Source of the DNA: Myxococcota bacterium
Lineage (GTDB): Bacteria > Myxococcota_A > UBA9160 > UBA4427
Direction: 5' to 3'
DNA length: 64,000 nucleotides
Assembly: GCA_030748735.1 (NCBI GenBank)
Contig: JASMLK010000106.1
Location: forward strand, 1-64,000
Numbering within the stretch: position 1 is the first letter of the stretch; each line of letters begins with the position of its first letter. A program made the position numbers and the translations under genes. Below, one piece after another: positions 1 through 64,000 of this stretch. The notes beneath the pieces are model-generated. The model had not been told where the DNA came from and made no database searches. It saw only the letters and a list, made by a program, of their open reading frames with translations.

Positions 1-2
1 TT

Positions 3-1427
3 GCGCGCCTCTTCCTGCCACTGCGCCGAGCCACCCTCGCCGGCGCCCTCACGATCCCACTCGTCGTCTGGATGTGGCCTCACGCGCATTACTTCAGTTA
101 CAACCAACTCACGATCCTGCTCTGCGTATTCGCACTCCGCTGCGCCTGTGAGATCGAAGTCGGCAAGCGAACACGCGGGGCTCTGCAATTCGGCGCGCTG
201 CTCGGGTTGGCGCTGTGGACGAAGCCGAACCTGCCCATCGCCCTCGGTGCGAGCGTGCTCGCCTATTGGCTCGCAACGTGGATCCACCGCACGAAGGGCC
301 TGCCCGTCGTACGGATGCGCACGTTCTCGGACATCGTGCGCGACGGCCTCGTCGTCGGCGGCGGGATCGCGATCGTGAGCCTGCTCCCGCTTGGCTACCT
401 CGCCGGGACCGGGACCCTCGACGAGATGGTCTCTGGCGCCATCGCAATCACGCAGGTCTACTCCGATTCACCCACCGGCCTGTTTCCTTCACCGTTTCCC
501 GTGCTCGAGCAGATCGACGCCGTCCGCCTCAGCACCGGGCTCGTGCTGCCCGGCATGCTCATCAACGTCTTCTACGGAATCGGGCGCGATCCCTTCTACC
601 ACCACCTGGTCCTGTTCACCGGTGCGGTCGACCTCTTTGCGAGGCTCTTGTACTACCTGCCGGTCGTCATGTACGGCGCAATCGTCGCGTGCATCTCGGC
701 GCGCCCTGAGGAAGAGAGTGAAAACCCCAACGACGCGCTGCGCCGGCGAGACACAGCAGTCCTGGTGACATGCGGCGGCCTCGCACTCTACGCGTCGAAC
801 TTCTCGTTCCCCGCCTTCCACTACATCACACCGACCCTCTTGCCCTTGCCCGCTCTCGCGGTCTATGGATGGGATGCAGTGCGATCGCGCTGGCGGGCAA
901 CGTTCAAGGGGGCCGTTGCTCGCGGGCTCGGGATCGCGAGCATTGCGGTATACCTCGCACTCACGCTCATCGCCGTCGTTTCGTATGTGTCGGTGCCGCG
1001 CCAACCCGTAAAGACAGCGCGAGGCACGATCCACGTCTCCGCACCCACTGCGGTCCTCTGGAACGAGATGCTCGAGACGACGCGCACGCTCATGAAGCCC
1101 GACGACGAGATCCTGGTCGTTCCCTACTTCCCGCTCTTCTACTACATGGGCGACTACGACCACCCCACGCGCCATGCCGCGCTCGGGCCGGGGCTACCGG
1201 GGATGGAGGCCGTGGACGAGATCATCGACCATCTCGATCGCGAACGAGTCGCCTTCGCCCTTCATGTCTACGGCGCCGAGTACCCGGGGCTCGAACGCTT
1301 CGAGAACGCCTACCCAAGGCTCATTCGATACCTCGAAACCCACTACGAACTCGAGCGCCGGTTCGAAGGCACCCAGCGCGACTACGCCGATCTCTTGCGT
1401 CGTAAGTCGACGGAGCAAGCGCAGTGA
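3..1427 (+). CDS. Polytopic membrane glycosyltransferase-like protein, 5'-truncated by window
   Basis: The reading frame is open to base 3, and the codons before the first ATG (base 72) encode a hydrophobic stretch (AGALTIPLVVW). The gene therefore almost certainly starts outside the window. What is visible is a chain of hydrophobic segments followed by a soluble C-terminal part of about 130 residues (from about KTARGTIHVSAP). This architecture matches GT39/ArnT-like dolichyl- or polyprenyl-phosphate-sugar transferases of the inner membrane, but the N-terminal catalytic Asp loop that would decide it is not visible. The stop overlaps the next start by 4 bp (GTGA), so the two genes are probably translationally coupled. 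Substrate unknown. Confidence 0.75.
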   Translation, partial: ARLFLPLRRATLAGALTIPLVVWMWPHAHYFSYNQLTILLCVFALRCACEIEVGKRTRGALQFGALLGLALWTKPNLPIALGASVLAYWLATWIHRTKGLPVVRMRTFSDIVRDGLVVGGGIAIVSLLPLGYLAGTGTLDEMVSGAIAITQVYSDSPTGLFPSPFPVLEQIDAVRLSTGLVLPGMLINVFYGIGRDPFYHHLVLFTGAVDLFARLLYYLPVVMYGAIVACISARPEEESENPNDALRRRDTAVLVTCGGLALYASNFSFPAFHYITPTLLPLPALAVYGWDAVRSRWRATFKGAVARGLGIASIAVYLALTLIAVVSYVSVPRQPVKTARGTIHVSAPTAVLWNEMLETTRTLMKPDDEILVVPYFPLFYYMGDYDHPTRHAALGPGLPGMEAVDEIIDHLDRERVAFALHVYGAEYPGLERFENAYPRLIRYLETHYELERRFEGTQRDYADLLRRKSTEQAQ

Positions 1428-3712
1428 AGAAGCCCTGGCTCGGCGCTTTCGCTGTCTTCGCGGGCGTCCTGGGCGTCGCGTTCTTCGAGATCCTGATCGG
1501 CGCAAAGACGGTGGTCCACGGTGATGCGCTTTCGGTCGCCCTGCCCTTTCAGAAGCTCTTCGTCGACCACGTGAGCACAGGCCACCTACCACTCTGGTCA
1601 TCGCTCGTCTACGGCGGTCATCCCGTCTTCGCCGAAGGCCAGGGGGCATTCGCGCATCCCCTCACCTGGCTCGTCTTCGGACCCGTCGCTTTGTTTGCGC
1701 CCGGCGACACGCAATCGGTTTCTCCCGCGCTCCTCTACGCGCACGGCTTCTTTCACTTCGCCTGTGCGTTGATCGCGGCCATGGGGATGTACGCCTTTGC
1801 ACGGACGTTCGAGTTGCGGCCCGTTTCCGCGGTCTTCGCCGGGCTCGCGCTCGCCGGCTCGCAGGGCTGGTTCTATCTCACCCTCAACGCCACGATCGCC
1901 GGAGCAACCGCCTGGGTGCCCTGGTTCTTCGCGAGCTTCGAACGCTGGAGACGAACTCCCGACCGCGCGCACACCCTCGAACTCGGCCTGGCTGCCGCGC
2001 TGATCGCGTTGGCGGGTTATCCGCAGACGGTTCACGCCGTGGCACTCTTCGCGGCCGCCTACTTCGCGTTGCGCTCCGACGGAGCCTTGTGGCGTTCCCC
2101 TGCCCGGCATCTACTGACCGGGGTAGTGGCGTTGTCCATAGCACTTGCGCTTTCGGCGGTGCAGTGGCTTCCCACCCTCGAACTCGCGGGTGAATCGATC
2201 CGCGCAGAGGGAACCTCACTCGCCTACTCCCACACCTTCGCCGAACAATGGCGGGGCAACCTGTTCAGCGTGGGCGACCGCAATCCACTTTGGCCGGGGC
2301 TCGGGAGTCTGCTGGCGTTTTCGCTCGTGCTGGTTGGTCTTACGAAGGACCGGCGGGTTCTCGCGATCGGGGGTGCCGTCGCGCTGCTCTACATGCTCGG
2401 CATGGGTGAGCACGCCTGGCTGTATCGCGTGGCACACGATTGGCTGCCGGGTCTCGATCGCTTTCGCATCGTGTGGATGTATTCGACGGTCGGCCTGGTC
2501 GGGCTTTCCCTGCTGGCCGGGTTCGGGGTGGATGCGCTCTGCGATCGCACGCAGCTCGACCAGGCAACGAAGCTACGCCTCGGGGTCGTCGCACTGGTCG
2601 CAACGACTTGCGCGTACGTGCTCCATATCGAGCCCGTGTCCGCGATCAATCTGTGGGTCGCGCTGGCCGCGAGCATCGCGATCGTCGCACTGCTCCAGTT
2701 CGACCGTTCGTCCTGGGTCGGGCCCCTGCTCGTCGGGTTGCTCGCGCTCGAGATCGTGATGCTGCGCGTTTCGCTTCAGACCTACGGCGACGCCCGCGCC
2801 GTGCGCGAGCCCCCCTCCACCGTTCGCTTCCTGCTGGATCGCAAGGCCGACGAACTCCGTCACAAGACCATCAATCTGCCCCACACCCACACCGCCATTG
2901 CGTTCGCACCGGCAGACCGCGAGAACATCCCCGACCTGGCCTCTCAGTTCGTGCATTCGTTCGGCGATGGATCGGGGGTGCTGTGGTCGCTCGCTTCGGT
3001 TCGCTCGAACCTCGCGTTGCCGAGCGCGCGCCAGGGGCGGGTCGAGCGCGTGATCGACCGCGAGGCGCGCGGAGAGGGGGCGGCACCGGCCGGGCGTCGC
3101 GTGATCGACGCGCTCGGGCTCCGCTACTTCGTCTTCAATTGGGCCGACAAGGACGAACCGTACCCGCGCGACTTCGAGCGTGTATTCGACGAAGCGAAGT
3201 ACGGCTTCTGGATTCGCGAAAACCCACATGCGCGGTCCGGCGTGCAGTTGATCGGGGCGGAGCAGGTTCGCGTCGCACGGGATGCGGACGAAGTCGAAGC
3301 GCTCTTCTCGAGTGGATCGGGGGGGCGCCTCGTGATCGAAGACCCGAGCGGCGAGCGAAGCGGGGGCGATACGGGTGTCACTGCGCCCGAAGCGGCGACG
3401 CCGGCCGGACGACTCGGGACGATTCGATCGACCGGCAGTTCGCTCCACGTCGAAGTCCGGGCCGATCGCCCCGCGTATCTCTTCGTCGCAGACACGCCCT
3501 ACCCGGGATGGACGGCGCGAATCGACGGTGAACCCGCGCCGCTTCTGGCCGCCAACCTCCTCGGCAAGGCGGTCGCGGTCGAGCCCGGGCTGCACACCGT
3601 GGAACTCGAATTCGAGTCGGCGTCCTTTCGCTTTGGTGCCGTGATTTCGGCGCTGGCCGCCGTCGCGCTATTCGCCGAGTACCTGCGACAGAATCGCTTC
3701 TGGATCTCGTAG
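1424..3712 (+). CDS. YfhO-like multi-pass membrane protein
   Basis: 762 residues. The N-terminal two thirds holds many membrane segments, with a first periplasmic loop rich in conserved-looking aromatics (LPLWSSLVYGGHPVFAEGQ). The C-terminal domain (residues about 680-740) has the pattern VADTPYPGWTARIDGEPAPL, typical of bacterial YfhO-family proteins. YfhO relatives act in lipoteichoic acid or lipid-linked sugar glycosylation; in a Gram-negative the substrate is unknown. The GTG start at 1424 lies inside the stop of the upstream gene, giving a two-gene coupled unit of envelope glycosylation proteins. The 3' end runs 45 bp into the convergent cca gene. Confidence 0.8.
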   Translation: MKKPWLGAFAVFAGVLGVAFFEILIGAKTVVHGDALSVALPFQKLFVDHVSTGHLPLWSSLVYGGHPVFAEGQGAFAHPLTWLVFGPVALFAPGDTQSVSPALLYAHGFFHFACALIAAMGMYAFARTFELRPVSAVFAGLALAGSQGWFYLTLNATIAGATAWVPWFFASFERWRRTPDRAHTLELGLAAALIALAGYPQTVHAVALFAAAYFALRSDGALWRSPARHLLTGVVALSIALALSAVQWLPTLELAGESIRAEGTSLAYSHTFAEQWRGNLFSVGDRNPLWPGLGSLLAFSLVLVGLTKDRRVLAIGGAVALLYMLGMGEHAWLYRVAHDWLPGLDRFRIVWMYSTVGLVGLSLLAGFGVDALCDRTQLDQATKLRLGVVALVATTCAYVLHIEPVSAINLWVALAASIAIVALLQFDRSSWVGPLLVGLLALEIVMLRVSLQTYGDARAVREPPSTVRFLLDRKADELRHKTINLPHTHTAIAFAPADRENIPDLASQFVHSFGDGSGVLWSLASVRSNLALPSARQGRVERVIDREARGEGAAPAGRRVIDALGLRYFVFNWADKDEPYPRDFERVFDEAKYGFWIRENPHARSGVQLIGAEQVRVARDADEVEALFSSGSGGRLVIEDPSGERSGGDTGVTAPEAATPAGRLGTIRSTGSSLHVEVRADRPAYLFVADTPYPGWTARIDGEPAPLLAANLLGKAVAVEPGLHTVELEFESASFRFGAVISALAAVALFAEYLRQNRFWIS

Positions 3713-5074
3713 ACCGGTTTCGTCCTGCAGGTCTCGGCAACGCGCCAGGATGCGACCGAACTCTTTCGAGGGTTCCAGTCCACGCGCGATCAGGTGCCGA
3801 CCGAGCACCACGTCCGCGGGCGCAACGCTTGCGACTTCGAGCCGAGCGGCTTGCTCGAGGAAGTGGTCCCCTCCCGGAAAACGCCCCGCCGCCGCCTCTT
3901 CGGTCGTTCGCCCGAAGTGATCGGCCCGCGCAACCGCTTCGAGCACGGTAAGCGGAAGCCCCACGGCAGCGTGCTTGCGTGCAAGACGTCGATACGCCCG
4001 GGGCGCCGACTGCTGCTCGAAGAAGAGCGCCGGCGCGAGATGGTCCTCCACCAGTACGGCGACCTGGGCCGACAACTCGTTCGAGGCACACATGCGCGCG
4101 AGGAACGCTCGCGCCGGTTCGGCGCCCGCCCGGTCGTGGCCGAGGGAACGCAGCCGACCATCGATCTCTTCGCTCGTCGCGGGCTTGCCGAAGTCGTGGC
4201 AGAGCACACCGAACATCATCGCCAACGCGTGCTCGCCCGTGCGTTCCCGCCACGCGACGGCGCGGTCGAGCGCCATCAGGGTATGAACGTAGACGTCGCC
4301 CTCGGGATGCCACGTGGGGTCCTGGGGGACGTCGATCAGCGCAGCGATCTCGGGAAACTGCGAAAGCAAGCCGCTCACCCGCAAGAACTCGAAGCCGAGC
4401 GAAGGCGTTCGCCCTTTGAGCAACAGCTTTCGGAACTCCTCGAGGATGCGCTCGCCCGCTAGTTCGGCGAGGTCGAAGCCGCCGCAGATCGAAACGAGCT
4501 GGTCGTCGACCTCGTAGTCGAAGCGCGCCGCGAACTGCGCGACGCGCAACGCTCGCAGGGGGTCTTCGCCAAAGGTCTCGGCGTCGGTCGCCCGCAGGAG
4601 ACCCGCTTCGAGATCCGCGCGTCCACCGTGGGGATCGAGCAGCTCGCCCGTGGCGAGATCGATCCCCATGCTGTTGATCGACACATCTCGGCGTCGCGAT
4701 GCCTCGGCGTAATCGAGACCAGGGTCGCATTCGATTTCGAAGCCCCGATGACCCGGAGCCACCTTGCTGTCGCGGCGCGGTAGCGAGAAGTCCACATCGA
4801 GCCCCCGCACCCGCCACACCCCGAACGCCCGGCCAATGGTCAGCACCGCGCCGAATTCTTCGAGTAGACGCTCTAGTCGTTCGGGAATGAGGCCATACAC
4901 CTCGATGTCGAGATCCTTCACGGCTTCGCCGCGAAGCCCGTCGCGAACGGCACCGCCAACCAACACGGCCCGGCCCGCGGCCGCGCGAATGCGATCGGCG
5001 ATCGTGCGCACGCGCCGTCCCGTCGCGTTCGACTCGAGTGCGTCCAGGATGTCGCTCGGCCGGGGCATTTCCAT
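3668..5074 (-). CDS. cca: CCA tRNA nucleotidyltransferase with HD domain
   Basis: Adds or repairs the 3' CCA end of tRNA. The nucleotidyltransferase head shows GGAVRD, the metal-binding DLDIEVYG and the RRDVSINSMG signature. The middle region (GEDPLRALR) is the neck that reads the incoming base. The C-terminal third has an HD-type phosphohydrolase domain (VYVHTLMALD, LCHDFGKP). At about 468 residues it is slightly longer than E. coli Cca (412). Candidate starts are GTG 5095, ATG 5074 and ATG 5068; I use 5074 because the GTG overlaps the divergent gene. The final codons overlap the 3' end of the YfhO-like gene tail to tail. Confidence 0.92.
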   Translation of the reverse strand: MEMPRPSDILDALESNATGRRVRTIADRIRAAAGRAVLVGGAVRDGLRGEAVKDLDIEVYGLIPERLERLLEEFGAVLTIGRAFGVWRVRGLDVDFSLPRRDSKVAPGHRGFEIECDPGLDYAEASRRRDVSINSMGIDLATGELLDPHGGRADLEAGLLRATDAETFGEDPLRALRVAQFAARFDYEVDDQLVSICGGFDLAELAGERILEEFRKLLLKGRTPSLGFEFLRVSGLLSQFPEIAALIDVPQDPTWHPEGDVYVHTLMALDRAVAWRERTGEHALAMMFGVLCHDFGKPATSEEIDGRLRSLGHDRAGAEPARAFLARMCASNELSAQVAVLVEDHLAPALFFEQQSAPRAYRRLARKHAAVGLPLTVLEAVARADHFGRTTEEAAAGRFPGGDHFLEQAARLEVASVAPADVVLGRHLIARGLEPSKEFGRILARCRDLQDETGLRDPEAILSQVLGE

Positions 5075-5098
5075 GACCTGGATTCTATAGTGCACTTG

Positions 5099-5920
5099 AT
5101 GAAGATGAAGACGACATTGCCTGGTACCCGGACCTGGGCCTGCTGGTCGATCGCCCTGGCGTTATTCGCGGTGGGCTGCGCAACGCCCGCTCCGCGCGTC
5201 GCGCTGGTCGTCGGTCACGCGCACTACGAGCACACGAGCCCGCTCGCGAGCCCCACCGCCGACGCCCATGCCGTTGCCAACAAACTTCGCGAGCTCGGCT
5301 GGGAGGTCACCGCAGCCGTCGACCTCCCGCGACAAGCGCTCGAAGAACACGCCGCGGCCTTCGAGAGGGCCGCAACGGACGCAGCGCAGGTGCTCTTCTT
5401 CTACGCCGGTCACAGCATGGAGATCGGCGGAGAGAACTACATCGTCCCCGTCGGGTTCGACCCCTACAAAGCCGAGATCGATCGCGACCTGGTTTCGCTG
5501 CGCGAGACCGTCGGGCGCTTCAAGCACGAAGGAAGGCAGCTCGCGGTCCTGGTCGACGCGAGTCGCGACAACCCACTCGCGTACGAATACCAACGCGCGA
5601 TTCGAGGTCGCAGCAGCGGGCCTGCTTCACACGAAGTCGGCACGGGCCTGGCCGAGCTTCCCGCCCAGGCCGGCACCTTCGTCGCGTACGCCACGGCGCC
5701 CGGTCACGTGACCCTCGACGGGCGGGGAAAACACAGCGTGTTCACCCGTGCGCTGCTCGAACACATGGACTTCCGCGACCAGGACGTCGCGACCGTCCTC
5801 GTGCTCGTGCGGGACCAGGTCGTGAAGGACACCGGCGGGACCCAGGTGCCCTGGTATCACTCTTCGCTGACCGAACCGTTTTCGATCAATCCCGCCCCCG
5901 AAGACGCAGCCGCCCCCTGA
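5099..5920 (+). CDS. Caspase-fold (peptidase C14-like) lipoprotein with Cys-to-Ser active site
   Basis: Signal peptide with lipobox FAVGC near residue 30, so probably a lipoprotein, followed by a p20-like caspase fold: VALVVGHAHY (strand 1), FYAGHSMEIGG with the catalytic His, and VLVDASRDNP, then AYATAPG and QVPWYHSSL. In active bacterial relatives the nucleophile motif reads DACRDNP. Here the Cys is Ser (AGT, bases 5561-5563), so cysteine-protease activity is not expected. Starts at GTG 5090, ATG 5099 and ATG 5105 are all possible. It stands between divergent cca and the downstream lemA operon. Family membership is clear; function unknown, perhaps a binding or regulatory pseudo-protease. 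Confidence 0.82.
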   Translation: MKMKTTLPGTRTWACWSIALALFAVGCATPAPRVALVVGHAHYEHTSPLASPTADAHAVANKLRELGWEVTAAVDLPRQALEEHAAAFERAATDAAQVLFFYAGHSMEIGGENYIVPVGFDPYKAEIDRDLVSLRETVGRFKHEGRQLAVLVDASRDNPLAYEYQRAIRGRSSGPASHEVGTGLAELPAQAGTFVAYATAPGHVTLDGRGKHSVFTRALLEHMDFRDQDVATVLVLVRDQVVKDTGGTQVPWYHSSLTEPFSINPAPEDAAAP

Positions 5921-6062
5921 TCGAGTCGTCGATTCGACCGGGGAACCAGCCGCGCTGCGAGTCGGGGATCAGGCGCACAGCGACTACTGGAAGAACTTCT
6001 CGCACGAACACCCACAGCAGCAACTGCACGACGCCATCGACACGATGCTGGGCAAGCACTGA
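5919..6062 (+). pseudogene. Short coding-looking tract after the caspase-like gene
   Basis: Directly after the caspase-like stop, frame 3 stays open and reads as plausible protein (DQAHSDYWKNFSHEHPQQQ, then LHDAIDTMLGKH and TGA at 6060-6062). There is no ATG, GTG or TTG in frame within it. It may be the C-terminal remnant of a lost gene or of a frameshifted caspase-like gene. I do not recognise the family. Confidence is low because the segment is only about 45 codons. Confidence 0.3.
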
Positions 6063-6116
6063 GCGCGAGAGCAGTCTCCCGGTCGGAAGCACTCGACAGC
6101 CGCGCGTGACGCCGCG

Positions 6117-6752
6117 ATGCTCTCGCCCATGAGTAATCACCGATCGTTTCGCACCGCACGCCGCGCCGTGCTTCCCATGCTCGTTCTGCTTGCGTCGTCC
6201 TTCGTAGTGACGGGCTGCGGGATCCAATCGATTCCCCAGGCCGTGAACGCGCTCGACGCCGCCGCGGCCGAAGTCACCAATCAGTACAAGCGCCGCGCAG
6301 ACCTGATCCCGAACCTCGTATCCACCGTGAAGGGTTACGCCTCCCACGAGCAGGAAACGCTCACCGCCGTGACCGAGGCACGCGCCAAGGCGACTGCCAT
6401 GCGCATCGATCCCTCCAATGCGAGCTCCGAACAGATCCAGCAGTTCCAGGCGGCACAGGGCGGCCTGTCGCAGGCCCTCGGTCGCTTGATGGTCGTGGCC
6501 GAGCGCTATCCCGACCTCAAGGCCGATCGCAACTTCCGCGAACTGCAGGCCCAGCTCGAGGGCACCGAAAACCGCATCACGGTGGCGCGGCAGCGTCACA
6601 TCGAAGCGATCCGTCAGTTCAACGACCTGGTCACGGTTCCGCCGACGAGCTTTACCAACAGCCTGTTCTACCACCATGACAAGCGGCCGCAGTGGAGTCT
6701 CGACCCTGCGGAACAGAAGGCCGTGGAGCAGGCACCCGAGGTCACGTTCTAG
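6117..6752 (+). CDS. lemA: LemA family lipoprotein
   Basis: Signal peptide ending in lipobox SFVVTGC (start ATG 6117, alternative ATG 6129), followed by the LemA helical domain: NQYKRRADLIPNLVSTVKG, AQGGLSQALGRL, LQAQLEGTENRITVARQRH. LemA proteins are small helical envelope proteins of uncertain biochemical role, often encoded with TPM-domain proteins. That is the arrangement here, with the next gene starting 1 bp after this stop. Family assignment is firm; role inferred from context only. Confidence 0.93.
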   Translation: MLSPMSNHRSFRTARRAVLPMLVLLASSFVVTGCGIQSIPQAVNALDAAAAEVTNQYKRRADLIPNLVSTVKGYASHEQETLTAVTEARAKATAMRIDPSNASSEQIQQFQAAQGGLSQALGRLMVVAERYPDLKADRNFRELQAQLEGTENRITVARQRHIEAIRQFNDLVTVPPTSFTNSLFYHHDKRPQWSLDPAEQKAVEQAPEVTF

Positions 6753-7544
6753 GTGGCTCTGCGCGGGCGGCTCGTCTGCCTCGCCTCTGGCCTCGCGATC
6801 GGACTCGCGATCTTCGCCGCCGACCTCGCGGTCGCGGAGTTTCGCGTCCCGTCCCTGCGTGGTGCGGTGGTCGACGACGCGGGGATGTTGTCGAAGAGCG
6901 CGCGCACGAAGATCGAAGCGGCGCTTCACGCCCTGGCGCAGCGGGGCAAGACGCAGCTGGCCGTCCTGACGATGCCGAGCCTCGAAGGGCTGACGATCGA
7001 GCAGGCTTCGATTCGCGTCACCGACCAGTGGCAGCTCGGCGACGAGAAGCGCGACGACGGCGTGTTGCTCATGATCGCGCGCGATGAACGGCGCATTCGA
7101 ATCGAGGTGGGACAGGGACTCGAGGGCGCGCTCACCGACGCCTGGACGAAGCGCATCATCGACGAAGCGATGACGCCGTTGTTTCGCGCGGGAGATGTCG
7201 ATGGTGGCGTCATGGTCGGCGTCTTCGAGATCGCGAAACGCACCAACCCGGATGTCGATCTGCGGGCGCAGCTCGAAGGCGCATCCAGAAGATCGTCACG
7301 CCGGGAGCGCTCGCGCAGCACGGGCAGCGGTTCCAGCTCGTTCCCGATCCTTTTGTTCATCCTGATCGCGTTCGCGCGCGCGGGCATCTTCGGCGGCTAC
7401 CGGCGACGGGGCCGCTACCTCTGGGGGGCGCCCATGATCGGAGGCGGTATGGGGGGCAGCCGCGGCGGCTTCTCGGGAGGCTTCGGCGGATTCTCGGGCG
7501 GAGGCGGTGGCTTTTCCGGCGGTGGCGCTTCGGGGGGATGGTGA
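6753..7544 (+). CDS. TPM-domain (YgcG-like) membrane-anchored protein
   Basis: Starts with GTG directly after the lemA stop. It has a signal peptide (ASGLAIGLAIFAADLAVA), then a TPM domain of about 125 residues (VVDDAGMLSKSA, LAVLTMPSLEG, LLMIARDERRIRIEVGQGLE). A Ser/Arg linker leads to a transmembrane segment (FPILLFILIAFARAGIFGG) and a Gly/Ser-rich tail (GGFSGGFGGFSGGGGGFSGG). This is the usual YgcG layout. TPM domains include the plant thylakoid acid phosphatase family, but bacterial functions are poorly known. It forms an operon with lemA and the next TPM gene. Confidence 0.9.
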   Translation: MALRGRLVCLASGLAIGLAIFAADLAVAEFRVPSLRGAVVDDAGMLSKSARTKIEAALHALAQRGKTQLAVLTMPSLEGLTIEQASIRVTDQWQLGDEKRDDGVLLMIARDERRIRIEVGQGLEGALTDAWTKRIIDEAMTPLFRAGDVDGGVMVGVFEIAKRTNPDVDLRAQLEGASRRSSRRERSRSTGSGSSSFPILLFILIAFARAGIFGGYRRRGRYLWGAPMIGGGMGGSRGGFSGGFGGFSGGGGGFSGGGASGGW

Positions 7545-8200
7545 TGACCGCGCTTCCCAAATGGGCCGAACGCTGCCTCGGAAACAAGGGACACGATCGC
7601 GTCGAAGCGGCCATCGCCGCGGCCGAAGCGCGAACTTCGGGGGAGATCATTCCGCTACTGGTCCGCCGATCCTCGACGGTCGGGCACGTCCCCCTGCTCG
7701 CCACCGCGCTGCTTCTCGTGATTGCGATCAGCCTCGACTTCGACGCCGCGGTGGCGGGATGGATCGGGAACGACATGGCCGGCGTGGTCGCCGTCTGGCT
7801 GGCGTGTGCGATCGCGGGTTGGTTCGCTTCCCAACTCGACATCGTCGACCGATTGCTGACGCCGCAGGGTGACCAGGCCCTGCAGGTCGACCTACGCGCG
7901 GAGTTGGAGTTTTACGAACTCGGGGTCGGCCGCACGAGCGAAAGCACCGGCGTCCTGCTCATGATCTCGCTGCTCGAACATCGCGCCGTCGTGCTGGCAG
8001 ACCAGGGCATCTCGGAACGACTCCCCGCCGAAACCTGGCAAGAGGTCGTCGGCCTGATGATCGCCGGTGTGAAGCGCGGAGACGCAGCGGGAGGCCTGTG
8101 TGCGGCGATCGAACGTTGCGGCGATCTGCTCGAAGCCCACTTCCCGATCGCTCCCGGCGACGAGAACGAGCTGCGCGATCACTTGATCGTCAAGGATTGA
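7538..8200 (+). CDS. Second TPM-domain protein with two membrane helices
   Basis: 220 residues. The N-terminal half of a TPM-like module (VEAAIAAAEARTSGEIIPLL) is followed by two adjacent hydrophobic helices (LLATALLLVIAI, VVAVWLACAIAGWF) and the rest of the domain (STGVLLMISLLEHRAVVLAD). The Gly-rich tail of the preceding paralogue is absent. It overlaps the upstream gene by 7 bp (ATG 7538; GTG 7541 and ATG 7544 also possible), completing a lemA-TPM-TPM operon. Such pairs of long and short TPM proteins beside LemA are common; the molecular role is not established. Confidence 0.85.
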   Translation: MVMTALPKWAERCLGNKGHDRVEAAIAAAEARTSGEIIPLLVRRSSTVGHVPLLATALLLVIAISLDFDAAVAGWIGNDMAGVVAVWLACAIAGWFASQLDIVDRLLTPQGDQALQVDLRAELEFYELGVGRTSESTGVLLMISLLEHRAVVLADQGISERLPAETWQEVVGLMIAGVKRGDAAGGLCAAIERCGDLLEAHFPIAPGDENELRDHLIVKD

Positions 8201-8206
8201 CCGGGC

Positions 8207-9739
8207 GTGTCCTCCGAGCCGTCGGCGGCGCCAGGCATGAACCCTTCGTCGCGCGTGGCCGCGACCGGTGCAGCGATCTACTGGGGCTTCGTGTTTGCGC
8301 TGGTGGTGGGTGTGTTCGTGGCCCCCGCGTTTCCGAGCCAGGACGGCCCGATCCACCTCTACAACTTCGGCTTGATCGAAAGCCTGACTTCTGTCGATGC
8401 GGAACGCGGCGAAGTCTTCCGCTTCGACATCACTTCCCCGACCAACCTCGGCTTGCCCCTGTTCGGCAGCCTGCTCATGCGCGGTCTTCCGGGTTGGCTG
8501 GTCGAACGTCTGCTCGTTGCGCTTCACGTACTGGCGCTTGCGTGGTTCTGCGTCGCATGGCGACGCGCCCAGGGTCGCGAGCCCTTTCCGGCGGCCTATG
8601 CGGGGCTTGCGTTCTGTCTTCCCTGGTCGCTCTTCATGGGGTTCTACAGCTTCCAGTTGGCGAGTGATCTCGCGCTCGTCGCACTCGTGTGGGGGTGGCG
8701 TTGGCGTGGGCGGCCGCTTTCGTTTCTCGCGCCGGTGATGGGGATCGCGGGTGCCGCTGTGTTGTTCGTGCACGCCGTGCCCGCCGCCCTGCTCGCGGTC
8801 TTGCTCGCGGTGATGCTCGCGATTGGAAACGGCGCCGATGCCGACCAGCGCATCCCCCTGCATTTCGGTCGAGCCATCGTGGTTGCGCTGCCCATCGCAT
8901 TGATCGTCTTGTGGGCGATTTCGGGGACGAGAGCGGAGACGGGTGGGGAGTGGCGTTGGCAGAGCGCTTCGTACGTGCTCGTCTATCTCGCGACCTTCGG
9001 AACCTTCGTCTACGAAGGCCAGCTTCTCCCCGCACTCGTCGTCTGTGGCGTCTTCGTGTCCTTGTGCGTTACGGGGCGGTCCGCTCGCGAACCGGCGGGT
9101 GAGCCTTCACGAACGCACTTCGTGTGGTGCGCGGCAGCGGTCCTGGCGGTGCTTCACCTCGTGCTGCCCGACGTTGTCGGCGGTGGTGGCTACCTGACCG
9201 GGCGCTTCGCCTGGTGGATTCCGCTCCTGCTCCTTCCCGCCATCGAGTGCAACGAGGGTCGGTTGCTCGGCGTGGAGAAAAGGCTCCTTCCCCCGGCGCT
9301 CGCCGTGTTGGGACTCGGCGCGACGATCTTGCTCGCGGCCCCCAGTGCGATGCGGGTCGCCGAAGTGCAGACCGCAGCAGCGGCGAATCCGGTGGAGGGG
9401 AGCGTTTCGGCGGCGATCTTCGACCGCGATCCACGAAGCACTGCGAACCTCGAACCCCTGCGGCACGTGGTCGCGTGGTTTGCGATGGAGCGCGGCATCG
9501 TGACGACGAACTACCAGGCGCGCGAACGCTTCTTCCCCATTCGGCTTACCACCCAGGCCACGCGCAGCCTCCCCGACATCGACATCAACGCCGCGTGGGA
9601 AACCGACTGGGCGAAGCTTCCCCTCGACGCCCTCCTCGCGATCGACGCCAACGAAGCCGATCGAAGTCGACTCGCGCGCAGTTTCGATTCCGTATGGCTC
9701 GACTCGCGGAAGCGCGTAGAGTTATGGCGTCGCAAGTAG
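8207..9739 (+). CDS. Polytopic membrane protein, possible lipid-linked sugar transferase
   Basis: 510 residues, about 10-12 hydrophobic segments and a soluble C-terminal tail. The first periplasmic loop contains FPSQDGPIHLYNFGLI, an acidic motif after the first helix placed like the catalytic Asp loop of GT39-type transferases. I could not match it to a named family. It starts 6 bp after the TPM operon (GTG 8207, or ATG 8237), and the following lipoprotein gene starts just after it. The C-terminal tail (WETDWAKLPLDALLAIDANEAD) looks soluble and acidic. Confidence 0.65.
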   Translation: MSSEPSAAPGMNPSSRVAATGAAIYWGFVFALVVGVFVAPAFPSQDGPIHLYNFGLIESLTSVDAERGEVFRFDITSPTNLGLPLFGSLLMRGLPGWLVERLLVALHVLALAWFCVAWRRAQGREPFPAAYAGLAFCLPWSLFMGFYSFQLASDLALVALVWGWRWRGRPLSFLAPVMGIAGAAVLFVHAVPAALLAVLLAVMLAIGNGADADQRIPLHFGRAIVVALPIALIVLWAISGTRAETGGEWRWQSASYVLVYLATFGTFVYEGQLLPALVVCGVFVSLCVTGRSAREPAGEPSRTHFVWCAAAVLAVLHLVLPDVVGGGGYLTGRFAWWIPLLLLPAIECNEGRLLGVEKRLLPPALAVLGLGATILLAAPSAMRVAEVQTAAAANPVEGSVSAAIFDRDPRSTANLEPLRHVVAWFAMERGIVTTNYQARERFFPIRLTTQATRSLPDIDINAAWETDWAKLPLDALLAIDANEADRSRLARSFDSVWLDSRKRVELWRRK

Positions 9740-9756
9740 GAGTGCCAGGTCGCCAG

Positions 9757-11025
9757 ATGATTCACGCGGGTCGCAGTTCCATCGCCGCACGATGCTCGAC
9801 CGTTCGCAAGGCGGTCGCGCGCCGTCTCGCTGTGTTTCACCTCGCCATGCTGTGCGGCCTTTCAGCGATCTCTGCAATGTCGTGTGCGGAAAGCGAAGAG
9901 ATCAAGAAACCCGCGCATCCCAACGTGTTCATTCTGGTCGTCGATTCGCTTCGGGCCGATCGACTCGGTCGCGAACCCGCCGCAACCCCCGCCCTCGATC
10001 GGCTCGCCAACGAGGGGGCGCGCTTCGAAACGTCCACGCTCGCCACGACCGACCCCGTCGCTTCAGTCGTGACGCTCCTCACTTCGCTCCCCCCCGAGCA
10101 ACACGGGGTGCACGGAAGCGACCTCGCCCTGTCGAGTGAAGCGCTGACGATCCCCGAAGTGCTGGCCGAGCGCGGCTTCGCGACTGCGGCCTTCGTGCGC
10201 GAAGACCTCTTCAGCGGCCAGCGGGGCCTCGGACAGGGTTTCGAAAGCGTCGAGCGGATCGACGCGGCTTCGGCCGACGACAGCGCGTACGTGAAACCGG
10301 TGGCCAGGTGGCTCGCCGACTGGAAGCGCGACGACAGCGCGCGTCCCTTTTTCGCCTATGTCCACACCGCGCTGCCGGCTGCAGCCGATTCGGCCGACGC
10401 CTACGATCGCGCGGTTGCACGAGCTGACGCCCGCGCGGGTGAACTGATCGCGCTCGTCGACGACCTGCAAAGTCTGAACGACACGGTCGTGGTCGTCACA
10501 TCGACGCGAAGCCACGCATTCCGCAACGCTGACGCACCCAGCTCGGTCGAACTCGCGGTCCCGCTCGTCTTCCGGATGGCGTCGCGCTTGGCGCCAGGCG
10601 CCGTCCACGCCGACATCGCACGCACCATGGACCTCGGCCCGACGCTCATGATGCTCGCCAAGGTGCGGCGCCCCGATGCGTTCGGGTTTACGCATTCCGC
10701 CTATGGCCTCGCGATGCGCGATCTCGTCGAGATCCTCGTTGGGGTGCCACGCGACCTCCCCGTGATGGTGACGGGTGAAGGCCACCACGGCGACATGATG
10801 CTGCAGTGGCTGCAACTCGGTGACTACCGGCTGGTTCGCCACACCGATAGCGGTGCTGCAGAGCGCTTCACGTTCTACGACATCGCAAACGACCCGAACG
10901 AAACCGAGGACCTGATCGAAAGCGAAGCGCAGCGCGGATCCATGTTCGTCCACAAGCTCCGCGCGTGGCGCTCGATCGTCGAAGCGCGTCCCGACTACGC
11001 GACACCAATCGGCGCCTCGCCCTAG
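9757..11025 (+). CDS. Sulfatase/alkaline-phosphatase-fold lipoprotein lacking key metal ligands
   Basis: The signal peptide ends in lipobox ISAMSC, giving a probable lipoprotein. The fold is recognisable: NVFILVVDSLRADRLG (N-terminal metal Asp), TDPVASVVTLLTSLPPEQHG at the nucleophile site, and AVPLVFRMASRL followed by MDLGPTLMMLAKV. The sulfatase Cys/Ser nucleophile position holds Thr, and the normally invariant SDHG metal motif reads TSTRSHAF. It is probably not a catalytic sulfatase. The ORF is open from 9124, but that part shadows the upstream gene; ATG 9757 or ATG 9724 is the likely start. Function unknown. Confidence 0.72.
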   Translation: MIHAGRSSIAARCSTVRKAVARRLAVFHLAMLCGLSAISAMSCAESEEIKKPAHPNVFILVVDSLRADRLGREPAATPALDRLANEGARFETSTLATTDPVASVVTLLTSLPPEQHGVHGSDLALSSEALTIPEVLAERGFATAAFVREDLFSGQRGLGQGFESVERIDAASADDSAYVKPVARWLADWKRDDSARPFFAYVHTALPAAADSADAYDRAVARADARAGELIALVDDLQSLNDTVVVVTSTRSHAFRNADAPSSVELAVPLVFRMASRLAPGAVHADIARTMDLGPTLMMLAKVRRPDAFGFTHSAYGLAMRDLVEILVGVPRDLPVMVTGEGHHGDMMLQWLQLGDYRLVRHTDSGAAERFTFYDIANDPNETEDLIESEAQRGSMFVHKLRAWRSIVEARPDYATPIGASP

Positions 11026-11064
11026 AGGCCCGGCTCCATATGGGCTAGCACAAAGGCCGACGTA

Positions 11065-12426
11065 TCAGGCCGGCTCGCCGCCGAGCAGTTCGAGGATCGC
11101 TTCGGTCTTTTCGCGCATGAGTTCGGCGTCGCCGCGTGATTCGACGTTGAGTCGCACCACAGGCTCGGTGTTCGACGAACGCAGGTTGAAGCGCCAGTCG
11201 TCGAACTCGAGGCTCAGGCCGTCGAGGTCGTCGGAAGAATTCGCCTGGGGCTCGTAGGCCGCGCGAACCGCGGCGATCGACTTCGGAGCATCTTCCAGGC
11301 GGCGGTTGATCTCACCACTCGCCGGGTAGAGATCGATGCGTTCCTGCACGAGGGTCGAAAGCGGCTTGCCCGTCGTCGACATCAACTCGGTCACGAGCAG
11401 CCACGGGATCATGCCGCTGTCGCAGTAGGAAAAATCGCGGAAGTAGTGATGCGCGCTCATCTCTCCACCGTAGACGCCGTCGACTTCGCGCATGCGCTCC
11501 TTGATGAAGGCATGGCCGCTCTTGCTCTCGACCGCCACGCCCCCCTTGTCGGCCACGATGTCCAGTGTGTTCCAGGTGAGCCGCGGGTCGTGGACGATCT
11601 TCTGCCCCGGCTGCTTGTCGAGGAACGCCGACGCCAGGAGCCCCACGATGTAGTAGCCCTCGATGAACTGGCCGAGTTCGTCGAAGAAGAAGCAGCGGTC
11701 GAAGTCGCCGTCCCACGCGATCCCGAGGTCGGCTTTCGTCTCGGCGATCTTGTCGATCGTGGGCGCACGGTTTTCCACCAGCAGCGGATTGGGAACCCCA
11801 TTGGGAAAGTTGCCATCCGGTTCGTGATGCATGCGAATGAACTCGAAGGGGAGTGCTGCGTCGAGCGCGTCCACGACGCCGCCTGCCCCCCCGTTACCCG
11901 GGTTGGTCACGATGCGCAGGGGGCGGCACTTCGACGTGTCGATGTAGCCCAGCAGGTGTTCGATGTAGGCCGGTCGGTGTTCGAGGCGTTCGAGCGAGCC
12001 TCGCGTTTCCAACTTCTCGAAAGCGTTGTTCTCGGCGAGGTTGCGGATGTCCATCAGGCCCGTGTCGGCGCTGATCGGACGCGACTCCGCGCGCACGAAC
12101 TTCATGCCGTTGTAGTCCTTGGGGTTGTGGCTCGCCGTGACCGCGATGCCTCCGTCGATCTGGTAGTGGAAAGTCGCGAAGTAGACTTCTTCCGTGCCGC
12201 AAACGCCGATATGGAGCACGTCGACGCCACTGTCGCGCAGCCCCTCGATCAAGGCATTGCTGATCGACTCGCTCGTCAAGCGGATGTCGTGGCCAACCAC
12301 GACCTTGCCGGGCGACACGAACGCCGCATAGGCACGGCCGATGCGGTAGGCAATGTCTTCATTCAGCTCGTCCGGGATACGCCCCCGGACGTCGTAGGCC
12401 TTGAAACAGGTGATCTTGTCACTCAT
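11065..12426 (-). CDS. manB: Phosphomannomutase (ManB/CpsG type)
   Basis: 453 residues, resembling CpsG/ManB phosphomannomutase closely along the whole chain: [20 protein letters not shown] at the N-terminus, the phosphoserine loop [14 protein letters not shown], the Mg site [25 protein letters not shown] for sugar binding, and [19 protein letters not shown] for the phosphate-binding C-terminal domain. It converts mannose-6-P to mannose-1-P for GDP-mannose and surface polysaccharide synthesis; dual phosphoglucomutase activity is possible. Encoded alone on the minus strand, facing the acyltransferase promoter region. Confidence 0.93.
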
Positions 12427-12620
12427 GACGGTCGAAACCCTCGCTCGTAGGCGCGCAACCAGACGGCAAGTCTACCCCGCAGCGCTCTCGGGCAGAAATG
12501 ACCAGCCAGAATTGAGATCGGATCGGCAGCCCCGGGCCAATCTTGACGTGAGCCGCCGACACGGCGTATCGGCACGTCGGGGTGCAACACTACAGCGCCG
12601 CCGGAACCCGCTCGGCGCAA

Positions 12621-13877
12621 ATGGATCGCGACGCCTCGGTTAGACTGCGGCTTCGAGAATCGTTCGGGGTGAGGGTGGCAGACGAATCGAAAAGCGGGGC
12701 TGAAGCCGACCGTCGCGGAGCCGCGGCCCTGTTCCCGGCCGCGCACCCATCCGCCTCTCGCCTCGAAGCCCTCGACGGTTTGCGGGGCATCGCTGCGTCG
12801 ATGGTCGTGATCGCCCACGCGGTGAGCGCGCTTGCGAAGCCCACCGCCGCCGTCTTCGCGCTGCATCAAAGCCCGGTCGCGTTGCTGTCGAATGGCGGGG
12901 GTGGCGTGCATCTCTTCTTCGTCTTGAGCGGCTACGTGCTCGCGAGGCCGGCTGTCGCAGCGATCGACTCTTCGGGGGTGACGCGCACGGTCGGCTGGCT
13001 GCAGTTCTACGCGCGGCGCGCGCTCCGCATCCACCCTCCCTATGTCGTGGGACTGCTCGTTTCGTGGCTGTTGAGCGGCTGGATCTACGATCGTTCGGCA
13101 CCCGTCGAAGCCCTATCGCAGACGATGATCGACTTGCGGCGAGTCCACATTTCGCCCATCGCGCTCTTCCACGCCCTGCTCTTCCCGGGTCGCGCCTACG
13201 TCCAGCTGCCGGTGGGTTGGACGCTGCAGGTCGAAGCGTTGTTTTCGATTCTCCTGCCGCTGCTGATGTTGGTCGCCACGCGGGTTCACTGGCTCGTGTT
13301 GATCGTGGTGGCGATTCCGCTGCTCGGGGTTCCGCAAGAAACGCTCTTCGACTTTTCGCGCTTCGCCCTCGACTTTGCCTTCGGGATCGCGATCTGGTCT
13401 GAACGAGACGCGCTGGCGCGACTGTTCGAGCGATTGCACGGAGTGCTGCGAGCGCTTGTGCTCGTGACCGGCATCGGGCTCCTCACGAGTCCCGTGTACT
13501 TCATGCTCGATCACCGCGCACCCGTTCGCTCCCTGGTGCTCTATTGCGCCGGTGCTGCGCTGATCGTGATGTGCACGATCCACATGCCGGCGGTGGGGCG
13601 TTTCCTCGCGCAACCGCTGCTGGGTTTCATCGGCCGCATCTCCTACAGCGTCTACTTGATCCACGCGCCGATCATCATCCTGCTGACGCCCTGGGTGACC
13701 CACGGCCTGAACTTCTTCGAGGGGACATTGTTCGTGATCGCGAGCCTGCTCTTGTCGTATGCGATCGCGCCGCTCTTCTACGTGAGCGTCGAGGCGCCAG
13801 CCATGCAGGCGGGGTATCGCTTGAGCGCGCGAATCGGTCGACGGGCAGAGCGGTCGCCTGGAGGGGGTTCGCGGTGA
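12621..13877 (+). CDS. Acyltransferase family 3 membrane protein
   Basis: Integral membrane O-acyltransferase type (OatA/OafA superfamily). The N-terminal signature LDGLRGIAASMVVIAHAVSA carries the conserved R/H pair. FFVLSGYVLARP, FYARRALRIHPPYVVG and the late ISYSVYLIHAPIIIL are also typical, with about 10 membrane segments. The usual reaction is transfer of acetyl or other acyl groups to sugars of surface glycans. No SGNH extension is present. The ORF opens at GTG 12582; ATG 12621 or GTG 12675 (preceded by a GA-rich stretch) are better placed, so the N-terminus is uncertain. Divergent from manB. Confidence 0.88.
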   Translation: MDRDASVRLRLRESFGVRVADESKSGAEADRRGAAALFPAAHPSASRLEALDGLRGIAASMVVIAHAVSALAKPTAAVFALHQSPVALLSNGGGGVHLFFVLSGYVLARPAVAAIDSSGVTRTVGWLQFYARRALRIHPPYVVGLLVSWLLSGWIYDRSAPVEALSQTMIDLRRVHISPIALFHALLFPGRAYVQLPVGWTLQVEALFSILLPLLMLVATRVHWLVLIVVAIPLLGVPQETLFDFSRFALDFAFGIAIWSERDALARLFERLHGVLRALVLVTGIGLLTSPVYFMLDHRAPVRSLVLYCAGAALIVMCTIHMPAVGRFLAQPLLGFIGRISYSVYLIHAPIIILLTPWVTHGLNFFEGTLFVIASLLLSYAIAPLFYVSVEAPAMQAGYRLSARIGRRAERSPGGGSR

Positions 13878-14390
13878 AGGCCGACACGATCTCGGCACCT
13901 TCACACTCACGGGACGGGTGGCGGTGGACATCGAGGACATCGCGGTCGGCCCTGCTGCGGGCTTGCCGGGTAGCTACGTCTATCTCGCAGACATCGGCGA
14001 CAGCCCCGAGACGCGAACCTACGTCGAGATCTACAGGCTCCCCGAGCCGACATCGAATCGACCCGGCCGGGCGTCGTCGTGAGGGGCCACGGCACCGTCA
14101 CGATCCCCTTGCAGTATCCCGCAGGCGCCTCCCGCGACGCCGAAGCCTTCTTCGTCGATCCACGCAGCGCCGACTTCTACATCGTCACCAAGGACGATGC
14201 GCGTGTCTTTCGCCTCCCCGCTGCGGCGGCCACCCCGCAGGCGGAGCCACACATGCTGGAAGAGGTGGGCCGTCTCCAGCTCGGATCGAGGCTGATTCCG
14301 GGTTCGAATCTCGTGACCGCTGCAGATATTGATTTCGAGGGAAACCAGATTGCCCTGCGGACAGACTCACGCGTACTCATATCGGGCGCG
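13876..14390 (+). pseudogene. Decayed gene of a phytase/propeller-like secreted protein
   Basis: Two reading frames carry parts of one protein. Frame 1 reads LGTFTLTGRVAVDIEDIAVG and SYVYLADIGDSPETRTYVEI, then YRLPEPTSNRPGRASS and a stop at 14080-14082. Frame 3 continues from 14079 with TVTIPLQYPAGASRDAEAFF, VDPRSADFYIVTKDDARVFR and AADIDFEGNQIALRTDSRVL, then loses similarity. This order (DWEDIAVG..., YVADIGD..., YRVPEP..., DAEAL.VDP...TK, ALRT) belongs to secreted beta-propeller proteins of unknown function. No plausible start is present and a frameshift near 14050-14079 separates the halves. From 14390 to 14574 I see nothing coding. Confidence 0.6.
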
Positions 14391-14574
14391 CAAACTCGAG
14401 GGCATGAAGTCTCCTGGAATCGAATGCGTTTCGCGGTGCGCGGGATTCTCACCGAGTCGCCTGAAAGCGTCAATCAGTCGAAAACGCATCGCGTTCGTGC
14501 CACTCGGCGAGAACCTTTGTGCTGCAACGCCGAAATCGCGTCTCGCAGCTTCTCATGCCGATGTCCGAAAACAG

Positions 14575-15636
14575 CTAGCGGCTATCGATCTTCAACCGAC
14601 TCCCTACGAGGGGAAGCTCGACCCAGTCGCCCTCGCGTGCGAACGATTCGTGGAAGCCCAGGGCGATCTCCAGGGCCTTGTAGCCCTCGTCCAGGCTGTT
14701 CACGCTCGTCGCGCCGCGCTCGAGTCCTGCAAGGAGTTCACTCACGGGCGTGGGCATGCGTTTCCTCGCAGGCTTTCGCAGGAACGCCGTGGAGTCGACC
14801 GCCACGAGGTCTTCGAAGTCGGTCGCATAGGCGGCGGGCCCCGGGCGCAGGAGCGTGAGCGGCGTGCTGTTCCCGACGCGAATCGCTCCTTCCGAGCCGA
14901 CGACTTCGAACTCGAAGGCGAAGTAACGCTTGGCACGCCCGTTGATCGTCCCGACGACCCCGTTGGCGAAACGCAATGTGCCGCTCCCGCCGATGTCTTC
15001 GGCCACCACGCGACCGTGCAGCGCTTCGTGTGATGCGTCGCTGCGATCGGGTTCACCCCGCACCGCGGTGACTTCGCCGAACAAGAAGCGCATGACATCG
15101 AAGGCATGGGTGCCGGTGTGGATCAGGTTGCCGGAGAAGGTCGACACGATCGCTTCGGGCTCGCCGATCGCCCCCGACTCGATGAGTTCGCGTGCCTGGA
15201 TGTACTTCGGACTCCAACGCCGCGGGTGGTTCACCAGCGCAGTGACCCCGTGCTTGTTCGCAAGGCGCACCATCGAACGCGCTTCGCGAAGACTGGTCGC
15301 GATCGCCTTCTCGACCCAGATGGCCTTCACCCCGGCCTCGACGCAGTGCTTGAACATGCGACTGCGCTCGGGCGCATAGGCGGTGAGGCTCACGATGTCG
15401 GGATGCTCGTGCTCGAGCATTTCGCGGTAGTCGCGGTAGACGTTCTTCACGCGCCATTGGCGGCGAAAGGCATCACGTCGCTCGCCATCGACGTCCGCGC
15501 CCGCCACGACGCGGACCTTGCGACTGCGACGGTAGTGCCCCATGTGGGTCGCGGGCTTTCGGCGCAGGGGGTCGGCTTCGAGAAGTCCCGCGGTGCGCCC
15601 GCACCCGATCACTGCACTCGTATAACGCGCCGCCAA
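14575..15636 (-). CDS. Gfo/Idh/MocA family NAD(P)-dependent oxidoreductase
   Basis: 353 residues. The Rossmann N-terminus is SAVIGCGRTAGLLEADPLRR. The family pattern continues with VRVVAGADVD, MLEHEHPDIVSLTAYAPERS and VKAIWVEKAIATSLREARSM, which contains the EKP-like Lys, here EKA. A C-terminal GFO-type domain follows (IVSTFSGNLIHTGTHAFDVM, GTLRFANGVVGTINGR). The ORF extends 62 codons further upstream, but a strong GGGAGG precedes TTG at 15636, which I take as the start. Likely a sugar or polyol dehydrogenase; substrate unknown. The EKP Pro is replaced by Ala. Confidence 0.85.
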   Translation of the reverse strand: MAARYTSAVIGCGRTAGLLEADPLRRKPATHMGHYRRSRKVRVVAGADVDGERRDAFRRQWRVKNVYRDYREMLEHEHPDIVSLTAYAPERSRMFKHCVEAGVKAIWVEKAIATSLREARSMVRLANKHGVTALVNHPRRWSPKYIQARELIESGAIGEPEAIVSTFSGNLIHTGTHAFDVMRFLFGEVTAVRGEPDRSDASHEALHGRVVAEDIGGSGTLRFANGVVGTINGRAKRYFAFEFEVVGSEGAIRVGNSTPLTLLRPGPAAYATDFEDLVAVDSTAFLRKPARKRMPTPVSELLAGLERGATSVNSLDEGYKALEIALGFHESFAREGDWVELPLVGSRLKIDSR

Positions 15637-15640
15637 GGTT

Positions 15641-15646
15641 CCTCCC
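15641..15646 (-). promoter_or_regulatory. Shine-Dalgarno deciding a TTG start
   Basis: Reading the minus strand, GGGAGG is followed by AACC and TTG (15636). No ATG or GTG in frame has a comparable site, and the 62 codons further upstream have the Arg/Ser-rich composition of a shadow reading. Confidence 0.6.
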
Positions 15647-15755
15647 TGCGCATCGGCTGGTGCACGTGAGGGGGAATCGGTGCGTCGGCGGGTGCGACTG
15701 AAGTCGCGTCGAAGCCCGAGCGGGCGATCGCTCGTTCGCTGCCGAGAACCGCGGG

Positions 15756-16190
15756 TCAGGACGCAGGCGGGTCGAGAATCTGCCCCAGAATCGTGCCCTG
15801 ATCGAAGTAGACCCGCTCGCAAACGATCTTCTCATCTCCAAAGATGAAGAAAGCCGTCATGCGGCAGCGGAACTCGCGGCCGGTCGGCTCGATCGGGCCG
15901 AGCTTCCCCTTGAAGGTGCCGAGCAGCCAGAATTCGACGATCACGGCGTCGTCGGCGTGTCGCAGGGAAATCAGCTCGTTGCGTTGGTCGGGAAAGGCGG
16001 TGCGTGACTGCTTGAAGTAGTTGCGGACTTCGGCATCGCCGTCGTGAACCTGGTCGGTCGCGATCAGCTCGTAACGCGGATGCTCGAAGGTTCCCATCGT
16101 CGTTTCGAAGTCGAGCTCGTTTTCGGATTCCATGTGGATCCGAACGATTTCTTCGCGTCGCGCGCGCAGCGCTTCGTCGGGTGGCGCCAT
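15756..16190 (-). CDS. NTF2-like / SnoaL-like small protein
   Basis: 144 residues with the cone-shaped NTF2 fold pattern: an N-terminal helix (ALRARREEIVRIHMESENEL), TFEHPRYELIATDQVHDGDA, VRNYFKQSRTAFPDQRNEL, and a final strand pair (FIFGDEKIVCERVYFDQGTI). It resembles the SnoaL/ester-cyclase branch, which includes polyketide cyclases, dehydratases and many uncharacterised enzymes. It lies 28 bp downstream of the GST_N gene on the same strand. Exact activity cannot be read from sequence. Confidence 0.8.
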   Translation of the reverse strand: MAPPDEALRARREEIVRIHMESENELDFETTMGTFEHPRYELIATDQVHDGDAEVRNYFKQSRTAFPDQRNELISLRHADDAVIVEFWLLGTFKGKLGPIEPTGREFRCRMTAFFIFGDEKIVCERVYFDQGTILGQILDPPAS

Positions 16191-16218
16191 CGGTTCTCCT
16201 TCGTACGCCGCACCCGAC

Positions 16219-16920
16219 CTACTGGATCGCGTACTCGTCCATCAAATAGGCAACGATGTCCTCGGATTCGAAGAGTTCGGTGCCGGTATTCGGATCGGCG
16301 AGCCAGGGCACCATCATCTTGCCCGAACGCTTTTCGAAGGCTTCGCGCGAGAGGCTGCCCTTTGCGACGTTGCGCAGCACGTAGGGAAGCTCCAGGGCAC
16401 AGAGCGTTTCGCGCACGATGCGGCAGAAGGGCGAAGCCTCGAAGCTCGCAAGCTCGAGCGGTTGGTCTGGATCGCGCGACTTCAGGACCCGCGAGCCCCC
16501 GAGCCCACGCGACAAACCGGACAGCACCGACGACGCGTCGGTGAGCGGGCCCATCGAGAGCATCAGCGGGACGTTGCCGTCGCCGTATTCGTCGAACAGG
16601 TAGCGGACGATGTCGTCCGACTCGTACATCTCGACACCCGTGTTCAGGTCGACGATGTAGGGAAAAAGTTCGCGCCCGCCGCGCTCACGCACCTGCGGGC
16701 GGAAGCGCTCACCGCCCTTCGGGCAGGGATAGACCCGCGCCGACAGGTCGAGGGTGCTCAGCGCTTCGCGAACCTTGCGACAGAACGGGCAGGCTTCGAA
16801 CTCATAGAGCTCGAGCAGTTGGCCCGGCCGACGCCCGAGCACACCCACCCCGCTCCCACTGCCGAGCCGCCCCATCGAGGTGAGCACCGAACTCGAAACG
16901 TCGACGATCCGTCCGATCAT
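16219..16920 (-). CDS. Tandem GST N-terminal (thioredoxin-fold) domain protein
   Basis: 233 residues containing two copies of the GST_N/glutaredoxin-like domain. The first has LYEFEACPFCRKVREALSTL then LFPYIVDLNTGVEMYESDDI. The second has ELASFEASPFCRIVRETLCA then MVPWLADPNTGTELFESEDI. The first retains a CPFC redox pair; the second has SPFC, keeping one Cys. No GST C-terminal helical domain is present. Two-domain GST_N proteins are known in bacteria and plants. A glutathione- or thiol-dependent redox or conjugation role is inferred. The LLM oxidoreductase gene ends 6 bp upstream, so they are probably co-transcribed. Confidence 0.85.
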   Translation of the reverse strand: MIGRIVDVSSSVLTSMGRLGSGSGVGVLGRRPGQLLELYEFEACPFCRKVREALSTLDLSARVYPCPKGGERFRPQVRERGGRELFPYIVDLNTGVEMYESDDIVRYLFDEYGDGNVPLMLSMGPLTDASSVLSGLSRGLGGSRVLKSRDPDQPLELASFEASPFCRIVRETLCALELPYVLRNVAKGSLSREAFEKRSGKMMVPWLADPNTGTELFESEDIVAYLMDEYAIQ

Positions 16921-16926
16921 GGGTCG

Positions 16927-17811
16927 CTATCCCCGCTTGGCGATGAGTTCGCTGATCCGGTCGATGTCCGCAGTATCGCACGTCGTGGGCACGAGGTAGG
17001 TCTCTTCGACGCCGAGTTCTTCCATCCAGTCGAGGGACTCGTTGATCTTGTCTGGCGTCGTGCGATCCATGGCCTTGGCCATCGCTTTGCCGATTTCGGG
17101 GCTCAGGATCTTGAGATACTCGTAGACGTAGTTCTGGGTGCGCTCCTGGGCGCCATCAGCGAGGGAGCACCAGAAACCGGCGAAACGACCGAACTTCTCC
17201 GTGCGCCCGGCGTCTTCCCAGGCGGCGTCGCCCTGCTCGATCATGCGCTCGATTTCGGGCTTCTGTCCGTTGCCCGACCACATGTAGAGACCGTCCGCCC
17301 ACTCGGCCGCTCGGCGTGTCGCCTTCGGGCCCATGGTGCCGGCCAGGATCGGCGGGCCGCCGTCCTGCACGGGTGGGGGACCGATTTCGTCTCCGCCTGC
17401 GAGCACCGGCTCTCCGCGCCACACACTCTTCATCACGGAGATTTGTTCGTCCATGCGCTGATGGCGCCGCTCGAAGGAGGCGCCTACCACCTCGTAGTCC
17501 ATCGGGCGCCCACCCACGCCGACCGTCACGCTGACGCGACCGTTGCTGATCACGTCGAGGGTCGCGATTTCCTTCGCGGCCCACACTGCGTTGTGCATGG
17601 GCAACACGTAGAGCGAAGGCACGATGCGCACGCGCTCGGTCACGGCCGCGGCCGCACCGAGGGTCGTGGTCATTTCGAGCGTGCCGCTGTGGATGCGTTC
17701 GCCGCAGGTCAGGCTGTTGAAGGGACCCTGGTCGATCGCGCGCATCCAGTGCAGCAGGATCCGGCGATCGAGTTCGGGCTCCATGTAGGGAAGACAGACA
17801 CCGACTTTCAT
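16927..17811 (-). CDS. LLM-class (F420-dependent type) oxidoreductase
   Basis: 294 residues of the luciferase-like monooxygenase superfamily. The N-terminus is MKVGVCLPYMEP, then TTTLGAAAAVTERVRIVPSL, KEIATLDVISNGRVSVTVGV with the typical SNGR..GVG cofactor-loop motif, and GPPILAGTMGPKATRRAAEW. Family members use F420 or FMN to oxidise or reduce small molecules. Flanked by GST_N and VOC genes on the same strand, which suggests a small-molecule conversion pathway. Whether the host makes F420 cannot be seen here. Confidence 0.88.
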   Translation of the reverse strand: MKVGVCLPYMEPELDRRILLHWMRAIDQGPFNSLTCGERIHSGTLEMTTTLGAAAAVTERVRIVPSLYVLPMHNAVWAAKEIATLDVISNGRVSVTVGVGGRPMDYEVVGASFERRHQRMDEQISVMKSVWRGEPVLAGGDEIGPPPVQDGGPPILAGTMGPKATRRAAEWADGLYMWSGNGQKPEIERMIEQGDAAWEDAGRTEKFGRFAGFWCSLADGAQERTQNYVYEYLKILSPEIGKAMAKAMDRTTPDKINESLDWMEELGVEETYLVPTTCDTADIDRISELIAKRG

Positions 17812-17839
17812 GGGGGAGAATCCTCTTGTTCGTCCGCGA

Positions 17840-18301
17840 CTAACGCGCGAAGTCGATCGCGCTCGGGCTTTCGGGGTTGTGTTCGAGAAGTTCGATCACG
17901 TTGCCGAACGGGTCGCGACCGTACACCCAGCGCCCGGGCGCTTCGCCGTTGGGTTCGGTGTTGAACACGACACCGGCTTCGCGAAGGGTTTCGTAGTCCT
18001 TTTCGTACTCGTCCGCGGCGAGGCAGATGTGGGTGATCCCATGCTTGCTGACCGGGCGCTTCGCGTCGGCAGCGGGAACGTCCTCACCGGTGAATTCGAA
18101 GAGTTCGATGCACGAATTGCCTTTGCGCAGCATCGCCACCTTGTATGCGGCGTCGTCGAGGTCCATCGCGCGGGTCATCATGTCCATCGAGGGCAACTCG
18201 ATTTCCATCACGGCCTCGAAGCCGAGCTTGTCGCGATAGAACGCGAGTGCCTCGTCCATGCTCGGAACCGAGATTGCGGGATGGTGCACGCCGAGAATCA
18301 T
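17840..18301 (-). CDS. VOC (glyoxalase/dioxygenase) family protein
   Basis: 153 residues with two beta-alpha-beta-beta-beta modules. The first is MILGVHHPAISVPSMDEALA with FYRDKLGFEAVMEIELP; the second is HGITHICLAADEYEKDYETL with WVYGRDPFGNVIELLEHNP. Candidate metal ligands are His in the first strand, His in GITHICL and Glu in VIELLEH, the usual VOC positions. ATG 18301 has GGAG upstream; the longer ORF to 18457 is not supported. It sits directly upstream of the LLM gene on the same strand. Likely isomerase, lyase or ring-cleavage type; substrate unknown. Confidence 0.88.
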   Translation of the reverse strand: MILGVHHPAISVPSMDEALAFYRDKLGFEAVMEIELPSMDMMTRAMDLDDAAYKVAMLRKGNSCIELFEFTGEDVPAADAKRPVSKHGITHICLAADEYEKDYETLREAGVVFNTEPNGEAPGRWVYGRDPFGNVIELLEHNPESPSAIDFAR

Positions 18302-18463
18302 GAGAACTCCGTCTTGTGGAGGGGGTGGCTCGCGGGGCGATCGACGCGGCGAACCGGGACACAACCGGTAGCGTAGCCCGCCGAGGTCGGTGGCCCATCC
18401 GGTACGAGGGCTACCCGCGAGGTCGGTGTTATGGTGTGGCGCTTCCAAGGAGGACATCCACTC

Positions 18464-19165
18464 GTGTCTACCCGTTTCATCGTCGAACCCACTCCCCGCG
18501 TCACAGACGCCATCGAGACCCGACGCTCAGTTCGTGAGTTTCTCCCCGACCCGGTCCCCGAAGACGTCGTACGCAGCATCCTCACCACCGCGAGCCGCTC
18601 GGCGTCGGGGGGCAACCTGCAGCCGTGGAAGGTGAGCGTGCTGGGCGGTGAGGCGCGCGATCGCTTCGTCGCCAGCGTGGCCGAACGCAGCAAGGAAACG
18701 CCCTTCGGCGATGGCCCCGAGTACGCGATCTATCCGCCGGACCTGCAGGAACCCTACAAGGGGCGCCGCGGCAAGGTGGCCGCCGACATGTACGCGATCC
18801 TCGGTATCGCGCGCGACGACAGCGAAGGCCGCATGAAGCAGATGACGCGCAACTTCGACTTCTTCGGTGCACCGGTCGGGATCTTCATCGGCACCCCGAA
18901 GAACATGGGGTCACCGCAGTACTGCGACCTCGGCATCTTCTTGCAGAGCATCATGTTGCTGGCTCGCGAACACGGTCTCCACACGTGTCCGCAAGAAGCC
19001 TGGTCGATGTGGGGCAAGACGATCCGCGAATTCACCCACATCGGCGAAGACGACGTGGTCTTCTGCGGCATCTCACTCGGCTACGCCGACCCGGAAGCCG
19101 AGATCAACCAGCTCCACACCGACAGAGCTGGCCTCGACGAGTTCGCGAGGTTCGAAGGGTTCTAA
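18464..19165 (+). CDS. Nitroreductase family FMN-dependent oxidoreductase
   Basis: 233 residues. Nitroreductase pattern: DAIETRRSVREFLPDPVPED (RRSxRxF FMN contact), SRSASGGNLQPWKVSVLGG, CDLGIFLQSIMLLAREHGLH and DVVFCGISLGYADPEAEINQ, with the usual GYPD-like turn. Such proteins reduce nitroaromatics, quinones or enones with NAD(P)H. A good AAGGAGG at 18447-18453 precedes GTG 18464, chosen over the upstream GTG at 18431. Divergent from the VOC gene, so both may be driven from the 18302-18463 gap. Confidence 0.9.
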   Translation: MSTRFIVEPTPRVTDAIETRRSVREFLPDPVPEDVVRSILTTASRSASGGNLQPWKVSVLGGEARDRFVASVAERSKETPFGDGPEYAIYPPDLQEPYKGRRGKVAADMYAILGIARDDSEGRMKQMTRNFDFFGAPVGIFIGTPKNMGSPQYCDLGIFLQSIMLLAREHGLHTCPQEAWSMWGKTIREFTHIGEDDVVFCGISLGYADPEAEINQLHTDRAGLDEFARFEGF

Positions 19166-19168
19166 CGT

Positions 19169-20764
19169 TCAGCCGCCGAACTCATCGTGGGGGACGGGTA
19201 CGATCTCGGCGTTGGGTCCCAACTGCTCGCGGGTGCTCAGGATTTGCTGGACACCGGGCAGCGGGCGGCAGGTCACCAGGTACTGGAACGCGAAGGCGCC
19301 GGGCCAGATTTGCGCCATCAATTCGGTGGATCGCTGTAGCAGCCGGCCCAACCAGCCTCCGATGACGGCTTCCCAGGGCACACCGACCGGGAGCACCTGC
19401 TCGATCTCGTAGCCGCAGTCACCGAGCGTGCGTTTCAGCGAGGGCCGGTTCCACAGGCGGCGATGCTGGATGTCCAGGATGCCGCGGTCCGTGTAGTTGA
19501 AGCGCCCGAACAAGAGCGCGAGGCGGTTCGAGATGAACGCCACGTTGGGCGTCACGATCACGACCAGCGGCGCCTCGACACCCGGCCGCAGCGCGCGCGA
19601 GTGGTTGCGCAGGTCGAGCAGCAGCTGTTCGGGGTTCGGCAGTTCCTCGATGATGTCCACGAGCAGGACAGCGTCCGTGTCGAAGGCGTCGAAGGGCAGC
19701 GGTTCGCCGAGGTTGGCCTTTTCGAAACGGTCGACGGTGCCCGGGGGTGGCTCGACGAGGTCGACACCCGTGACTTCGATCCCCCGCTCGCGAAACGCTT
19801 GCGCGAGCTCCCCGGTGCCACAGCCGAGGTCCACGACACGCCGAGGTCGAACTTCGTCGATCACCTCGAGGGTGCGCACATGGGCGGTGTCCATCCCGTG
19901 GACCTGATAGTGCCCCGAGCCCTTTTCGAGGTCGCGGTACTTGAGGGAACAGAACATGCCCAGGCGGTGGGCGCGATAGCGGATGGTTTCGCGCAGTACG
20001 TCGGTTCCGTACTGCACGCCATCGACGTTGCAGTCTTCTTCGCCGTAGTGGGTCGGGATGTCGAACTCTTCGATGCGCGCGCCGATGTTCGCGGCCTGCA
20101 GCAGCATCTCGGTGTCGAAGTGATACTCGTTCGTGTTGATCTCGAACGGAACCCGGCGCAAGAACGCCGATGAATAGGCGCGGTAGCCCGTGTGGTATTC
20201 GGTCAGCTTCAAGCCGGTGAGCTTGTTCTGGAACCAGGTGAGCCCGACATTGGCGACGACCTTGTAGCGAGGCATGCCGCCCGCGCGGGCAGACTCGATG
20301 TTGCCCATGCGCGTGCCGAGCACGACGCCGGCTCCCGTGCGCTCCCAGATGTCGATGAACTGCGGCAGCAATTCCGGCGCATACTGCCCGTCGCCGTGCA
20401 GCAGGATCGTGAAGTCGAAGCCCGCTTCGAGGGCATAGCGATAACCGAGCTTCTGGTTGCCGCCGTAGCGCTGGTTGACCGGGTTGCGCGCGACCGAGAC
20501 GTTGCAGATGTCGCGCGCGTCGACCCAGTGCTGCAGCACTTCGGCCGTCGCGTCGCCGCCCGCGTCGTCGATCACCAGAAACTGCACCCGATCGTTGTTG
20601 AAGAGCTCGTCGGGAATGCGTTCGAAGAGGCTCTCGATCAGCCGCTCGTGCTGGTACGCCACGACGAAGACGAGGATTCGCGAAGCGCGGCGATCCGCGA
20701 TCTCGCGTGCCTCGGGAGAGCCCGAGCCGTCGACGGTGACGGGCGTTTGTGTTTCTTCAACCAT
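19169..20764 (-). CDS. Glycosyltransferase family 2 fused to SAM methyltransferase
   Basis: 531 residues in two modules. Residues about 25-290 form a GT2 GT-A domain (ILVFVVAYQHERLIESLFER, FLVIDDAGGDATAEVL, FTILLHGDGQYAPE, EYHFDTEMLLQAANIGARI). Residues about 320-480 form a class I methyltransferase (RRVVDLGCGTGELAQAFRER, VTGVDL, FDTDAVLLVDIIEELPNPEQ). The C-terminus VTCRPLPGVQQILSTRE may be a regulatory tail. The fusion suggests sugar transfer plus methylation of the same acceptor. ATG 20764; the ORF reaches 21184 but that part is antisense to the thioesterase gene. Confidence 0.9.
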   Translation of the reverse strand: MVEETQTPVTVDGSGSPEAREIADRRASRILVFVVAYQHERLIESLFERIPDELFNNDRVQFLVIDDAGGDATAEVLQHWVDARDICNVSVARNPVNQRYGGNQKLGYRYALEAGFDFTILLHGDGQYAPELLPQFIDIWERTGAGVVLGTRMGNIESARAGGMPRYKVVANVGLTWFQNKLTGLKLTEYHTGYRAYSSAFLRRVPFEINTNEYHFDTEMLLQAANIGARIEEFDIPTHYGEEDCNVDGVQYGTDVLRETIRYRAHRLGMFCSLKYRDLEKGSGHYQVHGMDTAHVRTLEVIDEVRPRRVVDLGCGTGELAQAFRERGIEVTGVDLVEPPPGTVDRFEKANLGEPLPFDAFDTDAVLLVDIIEELPNPEQLLLDLRNHSRALRPGVEAPLVVIVTPNVAFISNRLALLFGRFNYTDRGILDIQHRRLWNRPSLKRTLGDCGYEIEQVLPVGVPWEAVIGGWLGRLLQRSTELMAQIWPGAFAFQYLVTCRPLPGVQQILSTREQLGPNAEIVPVPHDEFGG

Positions 20765-20972
20765 ACGAACCGTGCAAGTGGCTCCGCGTGAGCCTGGAGG
20801 CGAAGGGTGCGAACAGGCCCGCCTTCGCGAGTCGGTGAACTTGATGAATCGGCCGCGATGGCGACAAGTGTAAGTCACATTCCGCGGCCCAGCCCACGCC
20901 CCCCACGGCCGCGCAGCCGACACGCAAGTCTGCTTCATCCGCGTGATAGACTGCGCCCCCGCAGGAGGCGAC

Positions 20973-21350
20973 ATGGCTGAGCAGACCACAGAACTACCCA
21001 CAGACTCGATCTTCGATCTCATGAAGCCCGACATCCGGCATCGGGCAGACGGCGAGTGCGACATCCGCTTCGACCTGACGGGGCGACCAAACTTCACGAT
21101 CCCGAGCGGCGCGGTCCAGGGCGGGATCGTCGCCGTCATGCTCGACATGGCGATGGCCATGTCGCTGGACGGCGGCCTCACCACGGCGTCGCTTCAGTAC
21201 GAAATCCTGCGCCCCGTCCTTCCGGGTCCCATCGACGTGAGCGGCCGCATCATCCGCCGCGGCCGGCGCATCACCTTCGCCGAAGCCGTAATGAAGAACG
21301 CCGAGGGCAAGGTCCTGGCGAAGGGAACGCAGACAGCGGTCACGATGTAG
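20973..21350 (+). CDS. PaaI-like hotdog-fold thioesterase
   Basis: 125 residues with the hotdog pattern: IPSGAVQGGIVAVMLDMAMA is the signature helix, then TASLQYEILRPVLPGPIDVS and GRIIRRGRRITFAEAVMKN. The usual HGG reads QGG, a variant seen in part of the family, and the Asp of VMLDMAMA is kept. Likely hydrolyses acyl-CoA thioesters. GGAGG at 20964-20968 sets ATG 20973 over the ORF-track start at 20943. It is followed 16 bp later by an O-methyltransferase, probably the same operon. Confidence 0.88.
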   Translation: MAEQTTELPTDSIFDLMKPDIRHRADGECDIRFDLTGRPNFTIPSGAVQGGIVAVMLDMAMAMSLDGGLTTASLQYEILRPVLPGPIDVSGRIIRRGRRITFAEAVMKNAEGKVLAKGTQTAVTM

Positions 21351-21366
21351 CGGGAGAGCCGTCGGC

Positions 21367-22038
21367 ATGACACCCAACGCCTGGAACGACGTCGACGAAT
21401 ACCTGTGCGACTCGCTCGTTGCCGAGGATGCGGCGCTCGTCGCAGCTCGCGAAGACGCCGCGCGCCTCGGGCTGCCCGACCATCACGTTGCGCCGAACCA
21501 GGGCTGCATGCTGATGCTGCTGGCGCAGACGACCGGGGCGAGACGCATCCTCGAGGTGGGCACACTCGCCGGCTACAGCACGATCTGGCTCGCGCGGGCC
21601 CTGGCGGCCGGCGGGACGGTCGACACGCTCGAAGTCGATCCGTCTCACATCCGTTGCGCGCGCAACAACTTCCAACGCGCGGGTCTCGCCGAGACCATCA
21701 TGCTGCACCCGGGTCCCGCCCGAGAAACCCTCGCGCAGTTCGTCGATGACGGGGCAGACGCGTACGACTTCATCTTCATCGACGCCGACAAACCGAACAA
21801 CCCCCACTATCTCGAAGCCGCGCTCGCACTCTCACACCCCGGAACCCTGATCGTGGTCGACAACGTCGTACGCGAAGGCGAAGTGACCAACCCTGAAAGC
21901 GATGACCCGCGCGTCCTCGGCGTACGGCGCATGTTCGAACTGATTCGCGACGAGCCCCGCCTTCGCGCGACGGCCATCCAGACGGTCGGTTCGAAGGGCT
22001 GGGACGGCTTTGCACTTCTTCACGTGGGCGAAGGCTGA
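21367..22038 (+). CDS. SAM-dependent O-methyltransferase (caffeoyl-CoA/COMT type), copy 1
   Basis: 223 residues. Methyltransferase_3 pattern: PNQGCMLMLLAQTTGARRIL, EVGTLAGYSTIWLARALAAG (SAM motif I), YDFIFIDADKPNNPHYLEAA (metal site), LIVVDNVVREGEVTNPESDD. Such enzymes use a divalent metal and SAM to methylate catechol-like hydroxyls. Tandem with a paralogue 51 bp downstream (22090), the two being clearly diverged, which suggests different substrates or sequential steps. Confidence 0.92.
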   Translation: MTPNAWNDVDEYLCDSLVAEDAALVAAREDAARLGLPDHHVAPNQGCMLMLLAQTTGARRILEVGTLAGYSTIWLARALAAGGTVDTLEVDPSHIRCARNNFQRAGLAETIMLHPGPARETLAQFVDDGADAYDFIFIDADKPNNPHYLEAALALSHPGTLIVVDNVVREGEVTNPESDDPRVLGVRRMFELIRDEPRLRATAIQTVGSKGWDGFALLHVGEG

Positions 22039-22089
22039 TCCGCGGTACCTTGGGAACCCCACGAATCGTTCGCGCCCCGGAGCCCGCTC

Positions 22090-22752
22090 ATGAGCGATAA
22101 CCCGAAGTCGTTTCACCTTTCGCCCGAAATGCACACCTACCTGCTCGAACACGGCACTGCGCCCGATGCGATCGCGCAGGGCTTGATCGCGGCCACGAAC
22201 GAGCTCGGTGGCATTTCGATCATGCAGATCGCGCCCGAGCAGGGTGCGTTGATGACCATGCTGACCCGGCTGATCGGCGCCAGGCGCGCGATCGAAGTCG
22301 GCACCTTCACGGGCTACTCGGCCCTCGCCATCGCCCGCGGCCTGCCGGAAGACGGCCAGCTCATCTGCTGCGACGTCTCCGATGAATGGGCGAAGATCGG
22401 CATCCCCTTCTGGGAAGAAGCCGGCGTGCGCGATCGCATCGACCTGCGAATCGCTCCCGCGCTCGAAACGCTCCAGTCGATCAAGGAAGACGGCGCCTTC
22501 GACCTCGCCTTCATCGACGCCGACAAGCCGAACTACGCCAACTACGTGGAAGAACTCGCGCGCCTGGTGCGCCCGGGCGGCTTGATCCTGGTCGACAACG
22601 TGCTCTGGATGGGTGCCGTCATCGATCGCGAAGCGAGCGACGACAACACGCTGGCGATTCGCGCCTTCAACGCCAAGGTGGCCGCCGACGATCGCTTCGA
22701 CTGCGTGATGTTGCCGGTTTCCGACGGGCTGACCTTTCTCCGCGTGCGCTGA
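22090..22752 (+). CDS. SAM-dependent O-methyltransferase, copy 2
   Basis: 220 residues. IAPEQGALMTMLTRLIGARR, IEVGTFTGYSALAIARGLPE (motif I), FDLAFIDADKPNYANYVEEL (metal ligands), GGLILVDNVLWMGAVIDREA. This copy resembles plant-type caffeoyl-CoA O-methyltransferases more closely than copy 1 does. The arrangement thioesterase-OMT-OMT is consistent with methylation of a CoA-linked aromatic followed by CoA release, which is inference from order only. Confidence 0.93.
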   Translation: MSDNPKSFHLSPEMHTYLLEHGTAPDAIAQGLIAATNELGGISIMQIAPEQGALMTMLTRLIGARRAIEVGTFTGYSALAIARGLPEDGQLICCDVSDEWAKIGIPFWEEAGVRDRIDLRIAPALETLQSIKEDGAFDLAFIDADKPNYANYVEELARLVRPGGLILVDNVLWMGAVIDREASDDNTLAIRAFNAKVAADDRFDCVMLPVSDGLTFLRVR

Positions 22753-22799
22753 ACCTGCGCGTACGCTGACGCAGCCGCGAAGCAGGAAACCACCCCGCC

Positions 22800-23219
22800 C
22801 TACTTCGGCGTGCGTTCTTCGTGCAGGCGGGTCAGCTGCAGGCGCTGGATGCGCCAGCCTTCGGCGAGCTTCACGTATTCCTCGTGATAGTGGCCGTAGC
22901 CCACGAGCAGATACTGCGGATGGTCGACGCGGTCGAACATCGACCAGATGCCGCGCGCGTGGGTGTCGTCGATCAAGTCGATCTCGGGCATGTGGCCGTG
23001 ATGCACGGTCGTGGCCCCTTCGAGGTTGAACTTCAAGCCGGCGAGAATCGCTTCGCGGCCCACCATCACCTGGTCGTCGTCGGGGCCCCACTTCAGCTGC
23101 GCGTCTTCGCTGAAGACTTCGTTCTTCAAGCCGTCCCAGTTCTGGGTGTCGATGAAGCGGAAATAACGCGCCTTCAGCTGTTTGATGGCTTCGAGTTCGA
23201 GAAGTCTACCTTCGCTCAT
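22800..23219 (-). CDS. NTF2-like / SnoaL-like small protein, second copy in window
   Basis: 139 residues. EGRLLELEAIKQLKARYFRF is the typical N-terminal helix of the ring-hydroxylating-dioxygenase beta-subunit-like/SnoaL_4 branch. The following pattern HHGHMPEIDLIDDTHARGIW with GYGHYHEEYVKLAEGWRIQR matches the family. The huge ORF reaching 25616 is a shadow of the autotransporter; ATG 23219 is the supported start. Convergent with the O-methyltransferase pair (48 bp gap). Possibly a dehydratase, isomerase or cyclase for the neighbouring pathway. Confidence 0.85.
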   Translation of the reverse strand: MSEGRLLELEAIKQLKARYFRFIDTQNWDGLKNEVFSEDAQLKWGPDDDQVMVGREAILAGLKFNLEGATTVHHGHMPEIDLIDDTHARGIWSMFDRVDHPQYLLVGYGHYHEEYVKLAEGWRIQRLQLTRLHEERTPK

Positions 23220-23528
23220 GGCGCAGCCCTCCGGGTGGTTCGATGAATGGGTGGGTACCTTTCCATCAACAGCGCAGTCGACGCAAGGCAACGCGAATCT
23301 CGCGAGGCACAGCCCCACGGGGGCACTTCGCCCCTGCCCGGCTCGCAAGCTTCGCTGCATGGGATCGCGATTCGCGAAGGTGTGCGCCCGGATGTCCGAT
23401 AGGACTGCATGCGCGCGAAGACGCAACCGCCCGCGTGCGAACTGCGGCCTCGCTCGCGGGGTCTGGTTGTGATTGAATCCGCCAGAATTTCGCTCGTTTC
23501 GCGGCGAGCTTGCCGGTCGAGGAAGAGC
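23220..23528. other. Divergent intergenic region between NTF2-like and autotransporter genes
   Basis: About 310 bp without a supported gene. It must hold two divergent promoters, but I see no convincing -35/-10 pair. GAGGAAGAGC just before ATG 23529 is a usable ribosome-binding site. No repeat or RNA gene recognised. Confidence 0.5.
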
Positions 23529-26500
23529 ATGCAGCGCTGTCAGACGGTGGGTGAGAGTCGGCCCACTCGAAGTGTCTTCATCGCTCTGTGCGCCCTTCTC
23601 GGCGCCCCGTGCATCGCCCTCGCGATGACGACGCTGCTGGCCGCGCCCGCGCTGGGCGCCAGCTACACCGTCGACTCGCTCGACGACGGTGACGTCGACG
23701 ACGTGGGCACGTTTCGCTGGGCGATCGAGCAGGCGAACAACAACGCCGGCATGGACACGATCAACTTCGATGCGGTGTTGTTGGCCGAGGCCGACAGCGA
23801 CTTCGTGATCCAGATCGAACTCGACTCGGCGCTCCAAACCATCTCCGAAGAATTGGAGATCGTGGCACCCATCGTCGACGAAGGCCTGCCCACGCACCAG
23901 GAGTACTTCATCGACATCGTTCGCGATCCGAGCGCGGGGGACGAGATCCTCGTCACCGAGACGATCACCTTGCGAAACGTCGAGCTGCGCAGCAATGCGC
24001 TCATATTCAACGGGGGGACGAACAGCGATCCCGTTGGCACCATCGACGTCGTCTACGACATCGGTGACTTCTCTCACGACATCTTCTGGGTCCTTTCCGA
24101 CCGCGACGAAGACCGCAATCTCGACGTCGAAGAGCCCGGCCGCATCGTCAAGACCGGCCAGGGTGAACTCGGCCTGCTCCCCTCCCAGGGCGCCTTTGGG
24201 GAGTACACGGGACCCACCCTGTTGGTCGACGGAGTCATCCGGACCGACACGCGAAGCCTCACCGGCGACATCCAACTCTGTGCGTCGACAGGCGCCGGAG
24301 ACGACTACGACTCCGAAGATTGCGACAGCGCGCTGCTCGTCTTCGAGATGCCCTCCACCACGATCGACACCGAGCTCGACCGAGGCGGTGTGCCGACCGA
24401 CGGTACGTATGACGGTGTCATTTCGTCGACCGCGGGCAGTGCTGCAAGGGTGGTCAAGACCGGTATCGGCACACTCACGCTGACGGGCGCCAACACCTAC
24501 GATGGCGACACCTACATCATGCAGGGCGAGCTGCGTAGCGACCACGATTCGATCCCGGCGATCAGCGACAGCGGCAGCGACATCTACATCTGTCCCGGTG
24601 TCGCGAGCATCACCAAACCCGACTTCGCAAACCCGCTCGTGACGAACGACGACATCGACTGCGACTCCGTCGATCCGGCCGTCCTGACCCTCGACATCAG
24701 TGAGGACACGATCTTCGCCGCCTCTCTCTACGGCCAGGGCGATCTCAACAAGGAGGGCGGCGCCGAATTCACCCTCGGCGATCAATCGACCTTCGGCGGC
24801 ACCGTGACCGTGCGCGAAGGTCAGCTGAACGTCGACGACGACCTCGGCACCGCGGGCGCCAGCACCACCGAAGTCGAGGTCCGGATCAACGACGGTGCAG
24901 AGCTGAACGACACCGGCACGATCTACGGCGACGTCGACGTTCGCGACGGCGGCGAAATGTTCGGGGACGGCACCGTCGAGGGTGACACCCGCATTCGAAG
25001 CGGTGGCCTGGTGACCGGCACGTTGACCCTCAATGGTGACGTGGACGTCGATGGCCGCCTCGTCGTTGGCGGCGGCGGCTCGGTCACGGGCAACGTCGAC
25101 GTGGGCGACGGTGGCACGGCGCTGGGTTCGGGCGACATCAACGGCGACGTCGCGGTAGAAAGCGGCGGTGAGATCCGCGGCGACCTCGACATCAACGGCG
25201 ACCTCGCGCTTTCGGGCCGCCTCGACCTCACGCTCGTCGACATGAACGCCGACAGCGCGACCTTCGCCGACGGCAGCCGCATCGAGATCAACCCCGAAAT
25301 CAACGGGGGCGATCCCGGCAGCCTGTTCGTCGTTGGGACCCTCGCGCTGCGCGGGGGCGCGGTCGACGTGCGATTCAACAATATCGACCTCGCAGACCTG
25401 CCCGAAGGCCGGTTCCTCGTTGCCAGCGCAACGGGTGCGCTCGACGGCACGCTCACCGGCGGCCAGAACGGCGATGGGGTGCTCAGCGAGTTCGCAATCT
25501 TCGACGTCGACCTCGAGTACGGAGCCACAGCCTGTGCGGGTGGTGGCGCCAACGAGGTCTGTCTCGACATTGCGTTCGACCCGGTGCTCTCGGACGACGC
25601 CGACACCCGCAACCAACGCGCGATCGCCGGCGCGCTCGACGCCGCCTATACCTGCGCCCAGGACCCGGGTTCACCGGAATGTCAGATCGACCAGGACACC
25701 GCCGACGACTTCCTCGACCTGTACGGCAACTTCGCGGTACCGATCGATGAAGTGCCGGACATCCTCGACCGGCTGTCCGGCACCGACTACGCCGCCGTCG
25801 CGGACGTGCGCTCGTCGGCCGTCTCACGCTTCAACCGCACGGTGTCGCGCCGCTTCGACCTCGAATTGCTGGGCGTCGAAGCAAAGCCCGCCGCGAACGA
25901 CGAAGGCGAAGTCGCGTTGCCGGGCGTTTCGCTTGGCGGCGTGCGCTGGCTCGCCCTCGGCGGTGGTGCACGCAACTACGACGACCGACGCAGCCAGCGC
26001 ATGCCCTGGCGCCGCAAGAAGCCGCGCGAACCCATGCCGATCAACCGGCACGCGGGCGCGGGCGGGTTCACCGCGTGGCTCGACATGCACGGGGTGATGG
26101 GCGAACTCGACGGTGACGAGAACGCGAGCGACGTCGACTACCACATCTACGGGCCGCTCGTCGGACTCGACTACGGCATCACGGAGAACATCGCCCTCGG
26201 CGTCACGCTCGGTTACACGCGCAACGAACTCGAAACACCGGGCAATCGTTCACGCAGCACGGGGGACAGCTATCAGGGTGGCGTCTACTTCGGTGCGCTG
26301 TTCGAGGAGTTCTACGTGACGGGCGCGTTCCGTTATGCCTATTCGGACTTCGAAACGCGACGACGCATCCGTTTTGGCAACGTACGCCGCACGGCGCGAG
26401 CAGACTTCGACACGAACGACATCTCGGGCTTCATCGAAGCCGCGTACAAGCTCCCCTTCCCCGACTTCGTCCCGATCCCCGACAATGTGGCCGTGCAGCC

Positions 26501-26921
26501 CTTCGTGTCCGCGAGCTACTCGAACCTCGACCAGGGGAGCTTCCGCGAGAGCAACGCGGGCAGCCTGAACCTCGACATCGACTCGCAGAAACTCGATTCG
26601 CTCCACACCAACGTCGGTGTACGGCTCGCGCTCTTCGGTCGCGACGACGAGAACCGCTACATGCTCCCGCAGCTGCGCGTTTCGTACGAGCGCGAATGGC
26701 TCGACCCCGATCGACCGCTCGACGCCAGCCTGCCTGCGGCGGGGACGGGCGGTGAGTTCGAGATCGACGGTGTCGAACTGCCGAAGGATCGGGCGGTAAT
26801 CGGGGTTACGAGTGAGGCCGGCGTCACGGACACGATCAACCTCTTTGTCGATTATGACCTGCGGGTGGCTCCGGACCTGCTCGAGCACTCGTTGGCGTTT
26901 GGGGTGCGAGCGCTGTTCTAG
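23529..26921 (+). CDS. Autotransporter with C-terminal beta-barrel (type V secretion)
   Basis: 1130 residues. The signal peptide (SVFIALCALLGAPCIALAMT) is followed by a CSLREA-like beta-helix start (VDDVGTFRWAIEQANNNAGM), an autotransporter-associated repeat (VVKTGIGTLTLTGANTYDGD) and a low-complexity strand-turn repeat region (about 470-600: DVDVRDGGEMFGDGTVEGDT and relatives). A linker leads to a beta-barrel of about 280 residues ending in LEHSLAFGVRALF with C-terminal Phe. Passenger function is unknown; the helix is Asp-rich and acidic. ATG 23529 is chosen over 23409 for the signal peptide and GAGG. Probably monocistronic. Confidence 0.93.
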   Translation: MQRCQTVGESRPTRSVFIALCALLGAPCIALAMTTLLAAPALGASYTVDSLDDGDVDDVGTFRWAIEQANNNAGMDTINFDAVLLAEADSDFVIQIELDSALQTISEELEIVAPIVDEGLPTHQEYFIDIVRDPSAGDEILVTETITLRNVELRSNALIFNGGTNSDPVGTIDVVYDIGDFSHDIFWVLSDRDEDRNLDVEEPGRIVKTGQGELGLLPSQGAFGEYTGPTLLVDGVIRTDTRSLTGDIQLCASTGAGDDYDSEDCDSALLVFEMPSTTIDTELDRGGVPTDGTYDGVISSTAGSAARVVKTGIGTLTLTGANTYDGDTYIMQGELRSDHDSIPAISDSGSDIYICPGVASITKPDFANPLVTNDDIDCDSVDPAVLTLDISEDTIFAASLYGQGDLNKEGGAEFTLGDQSTFGGTVTVREGQLNVDDDLGTAGASTTEVEVRINDGAELNDTGTIYGDVDVRDGGEMFGDGTVEGDTRIRSGGLVTGTLTLNGDVDVDGRLVVGGGGSVTGNVDVGDGGTALGSGDINGDVAVESGGEIRGDLDINGDLALSGRLDLTLVDMNADSATFADGSRIEINPEINGGDPGSLFVVGTLALRGGAVDVRFNNIDLADLPEGRFLVASATGALDGTLTGGQNGDGVLSEFAIFDVDLEYGATACAGGGANEVCLDIAFDPVLSDDADTRNQRAIAGALDAAYTCAQDPGSPECQIDQDTADDFLDLYGNFAVPIDEVPDILDRLSGTDYAAVADVRSSAVSRFNRTVSRRFDLELLGVEAKPAANDEGEVALPGVSLGGVRWLALGGGARNYDDRRSQRMPWRRKKPREPMPINRHAGAGGFTAWLDMHGVMGELDGDENASDVDYHIYGPLVGLDYGITENIALGVTLGYTRNELETPGNRSRSTGDSYQGGVYFGALFEEFYVTGAFRYAYSDFETRRRIRFGNVRRTARADFDTNDISGFIEAAYKLPFPDFVPIPDNVAVQPFVSASYSNLDQGSFRESNAGSLNLDIDSQKLDSLHTNVGVRLALFGRDDENRYMLPQLRVSYEREWLDPDRPLDASLPAAGTGGEFEIDGVELPKDRAVIGVTSEAGVTDTINLFVDYDLRVAPDLLEHSLAFGVRALF

Positions 26922-27073
26922 TGAAACGAGTTGGGGAGCAACACGGTGGCGCCGTCATCGGTAATCCCGATCACGTAGATGCGTGCGTCCTTGCTCGCTC
27001 GCACCGAGAGCTTCACTTCACAGCCTTCGGCCGACCTCACCGCCTTCGATCCGCGGGCACGCGCGGCCTGCAG
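26918..27073 (-). pseudogene. DUF4384-like domain fragment
   Basis: On the minus strand the reading CEVKLSVRASKDARIYVIGI followed by TDDGATVLLPN matches the core of DUF4384 (a surface or lipoprotein-associated domain). It stops right after LLPNSFH, short of the usual domain end, and lacks a proper N-terminus. Its TAG (26918-26920) and the autotransporter TAG (26919-26921) share the palindrome CTAG. Interpreted as an internal fragment of a lost gene. Confidence 0.5.
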
Positions 27074-27109
27074 GGGTGTGGATGGGGTGGCGGTTGGCGG
27101 GTTTCCCGC

Positions 27110-27417
27110 GCGCTTGCGCGCGGGGACCTGGCGTACGCCGCCGCCGCCGAGAAGTGCAGCACCCGCACGCAGTACACGAACATCGAGGCACAAGCCTCTT
27201 CGAGATAAAGCCGCCGCGCATCGACTTCACCCAGGTGACACAGCAGCTCCGCCTCGACCGCACGCCCGCGACCAATCAACGCGTGCGTCGCCGCCAGCAA
27301 CTCGGGGTTGCCAAGATCTCCAAGAGACCTGTTCATCTGATGACCTCGCCGGGGCAACTCGCTTTGAAGAGAGTTGATCCTCAGGAGTTCGGTACGGGTG
27401 GGATAAAGAGAGTTCAT
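27110..27417 (-). pseudogene. N-terminal remnant of an HNH endonuclease family gene
   Basis: Minus-strand reading from ATG 27417 (or 27336): LLRINSLQSELPRR, LGNPELLAATHALIGRGRAV, EAELLCHLGEVDARRLYLEE, ACASMFVYCVRVLHFSAAAA, YAR. This is the N-terminal domain found in HNH endonucleases of deltaproteobacteria and Myxococcota. Similarity ends near 27127 and the catalytic HNH domain is absent. The fragment directly abuts the DUF4384-like piece, so at least one deletion joined two broken genes. Such HNH genes are often multicopy and mobile. Confidence 0.6.
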
Positions 27418-27455
27418 CGCCTGGTCGCGGTGCCGGCACCGGAGCGCCGCCCGCC

Positions 27456-29132
<1,677 letters not shown>

Positions 29133-29332
29133 GGTCGAATCCCCTATTACGGAAGGCAGAGTGCGGAGTGACGGGTGCGGTTCGGACGGCGTCTGGACGC
29201 GGCTCGCGATCGAGCGCCGCCCAGTTTATCGAGGGCAAGTCGTTTCGCGAGGGCTGAGGACTTTCGATCGACGCACATCCCGTGCCCCGAGGCTGGTCGA
29301 AGGACGCGCCACCCGTCACACTCCTGCGCGAA

Positions 29333-30919
29333 ATGGTCCGCCGCGAAGCTGCTCCCGAACCCGTCGCTCCCACACGCGTGCTGCGGCTCTGGCTCGTCCA
29401 CGCGCTCGTGCTGGTCGCGCTGGTCGCGGCGACGGGATGCTTCGGAGAACGCCACCCCGAAGTCCTGGTCATCGTCAACAGCGAAAGCCCGACGTCCCTG
29501 GCGATCGGCCGCTACTACGCCGAGCTGCGGGGCGTGCCCGCGGGCAACGTGGTGGAGCTCGCGATCTCCCTCGACGACCCCACCCTCGCGGACGCCGCGC
29601 AGGAGACGGTCAGCGCCGAGCAGTACCACGAGCTGCTGCGCGAACCCATCGAGCGCTATCTCGAAGAATACGACCTGCGCGACACGATCGAGATCATCGT
29701 CACGACCAAGGGCATCCCGCTTCGCATCGACGGCAAGACCGCGACGATGGAGCACTGGCTCAACGTCACCACCCAGGCCGCTGTCGACGCTGAGCTCTCG
29801 CTGCTCTTCAGCGACGCAGCGGGTTCGGCCGGCATCAGCCAATCCATCAACCCGTACTTCGACGCGCGGGTGTCGTTTGGAACGTTTCGCGAGGAGAACC
29901 CCGACAGCCCCCTTCGCTACATGGTGGCGAGGCTCACGGGGTACGCGAACGAATTCGATCGCGAGACCCAACTCCCGGTGGACGTGAAGCGCTTGATCGA
30001 CGGCGCCAACGGACCGGCGATCGTACCGGGCGATGCGACCTGGTTGGTCGATGAGGACCCTTCGCGCGGGCCCGGGCACGCGATTGCGAATCGCATCTGG
30101 CTCGAAGCCACCGCCAGCATCCTCAGCGCGATGAAGCTGCCCGTGACCCACGATCGCGAGAACGAATTCGTGTCCGATCGCGCAACGATCGTTGGCTACA
30201 CGTCCTGGGGCAGCAACGATGGCAACGATGCGGGCAAGCCCTACTACGGAGAGATCGATGGGGACCTCTATCCAGGCACCTTCGGCCCGCGCAGCATCGC
30301 GGTCGACCTCGTGAGTACCGGGGGGCGCACCTTCACCCATCCACCGAAGTACGGGCAGTCACTCACCGCCGACCTGGTACATCTCGGCGCGAGTGGAGCG
30401 ACGGGGCACGTCTACGAGCCGGCGTTGTCGGGCGTCCCGCGCCCCCACATCCTGCTCCCCACCTACGCGTCGGGCGTTCGCGCCGTCGAAGCCTTCTACC
30501 GCAGCATCCCCTACCTCGGTTGGATGAATATCTACGTCGGGGACCCGCTGATGACGACCCCCGTGCCGCGTATCCGCCCGGAAGGCGACCGCGACCGCGA
30601 CGGCGTCCCCGACGAAAACGACAACTGCACCGAGGTTCCGAACCCCGAGCAGCGCGACACCAACGCCGATGGCTTCGGCAACCTGTGCGATCCCGACGTC
30701 GACGGCGATGGCCTCGTGACGACGTCCTGGGGCGAGATCTACCCCCTCACGCGTCGAGGGGACGTCGAGTGGATCGCGATGTCTTCACAGAACGGCCCCT
30801 ACGACCCCAACTTCGATCTCGACGGAGACGGTGACGTGGACGGCGACGACATCACGATCGCCCACATGACGCTCTTCATGCCGCCGGGCCCGAGCGGTCA
30901 GGCCGAAACCAGACGCTGA
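29333..30919 (+). CDS. TIGR03790 family lipoprotein with TSP3 and dockerin-like repeats
   Basis: 528 residues. Lipobox VAATGC, then the TIGR03790 domain: HPEVLVIVNSESPTSLAIGR, YYAELRGVPAGNVVELAISL, IEIIVTTKGIPLRIDGK. C-terminally come thrombospondin type-3 calcium repeats (DRDGVPDENDNCTEVPNPEQ, DTNADGFGNLCDPDVDGDG) and a dockerin-like DLDGDGDVDGDDITIAHMT. TIGR03790 has no assigned function. The calcium repeats suggest an extracellular or surface location, although the lipobox anchors it. GTG 29282 is an alternative start. Divergent from ettA. Confidence 0.88.
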   Translation: MVRREAAPEPVAPTRVLRLWLVHALVLVALVAATGCFGERHPEVLVIVNSESPTSLAIGRYYAELRGVPAGNVVELAISLDDPTLADAAQETVSAEQYHELLREPIERYLEEYDLRDTIEIIVTTKGIPLRIDGKTATMEHWLNVTTQAAVDAELSLLFSDAAGSAGISQSINPYFDARVSFGTFREENPDSPLRYMVARLTGYANEFDRETQLPVDVKRLIDGANGPAIVPGDATWLVDEDPSRGPGHAIANRIWLEATASILSAMKLPVTHDRENEFVSDRATIVGYTSWGSNDGNDAGKPYYGEIDGDLYPGTFGPRSIAVDLVSTGGRTFTHPPKYGQSLTADLVHLGASGATGHVYEPALSGVPRPHILLPTYASGVRAVEAFYRSIPYLGWMNIYVGDPLMTTPVPRIRPEGDRDRDGVPDENDNCTEVPNPEQRDTNADGFGNLCDPDVDGDGLVTTSWGEIYPLTRRGDVEWIAMSSQNGPYDPNFDLDGDGDVDGDDITIAHMTLFMPPGPSGQAETRR

Positions 30920-32599
30920 TCAGCCAGCACTCGGCTCGGCGTCGGCCGCGCTCTCTTCGCGAGACAGCCGGTAGAGAAAGAAGAGCGGAAGCGCGACCGC
31001 GACCACGCTTGCCCCGAGGTATTCGACGGGCTCACGATAGAACACCAGCGCGTTCGCGAGCCACAACACGCAAGCCGACACCAACGCGACTTGTAGCTCC
31101 GGCCGCCGCGCCGCCAGCAACGCCCCGCAGACAAAGAAGCAGTAGTAGTAGTTGGCGGGGTCCGAGAGCAGCGGAATCAATGCGAAGCCGAGCGCCGCAG
31201 TTTCATGGGGTTCGAGTCGCTGGGCAGCGCGCCAGAACCAGTACAGGCCAGGTGCGACGAACAACAGTTGGCCTCCGCGAATCGCGAAGGGTAACCAGGC
31301 CGGCGACCACGAAGTCAGGATCGCCGTGCCTTCGGCGTCGGTCGCGAGGTGCCCCGTCCCCACCATGATGCTGCGCCAGATCAAAGACGACAGACCGAGC
31401 TTGTTCAGCGACTCGTGCGCGGTGAAGACCGACATCTTCTCGTAGAACTCCGCGAACGCCGCAAACCCCCAGGCGCTCGACGCGATCGCAAAGATGAGCA
31501 GCGCAGCGCCCGCCACGACCGCGCCGACACCCAGAGCCACGGCGCGCGCGCGTGCGCCCTCATCGCGATTGACGCGATTGGCGCGAAGCCAGGTTCCAAC
31601 GCCGAAAGCGGCGATGAAGATCCCCGGAAAGATGCGCAAGAGCGATGGCAGTGCGAGGACCGCCCCTCCGGCCGCGTCCTTCTTCCTGTAGACCAGACAC
31701 AACCCCAGGATCACGCCGAAGAACCACAGGTTGCGAAGGAAGGAGTCGCCAATCCAGCCATAACCCCAGTGCGTCCCCGTCCCCCAGACGATCGCCGCGA
31801 GCGCGGCCACCTCCAACCCGAACGCCCAGACGATCGCAAGGAGCGCAGCGACGATGAGCAGCCGATCGGCGCGGATCAACCACGCGAAGCCGGCGTCGTC
31901 GACGGCAACCCGCGACGTCAACGCGCCACCAACCGCTGTCCAGATCGGGGTCGGGTTGTAGCCGTGATCGAAGAACGTCGCGTGCCAGTGCTGCTTTACG
32001 AAGCGGTCGTTGAACCAAGCGACGTCGTGGGCGAAGTCTCGCCAACGCGCGTCGCTGAACTGCGCGCGGCACTGCCGCGCGGCCGCCAGCGCCGTGTCGG
32101 GCGTATGGAATCGCAGCGTACGCTGATCGCGCACCCTGGGCAGATCGAACCGCGACTCCACCCCCGACTCGATCAACGCCATGAGCGTGCAGTGATAGAG
32201 ATCGAAGTGGCCGACTTCCGAGAAGTACTTCGAACCCATGTAGTAATGGAAGACGTCGGTGTCCTTGAACCCGACACCCGGCTTCGAGCGAAAGAAGTCG
32301 TAGTAGACCGCGAACGACGAAACGGCCACGACCAGCAACAACCCCACGCGCACGGAAGCCCGGCGGCCCTCGAGCGCCCCCCTGTCGGAACGCGCGCGCA
32401 GCCATGCAACGACGACCACGAGCCATGCCGAGACCGCAATTGCGAGTCGCCATCCCAACATGGTGCGCTCTAGGCGCATCGCTTCCTCGAGTGCGCGTGC
32501 ATGGGGGTCGACGGCTGCTCCTGCGACCAGCGGGACGAGCAGGCACAAGAGCCCGAACGCGAAGCCGGCGCCGAGCACCTTTGGTTCAGTCCGCTGCAT
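30920..32599 (-). CDS. Polytopic membrane protein, GT87-like
   Basis: 559 residues, about 11-12 hydrophobic segments, with an early periplasmic loop DTDVFHYYMGSKYFSEVGHF that resembles the first loop of GT87 (polyprenol-P-mannose mannosyltransferase-like) proteins. LRNLWFFGVILGLCLVYRKK and SLLRIFPGIFIAAFGVGTWL are further membrane parts. Large extracytoplasmic loops hold several His and Trp residues. Family not certain. It overlaps the upstream dehydrogenase gene by 14 bp, indicating co-transcription, although the functions look unrelated. Confidence 0.7.
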   Translation of the reverse strand: MQRTEPKVLGAGFAFGLLCLLVPLVAGAAVDPHARALEEAMRLERTMLGWRLAIAVSAWLVVVVAWLRARSDRGALEGRRASVRVGLLLVVAVSSFAVYYDFFRSKPGVGFKDTDVFHYYMGSKYFSEVGHFDLYHCTLMALIESGVESRFDLPRVRDQRTLRFHTPDTALAAARQCRAQFSDARWRDFAHDVAWFNDRFVKQHWHATFFDHGYNPTPIWTAVGGALTSRVAVDDAGFAWLIRADRLLIVAALLAIVWAFGLEVAALAAIVWGTGTHWGYGWIGDSFLRNLWFFGVILGLCLVYRKKDAAGGAVLALPSLLRIFPGIFIAAFGVGTWLRANRVNRDEGARARAVALGVGAVVAGAALLIFAIASSAWGFAAFAEFYEKMSVFTAHESLNKLGLSSLIWRSIMVGTGHLATDAEGTAILTSWSPAWLPFAIRGGQLLFVAPGLYWFWRAAQRLEPHETAALGFALIPLLSDPANYYYCFFVCGALLAARRPELQVALVSACVLWLANALVFYREPVEYLGASVVAVALPLFFLYRLSREESAADAEPSAG

Positions 32600-33488
32600 C
32601 GAGCAGGGTCATCAGGCTCGAGGTGTCGAGGCGACCGCCGCCCCTTTCCTGAACACGCTCGTAGAACTCGTCGACGAGCCGGGCCACCGGAAGCTCGGCA
32701 CCGACCTCTCGCGCTTCGTCGAAGGCGATCGCGAGGTCCTTGCGCATCCAATCCACCGCAAAACCGAAGTCGAACTCACCGGCCAACATCGTGAGCGCGC
32801 GGTTGTCCATCTGCCAACTCTGTGCGGCGCCTTTCGAAATCACCTCGACGACCCGCGCTCCGTCGAGCCCGGCGCGCTTCGCGAAGTCGAGGCCTTCGGC
32901 CAACCCCTGCACGAGCCCCGCGATACAGATCTGGTTCGCCGCCTTGGTGAGTTGTCCCGAACCCGCCTCGCCCATCAACGAGTGCATCTTCGCGTAGCAG
33001 TCGAACCAATGACTGGCGCGCGCGTACGCGGCGGCCTCGCCGCCGACCATCACGGTGAGGGCACCGCTTTCGGCACCCGACTGTCCGCCCGAAACCGGTG
33101 CGTCGAGAAAGGCAACACCCTTCTCTCTCGCCGCAACAAGGAGTTCGCGCGCGAGCCCCGGCGAAGCCGTCGTGTGATCGACGAGCAGACCGCCTTCGCC
33201 CATCGCACCCAACGCACCACCCTCACCCAACGCGACTTCGCGTAGATCCGCGTCGTTTCCGCTGCAGATGAAGACGGCTCGAGCCCCATCGACCGCGCCG
33301 GCGGGGGTGTCGGCCAGTCGCCCTCCGAACTCCTCCACCCAACGCTCGGCCCGAGCAGTGGTTCGGTTGTAGACGCTGACCTCGTGACCCGCTCGCGCGA
33401 GATGCCCGGCCATCGGATAGCCCATCGTACCGAGGCACAAGAAGGCGAGGCGTTCGGCGGGCATCGAGGGTTCAGTCATGCTTGTCAC
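32586..33488 (-). CDS. NAD-binding 3-hydroxyisobutyrate/6-phosphogluconate dehydrogenase-like protein
   Basis: 300 residues of the beta-hydroxyacid dehydrogenase family. LAFLCLGTMGYPMAGHLARA is the nucleotide site (GLGxMG variant); LLVDHTTASPGLARELL, FLDAPVSGGQSGAESGALTV is the substrate loop, and GQLTKAANQICIAGLVQGLA carries the catalytic Lys. C-terminal helix YERVQERGGGRLDTSSLM. Likely oxidises a small beta-hydroxyacid or reduces the semialdehyde; tartronate semialdehyde reductase and HIBADH are both possible. Starts at 33488 or 33479. Downstream gene overlaps by 14 bp. Confidence 0.9.
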   Translation of the reverse strand: MTSMTEPSMPAERLAFLCLGTMGYPMAGHLARAGHEVSVYNRTTARAERWVEEFGGRLADTPAGAVDGARAVFICSGNDADLREVALGEGGALGAMGEGGLLVDHTTASPGLARELLVAAREKGVAFLDAPVSGGQSGAESGALTVMVGGEAAAYARASHWFDCYAKMHSLMGEAGSGQLTKAANQICIAGLVQGLAEGLDFAKRAGLDGARVVEVISKGAAQSWQMDNRALTMLAGEFDFGFAVDWMRKDLAIAFDEAREVGAELPVARLVDEFYERVQERGGGRLDTSSLMTLLDAAD

Positions 33489-33533
33489 GCCTTCGGGTTT
33501 CCGCGAGAAGGGCTCGAGACTTCGCGCGGCTTG

Positions 33534-34613
33534 CTAGAAGACCCATTTCCAGCCCGTGCTGAGCGTCCAGTCGCGCTCGACCTGTGGCCCCACCAGCTTC
33601 TGATAGACGGGCCACGACGCTTCGAGGGACAAGCGCTGCTCACCCTTGAAGGGCAGCGCGATGTTCAAGCCCGGCGAAAGCGACAGGCGTTGGCCCCGCG
33701 TCCGGCTGCGCAGAGAAGCCAGGTGGTCATCGGGACCCACGACCTTGTCACCGCGGTGGCGCTTCCAGCGATCGTATCCGATGCGCAGCGACGCACTCAG
33801 CTGCTCGACGATGTCGTGAGCGAGCCAGCCCGAAAACGAAAGCACGTCCCCGTGCCGGTAGTGGCGGGGATTGTCCTCGACGCCGATCGAACCGTTGCCA
33901 TGCACACCCCAGCCGAGCCCCTCCCACGAACCCGAGTACGTGAGCCCGGCGAGTAGCGCGACGCTGCGGCTACCGGTCTGCATGGATCGTGGAAGCAACA
34001 CCTTGCCGCTGTCGCCGTCACCCGGAATGTCGTCGCGCTCGCTGATTTCACCAGTCGGCAGGCGCAGGCCGGCGAACAGATCGAGCGCCTCTTCGCCTTT
34101 CGTCATGAAGGGAAACATGATGGCGATTTCGAGATCACCCAGACCCGAAGAGCGGGTCGTGTAGCGGTCGCCGCCCCCGTCGAAGCTTCGCGTGCGCATT
34201 TCCCGTTCGATCAGCGGGAGCATCAACGAAAGGGTCAGCCGCTTGAATGGGGCGTAGCGGACACCAAAGGTATGGACGTCGCTATCGAGGCGCGTCGGCA
34301 CCTGGGTGATCGACGCAGAGCTGGCGTCGCTGGTGTCGACGCGATCGGTGCCATCGCGCAACCCACGGCCTTCTTCGCGCCGATAGGCATAGGAAAGCGA
34401 CCACTCGCCCTTTTCGAGGGGCAGGTCGTAGTGCACGCCATGAGGAACCGCGGGCCGTGCATACGCCACGCCAGCACCAACGACCAAAACAGCGAAGAGC
34501 ATCGCCGCCAAACACGAAAGCAGTGCAAACAGGGCGAACCCGGTGAAACGCTCATGTGTGGCGATGCTTCGTCGGTTCACGCGGCGCAAGCTAGACAAAG
34601 GGCCGGAATGCAT
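33534..34613 (-). CDS. Outer-membrane beta-barrel protein (transporter-like)
   Basis: About 359 residues. The N-terminal hydrophobic segment LFALLSCLAAMLFAVLVVGA is a signal sequence or anchor. The rest is a run of amphipathic strands typical of the Meta-phenol-degradation/transporter beta-barrel family (GEWSLSYAYRREEG, LTLSLMLPLIEREM, EEALDLFAGLRLPTGEISE) ending DWTLSTGWKWVF with C-terminal Phe. Substrate unknown. The upstream peptidase-like gene ends TGA overlapping this ATG by one base (TGATG), so the two are translationally coupled. Confidence 0.78.
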   Translation of the reverse strand: MHSGPLSSLRRVNRRSIATHERFTGFALFALLSCLAAMLFAVLVVGAGVAYARPAVPHGVHYDLPLEKGEWSLSYAYRREEGRGLRDGTDRVDTSDASSASITQVPTRLDSDVHTFGVRYAPFKRLTLSLMLPLIEREMRTRSFDGGGDRYTTRSSGLGDLEIAIMFPFMTKGEEALDLFAGLRLPTGEISERDDIPGDGDSGKVLLPRSMQTGSRSVALLAGLTYSGSWEGLGWGVHGNGSIGVEDNPRHYRHGDVLSFSGWLAHDIVEQLSASLRIGYDRWKRHRGDKVVGPDDHLASLRSRTRGQRLSLSPGLNIALPFKGEQRLSLEASWPVYQKLVGPQVERDWTLSTGWKWVF

Positions 34614-35485
34614 CAATACGAACCGCGGCGCAGGGCAGTTGCGAAGTCTTCTTCGAGGCGAGACACATCACCCCGGTAGATGCGGCGCACGGCATCGGCC
34701 AGGTCGCCCGTTCGCGCGACACGGCGACACAGGTCGCGCAGACGCCGGTCGCCACGCACGCTTGCGAGATAGTCGATGAAGGCATGGGACTGCAGATAGG
34801 CGAGCTGTGCATCGCGGGGTGCGAGGTGCCCGAGTGCGCGCGAACTCAGTTGCGCCAGGCTGAAGAGCTGTTCCTGCGAGGCGATCTGACGAAGCACACG
34901 CTTCTGTCCGGGGACCAGGTGGTGCAAACCGAGCGCCCGCGCTTCGAACCATTCGGCCACCCCCTCGTTGAACCATGCGGGCAGCGCGACACGCGGAAGC
35001 GCCTGATCGAAGGCCGCGTGCACGAGTTCGTGATGCAACACGCGTATCAGGGCATTGGTCACCTGGGTATCGCCTCGCACGTGAATCGTCCCGCCGTAGA
35101 ACCCCGCGGCCGGAAAGCGAAACAAACCGGTGAAACGCTCGGCGAACACATCCGGGTCGTGAATCGTGACCACGATGGCGTCGCGCGGGCGCAAGCCGAT
35201 CGCGGCTTCGAGTCGGCGGTACGCACCCTCGAGCACGTCGAGTACCTGCTTTTCGAACCGGCGCGATCCGTAGAAACCCGAAGTGCGATCGATGTCCACG
35301 TCCTGATAGAGGACGAAGTGGGAGGAACGGCGCTCTTCATATTCGCCATCGGCGCCGCGGCCCGCGGTGGCGATGGCGGCAGCACCGGGCACCACGGCGA
35401 TCAGCACGAGCAGAGTCGCAAGCGATCGCAGGGGACCTCTCGTGCCCCTGCGCATGCGCACCACGCTCATCCACCACTTCTGCAT
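34613..35485 (-). CDS. Peptidase MA-like gluzincin, secreted or anchored
   Basis: 290 residues. Signal segment SLATLLVLIAVVPGAAAIAT, then a zinc metallopeptidase core: LIRVLHHELVHAAFDQALPR has HExxH (HELVH), and PAWFNEGVAEWFEARALGLH has the distal Glu. This is the peptidase MA-like arrangement. C-terminal helices (SHAFIDYLASVRGDRRLRDL) resemble the rest of that family. GGAG before ATG 35485 supports this start over 35554. Substrates of these proteases are unknown. Coupled to the beta-barrel gene, suggesting a periplasmic or surface partner role. Confidence 0.82.
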   Translation of the reverse strand: MQKWWMSVVRMRRGTRGPLRSLATLLVLIAVVPGAAAIATAGRGADGEYEERRSSHFVLYQDVDIDRTSGFYGSRRFEKQVLDVLEGAYRRLEAAIGLRPRDAIVVTIHDPDVFAERFTGLFRFPAAGFYGGTIHVRGDTQVTNALIRVLHHELVHAAFDQALPRVALPAWFNEGVAEWFEARALGLHHLVPGQKRVLRQIASQEQLFSLAQLSSRALGHLAPRDAQLAYLQSHAFIDYLASVRGDRRLRDLCRRVARTGDLADAVRRIYRGDVSRLEEDFATALRRGSY

Positions 35486-35603
35486 CGACCGCTCCGCCTC
35501 GGCGCAAGCTGCGCCGTCACCATTCGCCCGTCGTTGACGATGGAAAGACGCCATGATCGCACGCCGTGTTCAACGACGCAGAGCGTTTCGCAGGCTGCCG
35601 GGG

Positions 35604-35933
35604 CTAGAAGGCGCCGAAGGTGAGCAGGCTGAGCGCAGTTCGGCCGGCGTTCTTCAGAAATTCGGCCATTTCGGCCATCGCCCTGGCCCGCGAGCCCTGG
35701 GGATAGAGGTCGGGGCAAAGGCGTTCCCGGCGCTCGTCGAGCCGCGCCATCTGCTGGAGCGTGGCGCTCGCCCACGCGGCGTTTCCCCGCTGCTTGGCCA
35801 TTTCGACCGAAGCGGCGTGGACTTCGAGCTGCTTCGCAATCCTTCGACACTGACCGCGATTCGGTTTCTGCACGGCGCCGGCCGACGTGGCGACCAGCAG
35901 ACCGAGTGCGAGCGAGATGATCATCAGTCGCAT
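35604..35933 (-). CDS. Small secreted hypothetical protein
   Basis: 109 residues: signal peptide MRLMIISLALGLLVATSAGA, then a short basic helical domain with two Cys (GQCRRIAKQLEVHAASVEMA, RRERLCPDLYPQGSRA). ATG 35933 has a purine-rich GGGAAGG upstream; the ORF-track start at 35960 adds nine unsupported residues. I do not recognise a family. The Cys pair could form a disulfide in the periplasm. It lies between the peptidase-like and GMC genes, all on the minus strand, with no clear shared function. Confidence 0.7.
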   Translation of the reverse strand: MRLMIISLALGLLVATSAGAVQKPNRGQCRRIAKQLEVHAASVEMAKQRGNAAWASATLQQMARLDERRERLCPDLYPQGSRARAMAEMAEFLKNAGRTALSLLTFGAF

Positions 35934-36066
35934 CGCCTTCCCTCCCCGACCCCGGTTCACGGGTCAGGCTTCATATCGGCCGGCCCTGCACATGAATGAA
36001 GGGGGGTAATGCCCTGACTCGGGGCCCCGTGGGGCCAGGCAACCGCCCCGCCGTGGCCGGTCGAGA

Positions 36067-37620
36067 CTACAGCGACTCGAGAATCCGCTGGGTCGCCCGA
36101 TGGGCGAGCGCCATTCCGGTGAACATCGGGTTCACGGACGGGCAGCGCGGGAAGATCCCGGTGTCGGCGATGTAGAGGTTGTCGAGGTCGTGGCAGCGCC
36201 CGAACTCGTCGACCACGCCGAGGCTCGAATCACCGTGCATCCGGGTGGTACAGAACGCGTGATTGCCGGCGCTGATGAGATCGCGCGCCTTGATGGGATG
36301 GGTCTGCAGCACACGCGCGTCGTCGAGGGAATGCATTTCTGGCGGGAGCCCCATCACGCCGGGGATGATCTTGCGCGCCCCGGCCGCGAAGAAGAGCTCC
36401 GCAATCACCCACAACGCGTGGGTGAGGATCTTCACGTCCTCGTGGTGAAAGTTCCATTTCAAGCGCGGCTTCATCCCGCGCCGGCGGGCCTTCACCGTGC
36501 CGAGTGATCGATGGGTGGAGCCGATCGCATCCCAGTTCGCGAGATAGGGCAAGTCGTGGAAGCGCTCGAGCAACGCCTTGCCGAAGCCCGGCATCCGCAC
36601 GGCCGACACCGGCGGCGGTGCCCAGAGGGTTTCGAGTTTGAAACCGTCACGCAGGAATTCGAGGGACTGCCAACCCTGTGTCGCGCCGAACTGCGGATTC
36701 ACGACGTCCGGAAAGATGCCCGCAACCGCGACACCCGGGTGAAACTGCAGATTCCTTCCGACCTGGCCCGAGCGGTTCGCGAGATCGTCGCTGCGCTGCA
36801 AAAGCACCGGCGTCGCCATGCAGCCCGCGGCCAGCACCACGGTACCGGCGCGCACGCGAAAGCGGTGCCCAGGGCGGCCCGTCAACGGCTCGACCACCTG
36901 CCCTTCGACTCCCGTCGCGCGCCGCCCTTCGTGGAGCACGCGCTGCACCTGCACCGAGGTCAGCACCCGGGCACCGAGGCGCATTGCTTCCGGGATGTAG
37001 CTGATGTCCATGCTCTGCTTCGCACGCGCGCGACACCCGGTAAAGCACTCGCCCGAGCCCTTGCACCCGCGCACGTTGCGCGCGATGGGCTCGCTCGAAT
37101 AGCCGAGCTTGTCACATGCTTCCTTCATCAACAGGTTGCGGCGCCCCTGCACGTTTTCCGGGGTCGGCGCGATACCGAGGAACTTCTCGACCGCGTCGAA
37201 GTGGGGATCGAGGACCTCGCGACTCGTGTGTTCGAGTTCGAAGAACTCCGCCCATTGGTCGAAGATGAAGGCGGGAGGACGCACGCAGATCGCCGAATTC
37301 ACGAGCGACCCGCCGCCGAGTGCGATCGCCTGCATGGTGGGCAGGATCGTCCCCTCGGTGCGGCGCAGCCCCGCTTCGCGCATCGTGCGCGCCATCGAAA
37401 GGCTGCCTTCGAACTCGTAGTCCTGCGGCGTGAAGGGAGGCCCTTCTTCGAGCAGGATCACCGAACGGCCGGCCGCGGCGATGCCATGGGCGACGACCGC
37501 ACCGGAGGGCCCGGAGCCCACCACGAGCACGTCCGCCTCTTCTTCGAAATCACCGTCGTACTGCGCGTAGACGCGCAAGCCGTCGTTGCGCGCAGCCGCG
37601 ATGGTTCGCGGTGCACTCAT
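36067..37620 (-). CDS. GMC family FAD-dependent oxidoreductase
   Basis: 517 residues. ADVLVVGSGPSGAVVAHGIA is the FAD dinucleotide motif; LGGGSLVNSAICVRPPAF, the FAD-covering RGCKGSGECFTGCRARAKQS with clustered Cys, TVVLAAGCMATPVLLQRSDD, and the C-terminal ADTGIFPRCPSVNPMFTGMA with the catalytic Asn region. Such enzymes oxidise alcohols or sterols. The stop of the upstream small-subunit gene overlaps this ATG by 4 bp, indicating a paired dehydrogenase. The electron acceptor is probably respiratory. Confidence 0.93.
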   Translation of the reverse strand: MSAPRTIAAARNDGLRVYAQYDGDFEEEADVLVVGSGPSGAVVAHGIAAAGRSVILLEEGPPFTPQDYEFEGSLSMARTMREAGLRRTEGTILPTMQAIALGGGSLVNSAICVRPPAFIFDQWAEFFELEHTSREVLDPHFDAVEKFLGIAPTPENVQGRRNLLMKEACDKLGYSSEPIARNVRGCKGSGECFTGCRARAKQSMDISYIPEAMRLGARVLTSVQVQRVLHEGRRATGVEGQVVEPLTGRPGHRFRVRAGTVVLAAGCMATPVLLQRSDDLANRSGQVGRNLQFHPGVAVAGIFPDVVNPQFGATQGWQSLEFLRDGFKLETLWAPPPVSAVRMPGFGKALLERFHDLPYLANWDAIGSTHRSLGTVKARRRGMKPRLKWNFHHEDVKILTHALWVIAELFFAAGARKIIPGVMGLPPEMHSLDDARVLQTHPIKARDLISAGNHAFCTTRMHGDSSLGVVDEFGRCHDLDNLYIADTGIFPRCPSVNPMFTGMALAHRATQRILESL

Positions 37621-38282
37621 GGCGGCGACTCCGCGACTTCCTGAGACGTTTCGGCGTAGAGGTGATGCACGGGGCCCTCGAGATCGACCGGGGTTCCGTC
37701 ACTCGGCGGTGTCAGGTCTTCTTCGCTGAGTGCGATCATGTCGGGGTGCGCGCCGATCTTCGGGTACAGCAGGTCCGCCTCGACGATCGGGCTGTCGAAT
37801 GCGTACGGGGCGAGGCGAAGGCGCCGCAGCACCTCGGGATGCCCCAGATAACCCATCGTGAGTACCGCGCGCAGGGCGGTAAAGACGAGCTGCCGCGCGA
37901 AGTTCGGGCTCGACGACCAGCCCTGCAGCACGATCTCACGCTGCTCGATGCTCAACGACGAAAAGCGTTTCCCACCATTCCAGCCCGGCGCGGGGAAGAA
38001 CATCGTCACGTGTTCGAACAGGGCGAAGAGCGCGCGAATCTGTCGGCGCACGCCCGGCTCGATCGCAGAGAGGAAGCGGTCTGCGTAGCCGGGAAGGTCG
38101 GCGTCGAGGCCCGAAAACGGTATCGCGCCGCCAGCGGGGAACATCACCTCCGCGGTCGTTTCGATCAGCGCGACTTCGCGCGGCACGAGGATCTCGAACT
38201 CGCGATCCGGTTTCGCGTACCCGAAGAACGCCCTGCGCACGAGCAGGGCGAGCAAAACGAGGACGACGATCAAAACCGACAC
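37617..38282 (-). CDS. Gluconate 2-dehydrogenase subunit 3-like protein, membrane-anchored
   Basis: 221 residues. A single N-terminal hydrophobic helix (MSVLIVVLVLLALLVRRAFF) is followed by a helical domain (VALIETTAEVMFPAGGAIPF, RQLVFTALRAVLTMGYLGHP) like the small gamma subunit that pairs with GMC-type dehydrogenases. Its 4-bp overlap with the GMC gene supports a two-subunit, membrane-bound dehydrogenase. The hydrophobic N-terminus may be an anchor rather than a Tat signal, since no twin-Arg is visible. Confidence 0.75.
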   Translation of the reverse strand: MSVLIVVLVLLALLVRRAFFGYAKPDREFEILVPREVALIETTAEVMFPAGGAIPFSGLDADLPGYADRFLSAIEPGVRRQIRALFALFEHVTMFFPAPGWNGGKRFSSLSIEQREIVLQGWSSSPNFARQLVFTALRAVLTMGYLGHPEVLRRLRLAPYAFDSPIVEADLLYPKIGAHPDMIALSEEDLTPPSDGTPVDLEGPVHHLYAETSQEVAESPP

Positions 38283-38326
38283 GCGCGGATGATACCCGCT
38301 GCTCTTCGATCGTCAGCGGGCGTGCA

Positions 38327-39589
38327 TCAACCCGCTGGCTGGGACAGGCCGTTGACCCAGGCATAGGCGCGATTGTCACAGTCCTGCAGGCTCGCGACCT
38401 CGAGTCCGAGTTCGGCGGTGGTCTGCGCGATGGTGTCGAACTCCGCACGCTCGATCTGCAGCGCGAGATCGAAGAGCCGCCCCAGCACACCTTCGTGCTT
38501 CAAGAGCGCCGCCTGTACTTCGTCCGAAAGATTCAGGCCCGGGATGATCTCCTCGATCGGCTGACCGAGCAGGACGTCGATCATCGAGAGCATCCCCACC
38601 AGGAAGGCCGAACTGGCCTGGGTCGGGGTGACACCGCCCTCGACCAGTTCTTCGGCAACGAGTTCCATGACGCACCCGCGGTGGGTCGCGGTCTGGAGCA
38701 GCGGGTCCTGCAGCGCGTCTTCGTCGCCTCCGGCATAGAGCAGCATGAAGAGCCAGCGCCGCAGGTTGTCGCGGCCGAGATAGACCACCGCGTCCTCGAT
38801 CCGCGCGATCTTGGACACGGGCGAGAGCGCCGCCGAATTCACCAGCCGCAGCAGGTTCATGCTCAAGCTCGGATTGCGCTTGAGCACTTCAGCGATCTCG
38901 GCGTTCTCTTCGCCGGTGACGAGCTTCTGGATCAGCGTCAGCACCTCGAGGCGCGCGGGGTCGGCGTTCTCCCCTTCGAGGATCTGCGGTGTCGAAAAGA
39001 AGTAGCCCTGGAACAGATCGAAGCCGAGGGACAGGCAGTATTCGAAGGCCTCGCGCGTCTCGACCTTCTCTGCGAGCAAGATCACGTCGTGCTTGCGGAG
39101 TTTGCGAACGACGCTGCGCCAGCGTACACGCGGGATCTCCATCAGATCGAGCTTGATGTAGCGCGCGATCGAAACCATTTCGGCCCGGTAGTCGTCCTGG
39201 ATCCAGTCGTCGAGCGCGATCGCGTAACCCATTTCGTCGAGTTCGCTGCAGCGCGCGGTCAGCTCCTCGTCGATCTCCACGTTTTCGAGCACCTCGATCA
39301 CGACGCGCTCGCGCGGCAGCGCCTCGATGAGGTCGCTCTTGACCATCGAGCCCACGACATTCAGGAAGCCGAGGTGATTGCCGAGCACGCGATCGAGCCC
39401 CATCGTCATGAAGGTGTTGACGATTACCCGAAGCGAAGCCGCCCCCTGCTCGGCATAGACCGCCGCATCAGCCGCGGCCGACGCCCGAAACAACAGCTCG
39501 TACGCGATCACGTTCTGGTCGCGATCGAGGATCGGCTGTCTTCCGACGAAGATTTGCGATTCCTGGGTCACGCTGGGCGTCTTCCGCAC
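38327..39589 (-). CDS. EAL-HDOD signalling protein (YuxH-like)
   Basis: 420 residues. The N-terminal degenerate EAL domain (IFVGRQPILDRDQNVIAYEL, VVIEVLENVEIDEELTARC, YAIALDDWIQDDYRAEM, YIKLDLMEI, LLAEKVETREAFEYCLSLG, LFQGYFFSTP) keeps several strands but has AEKVE for AEGVE and no DDFGTG, so phosphodiesterase activity is doubtful. The C-terminal HDOD domain has VLKRNPSLSMNLLRLVNSAA. Such proteins act in c-di-GMP or motility signalling in other bacteria. No partner gene adjacent; the nearest gene upstream is divergent. Confidence 0.92.
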   Translation of the reverse strand: MRKTPSVTQESQIFVGRQPILDRDQNVIAYELLFRASAAADAAVYAEQGAASLRVIVNTFMTMGLDRVLGNHLGFLNVVGSMVKSDLIEALPRERVVIEVLENVEIDEELTARCSELDEMGYAIALDDWIQDDYRAEMVSIARYIKLDLMEIPRVRWRSVVRKLRKHDVILLAEKVETREAFEYCLSLGFDLFQGYFFSTPQILEGENADPARLEVLTLIQKLVTGEENAEIAEVLKRNPSLSMNLLRLVNSAALSPVSKIARIEDAVVYLGRDNLRRWLFMLLYAGGDEDALQDPLLQTATHRGCVMELVAEELVEGGVTPTQASSAFLVGMLSMIDVLLGQPIEEIIPGLNLSDEVQAALLKHEGVLGRLFDLALQIERAEFDTIAQTTAELGLEVASLQDCDNRAYAWVNGLSQPAG

Positions 39590-39875
39590 GGCTGGCCGGC
39601 AGGTTGGTTCATGAGCCGCCTATCGGCCGGTGTCCGATCCGGCTAGAGAAATACGAACACTCGGCAACTCGGCGCGCTTCCCCCGTGAGGCGTTGCAGAT
39701 TGCAATGTGAGCGCTGCGGTCCAGAAGACGCCCGTGTGCAGATCCCTCGCATCGAGGAAGAAACTTCAGTCGCTTCGGCGCTCCACCGATGAATGGGGTC
39801 ATCGACGCCCACGTGGCAAACGGATTCACACCTCAGAGTTCATCCGTCTGGATTCACCACAAAGGGAAAAGGCGC

Positions 39876-40208
39876 ATGCTCAACCAGTTTCGCAGATTCA
39901 CCGCGGTAATTTGTATCACGGCACTGATCGCGGGGATCGTTCTCCCCTCGACTGCGAGCGCCGACGGCAACAGCTTCATCAATTCGAGCGACAGCGAAGC
40001 AAACAACATGACCACGCCGATCATGGTGGACCTGGTCGTGCTGCGCCCCGTCGGCCTCGTTTCGATGGCCGTGAGCACGGTTCTCTTCGTGGTTCCCGTG
40101 CTGCCGCTGACGCTCATCACGCGACCGTCGGAAGTCGCCAAGCCTTTCGACGCCATGGTGATGGAACCCGCGCGCTTCGTCTGGTCGGATCCACTCGGAA
40201 CCCACTAG
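39876..40208 (+). CDS. Small membrane protein of unknown function
   Basis: 110 residues. Signal peptide FTAVICITALIAGIVLPSTA, then DLVVLRPVGLVSMAVSTVLF with VVPVLPLTLITRP, which is one membrane segment, and a short tail FDAMVMEPARFVWSDPLGTH. The pattern of a D-V-LRP-G motif, hydrophobic segment and terminal PLG recurs in short bacterial membrane proteins of unknown role. Purine-rich AAAGGGAAAAGG precedes ATG 39876, preferred to the ORF-track start 39789. No functional neighbours; convergent with the EEP gene. Confidence 0.7.
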   Translation: MLNQFRRFTAVICITALIAGIVLPSTASADGNSFINSSDSEANNMTTPIMVDLVVLRPVGLVSMAVSTVLFVVPVLPLTLITRPSEVAKPFDAMVMEPARFVWSDPLGTH

Positions 40209-40280
40209 CCCGACAAGCGCGTGAAACGCCTGGACCAGCACGTCTTGCGTGTTGGGCTTCGGTGCGTTCTGGGGACGGTG

Positions 40281-41483
40281 TCAGGAAGAAACGACGCTTC
40301 CGTCGAGATCTTCTTCACGCTGCTCGAGTTGGTCGAGTTGCTCGAGTTGGTCGAGGCGACGCTCGGCGAGAGCGAAGGCGCTGAGTTCGTTCGGCAGTAC
40401 CCACTCGCTCATCAGTGATCCGCCAATCGTGGGCGTCACCGCCGCCACCGCGGAGAGCCGCAAGCCGCGCTTCAAGAAGCGCCTGCGTGTCGCCACTTCG
40501 GTGCGTTCACCCGCCAGGGCGAGCACTGCACACGCCATGCCGACGCCCGCATAAGTGCGGCTGTTGGCACGCCGTTGGTACGCCTCTTCGCGACCGTCCG
40601 AAAGCAGACTCGCGGCCAGCTCGATGGCACGGCTGCTCAGTCGGCATCTGCGCGCAACCGCAACCGGCTCGGCTTCGAACTCTGCGTAGACGCCCGCGTG
40701 ATTCGAATACGCCGCAGCGCGGCCATCGAATGCGATCGTCTCGTCGAAGACCCGGTCCACTTCGGTCGGGCGCAGCGCCGTCGCGATACCATCGCGCACG
40801 AAGACGTAGTCGACGCGACGCTCGCTGCGCTGGTGGGTCGGTCGATAGCGGTACGCGTTCGACCGCATCAAGGTCGGGAGCGGATCCCCGTATTCGAGCG
40901 CCACGTCGCGTACGCCAGTCAGCCCCGAGAGCACGCCGTATTCGGGCGCTGCTTCGTCGAAGTTGAAGTCACCGGTCAGGATCACCGGGTCTTCGATGTC
41001 CCGAATACGCCCAGCGAGCTGCACGAGCTGCCCCACGCGATGTGAAGTGAAGGCATGGGCGACGCGCCGCTTGTAGCGCGCATGAAGGTGCGTGTTGATG
41101 AAACTCACGGGTCCATCGCTGCCCTGCAGGCGCAGACGCACGAAACCCTTCCCGCTCAAGTACTCGCCGTTGTCGAACTGCTCGAGCGTCCCACTCAGAT
41201 TGAAGGGCTCGAAGTCGGCTTCGAGAATGGGCAGGCGCGAAATCACCATCAAGCCACTGCGCCCGATGGCACCGCCCAGATACCAGTGTTCGCGATAGCC
41301 AGCGGCTTCGGCCTTGCGCAGCAGCACGTCACGCGCGGCGCCCGACCAGACCTCCTGCAGCGCGATCACGTCCGCCGGCGAATCGGCAAACCGATCACCG
41401 ATCGCTTCCATGCGCGGGAGCACATCGGGAGCAAACGGCTCGGGAAGAGCCCAGACATTGAGTGTCGCTACCTGGATTCGCAT
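40281..41483 (-). CDS. Endonuclease/exonuclease/phosphatase (EEP) family protein with unusual C-terminal tail
   Basis: 400 residues. The EEP core is VATLNVWALPEPFAPD, VIALQEVWSGAARDVL (catalytic Glu), VSFINTHLHARY, VILTGDFNFDEAAPE (GDFN), YRPTHQRSERRVDYVFVRDG and YSNHAGVYAEFE with the terminal His. It looks most like neutral sphingomyelinase/phosphodiesterase-type members. After the core, about 110 residues hold two hydrophobic stretches (TYAGVGMACAVLALA and LSAVAAVTPTIGG). The second follows TRRRFLK, a twin-Arg-like motif. The extreme C-terminus is LDQLEQLDQLEQREEDL, from an 18-bp tandem repeat. ATG 41483 preferred; the upstream codons look like shadow. Confidence 0.85.
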   Translation of the reverse strand: MRIQVATLNVWALPEPFAPDVLPRMEAIGDRFADSPADVIALQEVWSGAARDVLLRKAEAAGYREHWYLGGAIGRSGLMVISRLPILEADFEPFNLSGTLEQFDNGEYLSGKGFVRLRLQGSDGPVSFINTHLHARYKRRVAHAFTSHRVGQLVQLAGRIRDIEDPVILTGDFNFDEAAPEYGVLSGLTGVRDVALEYGDPLPTLMRSNAYRYRPTHQRSERRVDYVFVRDGIATALRPTEVDRVFDETIAFDGRAAAYSNHAGVYAEFEAEPVAVARRCRLSSRAIELAASLLSDGREEAYQRRANSRTYAGVGMACAVLALAGERTEVATRRRFLKRGLRLSAVAAVTPTIGGSLMSEWVLPNELSAFALAERRLDQLEQLDQLEQREEDLDGSVVSS

Positions 41484-41793
41484 CACCCACCACCGCGCCG
41501 GTTGATCTACAACTCCCGGCACGCAACACGCGCGCAACGCATGCGGCAGCCGGGGGCACAGACGCACTGGTTGGTATTGCAAGGCCGCTGCCACGCTCCA
41601 TCAGCATGGTCGAGCACGCATTCGTGCCCTGGGTGGCAACGGTTTGCGCAAGGCAATGCCGGTCTTCTGCCGGTGGCGTTACGAGACGGAGTACGTAACC
41701 ATTTGTCTCGTTTTCCCGTTTCCGCCGGCCGAATTGCGCGGAGTTTGCACGGGACGGCCTCGAACGTTCATCGAGCCATCCAAGGAGTGAGTC
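41484..41793. other. Intergenic region between EEP and Gly-Pro tail protein genes
   Basis: About 310 bp, divergent genes on both sides. It contains the inverted repeat ACGAGAC (41681-41687) and GTCTCGT (41705-41711) with a 17-nt spacer. AAGGAG lies 7 nt before ATG 41794. No gene of conviction; ORFs here are below or near noise. Confidence 0.4.
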
Positions 41794-42210
41794 ATGTCCG
41801 AAGAACCAAACCTCGTCGCAGAGATGCAGCCCGACATCGAAAATCTCTACCGCGAGGACTCGTTCACCGACCTCAAGATCGCGCAGATCCGAAGGCTCAC
41901 ACCGATCAAGCCGGATGGCAGTGACGACACTTCACGCAAGGTGATGTTCATCGGCGAAACATCGATCATGTCGTCGCGCGGCCCGCTCCCGGTCCACGCA
42001 CCGATCGAAGCCACGGACCTCGAAGATGCCTTCGCGAAGTTCCCCGAAGCCATCAACGCGGCCGTCGAACGCATGATCGAGGAGGCGAAGGAAATGCAGC
42101 GCCAGGAAGCGTCGCGCATCGTCGTGCCCGGTCAGGGCACGGGTGGGCTCGGCGGTCCGGGTGGTCCCGCTGGACCGGCAGGCCCCGGTGGCAAGGTCAC
42201 GCTGCGCTAG
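41794..42210 (+). CDS. Hypothetical cytoplasmic protein with Gly-Pro-rich tail
   Basis: 138 residues, no signal peptide. The first 110 residues are mixed alpha/beta (DLKIAQIRRLTPIKPDGSDD, VMFIGETSIMSSRGPLPVHA, FAKFPEAINAAVERMIEEAK). The C-terminus is GQGTGGLGGPGGPAGPAGPG followed by GKVTLR, a short collagen-like low-complexity tail. AAGGAG before ATG. I do not recognise a family. The sequence would fit a stable small cytoplasmic protein; function unknown. Confidence 0.7.
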   Translation: MSEEPNLVAEMQPDIENLYREDSFTDLKIAQIRRLTPIKPDGSDDTSRKVMFIGETSIMSSRGPLPVHAPIEATDLEDAFAKFPEAINAAVERMIEEAKEMQRQEASRIVVPGQGTGGLGGPGGPAGPAGPGGKVTLR

Positions 42211-42297
42211 AGGCCCGGCGTTCCGCCGCGCAGACGTGGTTCACCCCACGTCGAGCAGCGGGACGTCGATTTCTCTTGCCAGAGTGCGGAGATATGC

Positions 42298-42332
42298 CGT
42301 CGCAGTAGGATGTTCATGAATAATGCGGGCTG
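42298..42332 (-). repeat. 35-bp repeat, single arm of the palindromic REP-like element
   Basis: Identical over 35 bp, in inverted orientation, to 63740-63774. Core GGATGTTCATGAATAATGC. Here only one arm plus the loop is present; the sequence upstream (CCAGAGTGCGGAGATATG) is unrelated. It lies 28 bp past the rhomboid stop (42361). Confidence 0.85.
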
Positions 42333-42360
42333 GTTCGCCATTGCGTAGCTGGTTCGGTGG

Positions 42361-44757
42361 TCAAGCCTCGTGCCTGGCGCCGAGCACCTCGCGACAGTAC
42401 GCGTCCATTCCGTCGAACACCGAAAACGGTGTTCCGGTGGCTGCGCTGAAGTTCGGCAGCGGCGACGCAGCCGACTTCTCCACCAGATCGGAAAGCAGCT
42501 TCTGCACGGCGGCGAGTTGGCTCGGTGCTCCCGGCGCGAGCGCTGCGGGGTCGAAGCGGTCGCTGCGTAGTCGAATCAGCTTGAGGGGCTCTGCGGCGGC
42601 TTGCCAGTTGAGCGCGAAGTCGATCAGCACGACCGGCTTTGCGCCGAGCCCCGAAACCGCCGCGGCGGCGATCGCTTCGATGCGCGCGTAGGGGAGCCGA
42701 GTCTTCTTGCCGCCCTCGACCTCGATCACGATCCCCTCCCGTTCGAGGGTCACGGGAACGGCGTCGCGCACCTGGGTTTCGCGCAGAGTCGGTGCGACAG
42801 TGACCACGGTCGTGGTCTCGTCGTCGTCGTGAGCGGGGACCGAGACCTCGGTCACGGTTTCGTCGGCGCGCGGAATCGCTGAAGGGGCCACCACCTGGGT
42901 CACCGTGTCGCTCGCCCCGCCACCGGCGAAATCGTCCTCCTCGATGGCACCAGCGTCGAACGCCGCCCGGGCGAGTGCATCGTCGTCGAGGTCGCCGAAA
43001 GCGTCGTCCATTTCGCCTTCGAACGCGTGGTCCTGGTCGAGGTCGGTCAGCAGTGGTGGATCGTTCCACGCCTCCGCATCACCCGCTGCGAGATCGTCGA
43101 TCTCGAGAGGGAGAGCGTCCTCGAGTGAGTCGAGGCGAATCGCGTTGGGGTCGATGTCATCGAAGTCGTCGTCCACGCCGAGCGAAGCCGTCGCCGCCTG
43201 CGGCTCGTCGAGTTCGACTGCCGTTTCTACATCCAACGGGGCTTCGGGCTGCGGCGGTGCCGCGCTCTCGGGCGATGGCGCGGTCGGCTGCGCCCCCGGC
43301 CCTTCGGCGGGCGTCGACTGTGGAGCCCTGGCCGGCGTGACTTCCGAACTCAGGCCCATGAGTTCTTCGCGCTCGACGTCGCCGAGTTGGGGATCGCGCA
43401 GGGCGGTCTCCGCCGCCTTACGTGTGAGCTTGGGGTCGAGGTCGCGCGCGATACGCACCACGCGTTGAGCGAGGGCGGTCGTCAGCGGCTTCTTCTGGGA
43501 CACGGCGAAGTCGAGGGCCGACACGGCCGCTTCGGGATGACCTTCGTCGAGGAGCGCTTCTCCCAACCGGACCCATGTCGTCGCAGGCGCCTGCACGTTG
43601 TCGACTTCGTCCGTCAGGGCGAACCAGTTGGTCACCGCCTGGCTTCCACTGCCCGCATGGAGATCCGATTCGATCGCCGAGAGCATCGCTTCGGCGACCC
43701 GCGATGCCTTGCCGATCGGAAGCGCTGTATCCCAGAGCGCAAGCGAGACGTCGCGATTGTCGGGCGCGCGGCGATGCTCTGCCCGCAGGATGTCGAACGC
43801 CTGCTCGACGCGCCCCGCTTCCCTCGCCGCCATCGCGCGCTCGAGGGCCGGGTTCGAAACGACCTCTTCGGCCTCGGTTTCCTTTTCGAGCTGATGCGAT
43901 TCGAACTTCGCGAGGCCCATCCCGATCGCGACCACGGCACCGAGCACCAGGCCGGCGGACTGAACGAAGAGCGGCGCCGCATCGAAGTCGTCGAGGGTCG
44001 TCACACCACGCACGAGCAGCGTGTCCGCCGCCAACCAGGCGGGCAGTACGAGCAGGCCCGGGAGCGGGATCATTCCGAACGCGCGCGGCGACCCGCCGAG
44101 AGACCGCACGAAGTGTGCCCCCAGGAGCGTCGCGATCAGGCCACTCGCTCCGAACCACGGTAACTTCATCGCTTCGGCATAGCCGAGCGCCACGCTGGCC
44201 GAGGCGGTCGCGAGCGTGCCCGCGATGGCGAGCCCAACCCATGGCAGGGGCCCCCAGGCGTCTTCGAGGGCAACCCCGACCAACAGCAGCATCGCAATCG
44301 AAAGCCACAACGCGGCCGCGGTTTCATGGACACCCACGTGGGCGAGCCAGTCGATCGAATCGGCCTTGCTGCTCTCGATCCCGAAGCGCCAGACCGGGAG
44401 CATCCCGACCTTCGCGAGCGCGTAGGCGAGCAGGTCGACGAATTCCCCCTGGCTGCGTTCGACCAGGAAGTCGGAAATCGGCGCCAGGCCCTGTTCCCTG
44501 CGCTCGTTGTAGAACTCCTCACGCAGCGCATCGGCGTACGCCACGGGAATCACGGTTTCGTAGCGGGGATCGACCTCCACGAAGGGACTCTCGTGGAGAT
44601 AGTCCACGGCATCGGCGCGAGCGCGGTCGGCGAATTCGTTACCACCCTGCATCTGCGACCAGGCCGCAAAGAGCGCGATCGCGACCCCGATGGTGACGAA
44701 GGGAATTCTGCGTGCCGATCCGTCGGCCTGCGTCACGAGTACGAAGAAGAGACTCAC
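42361..44757 (-). CDS. Rhomboid-like membrane protein with TPR-like region and long acidic C-terminal part
   Basis: 798 residues. Residues about 100-290 form a rhomboid-type membrane domain (WLAHVGVHETAAALWLSIAM, LPWFGASGLIATLLGAHFVR with GxSG). The last helix reads APLFVQSAGLVLGAVVAIGM where active rhomboids have AHIGG, so the catalytic His seems replaced by Gln. Then come a helical TPR-like stretch (LDFAVSQKKPLTTALAQRVV), a long acidic Pro/Asp linker, and a C-terminal domain (VVLIDFALNWQAAAEPLKLI). Probably not proteolytic; may bind or regulate membrane proteins. Divergent from the DUF3604 gene. Confidence 0.75.
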   Translation of the reverse strand: MSLFFVLVTQADGSARRIPFVTIGVAIALFAAWSQMQGGNEFADRARADAVDYLHESPFVEVDPRYETVIPVAYADALREEFYNERREQGLAPISDFLVERSQGEFVDLLAYALAKVGMLPVWRFGIESSKADSIDWLAHVGVHETAAALWLSIAMLLLVGVALEDAWGPLPWVGLAIAGTLATASASVALGYAEAMKLPWFGASGLIATLLGAHFVRSLGGSPRAFGMIPLPGLLVLPAWLAADTLLVRGVTTLDDFDAAPLFVQSAGLVLGAVVAIGMGLAKFESHQLEKETEAEEVVSNPALERAMAAREAGRVEQAFDILRAEHRRAPDNRDVSLALWDTALPIGKASRVAEAMLSAIESDLHAGSGSQAVTNWFALTDEVDNVQAPATTWVRLGEALLDEGHPEAAVSALDFAVSQKKPLTTALAQRVVRIARDLDPKLTRKAAETALRDPQLGDVEREELMGLSSEVTPARAPQSTPAEGPGAQPTAPSPESAAPPQPEAPLDVETAVELDEPQAATASLGVDDDFDDIDPNAIRLDSLEDALPLEIDDLAAGDAEAWNDPPLLTDLDQDHAFEGEMDDAFGDLDDDALARAAFDAGAIEEDDFAGGGASDTVTQVVAPSAIPRADETVTEVSVPAHDDDETTTVVTVAPTLRETQVRDAVPVTLEREGIVIEVEGGKKTRLPYARIEAIAAAAVSGLGAKPVVLIDFALNWQAAAEPLKLIRLRSDRFDPAALAPGAPSQLAAVQKLLSDLVEKSAASPLPNFSAATGTPFSVFDGMDAYCREVLGARHEA

Positions 44758-44984
44758 AGCCGGTTCTCCTGGCGCGGCATCGACACCGAAGCCCCATGCG
44801 GTGGCGTCGTGGTGTGACGAGATGCGCCTGGTTCCTGTATTTCGCGCGCGTTCGCATCACACGGGAGCGGACCAGGGGCCCGCATTCGGGGCAAGCAGAT
44901 CGCGCGCGAACCCCACCGCTTTCAACGGAAAGCGGGAAGCGGCGCTAAAGCGAAAACCGGGCGTTGTGCTACTTCCCCGCCGTG

Positions 44985-47105
44985 ATGCAACGCAAGACCC
45001 AGGTCCTCATCGCCCTGGCCGGGCTCGTCGCCGGCATGTCGCTCGCGGGCTGCTCGCCCGACGACGAAGCGCCCGCGGCGAATCGAACGCCTGCGGCGAA
45101 TCGAGCGCCCGCGGCGGATCGAGCGCCTGCGGCGGATCGAGCGCCCGCTGGACAGGAAGCCGTTCTCGACAGCGACCCCCTCCCTGCGACACAGGTGGTG
45201 CCGGAGACTGAAGCGCCCGGCTTCCCCGAAACCTCTGTCGACGCCCAGCTCGAGACCCTCGAGATGATGAAGCAGGACATGGCGTTGGAGCGCCATCCCT
45301 CCGACGGGGGCGGGCGGGCGTGGCTTCGGCGGTTTGGGCGTGCTGACGGCACGCCGGGCGGGCTGAACGCGCGCGACCTCGCCCGCTTCGAGGTGGTCTA
45401 CGAAGCGGGGCCCCTGGGCATCGATGTCGGGGGAGAGCTCCACTTCCAGATTTCGCCCTTCTGGCAGTGGGATGCGCCGCAGACGCGCAATCCGGACGCG
45501 CGGGGGTACACGGTCGTCAGCACCGAAGCCGAAGGCGTCGAGCTGCAGCCGGTGTGGTTTGGGTCGGAGATTCTCTCGATCGGGATCGGGGGGCGGCGCC
45601 TCGAAGCCGGTGAACAGATCGAAATCGTCTACGGCGCGAACCCGGAGGGTGCGCGCATCGACATGTTCGCCGAACGCGAAGAGCGGCTGTGGATTTCGGT
45701 GGACGGCAACGCCGATGGCATCCGCAAGTTCGTGAAGGAATCGCCGCGCTTCGACATCGGCCCCGGACCTGCGAGTTTCGTCCACGCTGTCGTCCCGACG
45801 ACACTCGAGCCCGGTGAAGCATTCGAGATCCTGGTTTCGGTTCTCGACGTCGAAGGCAACGCGGGAATCCCGTTCGAGGGTGTCGCGCAGCTCAAAGTCC
45901 CACCGGGCCTCGAACTCGCCTCGCAGATCGAGTTTTCGGCGAGCGATGCCGGGCGCAAGCGGATCGGTGGCGTAGCCCGGGAAGCCGGGGTCTACCGAAT
46001 CGAAGTCTCGGTACGCGGACGCGACCTCGCTTCGGCGCCGCCCCTGCGCACCCGCTCGAACCCGATGATCGTCGAAGCGGGGATCGCCCGTGTGCGCTGG
46101 GGGGACGTCCACGGGCATTCCAATCTCTCCGACGGCACCGGGACCCCCGAAGATTATTTCACCTACGCGCGCGAATACGCGGGACTCGACTTCGTCGCCC
46201 TCACGGATCACGACCATTGGGGCATACAATTCCTCGACCAGCACCCCGAGATGTGGTCCCGCATCAAACGCGCCGTCGCGGCCAACAACAAGCCAGGCCT
46301 CTTCACGGCGCTGCTCGGCTACGAATGGACGAGTTGGCTGCACGGCCATCGCCACGTGCTCTACTTCGAAGACGAAGGCGATGTCCTCAGTACGATGGAC
46401 CCGCGCTACGAAACACCGCGCCAATTGTGGGACGCCCTCGAAGGCAAGGACGCCATGACCTTTGCCCACCATTCGGCCGGCGGACCGATCTCGACCAATT
46501 GGGCATACCCACCGGACCCCGTGCTCGAACCCCTGACCGAAATCGTGTCCGTCCACGGGGTGAGTGAGGACTACGACGCTCCCGGCGTCATCTACAATCC
46601 CGTGCGCGGCAACTTCGTTCGCGATGTCCTCCGCATCGGGTATCGCTTCGGCTTCATCGGTAGCGGTGATAGCCACGACGGTCATCCCGGCCTCGCCCAT
46701 GTTTCGAACGATGGCGGGTCGGGACTCGCGGCCGTCTTCACCGACGAGTTGGAGCGTGATGCCCTCCTCTCGGCCATGCGCGCACGCCATACGTTCGCGA
46801 CGAACGGTGCGCGAAGTTATCTACAGGTTTCGATCGACGGGGTCCCGATGGGCGGCGAGCTTCCCGCCTGGGAGGAAGGCGACCCGGACATGCAGACCCT
46901 CGAGATCCGGGTCATCGGCGACAGCGCGATCAAGCAGATCGACGTCATCCGGTCGGGGGCGATGTCGCAGGTCGAACTCGGCACCGCGCTCCAGTGGAAG
47001 GTCGAACGCGAGATCCCCCGCCTGCGCCGCGGCGAGTTCCACTATGTGCGCGTCGTCGAAACCAGCGGCGCCATGGCGTGGTCCAGCCCGATCTTCGCCA
47101 ACTGA
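44985..47105 (+). CDS. DUF3604/PHP-domain lipoprotein
   Basis: 706 residues. Lipobox MSLAGC, then a linker of four hexapeptide repeats APAANR/APAADR. A beta-rich domain follows (FHFQIS-like strands at 145-330), then a PHP-type metal hydrolase core: RVRWGDVHGHSNLSDGTGTP, FVALTDHDHWGIQFL, MTFAHHSAGGPI and FGFIGSGDSHDGHPGLAHVS. His and Asp clusters are intact. DUF3604 proteins are proposed hydrolases; the substrate is unknown. ATG 44985 is preferred to the TTG at 44964. The GT2 gene follows after 3 bp. Confidence 0.88.
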   Translation: MQRKTQVLIALAGLVAGMSLAGCSPDDEAPAANRTPAANRAPAADRAPAADRAPAGQEAVLDSDPLPATQVVPETEAPGFPETSVDAQLETLEMMKQDMALERHPSDGGGRAWLRRFGRADGTPGGLNARDLARFEVVYEAGPLGIDVGGELHFQISPFWQWDAPQTRNPDARGYTVVSTEAEGVELQPVWFGSEILSIGIGGRRLEAGEQIEIVYGANPEGARIDMFAEREERLWISVDGNADGIRKFVKESPRFDIGPGPASFVHAVVPTTLEPGEAFEILVSVLDVEGNAGIPFEGVAQLKVPPGLELASQIEFSASDAGRKRIGGVAREAGVYRIEVSVRGRDLASAPPLRTRSNPMIVEAGIARVRWGDVHGHSNLSDGTGTPEDYFTYAREYAGLDFVALTDHDHWGIQFLDQHPEMWSRIKRAVAANNKPGLFTALLGYEWTSWLHGHRHVLYFEDEGDVLSTMDPRYETPRQLWDALEGKDAMTFAHHSAGGPISTNWAYPPDPVLEPLTEIVSVHGVSEDYDAPGVIYNPVRGNFVRDVLRIGYRFGFIGSGDSHDGHPGLAHVSNDGGSGLAAVFTDELERDALLSAMRARHTFATNGARSYLQVSIDGVPMGGELPAWEEGDPDMQTLEIRVIGDSAIKQIDVIRSGAMSQVELGTALQWKVEREIPRLRRGEFHYVRVVETSGAMAWSSPIFAN
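45069..45151 (+). repeat. 18-bp in-frame tandem repeat in the DUF3604 gene
   Basis: Four units of GCGCCCGCGGCGAATCGA and variants (45069, 45087, 45105, 45123), then a partial fifth. They encode the hexapeptides APAANR, TPAANR, APAADR, APAADR. Probably a flexible lipoprotein linker; copy number may vary between strains. Confidence 0.8.
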
Positions 47106-47108
47106 TTG

Positions 47109-48161
47109 ATGAACACACCGCGGGCTTCGATCCTGCTTCCCGTCTTCGACGCCGAACGCTGGCTGGGTGTGTGCTTGCGAAGCCTGCAGCGTCAGCGCAT
47201 GGGCGACTGGGAATGCGTCCTGGTCGACGACGGCTCGAGCGATGGTTCGCTTGCGATCGCCCGCGAGTTCGCCGCGGGTGACCCGCGCATTCGCGTCTTC
47301 GCAGAACCACATGCGGGGCTCATCGCCGCCCTGCAGTTCGGCCTCGCACACTGCCGCGCCCCCATCGTGGTCCGCATGGACGCCGACGACTGGATGCACC
47401 GCGACCGGCTCGCCCTTCAATGCGCTGCATTCGATGACGACCGTTCCCTGTGTGCGGTGGGAACACGCGTGCGGCTGTTTCCGCGTTCGCGCGCCGGTGA
47501 CACCCGCGAACGCCCACTGCCCGGGGAAGAAGCGCGCGTGCGAACCGGACGCTTCGGATACGAGGCCTGGTTGAACGCGATCGAGTCTCCCCGCGACGTC
47601 GTTCGCAACGCCTGGATCGAATGTCCGATCGCCCACCCGACCCTCGCGATTCGACGAGAAGCCCTCGAACGCTTCGGTTACCGCGACGTCCCCTGGCCCG
47701 AGGACTACGACCTGGTGCTGCGTTTGATCGCGGCGGGCGAACGACTCGGCGTCGTTCCCAAGCGGCTCGTCGCCTGGCGCGAAGCCGGAGATCGGCTTTC
47801 GCGGCGAAGCACGCGCTACGACACCGACGCCTTCGCCGCGTGCAAGGCCGCCCACCTCGCACAGACCTTCCTGCGCGAGCGCGGCGACTATGGCCTGTGG
47901 GGCTACGGCGGAACCGGTCGGCTACTCGCTTCGAAGTTGCAGGAACACGGGCTCGCGCCCCGCCACATCGTCGATGTGCATCCGCGGCGCGTGGGTCAGC
48001 GAATTCGAGGCGCCCCCGTGATCGCACCCGAAGCGCTCGCGCACCACGAACGCACACCACTGGTGGTCTCCGTCGCCGGAACCGGTGCGCGGCAGGAGAT
48101 TCGCGGCTTTCTCGAAGGGCTCGACTATCGCGAGGGCCGCGACTTCGTCTGTGCGGCATAG
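47109..48161 (+). CDS. Glycosyltransferase family 2 with C-terminal Rossmann-like domain
   Basis: 350 residues. GT-A head: ASILLPVFDAERWLGVCLRS, CVLVDDGSSDGSLAIAREFA, PIVVRMDADDWMHRDRLALQ with the DAD metal motif, WPEDYDLVLRLIAAGERLGV. After about residue 250 a second, Rossmann-like module: GDYGLWGYGGTGRLLASKLQ, PRHIVDVHPRRVGQRIRGAP. The second part resembles nucleotide-sugar or NAD-binding folds. Likely an envelope glycan transferase. ATG 47109 preferred (TTG 47106 possible), 3 bp after the DUF3604 gene; ends close to convergent asnS. Confidence 0.88.
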   Translation: MNTPRASILLPVFDAERWLGVCLRSLQRQRMGDWECVLVDDGSSDGSLAIAREFAAGDPRIRVFAEPHAGLIAALQFGLAHCRAPIVVRMDADDWMHRDRLALQCAAFDDDRSLCAVGTRVRLFPRSRAGDTRERPLPGEEARVRTGRFGYEAWLNAIESPRDVVRNAWIECPIAHPTLAIRREALERFGYRDVPWPEDYDLVLRLIAAGERLGVVPKRLVAWREAGDRLSRRSTRYDTDAFAACKAAHLAQTFLRERGDYGLWGYGGTGRLLASKLQEHGLAPRHIVDVHPRRVGQRIRGAPVIAPEALAHHERTPLVVSVAGTGARQEIRGFLEGLDYREGRDFVCAA

Positions 48162-48179
48162 CCGCTCGCGGGGCGCGGA

Positions 48180-49565
48180 TCAGAACGCCGCGTTGCCTGG
48201 CACGCGCGGGAAGGGACTGATGTCGCGAATGTTCGCCACGCCTGTGATGAACTGAACCACGCGTTCGAAGCCGAGCCCAAAGCCCGCGTGGGGGACCGAG
48301 CCGTGGCGGCGAAGATCGAGGTACCACCAATATTCGTCTTCCGGCAGCCCGAGGTCGCGAATGCGCTGCAGCAGGACGTCGTGGCGGTGTTCGCGTTGCG
48401 AACCGCCGATGATCTCGCCGACCCCTGGCACGAGGACGTCCAGTGCACGCACCGTCTTCCCGTCCTCGTTCATGTACATGTAGAACGCCTTGATCTCGGC
48501 CGGATAGTCGGTCACGACGACCGGGCGCTTCACGTGTTCTTCCGCGAGAAAGCGCTCGTGCTCACTCTGGAGATCGATCCCCCAGCGCACGGGAAACTCG
48601 AAGTCGCGCCCCGAGGCTTCGAGAATCGAAATCGCTTCGGTGTAGGGGAGCTGCACGAAGTCGCTCTCGATGATGGTTTCGAGGTTCGAAACGATGCCGG
48701 GCGAGATGCGCTGGTCGAAGAACGCGAAGTCGTCCGGGCAGGCCTCCAGCACGTCGCGGAACACCGACTTCAAGAACGTCTCGGCCAACTCGGCGAGCCC
48801 CGCGAGGTCGCAGAAGGCCACTTCCGGTTCGACCATCCAGAACTCGGCGAGGTGGCGGGCGGTATTCGAGTTCTCCGAACGAAAGGTCGGACCGAAGGTG
48901 TAGACCTTCGAATGGGAGTGCGCGGCGATTTCGGCTTCGAGCTGCCCCGACACCGTAAGGTGTGCCTCGCTACCGAAGAAGTCCTGCGCGAAGTCGACGT
49001 TTCCGTCCTCGTCACGCGGCGGGTTCTTCGCGTCGAGGGTGCTCACTCGGAACATCTCGCCTGCACCTTCGGCGTCGGACAAGGTGATGATCGGCGAGTG
49101 GAGATAGAGGAAGTCGCGCTGCTGGAAGAAGTCGTGGATCGCACGCGAAGTCGCGTTGCGGACGCGAAGCACCGCACCGATCGTGTTGCTGCGGCTTCGC
49201 AGGTGCCCCAGGGTGCGGAGGAATTCGAGGGAATGGCGCTTCTTCTGGAGCGGGTAGTCGTCCCCGACCCCGCCCACGAGTTCGACCCTCGAAGCGTGGA
49301 TCTCGTACTTCTGGCCCTTGCCCTGGGATTCGACGAGTTCGCCCTCGACCTCGACCGCACAGCCCGTGGCGAGCTTGCGCACCGTCTCTTCGTATTCCGC
49401 GAGGTCCGGGCTCGCGACCGCCTGCAGGCCGGCGAAGCCCGAGCCGTCCGTAACCTCCAGGAATGAAACGTTTTTCGAGTGCCGTGCCGTGCGCAGCCAG
49501 CCTCGGATCAGCACCGCCCCGCCGGCGCTTTCGCGCGCCAGGATCTGCTTGATCGACTCGTCCAT
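48180..49565 (-). CDS. asnS: Asparagine--tRNA ligase
   Basis: 461 residues. OB-fold anticodon domain: VLIRGWLRTARHSKNVSFLE, VEGELVESQGKGQKYEIHAS. Class II core: MFRVSTLDAKN, FRSENSNTARHLAEFWMVEP, KRPVVVTDYPAEIKAFYMYM, and motif 3 HAGFGLGFERVVQFITGVAN. The ending IRDISPFPRVPGNAAF is characteristic of AsnS and not AspS. ATG 49565 has a strong GGGGGGAG site; the ORF-track start 49658 adds about 31 unsupported codons. Charges tRNA-Asn. Confidence 0.97.
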   Translation of the reverse strand: MDESIKQILARESAGGAVLIRGWLRTARHSKNVSFLEVTDGSGFAGLQAVASPDLAEYEETVRKLATGCAVEVEGELVESQGKGQKYEIHASRVELVGGVGDDYPLQKKRHSLEFLRTLGHLRSRSNTIGAVLRVRNATSRAIHDFFQQRDFLYLHSPIITLSDAEGAGEMFRVSTLDAKNPPRDEDGNVDFAQDFFGSEAHLTVSGQLEAEIAAHSHSKVYTFGPTFRSENSNTARHLAEFWMVEPEVAFCDLAGLAELAETFLKSVFRDVLEACPDDFAFFDQRISPGIVSNLETIIESDFVQLPYTEAISILEASGRDFEFPVRWGIDLQSEHERFLAEEHVKRPVVVTDYPAEIKAFYMYMNEDGKTVRALDVLVPGVGEIIGGSQREHRHDVLLQRIRDLGLPEDEYWWYLDLRRHGSVPHAGFGLGFERVVQFITGVANIRDISPFPRVPGNAAF

Positions 49566-49659
49566 CTCCCCCCCCTGTTCGATCCCTGCGGTCGCCACGG
49601 TACCGCGCGGGCGGCCAACCGGCCCGACGGGCCCTTTCGGCTTGTCGGCAGCTCGCAAA

Positions 49660-49673
49660 TGACGTCGATGTCA
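49660..49673. promoter_or_regulatory. TGACGT-CG-ATGTCA pseudo-palindrome (candidate TetR operator 1)
   Basis: TGACGTCGATGTCA, a near-perfect inverted repeat upstream of the tetR gene, centred 19 bp from the second palindrome. Spacing and position suggest binding of two TetR dimers. No experimental support. Confidence 0.5.
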
Positions 49674-49678
49674 GCGGG

Positions 49679-49702
49679 TGACATAAATGTCAGCCCATGT
49701 CA
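49679..49702. promoter_or_regulatory. TGACAT-AA-ATGTCA palindrome plus third half-site (candidate TetR operator 2)
   Basis: TGACATAAATGTCA (49679-49692) is a perfect 6-bp-arm inverted repeat with a 2-bp centre. A further ATGTCA half-site occurs at 49697-49702. It overlaps the ORF-track start (49687), which argues that the true tetR start lies downstream. Confidence 0.6.
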
Positions 49703-49758
49703 TAGTGAGGCGCATTGTCGCGCCATGCCTCCACCCGACCGACCGGAAAGCACCCAGG

Positions 49759-50421
49759 TTGAACGCCCGAGACGACAAACGAACGAGCGAGCAGGACGAC
49801 CGCCAACCCAGCGAGGGGGCTGCCGTCCGTTCCGCCGCGGCGCGCAGTCGCCAGGCCACGCGAGAGCGACTGCTCGAAAGCGGTCGCCAACTCTTCGCCA
49901 AGCAGGGACTCCACGGCGTGACGACCCATGACATCGCTCATGGCGCCGAAGTCGCGGCCGGCACCTTCTATCTCCACTTCAAGAACAAGCGCGAAGTCTT
50001 TCGCGAGATCGTCGACGGCTCGGTGGGCGAGCTGATCGAGTGCATCGAGAGCGCCGTCGAACCGTTCGTCGAAACCGATGATCTGGCCGGCGTGGTCCGG
50101 GCACAGGTCGAGGCCATGGTGGACTTCGCGGAAGACCATCGCGAAGTCATTCGCATGCTCTTCAGTGCCGACAGTGGCGCCGCCGCAGTCGGCTCCGACG
50201 TCTTGGATCTGCTCGCCTCGACGATCGCCGAAGGTCGCCGCGAGTTGATGGCGGCCGGCGTCGCGCCCAAGAACGTCGACCCCGCCGTGCTCGGCCAGGC
50301 AATGGTCGGCATGTGCGCACAGGTGCTTTCGTGGTGGAGCGAAGACCCGAGTCGCGTATCGCGCGACGCACTGATCGAGAGCCTCACCGAGATTCAGCGT
50401 TCGGGAACCCATCCCGTCTGA
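49759..50421 (+). CDS. TetR-family transcriptional regulator
   Basis: 220 residues from TTG 49759 (GTG 49705 is an alternative; ATG 49687 lies in the operator). DNA-binding domain: ATRERLLESGRQLFAKQGLH, GVTTHDIAHGAEVAAGTFYL, HFKNKREVFREIVDG with the classic helix-turn-helix and YLHF..K. The C-terminal ligand and dimer domain (VVRAQVEAMVDFAEDHREVI, QAMVGMCAQVLSWWSEDPSR) is typical of AcrR-like members. Probably represses itself and the downstream diiron gene through the TGACAT sites. Effector unknown. Confidence 0.9.
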   Translation: MNARDDKRTSEQDDRQPSEGAAVRSAAARSRQATRERLLESGRQLFAKQGLHGVTTHDIAHGAEVAAGTFYLHFKNKREVFREIVDGSVGELIECIESAVEPFVETDDLAGVVRAQVEAMVDFAEDHREVIRMLFSADSGAAAVGSDVLDLLASTIAEGRRELMAAGVAPKNVDPAVLGQAMVGMCAQVLSWWSEDPSRVSRDALIESLTEIQRSGTHPV

Positions 50422-50429
50422 TCACACCA

Positions 50430-50467
50430 CCCAGAAACCAGACTGCGGCTCGTTCCGCATTTCTGGG
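50430..50467 (+). promoter_or_regulatory. Bulged hairpin between tetR and the diiron gene
   Basis: CCCAGAAA (50430-50437) pairs exactly with TTTCTGGG (50460-50467), and TGCGG (50444-50448) with CCGCA (50455-50459). The loop is CTCGTT and there is a 6-nt left-hand bulge. It lies 9 nt after the tetR stop and about 34 nt before the AGGAG of the next gene. No U-tract follows, so a processing, attenuation or stability element is as likely as a terminator. Confidence 0.55.
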
Positions 50468-50517
50468 CGTGCTCGACGCAAGTGCGCCCGTACCAAAACC
50501 CAGGAGATTCGAAAGAC

Positions 50518-51660
50518 ATGGCACACCCCGTTGATCCGTCCATCACGCATCACCCGGCGTACAACACCCTCGACCGGGACGACTTTGGTTCGATGCTCTC
50601 GCTTGCGCGCTACGCCGAACGCACGAGCGACTTCGACCACATCATTTCCGCGACCGTCGATCACTTCTGGGACCCGAACGACCCGCGCTACATCGACTTC
50701 GCCGACGCGCAGTACGACTTCGACACGACGAACGAAACCCTCATGCCGCGCGACTTCTGCATCGAACTGCAGTGCGCCGTGGCGGACAAGCTCGACGAAG
50801 GCCAGCAGATCAGGCTCGCCAACGAGAACACGCGCTTCCAGCTTTCGAGCATCCTGCACGGCGAACAGGGGGCGCTTTCCCTCTCGGCCAGCCTCGCGAT
50901 GATCCTGCGCGACCCGGGCGCGCAGGAATACGCCACCAACCAGGCACGCGAAGAAGCCCGCCACGTGGCCGGCTTCAGCAACTACATCGCGAAGCGCTGG
51001 GGCACCCCGCTCGAGTCGGGGCCAACGCTCAAGAACCTGATGTGTGAAGTCGTCACGACACAGAAGGTCTACAAGAAGCTGATCGGCATGCAGATGCTGA
51101 TCGAGGGCCTCGCGATGGGGGCGTTCGCCACGATCAACGCCAACACGAACGACCCGCTGCTCCAGCGCTTGATCCAGTTCACCATGACGGACGAAGCCTT
51201 CCACCACAAGTTCGGCAAGATCTGGGCCGACAAGACCGTGCCCAAGCTCTCGCCCGAAGAACACGAAGTGGTCGAAGACTGGGCGGCCGAGTGCTTCCAG
51301 CACCTGCTCTTCAACCTGATCAACGCCGAACAGAAGCAGGCGATCTACGGCGAATTCGGGCTCGACTGGGAATGGGTGCGCAGTGCGGTCATCGAAGCGT
51401 TCAGCGATGAGGACCGACGCGCGTCGATGACGGAGAGCACGGACATCTTCCGGGTGCTGATCAAGACGCTGCTGAAGGCGGGCATCATCACCGACCGCAC
51501 GCGGCACATCTACGCGCAATGGGTCGACATGAACGAGCTCAATCGCGAGGACGCCGAAGTCGTCGGCACCGACGTCGCCGAAGAAGCGATGGATGTGCTG
51601 CGCGACATCAACCGTGGGCGCAAGAAGATCGGCAAGGCGCTGCGCAGCGTCGAGCTCTGA
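50518..51660 (+). CDS. Ferritin-like diiron protein (possible oxygenase/hydroxylase)
   Basis: 380 residues, mostly helical. Putative iron ligands come in the expected pairs: SILHGEQGALSLSASL (Glu), AREEARHVAGFSNYI (ExxH), IGMQMLIEGLAMGAFATINA (Glu), FTMTDEAFHHKFGKIWADKT (ExxH). This resembles the ferritin-like/R2-like superfamily of soluble diiron enzymes. No partner reductase adjacent. AGGAG at 50502-50506 supports ATG 50518 over 50482. Adjacent to tetR, so likely controlled by it. Confidence 0.8.
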   Translation: MAHPVDPSITHHPAYNTLDRDDFGSMLSLARYAERTSDFDHIISATVDHFWDPNDPRYIDFADAQYDFDTTNETLMPRDFCIELQCAVADKLDEGQQIRLANENTRFQLSSILHGEQGALSLSASLAMILRDPGAQEYATNQAREEARHVAGFSNYIAKRWGTPLESGPTLKNLMCEVVTTQKVYKKLIGMQMLIEGLAMGAFATINANTNDPLLQRLIQFTMTDEAFHHKFGKIWADKTVPKLSPEEHEVVEDWAAECFQHLLFNLINAEQKQAIYGEFGLDWEWVRSAVIEAFSDEDRRASMTESTDIFRVLIKTLLKAGIITDRTRHIYAQWVDMNELNREDAEVVGTDVAEEAMDVLRDINRGRKKIGKALRSVEL

Positions 51661-51724
51661 TCGAGACTCTACCTTTCGACGAGCGCTGGGTTCGCTTTCA
51701 GCAGCGGATCCGGCGCTCTGCGTT

Positions 51725-52498
51725 TCAGCCGCCGCGGCGTCGACCGAAGCCCGAACCCATGAGACCGGTCGCGACCAGCACGAGCAGCGCGACCGCCATC
51801 AGGTCCATGGCCAGCGGGCCGAAGCGACCGAAGATGCGGCCCGAGTGGAGGTCGGCGACGACGCGCGTGCGGGGAAGACCTTCCCCGCGGTAGCCGTGCA
51901 GGATGGCTTCGCGCTCTTCGGCGCTCGCCGGCGTCGACTCGCTCCATGTCACGTCGAGAGTCGGGTCATGGGGCTCCCAGCCGAGCAGGTCTGCGTCCGA
52001 AGCGAAGCGACCTTCGGGCGTTTCGACCGCAAGGCGTCGCTGCACAGTCATGCCAACGCGCACGACCTGCCCAGGCAACGATGCGGAATCCATCTGGTCG
52101 ACGATGGGTTCGCGATCGTCTGCGATCTTCGGGTCGGGGTCGAAGATGATGATGCGATCGTGCATCGCGAACGCGACGAAGCGCTGGACAGCCACTGCAC
52201 CGACGAGGGGGGAGCGGGTCGAGCCCACGAGACGACCGTCGAGATAGAGCCCATGCTCGAGACTCGCGGCGCTGTGCCGCCCCACTCCGTAGTGAACGAT
52301 CTCTTCACTGGGCGCCACGCCATACCAGCCGAGCAGCACTTCGGATGAAACCGTGCCCTTCATCCACGCGACATCGTCGACGTGATTGAGCAGCACTCCG
52401 GTCACCGCGAGCAAGAGCACCACGACTGCGGCGACCTGGCCGAGAAAGCGGTGTGCAGCGATGAAAGTCCTACGGCGCCTTGGATTGAGTCGTGCCAC
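51725..52498 (-). CDS. PepSY-associated membrane protein
   Basis: 257 residues. The N-terminal transmembrane segment HRFLGQVAAVVVLLLAVTGV carries the PepSY_TM HR motif; a large periplasmic loop and a second membrane segment (GPLAMDLMAVALLVLVATGL) near the C-terminus follow. The VVADLHSGRIFGRFG motif before the last helix is typical. PepSY_TM proteins act in ferric-siderophore reduction or membrane electron transfer in some bacteria. It overlaps the start of the upstream FMN-binding gene by 29 bp. Confidence 0.85.
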   Translation of the reverse strand: MARLNPRRRRTFIAAHRFLGQVAAVVVLLLAVTGVLLNHVDDVAWMKGTVSSEVLLGWYGVAPSEEIVHYGVGRHSAASLEHGLYLDGRLVGSTRSPLVGAVAVQRFVAFAMHDRIIIFDPDPKIADDREPIVDQMDSASLPGQVVRVGMTVQRRLAVETPEGRFASDADLLGWEPHDPTLDVTWSESTPASAEEREAILHGYRGEGLPRTRVVADLHSGRIFGRFGPLAMDLMAVALLVLVATGLMGSGFGRRRGG

Positions 52499-53009
52499 CG
52501 GGATGGTCTACCGCACGATCGAGCACGAGGGCCAGTCGCGCCACCTTCGTCGCAGCGCGAACCGACAAGGTCGCGCCGCTGATGCCGTCGATGTCGCGAT
52601 CGAGTTGGGTGTCTGCATCGACCCGGGCGCCTCGGTACTGGTCCATGAAGAAGGGGAAGCGGATCTCCCATCCGCGCGACTCACGATAGGTCAGAACCTT
52701 CACCGCTTCGATGTGACCGGCCTCGACCACGACGCCCAGGGTGATCGGTTCGACCTTGCCGATCTCGTCGAGAATCCAGGCACTTCGATCGCCCGACACC
52801 CAGTAGCGAACCCGGAGGTCGCGATAACGGTGGCCGAGGACGCGCTCGACTTCTTGCTGGAGATCGCCCGTGACCCACACCGCCTTTGCGAGGGGCGGTG
52901 CGTCGGGGAACGCCTCCGCGACGAAGGCGGCCGGGGTCTGATACACCTCGGCCGCACTCGCCTGCAGGGCGACGCCAAGCGACACGGCAATGATCCAGAA
53001 CGTTCGCAT
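52470..53009 (-). CDS. FMN-binding domain periplasmic protein
   Basis: 179 residues. Signal peptide MRTFWIIAVSLGVALQASAA, then a domain ending with IDGISGATLSVRAATKVARL. The SGATLS motif is the FMN-attachment (flavinylation) signature of RnfG/NqrC-type FMN-binding proteins. ATG 53009; the 5' extension of the ORF is unsupported. Coupled to the PepSY gene by a 29-bp overlap, suggesting that the two form a periplasmic or membrane electron relay. No ApbE-like FMN transferase in the window. Confidence 0.87.
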   Translation of the reverse strand: MRTFWIIAVSLGVALQASAAEVYQTPAAFVAEAFPDAPPLAKAVWVTGDLQQEVERVLGHRYRDLRVRYWVSGDRSAWILDEIGKVEPITLGVVVEAGHIEAVKVLTYRESRGWEIRFPFFMDQYRGARVDADTQLDRDIDGISGATLSVRAATKVARLALVLDRAVDHPGGTTQSKAP

Positions 53010-53071
53010 TCGAGGCCTGCTTTCTGTTTCCAGTCGACGATCGACCGGCACGATCGGATAGCGAATGCGGG

Positions 53072-54241
53072 CTAGAAGTTGAAGCCCATTCCGATGTTCA
53101 CGCCGTCGAGTTCCGCAGCACCATTGTCGTTGCGCTGGAACTGCCCATCGACCTTGAGCACCACCTGTTCGTGGGGCCAGAAGTTGAAGCCGACGTCGTA
53201 CTGCCGCATCGTGCCGCCACTGTTGCCGGCCAGCGTGTTGTACTGGTTGTAGCGAGCGAAGACCCCGACGCAGTCGGCGAGCTTGTACGAAGGTTCGACG
53301 TAGAAGCCGTACTGCTCGTCGGCACCGACGTCCTCGGCGGCGTCGGAGTGAAGGTCCCAACGTGCGTAGAGGGCGCGCAATCCGAAGGGACCGCGTTCGT
53401 AGACCATGTGCGCTTCGACCAGGGTCCCGGGCGTGTTCTCTCCGCTCGCCGCGACGTCTTCACTCCACTGCACCGTGGCGCCGAGTTCGAGGCCGGGGTG
53501 CCCGCGATAGACGACACGCCCGGTGATCGCGACGTCGGAAGCGTTTGCTTTGGCGACCTTCTGACGACCGCCGCGGATCTCGAAGGTGTCGTCCGTCTGC
53601 AAACCCGTGTGGACGGCAACATCGGTCGAAATCCCGTTGTCGAAGCGTCGCGTCAGCATCGCGCCGCCTTCCCACCAGGTGGAGGGAATGATCGCCTTCT
53701 CGACGGGATTGCGTTCGACGCCGTAGAAGGTCGGCGGCTCGTGGGTTTCGTTCAGGATGCCGACCGGAACGAGGAAGAGCCCCGTGTTGGCCGTGAGGTC
53801 GTGGGGGAGGTCGAACTGGATGAAGGCCTGCTCGAGTTCGACTTCGCCGGGCTTTCCGTCACCGGCAAGCGCGTGCTCGAGTTCGAGTTCGGAGTAGAAG
53901 CGAATGCTCTCGCTGAAGTCGTGATTGACGAACAAGACGAAGCGATGGAAGTCCGCCTGCGACTTGTTCTCCGCGCCATCGCTGCCTTCGAGGAAGTTGA
54001 AGTGGAGTTCGCCATAGCCGCCGAGGGTCGTGTCGTTGAACCAACCATCGGCCTGGCCTCCGCCCGCGTTCTCGACTGCGTCGGCCGTGGCGTCGATCTG
54101 CTTCTGCTGCTCCTTCATCATCTCGTGGAGTTCCTGGTTGCTCGGCGAATCTTCGGCGAACGCAGGCATGGCGAACGAGACGAGGGCTGCGGTGACGATC
54201 GCGATGCGACGTCGAATCACTTCGGTGTGGGCGGGCTTCAT
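53072..54241 (-). CDS. Outer-membrane porin
   Basis: 389 residues. Signal peptide IAIVTAALVSFAMPAFA, a short coiled-coil-like segment (ELHEMMKEQQKQIDATADAV) as in OprO/OprP or phosphate-selective-type porins, then about 16 beta-strands (GGYGELHFNFLEGSDG, FHRFVLFVNHDFSESIRF, ELELEHALAG) ending LDGVNIGMGFNF with terminal Phe. ATG 54241; the extension to 54472 encodes an NPNPNPNP stretch and is a non-coding repeat leader. Directly upstream of the FMN-binding gene, so probably the first gene of that operon. Confidence 0.85.
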   Translation of the reverse strand: MKPAHTEVIRRRIAIVTAALVSFAMPAFAEDSPSNQELHEMMKEQQKQIDATADAVENAGGGQADGWFNDTTLGGYGELHFNFLEGSDGAENKSQADFHRFVLFVNHDFSESIRFYSELELEHALAGDGKPGEVELEQAFIQFDLPHDLTANTGLFLVPVGILNETHEPPTFYGVERNPVEKAIIPSTWWEGGAMLTRRFDNGISTDVAVHTGLQTDDTFEIRGGRQKVAKANASDVAITGRVVYRGHPGLELGATVQWSEDVAASGENTPGTLVEAHMVYERGPFGLRALYARWDLHSDAAEDVGADEQYGFYVEPSYKLADCVGVFARYNQYNTLAGNSGGTMRQYDVGFNFWPHEQVVLKVDGQFQRNDNGAAELDGVNIGMGFNF

Positions 54242-54270
54242 TTTGGGGTCTTCACTCCGTCGGGACGCTT

Positions 54271-54300
54271 TCGGGTTCGGGTTCGGGTTCGGGTTCGGGT
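54271..54300. repeat. TCGGGT x5 microsatellite in the porin leader
   Basis: Five perfect copies of TCGGGT (ACCCGA on the transcribed strand), 30-59 bp upstream of the porin ATG. Hexamer repeats between promoter and start codon can change promoter or leader spacing by slippage. Confidence 0.8.
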
Positions 54301-54389
54301 TTGCCCAACGATCGGCCCGCGCGATCGAACACCGTGCGTGCGCGAGACCCCTCGTTGGGGATGATTCGAATAGCACTGCGTCCTGCAAA

Positions 54390-54404
54390 CGACAATGGTT
54401 TTCA
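54390..54404. promoter_or_regulatory. Weak Fur-like box upstream of porin/FMN/PepSY genes
   Basis: CGACAATGGTTTTCA matches the 7-1-7 Fur consensus TGATAATnATTATCA at 10 of 14 positions. The context (porin, FMN and PepSY proteins) is compatible with iron control, but a site this weak could be chance. Confidence 0.3.
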
Positions 54405-54647
54405 TGTAGAAATTGATCACTTTTCACGGACAGGCCATGAGGGGAAGAGTCGTATTCCTTCGATAATCTCAATACTTACGGCGCTTTCTACTTCTCCGCC
54501 CATCTGAAAACCAGTTTCGTTTTCTTTTTAGCAGTGAGACCCGACGCCTCAGGTTCAGGTGCCCATCGCGGGGACTCCGATCGCGCCCTTTCGGAACTGC
54601 CCCGCCCTTCATGGCTTCCCACCCAATGAAGTCGCCTGGAGCGCTGT

Positions 54648-56666
54648 TCAGTCGGCGCACAACGCATCGCCCAGGCCGGACGAACGTTTCGTGTCGCTTT
54701 CGACCGCCTGAGCGATCGCGTTCGTGGACGCGTAGAGCGTCACGTGCTCGCGCGCCCGGGTAATCGCGGTGTAGAGCTGCTGTCGGGTCATCCGTTCCGC
54801 CGCGGCGTCGCTGATCACGACGGCCACGCGGGCGAACTCCGACCCCTGGCTCTTGTGGATCGTCATCGCGTAGGCGGGTTCGAAGGCGGGCAGTCGCGCA
54901 GGTGAAAGAAGACGCGTCGCGGGCTCGGGGCGCTCGGCAGCTTCGGCCGACGGCTTCCCATCCGCGACGGCGCGCGGAAACGCAACGCATAGACGCGCGA
55001 GCGCTTCGTCACCGCAAGCCACGAAGAAACCGATGTCCCCATTGAAGAGTTGCTGCGTGTGGTCGTTCTCGGTGACGAGTACAGGGCGGCCCATCGGATC
55101 GCCCGGCGCTGAAGCCAGTGAACCCGCGCGCCTCAACTCATGCTCGATTTCGCGATTCAGCCCCTCGACTCCACCGCGACCGGCGCGCAGAGGGGAGAGC
55201 ACTCGAAAACCCGCGAAAGCGGAAAGCATGCGAACCGGATCCGACTCTTCGAGGTAGGGCGTGAACCCTGCCACGACTTCGCTGCGAAACAGCCCGTGTG
55301 CGTCACGCGTTTCGTGGATGAACGCGCGGCGCTCGACTTCCGGATGCCCCTCGCTCGCCAGGATGTCGAGCACGGCGCCTGAATCACCCGCATTGATCGC
55401 CACGGCGAGCGCGCCGATCCCCCGGTCGGAGGCGTAGCGATAGCTGCGCGTGAGTCGCACGACGTTGTTCTGCAGAGCGCTCCGCGGGCTTCCCTCCTCG
55501 GCGCGTGGAACACGCGCGCCCGCGAGTTCGTCGAGGGTGTCCGCGAACGAAGACTCGAAACCTTCTGGGAGCGCTGAGCGACAGACGTCGCCCATCACCG
55601 CCCCCGCTTCGACCGACGCCAGCTGATGTTCGTCGCCAAGCAGGATGACGCGTGCTTGCTCCGGAACGGCCTCGAGCAGGCGCGTCATCAACGCAAGGTC
55701 GACCATCGAAGCTTCGTCGACGACGATGAGGTCTACCGGAACCGGGCGGTTCGCGTCGTGACGCACGCCGGGTCGCGCACCACCCCGCACACCGAGACAG
55801 CGATGGACCGTGACGGCATCACGCGGCAGCGCGGCCTTCACCTGTTCCGAACATTCGAGCGCATCGGCGCCGCGTTGGATCGCGGCAGCAAGTGTCGCGG
55901 CGGCCTTGCCCGTGGGCGCCACCAATGCGATGCGCGGCACTTCTCCGCATTCGCCCTCGAGGGCCTGCTCGATCGCGAGCGCGAGGATCTTCACCACGGT
56001 CGCGGTCTTTCCGGTACCGGGGCCGCCCGAAATGACGGTCAAGCGTTGTTCGAGGGCGACCGCAGCTGCGAGGCGCTGGCGATCCAGCTCGCGAACGGTC
56101 GCACCAGCCTCTGCTGGCTGCATGAAGTCGAAGGCGGCCTGGTCCGCCCCCTCGGTCGGTGCGCCTTCACGCGCAGCCGAGGCGATGGGGAAGTAGCGAT
56201 CGAGGCCGGCGAGAAGTCTCTCCACGTCGGCCGACAACGAGGGGGCGAGTGCGCGTCGGCGCAACTGTTCGGCGAGCCGCGACTGGTAGGACCAGTAGCG
56301 ATGTAGATAGAGACGCCCTGAATCGTCGAGAACCAGGGGGCGTCTCTTACCGCGCGCAACGGACGGGTCGTGGGTACGCGCTTCGCTCTCCGTTTGAACG
56401 AGCGGGCTCCCCTCGAGCGCCCCGAGTAGCGACGCTGCCGACGGGCGATCCGTTGAATCGAGGCCAGGCAATCGACTCGCCACGGCCTCGTCACTCCCGA
56501 GGTCGAAGCAGATGTGACCCTCAGCGGCTTCGCGTCGGGCCAGAGCCGCGGCGAAGAGCACGAGCGGTTCGTCTTCTTTCGCGATCGCCGCGAGTCGCTC
56601 GGCGAACGCGCAGTCGAGAAGGGAGAGCAGCGACTTTTCTCGCAGCGTGTCGAGGGTCAACGTCAT
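54648..56666 (-). CDS. recD: Exodeoxyribonuclease V subunit RecD
   Basis: 672 residues, a superfamily 1B helicase. Walker A VISGGPGTGKTATVVKILAL, motif II IVVDEASMVDLALMTRLLEA, LLGDEHQLASVEAGAVMGDV, motif YAMTIHKSQGSEFARVAVVI and TRQQLYTAITRAREHVTLYA. The fast 5'-3' motor of RecBCD. ATG 56666 overlaps the recB stop by 4 bp. The ORF-track start at 57209 is antisense noise. Confidence 0.95.
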   Translation of the reverse strand: MTLTLDTLREKSLLSLLDCAFAERLAAIAKEDEPLVLFAAALARREAAEGHICFDLGSDEAVASRLPGLDSTDRPSAASLLGALEGSPLVQTESEARTHDPSVARGKRRPLVLDDSGRLYLHRYWSYQSRLAEQLRRRALAPSLSADVERLLAGLDRYFPIASAAREGAPTEGADQAAFDFMQPAEAGATVRELDRQRLAAAVALEQRLTVISGGPGTGKTATVVKILALAIEQALEGECGEVPRIALVAPTGKAAATLAAAIQRGADALECSEQVKAALPRDAVTVHRCLGVRGGARPGVRHDANRPVPVDLIVVDEASMVDLALMTRLLEAVPEQARVILLGDEHQLASVEAGAVMGDVCRSALPEGFESSFADTLDELAGARVPRAEEGSPRSALQNNVVRLTRSYRYASDRGIGALAVAINAGDSGAVLDILASEGHPEVERRAFIHETRDAHGLFRSEVVAGFTPYLEESDPVRMLSAFAGFRVLSPLRAGRGGVEGLNREIEHELRRAGSLASAPGDPMGRPVLVTENDHTQQLFNGDIGFFVACGDEALARLCVAFPRAVADGKPSAEAAERPEPATRLLSPARLPAFEPAYAMTIHKSQGSEFARVAVVISDAAAERMTRQQLYTAITRAREHVTLYASTNAIAQAVESDTKRSSGLGDALCAD

Positions 56667-59600
56667 GCCGCCGCAACCCCCGGTGCGTCGAGCAGGGCCG
56701 AAAGTGCGGCGATGCGCGCGGCGCTCGGACGATGCTGGAAAATCCCCGTTCCGGTCGGCGCCGACGGGTCCATGCCGCGCAGGAACAGGTAGTAGACACC
56801 ACCAAAGTGGGTCTCGTAGTCGTAGTCGGCAACGCGCGCAGCCAGGTAACGGTCGATCGCCACCGTATAAAGGTGATACTGGAGTACGTAGTGATGTTCC
56901 TGCATCGGATGCAGCAACGCTGCAGGCTGATAGTCGGCTGCGTTGTCGCCGAGATGGTTCGACTTGTAGTCGACCACGTAGTAGCGACCACGCCATTCGA
57001 ACATGAGGTCGACGAAGCCGCGCAGATAACCCGTGAGGGATTCGAAGCGAAGGCGTTCCAACCGCGGTGCGTAGTCGACGGCGAGCTGCCGCGAGACTTC
57101 GTCGTCGGCGAACTCGCGAAACAGCGCTGCAAGATGCGCGGCGCGCAGCCCGTCGGCCTGCTCTGCGACGGGAACCAGGAACTCGACTTCGTCGAGGCGC
57201 GCACCGCAAGCCAACGCACGCAGACAGAGGCCCTGGTCGCCGATTGGCGCGTCCAATACACGTTCGATATCGCGACCGAGCGGGCCACGCGCGACTTCAT
57301 CGACACCGTGACGATCGAGAAGCCCGGCGAGTTCACCTTCCAGTTGCGGGTTGACCGGCTCTCGAAAGTCGAGGTGTTCGAGGATGCTGTGCAGGAGAAC
57401 CCCCGTCCGGGCCCCCGGTGCGAGACCTTCGAAGAGGCACTCGCCTTCGGGTAGCGGTTCGCTGGCTTCGATGTCCTGCGCGTCGACTTCGTCACGATCT
57501 GCCCCTTCGGCGCGCAACGGGGGGAGCACAGGTACGACTTCTCGATCGGAGGCGGCGAGTTGGGAAAAGCTCGAATGTCGCCAGGTCGAGGTCAGGACGC
57601 GCGAAACCTCCGGGGCTTCGCCCGGGGGCGGCTGTACCGCGGGCTGCGGACGCGGCGCTTCATCGCCCGACAACGACCGCACGGAAATCGACCCTGCCGC
57701 GCTTTCCGCGAACGCCTCGAGTTCGCCGCGAAGTCCGCCATCGTCGAGCTGCTTCCAACCTGCGGCGTCGAGTTCGGGATGCAACAGGGGAAACAGTGCG
57801 GACTTGTCTGCATCGCGCACCGCGCCCCACACGACGCTGCAGCGATGCTTGGCGCGGGTCAGTGCCACGTAGAGCATGCGGGTGCCTTCGGCGAGGTTCT
57901 CTTCCCGGGCACGTTCGATGTTCTCGGCATGCTCGGGCGACCCCAGGTCGAGCACGACTTCGCCGTCCCGCTCGGGGTCGTCGGACGCCATGTGAAAGCG
58001 CGTTCGGGCCTTTGCCGCCTGCTGTAGTTCGGCCGACGCAAACAGGAACGGGCAGTAGACGATCGGGTACTCGAGTCCCTTGCTCTTGTGAATGGTCACG
58101 ACGCGTACCGCGGCGCGGTCGGATTCGAGCCGCAGTTCTCCTTCTTCGCCCACGGCGTTGCCGCGCAGCTCGCGATCGGAACGCATCCGCGAGAGCCACT
58201 GCACCATGCCCTGCGGTCCGAGGTGATCGCCTTGCGCCGCGCGTTCGGCGAGTTCGCCGATGTGGAGGATGTTGGCCAGACGCCGCTCGCCCCCTTCGAC
58301 CTCCAGCAGGCGTCGATGAACGTCGCCCTCGTGCAAGAGCGCGTGGAACATGCGAACGAAGCCGTGTCGATTCCAGGTCTCGTGCCAGGCACCGAAGCGC
58401 TCGAGCCATGGATCCCAGGCGAATTCGTCTTTGCGCCACCCATCGAAGTCAGCCGCGATCTTGCCGAAGATCCGGGTCGCGAGCGCAGCGCGAATGCGCG
58501 AAAGCGAGCGGGGTTCGGCGATGGCTTCGAGTATGCGTTCGATGTCCAGTGCTTCGTCGGAGTCGAGGACGCTCGCGTTGCCAAGGAGCGCGGCTGCAAC
58601 GCCGGCGGCGCGCAGGGCGTTGACCATGCGAAGGGTCTGGTCGTTCGTTCGACACAGCACCGCAATGTCACCCGGCCCCACGGGCCGACCGTCGATGCTC
58701 GTCTCGCTCGCGAGCAGACGCGCGATGTCGGCTGCGACCCGCCACGGCACGACTTCGCTCACCCGCGCCTTGTCGATGGGCTTGTCGCCTTCGCGTTCGA
58801 GGAAGAGCAGGTCCAATGCGCCGGGCGACGACTCGCCTTTCGGCGGCGCCAATGCGTCGACCGCACCGGGCCGTGCCGTCACCGCCTCGAACCGAATCTC
58901 CTCCATACGAAACGGACTTCCGTTGTCCGGCGAGAACAATGACGCCAACGCGTCGATCAACCCCGGGTCGGAGCGCCAGTTGACGTTGAGGGTAAAGCAG
59001 CGTTCGCTGGCGTCGCCCTTCGCGCGGAGATACGCGTGTACGTCTGCACCACGGAAGGCATAGATTGCCTGTTTGGGGTCCCCGATCAAGAACAACGGGG
59101 CGTTCGCGTCGTGCCAGATGCGACGCACGATCTCGTACTGCAGTTGGTCGGTGTCCTGGAACTCGTCGACGAGGGCCGCGCTGAACGCGCTGCGCAAGCG
59201 CGCCGCAAAGCGCGAACCACTCGGACTGACCAGCGCCGTTCTCATTTGCGCGAGCAGGTCGTCGTAGGACTGGCGTGCGGCTTCGCGCTTTCGTTCGGCG
59301 AGTTGCTTCGTCGTCTCGCTGATCAATCTGCGTTCGAGGCTGACCTGGCGGTCGCGCAGCGCCTCGGCCGCGTCATCGTTCGCGGCGAGGAGTGCTTCGC
59401 ATGCGCCAAAGAAGGGATGATCCGGCGGGGCCTTGCCCTTCTTCGTCCCCGCCTCGATCCCCGAAGCACCCAGGCGTGCCAGCTTCTTTCGCGGACCTTC
59501 ACTCGAAATCGGCAGCCGATCGTCCTGCAACAGGGCTTCGGTGTCTCTGCGCCAGATCGTCTGGATGTTCTTGACGGAGTAGCTGCGACGATTCAGCTGA

Positions 59601-60334
59601 TCACTGCGCTCGAGCAGCGAGAGCACGTCGTGCCCTTCTCGTTCCCACTGCGCACGCACCTCGCTCAGCACGTCACGCCACTTCGCCACGCGCTTTTCGA
59701 CCGTGTCACGCGAAAACCGCTCGGCCTCGGGGATCACCCGCGGCGGATCCGCGTCCGCGCCATGGCGCGCAACGCCCAGCCACTTTTCGATCTTCGGAAA
59801 CTTCGACCGCATGAAGTCCACCACGCTGGGGTCTTCTTCGGCGATCACATGCGACCAGACGTCCGCACCGACTTCGCGCAACAGTGCACCTTGATCGACG
59901 AGCAGCTCGACATCGAAGGCCGAGCGACTCTCGAACGCGTACTCGCGCAGGGCGCGCTGGCAAAAGCCGTGGATCGTCAAGATGGCGGCTTCGTCGAAGT
60001 CTGCGAGCGCGTCGACGAGATACCGGGTGGCGAGGGTGCGCTGGGCGTTGGTCGTGAAACGCGAAAGGAGGTCGGCGAGCACATCGTCGTCACCGGTCTC
60101 GCCCGTTTCGAAGGCATGGAGCGCTTCGCCGAGACGACGGCGAATGCGGTCGCGCAGTTCTGCCGACGCAGCGCGGGTGTATGTGATGACGAGGATCTTG
60201 TCGACGCTGAGCCGCTCATCGAGAACGAGCCGCAAGTAGAGCGTCGTGATGGTGAACGTCTTGCCCGTTCCCGCACTCGCTTCGATCAGTGTCGTGCCGC
60301 GGAGATCGACTTCGAAAGCGTCGAGAGGCTTCAT
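56663..60334 (-). CDS. recB: Exodeoxyribonuclease V subunit RecB
   Basis: 1223 residues. 3'-5' helicase plus nuclease. Walker A LIEASAGTGKTFTITTLYLR, ALVDEFQDTDQLQYEIVRRI (motif II), RVVTIHKSKGLEYPIVYCPF and LYVALTRAKHRCSVVWGA. The C-terminal nuclease motif GFVDLMFEWRGRYYVVDYKS with DYK is intact near residue 1120. ATG 60334 has GGAGGAG and overlaps the recC stop by 4 bp. The enzyme processes double-strand breaks and degrades linear DNA. Confidence 0.96.
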   Translation of the reverse strand: MKPLDAFEVDLRGTTLIEASAGTGKTFTITTLYLRLVLDERLSVDKILVITYTRAASAELRDRIRRRLGEALHAFETGETGDDDVLADLLSRFTTNAQRTLATRYLVDALADFDEAAILTIHGFCQRALREYAFESRSAFDVELLVDQGALLREVGADVWSHVIAEEDPSVVDFMRSKFPKIEKWLGVARHGADADPPRVIPEAERFSRDTVEKRVAKWRDVLSEVRAQWEREGHDVLSLLERSDQLNRRSYSVKNIQTIWRRDTEALLQDDRLPISSEGPRKKLARLGASGIEAGTKKGKAPPDHPFFGACEALLAANDDAAEALRDRQVSLERRLISETTKQLAERKREAARQSYDDLLAQMRTALVSPSGSRFAARLRSAFSAALVDEFQDTDQLQYEIVRRIWHDANAPLFLIGDPKQAIYAFRGADVHAYLRAKGDASERCFTLNVNWRSDPGLIDALASLFSPDNGSPFRMEEIRFEAVTARPGAVDALAPPKGESSPGALDLLFLEREGDKPIDKARVSEVVPWRVAADIARLLASETSIDGRPVGPGDIAVLCRTNDQTLRMVNALRAAGVAAALLGNASVLDSDEALDIERILEAIAEPRSLSRIRAALATRIFGKIAADFDGWRKDEFAWDPWLERFGAWHETWNRHGFVRMFHALLHEGDVHRRLLEVEGGERRLANILHIGELAERAAQGDHLGPQGMVQWLSRMRSDRELRGNAVGEEGELRLESDRAAVRVVTIHKSKGLEYPIVYCPFLFASAELQQAAKARTRFHMASDDPERDGEVVLDLGSPEHAENIERAREENLAEGTRMLYVALTRAKHRCSVVWGAVRDADKSALFPLLHPELDAAGWKQLDDGGLRGELEAFAESAAGSISVRSLSGDEAPRPQPAVQPPPGEAPEVSRVLTSTWRHSSFSQLAASDREVVPVLPPLRAEGADRDEVDAQDIEASEPLPEGECLFEGLAPGARTGVLLHSILEHLDFREPVNPQLEGELAGLLDRHGVDEVARGPLGRDIERVLDAPIGDQGLCLRALACGARLDEVEFLVPVAEQADGLRAAHLAALFREFADDEVSRQLAVDYAPRLERLRFESLTGYLRGFVDLMFEWRGRYYVVDYKSNHLGDNAADYQPAALLHPMQEHHYVLQYHLYTVAIDRYLAARVADYDYETHFGGVYYLFLRGMDPSAPTGTGIFQHRPSAARIAALSALLDAPGVAAA

Positions 60335-63300
60335 CCCAGCTCCTCCCGCGCCGCGAGCAGCGGTTCGTAGACCTCGGACGCCGCAGCCGCGAACGAAACG
60401 CCGCAAGCGAGGTTCGCGTCGGCGTCGAATGGATCGACGCCCCGAAACGCCAACTCGACATAGGGATCACTCTCGTCCCCGAAGCCCGACCAGGCGTCGA
60501 CCGCGAACTTCTTGCGCGCTGCGTCGATCGCGCCGGCCTCCCCCTTCTTCGCCAACGCGCTCGCATAGGCGCGCGACGCCTCGTGAAACAAGGGCAAGGG
60601 GGCCTTCAGGCCTTCCCGGTACAGGTCGACCAGCGCGGCGAGTCGCCCCTCGGCGTCTTCGCAGGGACCGAAGCGAATGGCGTAGACGTGCTGTTTGCCC
60701 GACTGCGCTCGCCCCACCAGGCTGGTCTGCGGCGGTGTCTTTCCGAATGCAGCGGGGTCGCGCGCACGGCCGACCTGCCACACCAGGTGCCGCAACCACG
60801 CGCGAAGCTCCGACCCGCGACCGAGCCTCTGAAACGAAGAAAACACCTGTCCCGCTTCACCGATCGCATCGAAATGACCGGTGATGTCGACGCCCCCACA
60901 CTGGATCGTGAATGGTTGCTTCGGCATCGCTTCGGACACGTTCAGTTCGGTGTTCCAGCGGGCGATCTGTTCGGCGTCCTGCACGAGGTCTTCGAAGGCG
61001 AGCCTCCCCGCACTGCCATGGGGCAGCACGCCCGTGGCGTCGACGACCTCGAAGGCGTCTTCGAACCCGACACCCGCTGCATGCAGGTCGAGGATCAGCT
61101 GCCCGACGTTTGCGGCTTCCCGCGGATCGAGCGAGAACGCCTCGCGGCGCGCGATCGGCTCGCGCTCGTCGCGAAGCACGATGCCGAGGGTGTCTCTCAC
61201 GAACGCGCGGGAGGGCGCGTGGAAGAAGGCGACCAGGTCTTCGAGAGCAAGCGAAGCGATTGCGGACTCCTCCGCTCCAGGATCGACCCGCACCGAAAAC
61301 GCACCCTCCCTTGCGACCCGGCTGGTGTCGATACGCGCAAGCTCGCGATGCAGCTGGCGATGGACCGGAAACACACGCCGCAGCTCGTCCTGGTAGCGCG
61401 CACCGTAGGGATGCAGAGGATGACGGATTTCGATCTGCTCGCGGATCCGTTTTCGCATCGCGCGATGCGAAAGGGGCTCACCCTCTTGATCGATCGCGTG
61501 CGCGTCGCAGATCACGTCGACCAACTCGCTCACCGCAGCCGAAGGCGGCAACTCGGCACCGTCGCGAATGCTCTGCCCCACGTAGGTGATCACGAGGCGG
61601 TCACGCGCCGACAACAGCGCCTCGAGAAAGAGATAGCGATCGTCGTCTCGCATCGTGCGATCGCCCAGCTTCGGGTCGCGCGCCATCAGGTCGAAGCCCG
61701 GTGGATGGTCGATGCGCGGGAAGGCGCCGTCGTTCATCCCCAGCAGACAAACCACGCGGAAGGGAATGCTCCGCATCGGCACGAGTTCACAAAACGTCAC
61801 CCCACCGGCCAGGAAGCCCGTCGACCGGCGCGCGTGCTGCAGTTGCCGCTCGAGTTGCTCGCGCAGCGAGGTCAGGCTGACGGCTCGCTCGAAGCCCACG
61901 TTCGTCGCCTGTTCGGCCGTCTTGACGATTGCCTTGCGGAGCATCAGATGCTGGTCGTGGTGATCGTCGTCGTCGATCGCGAGGCCTTCGAGAAAGCACA
62001 GAAGGGCTTCACGCCAGGCGTGAGGCGAGTTCATCCCGGAAAGCGTTGCACGCGACGCGACGAGAAAGCGATGGACTTCGAGCAGGCGTTCGAGGGTTTC
62101 GGCGCGTTGCCCCTCGGCGTCGCCAAACGGCTGGACGCCCTCGAAGAGCGCATCGTCCGCGCCTTCGATTGCCACACCGAGAAGCAGCCGATCGATGCCG
62201 AAGCGCCAGGTGTTGACGTCGATCTCGGGCTGCGCCTGCTCGGCGCGGTGTGCTGCGTCGATCCCCCAGCGAATGCCTGCTCCGCCGATCCACGCCTCGA
62301 CGCGGGCGAGGTCTTCGGTGCCAAGGCCAAAGTGCTGCGCGACACACGGCCGCCCCAACAGGTCGAGGACATCGGGGGCCGAAAAGCGGCCGGCCACGAC
62401 TTCGAGCCCCGCGAAGAAGGCGTCGACGACCTCGTCGGTCGGGTCGGGCCAGCGATCGGAGATTCGATAGGGAATGGCCCCTTCACCGCGCGCAGCCGCT
62501 TCGGCGCCGCGCGCACGAACCCCGAAGACCGCTTCGATATAGGGTGCATAGGTCTTGATGTCCGGCGTCATCACGACCACGTCCTGCGGTTCGAGACTCG
62601 CGTCGGCTTCGAAGCACGCGACGAGTTCTTCGCACAGGACTTCGACTTCGCGCATCGGGCTGTGGCAGGCGTGGATGCGCAACGAGCGATCACCCGAATC
62701 GAATGATCTTCGCTCGAGACCTGATCGCCCCGATGCTTGCAGCGTGTACACGTCGCTCTGGAGACCGCTGAGCAGGCCCTCGCCTACCGGCTCGCTGTGG
62801 AGATCCCCCTCCCCTTCGTCGAGGTCCCCACTTGCAACCAACATGCTGTGGAAGTCGCGACCGAGCTTTCCATACGTGGAGAGCAGGGGATGCCCGACGT
62901 CGAGATGGAGTTCTTCGTCGAGATCGACGCCCCCTTCGAGATCCACCGACGAACCTTCCCGGTGCAAGCTGCGCCGCGCTTCGCGCTCGGTCGCAACGTC
63001 GCCCCAGTAGTGGGGCGTCGGACTGAGCATGAAGAGGTGCAGTTCGCAGTGGCGACCGAGGGCGCGAATGAGATCGAAGTGAAGACGGGGCAGCGACGAC
63101 ACGCCGAACACGGAAAGCCGCTCGGGTAGCCGACCCGCCTCGACGTTTCCCCGAACCAGCCGATCGATCAGCGCGCGACCGCGACCCGCGAGATGACCGT
63201 CGCCGTGACGCGCCACGAGTTGGCGCCACAGAGTCGCTTGCCAGGCCACGTCCGGCTCGTCGGCGGGGGCGTGCGCGGAGGCGCGTGCAGGGTCGAGCCA

Positions 63301-63735
63301 CGCGTGGAGCATTTCTTCGCGGTAGCCCATGTAGCGATAGAAGGTGTTCGAGATCTGGTGCGCGAGTTGGATGCGACGGCGCCCGTCGGCGTCGTCTTCG
63401 AGATAGCCCGCGATCGACCCGAATTCGGGACGACCCTCGAGTTCGTAGAGCAACTCCGCGATCGACCACAGCATCGACTCGGTGTCGTAGACCGGATCGA
63501 CTTCGCGATCGAACATCCGAAGCGCAATGTCATCGACGAAGTCGCGTAAGGTCAGAACCCGCTGGTTTGCCCAGACACCGAGGCGCTGGGCGAGTTCCAT
63601 CGCGATCCAGCGCTCCATCCCCTGCCCCTGCACGACGAGAAGCTCGGGGTCGAACACGCCACTGCGCGGCACCGCGACCACTTTCGCGAGCGCTTCGATC
63701 AGGGCTTCAGCCCGGTTGCTGCGATGGATGATCAT
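60331..63735 (-). CDS. recC: Exodeoxyribonuclease V subunit RecC
   Basis: 1134 residues. The N-terminus IIHRSNRAEALIEALAKVVA aligns with the RecC start (xxYHSNRLDVLEALM). Further RecC landmarks: ELLVVQGQGMERWIAMELAQ, VFGVSSLPRLHFDLIRALG, VVMTPDIKTYAPYIEAVFGV and VCLLGMNDGAFPRIDHPPGF. The Chi-recognition channel subunit, without helicase activity. The start codon is 5 bp from a palindromic repeat, and no Shine-Dalgarno is visible. First gene of recC-recB-recD. Confidence 0.93.
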   Translation of the reverse strand: MIIHRSNRAEALIEALAKVVAVPRSGVFDPELLVVQGQGMERWIAMELAQRLGVWANQRVLTLRDFVDDIALRMFDREVDPVYDTESMLWSIAELLYELEGRPEFGSIAGYLEDDADGRRRIQLAHQISNTFYRYMGYREEMLHAWLDPARASAHAPADEPDVAWQATLWRQLVARHGDGHLAGRGRALIDRLVRGNVEAGRLPERLSVFGVSSLPRLHFDLIRALGRHCELHLFMLSPTPHYWGDVATEREARRSLHREGSSVDLEGGVDLDEELHLDVGHPLLSTYGKLGRDFHSMLVASGDLDEGEGDLHSEPVGEGLLSGLQSDVYTLQASGRSGLERRSFDSGDRSLRIHACHSPMREVEVLCEELVACFEADASLEPQDVVVMTPDIKTYAPYIEAVFGVRARGAEAAARGEGAIPYRISDRWPDPTDEVVDAFFAGLEVVAGRFSAPDVLDLLGRPCVAQHFGLGTEDLARVEAWIGGAGIRWGIDAAHRAEQAQPEIDVNTWRFGIDRLLLGVAIEGADDALFEGVQPFGDAEGQRAETLERLLEVHRFLVASRATLSGMNSPHAWREALLCFLEGLAIDDDDHHDQHLMLRKAIVKTAEQATNVGFERAVSLTSLREQLERQLQHARRSTGFLAGGVTFCELVPMRSIPFRVVCLLGMNDGAFPRIDHPPGFDLMARDPKLGDRTMRDDDRYLFLEALLSARDRLVITYVGQSIRDGAELPPSAAVSELVDVICDAHAIDQEGEPLSHRAMRKRIREQIEIRHPLHPYGARYQDELRRVFPVHRQLHRELARIDTSRVAREGAFSVRVDPGAEESAIASLALEDLVAFFHAPSRAFVRDTLGIVLRDEREPIARREAFSLDPREAANVGQLILDLHAAGVGFEDAFEVVDATGVLPHGSAGRLAFEDLVQDAEQIARWNTELNVSEAMPKQPFTIQCGGVDITGHFDAIGEAGQVFSSFQRLGRGSELRAWLRHLVWQVGRARDPAAFGKTPPQTSLVGRAQSGKQHVYAIRFGPCEDAEGRLAALVDLYREGLKAPLPLFHEASRAYASALAKKGEAGAIDAARKKFAVDAWSGFGDESDPYVELAFRGVDPFDADANLACGVSFAAAASEVYEPLLAAREELG

Positions 63736-63739
63736 GTCT

Positions 63740-63797
63740 AGCCCGCATTATTCATGAACATCCTACTGCGACGGATGTTCATGAATCATCCGGGCCA
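63740..63797. repeat. Palindromic REP/BIME-like element upstream of recC
   Basis: ATTCATGAACATCC and GGATGTTCATGAAT are perfect inverted arms around the loop TACTGCGAC, extended by GCCCG and CGGGC ends with two mismatches. The first 35 bp match 42298-42332 exactly in reverse. It occupies most of the gap between the aminotransferase stop and the recC ATG. Confidence 0.85.
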
Positions 63798-63814
63798 GGC
63801 GCTCGACCCGTGGT

Positions 63815-64000
63815 TCAACTTGTGAGGCGGGCGGCCAACCGGTCGACAGCCTCGGCCACGCGCTCGGGAGGCACCGCGGTGTAGCAGAGTCGCACCCAGT
63901 CGGCGTAGTCGGTGCCGCTGGACTGACCGGGTGCGACCAGCACGCCGTCTTCGAAGCAGTCTTCCAGGAAGCCCATCATGCCGCGCCCGTCGAGGCGTGC
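63815..64000 (-). CDS. Aminotransferase class I/II, C-terminal fragment (cut by window)
   Basis: Minus-strand reading to TGA at 63815-63817: GMMGFLEDCFEDGVLVAPGQ, SSGTDYADWVRLCYTAVPPE, RVAEAVDRLAARLTS. This is the typical C-terminus of a PLP-dependent aminotransferase (GV.V.PG..FG..y..w.RLc.ta.p...v...v.rL). The rest is outside the window. Same strand as recCBD, but the repeat lies between. Confidence 0.75.
   Translation of the reverse strand, partial: ARLDGRGMMGFLEDCFEDGVLVAPGQSSGTDYADWVRLCYTAVPPERVAEAVDRLAARLTS

Follow-up and report, generated by a model that had tools for sequence, protein, structure and literature searches.

Two palindromic repeats in a Myxococcota genome are probably decayed non-autonomous elements of the IS1380 family

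Introduction

In a window of 64,000 nucleotides from a Myxococcota bacterium, i.e., the whole stretch of DNA that was analysed, the 35 bases at 42298-42332 (minus) are the exact reverse complement of positions 63740-63774 (plus). The sequence ATTCATGAACATCC is found three times in the window where 0.09 occurrences are expected. The original prediction recognized this identity and viewed the first copy as a solo REP arm as opposed to a paired BIME, or else as the end of a lost mobile element. What kind of repeat is this, how did it reach these sites, and why do the two copies differ? From sequence comparisons we consider it very probable that both are decayed non-autonomous MITEs whose ends are recognised by a piggyBac-like DDE transposase of the IS1380 family.

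Two copies in different states of decay

The copy at 42298 was described as a single arm. Actually, the sequence runs on into the interior of an element, down to 42216, and a covariance model matches 42329-42166 on the minus strand (Table 1). Missing are only the far terminal repeat and the adjoining ~58 bp. Similarly, the end of the match at 63774 had been taken for the start of a second arm, which does not hold for the ancestral element. The match stops at this position because the copy at 63742 is internally deleted there, with a shared ACGG at the junction; the same 53-bp form is present at two further sites in the genome. What looked like a solo arm and a pair is one element in two states of decay.

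The first copy is located, as originally stated, just after the rhomboid-like gene (42361-44757, minus, a weak Pfam Rhomboid match). On its other side, the gene 41794-42210 upstream uses the TAG of the CTAG at 42207 as its stop codon (CTG CGC TAG). The second copy is positioned between an aminotransferase gene and recC, which starts at 63735 and matches Exonuc_V_gamma (E 9e-77). At 63733-63742, 2 bp separate the CTAG of this copy from the predicted start codon of recC. A ribosome-binding-like GGAG/AGGAG accompanies the recC start in the congeners G001 and G003, and none is present in the window or in congener G002.

Table 1. Coordinates of the two copies and their flanks in the window
Feature	Position	Strand	Basis
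CTAG target site, left duplication copy	42207..42210		direct reading; comparison with congener G002
AGGCC filler at truncated end, replacing left repeat and ~58 bp	42211..42215		comparison with full-length genome copies
Truncated MITE, probably IS1380-type, 114 of ~176 bp	42216..42329	-	cmsearch 59.1 bits, E 3e-12; aligned copies
Surviving terminal inverted repeat CCCGCATTATTCATGAA	42313..42329	-	sequence and aligned copies
Right duplication copy, now CTGG (from CTAG)	42330..42333		direct reading
CTAG, left duplication copy	63738..63741		direct reading
MITE of 53 bp after internal deletion, with both terminal repeats and the loop TACTGCGAC	63742..63794	+	cmsearch 46.3 bits, E 2.5e-9
Right duplication copy, now CCAG (from CTAG)	63795..63798		direct reading

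A repeat family with duplicated targets

The genome (5.08 Mb, a draft of 160 contigs) holds far more than the two copies which would have spoken against a relation to any element. The core occurs 71 times and its reversed control never; a looser end motif, CCCGSATNATTCATGAA, has 89 occurrences. The covariance model, built from full copies, yields 71 matches, which include palindromes counted on both strands, and the family loci number about 70. Intact copies are 174-176 bp long and possess 17-bp terminal inverted repeats, CCCGGATTATTCATGAA. When copies are placed in register the boundaries read CCCG[GC]AT[TG]ATTCATGAA in inverted orientation with a tetranucleotide outside. The interior begins with CATCC in one of two subfamilies and with GCCC in the other. 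A complete element folds into a single long hairpin, with z-scores from -3.5 to -16. As in MITEs, there is no internal transposase gene, size is small (26-176 bp) and copies are multiple. Many of the 160 contigs start or stop ~115 bp into a copy, i.e., the assembly is broken by the element, which explains the fragmented assembly of such genomes.

Next to intact copies the genome contains internally deleted forms of 103, 88, 53, and 26 bp. At least ten copies of 25 bp (CCCGSATKATTCATGAACATCCGGG) have CTAG on both flanks, one of them with CCAG. In this form only ATCCGGG is left of the right repeat, hence self-movement is unlikely. Both arm variants occur among the 25-bp copies, which suggests that ATCC microhomologies on either side of the hairpin were repeatedly the sites of deletion.

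The elements are flanked by a 4-bp YTAR sequence, mostly CTAG, and TTAA, TTAG, and CTAA also occur. In the source genome CTAG is present at 85 of 100 ends. One locus (L113) has TTAA on both flanks where others have CTAG on both, so the tetranucleotide belongs to the target, not to the terminus. Considering elements from all sources, YTAR is found on both sides in 78 of 106, and in 70 of these 78 the sides are identical, against 49 expected if the sides were independent. Asymmetric sites (TTAG or CTAA on both sides) form a direct repeat in four of five cases. As judged from these flanks, the tetranucleotide is a target-site duplication, short and of the type made by IS1380. The Desulfobacteraceae locus L178 and the Nitrospira locus L243 have flanks TTAG...CTAA, inverted rather than direct and unlike a simple target duplication.

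Comparison with congeners adds to this. In G002 the orthologous gene ends with ...CTGCGCTAG, and the short interval up to the convergent rhomboid-like gene contains no element. On sequence grounds this is an empty site orthologous to 42207 in which the bare CTAG stop codon is kept. The 63742 element is absent from the orthologous recC sites of G001, G002, and G003.

These properties bear on the REP/BIME part of the original prediction, according to which palindromic intergenic repeats move as single-stranded hairpins and are spread by a RAYT (Y1) transposase. High copy number, palindromic structure and a frequently intergenic position would fit, and the genome has one Y1_Tnp gene. However, a search for RAYT returned solely this gene, which codes for 142 aa, is IS200-like and is unlinked to the repeat, with no copy within 1.5 kb. 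The unit of ~176 bp with 17-bp inverted ends contrasts with the 20-40-bp asymmetric REP, and 4-bp target duplications are present; to our knowledge, REP elements moved by Y1/RAYT enzymes make no target-site duplications. Further, the ends are carried by IS1380 genes (see below). A REP/BIME origin is hardly credible. What stands of the original alternative is the mobile element, specified as a truncated non-autonomous transposon.

Two other repeats accompany the family. One is a palindromic family, likewise flanked by CTAG, which has the ends GAGCCTGACCCAAGACTC and lengths between 18 bp, in a mini form, and ~190 bp (L004, L003, L040, and L103, all from the source genome); it is probably a further MITE that uses this target. 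The other repeat, ...GGGGGACTTTCCGGCCGGRCCTCTAG, often adjoins the element (L012, L017, L023, L097, L107, L115, and others in the source genome); the filler at 42211-42215 is similar to its AGGCC end.

A probable link to IS1380 transposases

An insertion sequence with matching ends does exist: in other genomes IS1380 transposase genes carry them. The end is found at 10 of 39 loci with a PF13701 IS1380 transposase, whereas 20 shuffles and nine DDE_Tnp_1 loci gave no such end. At the loci inspected it is positioned outside of the gene, pointing inward and mostly upstream; at L273 and L278 it lies about 240 bp beyond the C-terminus of the transposase. The element L271, 1.6 kb long, is complete; it has the two ends TTAA-CCCGGATTATTCACCAT at 500 and ...CTGATGAATAATGCGGG-CTAA near 2150, and a 447-aa transposase at 592-1935 which belongs to the NCBIfam IS1380 family NF033539 (E 1.6e-122). 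Its flanks are unequal (TTAA vs CTAA) and each end is 3 positions off the MITE consensus. The terminal inverted repeats are common to the MITE and an IS1380 element. A few end motifs near IS1380 genes could be neighbouring MITEs since the host genomes also carry the MITE.

Another YTAR-duplicating family, the IS5 group or IS701, might have moved the MITE with its own transposase, and YTAR duplications are indeed made by IS5 (PMC10359306). Yet DDE_5, i.e., IS701, is absent from 41 genomes (the source genome and 40 relatives), the nine DDE_Tnp_1 loci tested for IS5 came from MITE-bearing genomes and lack such an end, and no IS5 or IS701 element sharing these ends was found in the source genome and its near relatives. 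IS1380 loci do carry the end. As judged from these genomes, an origin from IS5 or IS701 is very improbable, and the IS1380 assignment is retained.

A search of the source genome, as drafted in 160 contigs, found no intact IS1380 transposase and only a remnant, C83:11187-11468. A single-ended element copy, CTAGCCCGGATTATTCACGAG, directly adjoins this remnant (L265) and points away from it; it is probably a neighbouring MITE. In G006, G007, and G014 the MITE is present and a transposase was not detected. Draft assemblies frequently lose IS copies. The family is probably stranded in the source genome without an active transposase, and a lost or unassembled active copy is possible; we infer that the family is inactive at present.

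The following course of events would account for both copies. An IS1380-family transposase supplied in trans would have bound both 17-bp ends and inserted the ~176-bp hairpin at tetranucleotides of the type YTAR, in this genome almost always CTAG, leaving a 4-bp duplication. The subsequent decay of copies would have involved either deletions across the hairpin or the loss of one side. The 42298 copy presumably was inserted at the stop codon of gene 41794-42210 and lost its left end afterwards, and the 63742 copy, with the aminotransferase gene and recC as its neighbours, may have shrunk to 53 bp.

Spread beyond the genome

YTAR joined to the same end is present in at least 116 contigs from GTDB genomes of many phyla, where the occurrences nearly always bound hairpins of 150-290 bp. 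Within the order the distribution is patchy (10 of 80 genomes). The viral contigs searched contained no copy, and the plasmids searched gave weak unrelated matches only, save for a palindromic 36-bp match in Persicobacter. Two candidates for larger elements were dismissed: a 1.8-kb pair (L199) consists of two separate MITEs, and L243 was considered as autonomous driver element until its gene proved to be of the IS110 family and inserted within the repeat. This IS110-family transposase gene (PF01548, PF02371; L243:834-2180, Nitrospira, JAJONL010000035.1) is located inside the element copy near the apex. IS110-type elements insert in REP sequences likewise (PMC1525189). The literature searched contained no description of the end sequence and no described IS1380 MITE.

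A conserved interior in one element class

In one class the boxes CTRCTGCGR, TCGACGTACTG.AGTACGCCTSCG, and TCTCGCGACG are conserved across several phyla, the hosts being Nitrospirota, Desulfobacterota, Gammaproteobacteria, Krumholzibacteriota, Planctomycetota, and the source lineage. The stems vary and yet remain paired. In an alignment of 23 elements from these various phyla, pairing holds for 91.4% of cells, with 105 two-sided changes vs 34 in shuffled controls, and sliding the pairing partners abolishes the covariation signal. The boxes were not seen in the IS1380 ends inspected. Tentatively, we entertain the possibility that elements of this class are not just passive MITEs and that selection acts on a nucleic-acid structure made up of the conserved apex (TCGACGTACTG.AGTACGCCTSCG), the subterminal boxes and the covarying stem, which would be required in piggyBac-like transposition or else as RNA. 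If true, this structure enabled a single lineage of non-autonomous elements to survive in several phyla.

Another view would regard the repeat as a structured RNA or a host-recruited hairpin, e.g., a terminator, an mRNA stabiliser or a protein site, with the conserved apex and the subterminal boxes as the working part and spread as a secondary matter. Pairing, two-sided changes and boxes would agree with it. On the other hand, Rfam has no match above gathering score, the boxes are missing from other hairpin classes that share the ends, many copies are reduced to 25-53 bp, and the occurrence within the order is patchy, as stated. Moreover, a long palindrome may stay paired through repair without any function. 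We judge this explanation of the repeats unlikely and maintain that they are MITEs. The conservation of the interior may reflect a function, a requirement of transposition, or the spread of one lineage combined with palindrome repair.

Stop codons and the scarcity of CTAG

Among 37 flanks of coding appearance, 27 have the TAG of the duplication as their in-frame stop (P about 1e-6 vs one third). CTAG is 13-fold under-represented in the window, with 16 seen vs 206 expected, and 12 of its 14 occurrences in coding flanks are stops. A special preference of the insertion for stop codons was dropped as an explanation, as CTAG depletion accounts for the bias: insertions are often on TAG stops because the available CTAG targets are mainly stops. 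Since the duplication restores the stop, such insertions are mild. The rarity of a target can steer an element in this manner; scarce CTAG persists mainly at stops, and insertions go there. The window also has about threefold more GATC than expected (593 seen, 206 expected).

Comparison with known systems

With REP/BIME the family shares interspersed palindromes and the role of IS110 target, as in the Nitrospira copy; it differs by the target duplication and by the missing RAYT link. Bacterial palindromic MITEs comprise ERIC/RU-1, Correia, Nezha, and bcr1. These resemble the present family as gene-less hairpins of 100-200 bp with inverted ends, a target duplication and dozens of copies, yet have other ends and another target.

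PiggyBac and its non-autonomous derivatives have ends starting with CCC and a TTAA-type 4-bp target. Both properties of this eukaryotic system recur here, whereas the window family is bacterial and uses YTAR, not strictly TTAA and in this genome mostly CTAG. With the IS1380 family (NF033539/PF13701), complete in L271, the elements have the terminal inverted repeat and the YTAR duplication in common; unlike it, those in the window have no transposase gene and the interior of the hairpin differs from the IS ends. IS1380 serves as prokaryotic outgroup of piggyBac (PMC10140906). With YTAR plus CCCGGATTATTCATGAA as a sequence key, many unannotated palindromic repeats of environmental genomes are tied to a single family of transposases, namely the relatives of piggyBac in bacteria. 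In kind this is ordinary mobile DNA; the family is broad and is not described in the literature searched.

Follow-up and report, generated by a model that had tools for sequence, protein, structure and literature searches.

The hairpin directly upstream of recC in the analyzed stretch of DNA (64,000 nucleotides, hereafter the window) is very probably a derivative of an IS1380-type MITE that reached this position by a lineage-specific insertion, a conclusion that concerns its identity and origin and not its effect. It belongs to an already known kind of element: 22-bp terminal inverted repeats are present at both ends, target-site duplications accompany 16 of the 21 two-ended copies, with the CTAG/CCAG pair at recC one mutation away from identity, copies without a transposase gene are dispersed over the genome (126 ends, in versions of 26 to 176 bp), and filled as well as empty orthologous sites were found, the congeners G001, G002 and G003 being empty both at recC and at a second site, cheW-cheY.

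The perfect 14-bp arms and 9-nt loop described in the initial annotation are borne out exactly by the sequence (ATTCATGAACATCC at 63750-63763 and GGATGTTCATGAAT at 63773-63786). This 37-bp hairpin (63750-63786) forms the core within an element of 53 bp (63742-63794) whose terminal inverted repeats read CCCG(C/G)AT(T/G)ATTCATGAACATCC. The recC-proximal repeat CCCGCATTATTCATGAACATCC (63742-63763, plus strand) has outer ends as in IS1380-family elements, and the second repeat (63773-63794), supported by the alignment of copies, reads CCCGGATGATTCATGAACATCC on the minus strand. Outside the core the arms remain paired apart from two mismatches, until CTAG is reached next to recC (63738-63741) and CCAG on the far side (63795-63798), and the complete feature spans 63738-63798. 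The distance to the recC start, previously given as 5 bp, was roughly right; the ATG at 63735 is separated by 6 nt from the end of the terminal repeat and by 2 nt from the flanking CTAG. The loop TACTGCGAC (63764-63772) adjoins a deletion junction, recognized by alignment with the 176-bp parents, at which TACTGCGACGG from the left part of the parent is joined to ATGTTCATG from its right part at an ACGG microhomology. The 53-bp element has no coding capacity and contains no transposase gene. An Rfam search returned just a sub-threshold match to mir-5897 (31.9 bits against a gathering threshold of 90), which was taken as a chance hairpin and dropped as an identity.

Dispersal of the repeat, as proposed at the outset, was confirmed, with the suggested test string GGATGTTCATGAATAATGC occurring about 30 times in the genome. 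In the 5.08-Mb assembly, which consists of 160 contigs and from which multi-copy elements may be missing, the 37-bp core has three exact copies, the 14-nt arm 67, and the terminal motif CCCGSATNATTCATGAA 126 ends at up to two mismatches, while reversed-pattern controls for core and terminal motif gave zero, which shows that the hairpin did not arise by chance. Alignment of the copies revealed four size classes that keep both outer ends: 176 bp (contigs C21, C55, C80 and C85), 103 bp (C106 at 84 kb), 53 bp (C45, C127 and the recC copy) and 26 bp (C111 and C132). The 22-bp repeats are common to the larger sizes and just their outer part to all sizes. Several one-ended copies are truncated, among them a 176-bp version missing one end within the window (42217-42333, minus strand); this copy lies 6 nt beyond a called gene whose own last bases are CTAG. 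Along its length, the 176-bp form can be aligned with its reverse complement, which makes it a fold-back element, and the 53-bp form corresponds to it minus the interior between two ACGG motifs. All three 53-bp copies share one identical junction and the same CCCGGATG right end in unrelated flanks, a pattern that suggests past mobility and favors a single deletion followed by transposition of the 53-bp form over the alternative of a recurrent identical deletion. The series of 176, 103, 53 and 26 bp, in which the outer ends and CTAG are kept, makes visible a path from MITE to short hairpin, with a transposon family decaying into REP-like palindromes.

The flanking tetranucleotides of the 16 two-ended copies with identical flanks are CTAG in 15 cases and TTAA in one. 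This identity marks CTAG as the target duplication, and the TTAA case shows the tetranucleotide to be part of the target rather than of the element. The duplication is imperfect at recC, with CTAG on one side and CCAG on the other, and from the sequence and the empty-site comparison with congener G002 we read the CCAG flank as a duplication copy that has probably undergone one later mutation from CTAG. With a simple codon-model gene caller, which gives approximate starts and called 91% of the window as coding, not one of 68 copies was contained in a called gene; of 85 outer edges, 22 abutted a stop codon exactly (L001-L040, L255-L294). The absence from genes is partly explained by the distribution of the target, since CTAG is both depleted 13-fold in the window (16 occurrences, where base composition predicts 206) and clustered at stop codons, so that the choice of target in itself protects genes; the 14 occurrences outside elements comprise seven at stop codons, three in gaps and four in genes. 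A gene whose TAG stop is hit by an insertion stays intact, since the duplication regenerates CTAG. Tolerance of these elements has a simple reason in this combination: their target is rare in genes, often holds the stop codon and is restored upon insertion. Of these copies, the one at recC has the shortest distance to a called start (6 nt), with others at 13-26 nt.

These flanks also bear on the earlier designation as a REP-like palindromic element, which was correct in describing a dispersed palindrome inserted directly before recC, but the two-sided CTAG duplications, the IS1380-type ends and the 176-bp parent do not fit a REP. A true REP/BIME-type element, mobilized by a RAYT (Y1 tyrosine transposase) and acting as an mRNA hairpin, would share with the recC element the short, perfect, dispersed and extragenic palindrome as well as the predicted RNA hairpin, and one Y1_Tnp gene does exist in the genome. 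REPs are, however, defined by a one-sided GTAG or CGTC tag and have stems of mostly 6-9 bp (PMC3733652), whereas the recC element lacks such a tag, carries the duplicated tetranucleotide and the same terminal repeat at both ends, and has longer parents; these ends are absent around the single Y1_Tnp locus (L295), and no RAYT link is apparent. We rejected a REP/RAYT origin on the grounds of the missing tag and this locus, and consider it extremely improbable.

The assignment to IS1380 rests on complete elements with matching outer ends. A pattern scan of public genomes yielded two elements with CCCGG.TTATTC.TG ends and CTAG flanks around intact transposase genes, one of 1694 bp in a Blastocatellia MAG (L157; 456 aa, PF13701 E 7e-117) and one of 1690 bp (L231; 457 aa, PF13701 E 1.6e-120). 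A PF13701 search of the relatives added a broken IS1380 transposase gene in G049 (L123) between CTAG followed by CCCGCATTATTCGTGAAGG and TTCATGAATTAAGTGGG followed by CTAG. The matching outer ends and CTAG flanks around PF13701 genes identify the ends as IS1380-type, with terminal repeats like CCCGGATTATTCATGAA in L157, L231 and L123. In contrast to these elements of about 1.7 kb, the recC element measures 53 bp and encodes no transposase; this makes it a non-autonomous relative rather than a proper IS1380 element. In the own genome, the same search detected an IS1380 transposase remnant beside the end CTAG followed by CCCGGATTATTCACGAGCC at a contig end; at locus L132 (contig end of C83) the transposase remnant precedes the beginning of a second IS1380-like element that is cut off by the end of the contig, which suggests that the assembly lacks a multi-copy IS. 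Neither the 160 contigs of the own genome nor the relatives yielded an intact IS1380 element with the exact ...GAACATCC end, no autonomous partner was found among the one-ended copies in relative G014, and PF13701 had no match in G006 or G014, both of which carry many copies. From the outer 16-20 bp we infer a mobilizing transposase that acted in trans.

The exact CTAGCCCGSATTATTCATGAACATCC had no match in the public-genome scan, from which the own or a very near genome may be absent, and the distribution of the variant that has the GAACATCC arm seems limited. The shorter exact 22-mer CTAGCCCGGATTATTCATGAAG (L140-L219) was found in MAGs of Planctomycetota, Gammaproteobacteria, Krumholzibacteriia, Acidobacteria, Chloroflexi and Nitrospirae, with many copies in a Sedimenticola MAG (Gammaproteobacteria). 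The part of the literature covered by our search held no description of an IS1380-derived MITE. For IS1247, which belongs to the IS1380 family, 5-bp duplications are listed (PMC3281130), in contrast to the 4 bp of recC-type elements. Duplications of 4 bp (TTAA) and ends often beginning with CCC are known from piggyBac, for which IS1380 serves as outgroup (PMC10813416, PMC12732532); piggyBac is, however, eukaryotic, and recC-type elements prefer CTAG, with TTAA seen once.

Origin from another DDE family with CTAG/YTAA targets, for example IS5, was considered because of MITEPsy1 of Pseudomonas syringae, a transposase-less element of 100 nt and low copy number that duplicates CTAG or YTAA, has been tentatively assigned to IS5/ISPsy2 and has one copy lying 14 nt ahead of a start codon (PMC3189936). 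It resembles the recC element in its 4-bp duplication and in having a copy near a start codon, but differs in length, in copy number and in its terminal repeat, since its ends (GGAAGGT...) are unlike CCCGSATTATTCATGAA. Complete elements with the ends found here carry PF13701 (IS1380) transposases, and no IS5-family element with these exact ends was seen in an unsystematic search for IS5 transposases. We regard an IS5-type origin as very unlikely.

A search for RecC succeeded in 25 of the 61 genomes. The congeners G001, G002 and G003 share the recC start and have a similar upstream coding end close before recC (the gene order upstream was checked fully in G002), and none of them carries the element at this position, which makes the insertion lineage-specific. 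They likewise lack it at cheW-cheY, where the intergenic part did not align usefully. The leader of G002 ends in ...gaaacgCTCGacATG, while that of the genome under study, with the element removed, would end in ...gagcgCTAGacATG or ...CTGGacATG, depending on the original flank, in a short alignment that is no more than approximate except for the last bases ahead of the start codon. A leader common to all relatives, or a repeat absent elsewhere in the genome, had been named in the initial annotation as speaking against a dispersed insertion; neither appeared, the congeners being without the element and the repeat abundant elsewhere. Ends counted together with CTAG at up to two mismatches numbered 1 in G001, 1 in G002, 5 in G003, 21 in G006, 52 in G014 and 24 in G035, which suggests separate expansions.

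The gene affected by the insertion, recC (60331-63735, minus strand), is intact and encodes 1134 aa (Pfam Exonuc_V_gamma 9e-77, RecC_C 3e-40) from a start conserved in the congeners; Pfam confirmed the identities of recC, recB and recD, and recCBD is intact. Upstream, on the same strand, lies the 3' end of an aminotransferase-like gene (63815-64000, minus strand; 387 aa in full on the extended contig), which was named from sequence and not from a whole-protein family search and which occupies the same place in G002. With its stop 16 nt from the CCAG flank and its strand shared with recC, read-through transcription from this gene into recC is likely. A scan of the recC leader found no sigma-70-like promoter and no intrinsic terminator, and the suggestion that the element replaced the native promoter thus received no support: the gap behind the aminotransferase-like gene is short and on the same strand, and contains no promoter-like or terminator-like site. 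That no Shine-Dalgarno sequence precedes recC had also been remarked on in the initial annotation. G003 has AGGAG, but G002 has neither the element nor a Shine-Dalgarno sequence, and the lack is therefore not demonstrably attributable to the insertion. Palindromic mobile elements in co-transcribed gaps are also known as ERIC, NEMIS/Correia and YPAL, with proposed effects on mRNA stability or processing (PMC2229807); these have other ends and targets, and in contrast to them the recC copy is much shorter and its effect only predicted.

The course of events that we propose would begin with an internal deletion in the 176-bp fold-back MITE, giving the 53-bp non-autonomous IS1380-type element. A transposase acting in trans would then have placed this element at a CTAG 2 nt upstream of recC, duplicating the CTAG, after the lineage had split from the known congeners, and the same-strand gap between the aminotransferase-like gene and recC would have been lengthened from about 22 nt to 79 nt. 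In a read-through transcript from the upstream gene, the insertion would fold into a stem with as many as 24 pairs, whose base is 2 nt away from the start codon. In the folding prediction the 61-nt element reaches -38.2 kcal/mol (shuffles -14.2, z -9.2), with the base of the stem 2 nt from the recC ATG. Opening the region from -18 to +15 around the ATG is predicted to require 26.7 kcal/mol with the element, compared with 15.0 for an element-free version and 8.9-18.4 in the congeners, in a model that ignores coupling, helicases and co-transcriptional folding.

These values are consistent with recC translation that is, plausibly, dampened or coupled to the upstream gene, and an effect of the element on upstream mRNA stability may possibly be added. 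The most probable present effect of the insertion, at about even odds, is that de novo initiation at recC is reduced to a mild or moderate degree; otherwise the element would be a tolerated passenger. It is quite possible, if somewhat doubtful, that an element of the same origin is purely neutral here, with recC translation coupled to the upstream gene: the family is almost confined to gaps and stop codons, the upstream stop lies 16 nt from the CCAG flank and recC stays intact. On the other hand, about 12 kcal/mol is added to the predicted cost of opening, and the stem base falls within the region that the 30S subunit must occupy.

The leader further contains a possible minicistron (63738-63755, minus strand) preceded by AGGA at 63761-63764, in the layout AGGA-N5-ATG AAT AAT GCG GGC TAG-ac-ATG, whose stop lies 2 nt before the recC ATG. 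The element might have been co-opted to give recC a new start arrangement, either through termination-reinitiation at this minicistron or through an outward -10-like AATAAT yielding a near-leaderless mRNA. The position of the stop, the lack of a Shine-Dalgarno sequence of recC itself and the intact recCBD would agree with such a role, which we nevertheless hold to be unlikely: AGGA is located at the upper end of the stem, the scan yielded no promoter-like site, the sister species without Shine-Dalgarno sequence and element needs no such device, and the same sequence is present by default at every copy with this end. The minicistron is a by-product of the terminal repeat, and its translation is speculation. 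Equally improbable is a wider proposal in which a CTAG-homing IS1380-type MITE seeds hairpins at operon junctions, CTAG being scarce within genes and clustered at stop codons, and in which the recC-proximal copy exerts translational control through hairpin and minicistron that sets the RecBCD level in this species. With a mobile hairpin set against the start codon of a recombination-repair operon, recC offers a concrete and testable case.

Further repeats were encountered. A second MITE sub-family in the own genome (L103-L108, L119, L122) has the same outer end and a different interior and occurs in forms of 88 and about 174 bp, the longer of which contains the inner palindrome ACGTACTGAAAGTACGT. 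The short repeat GGAGCCTGACCCAAGACTCC is often located directly beside CTAG or beside the recC-type elements (L005, L006, L029, L056, L111, L259) and is also present in relative G007. Another repeat, GGTCCGGCCGGAAAG, adjoins or lies near element ends (L010, L027, L114) and is possibly a further palindromic repeat family that serves as a landing site.
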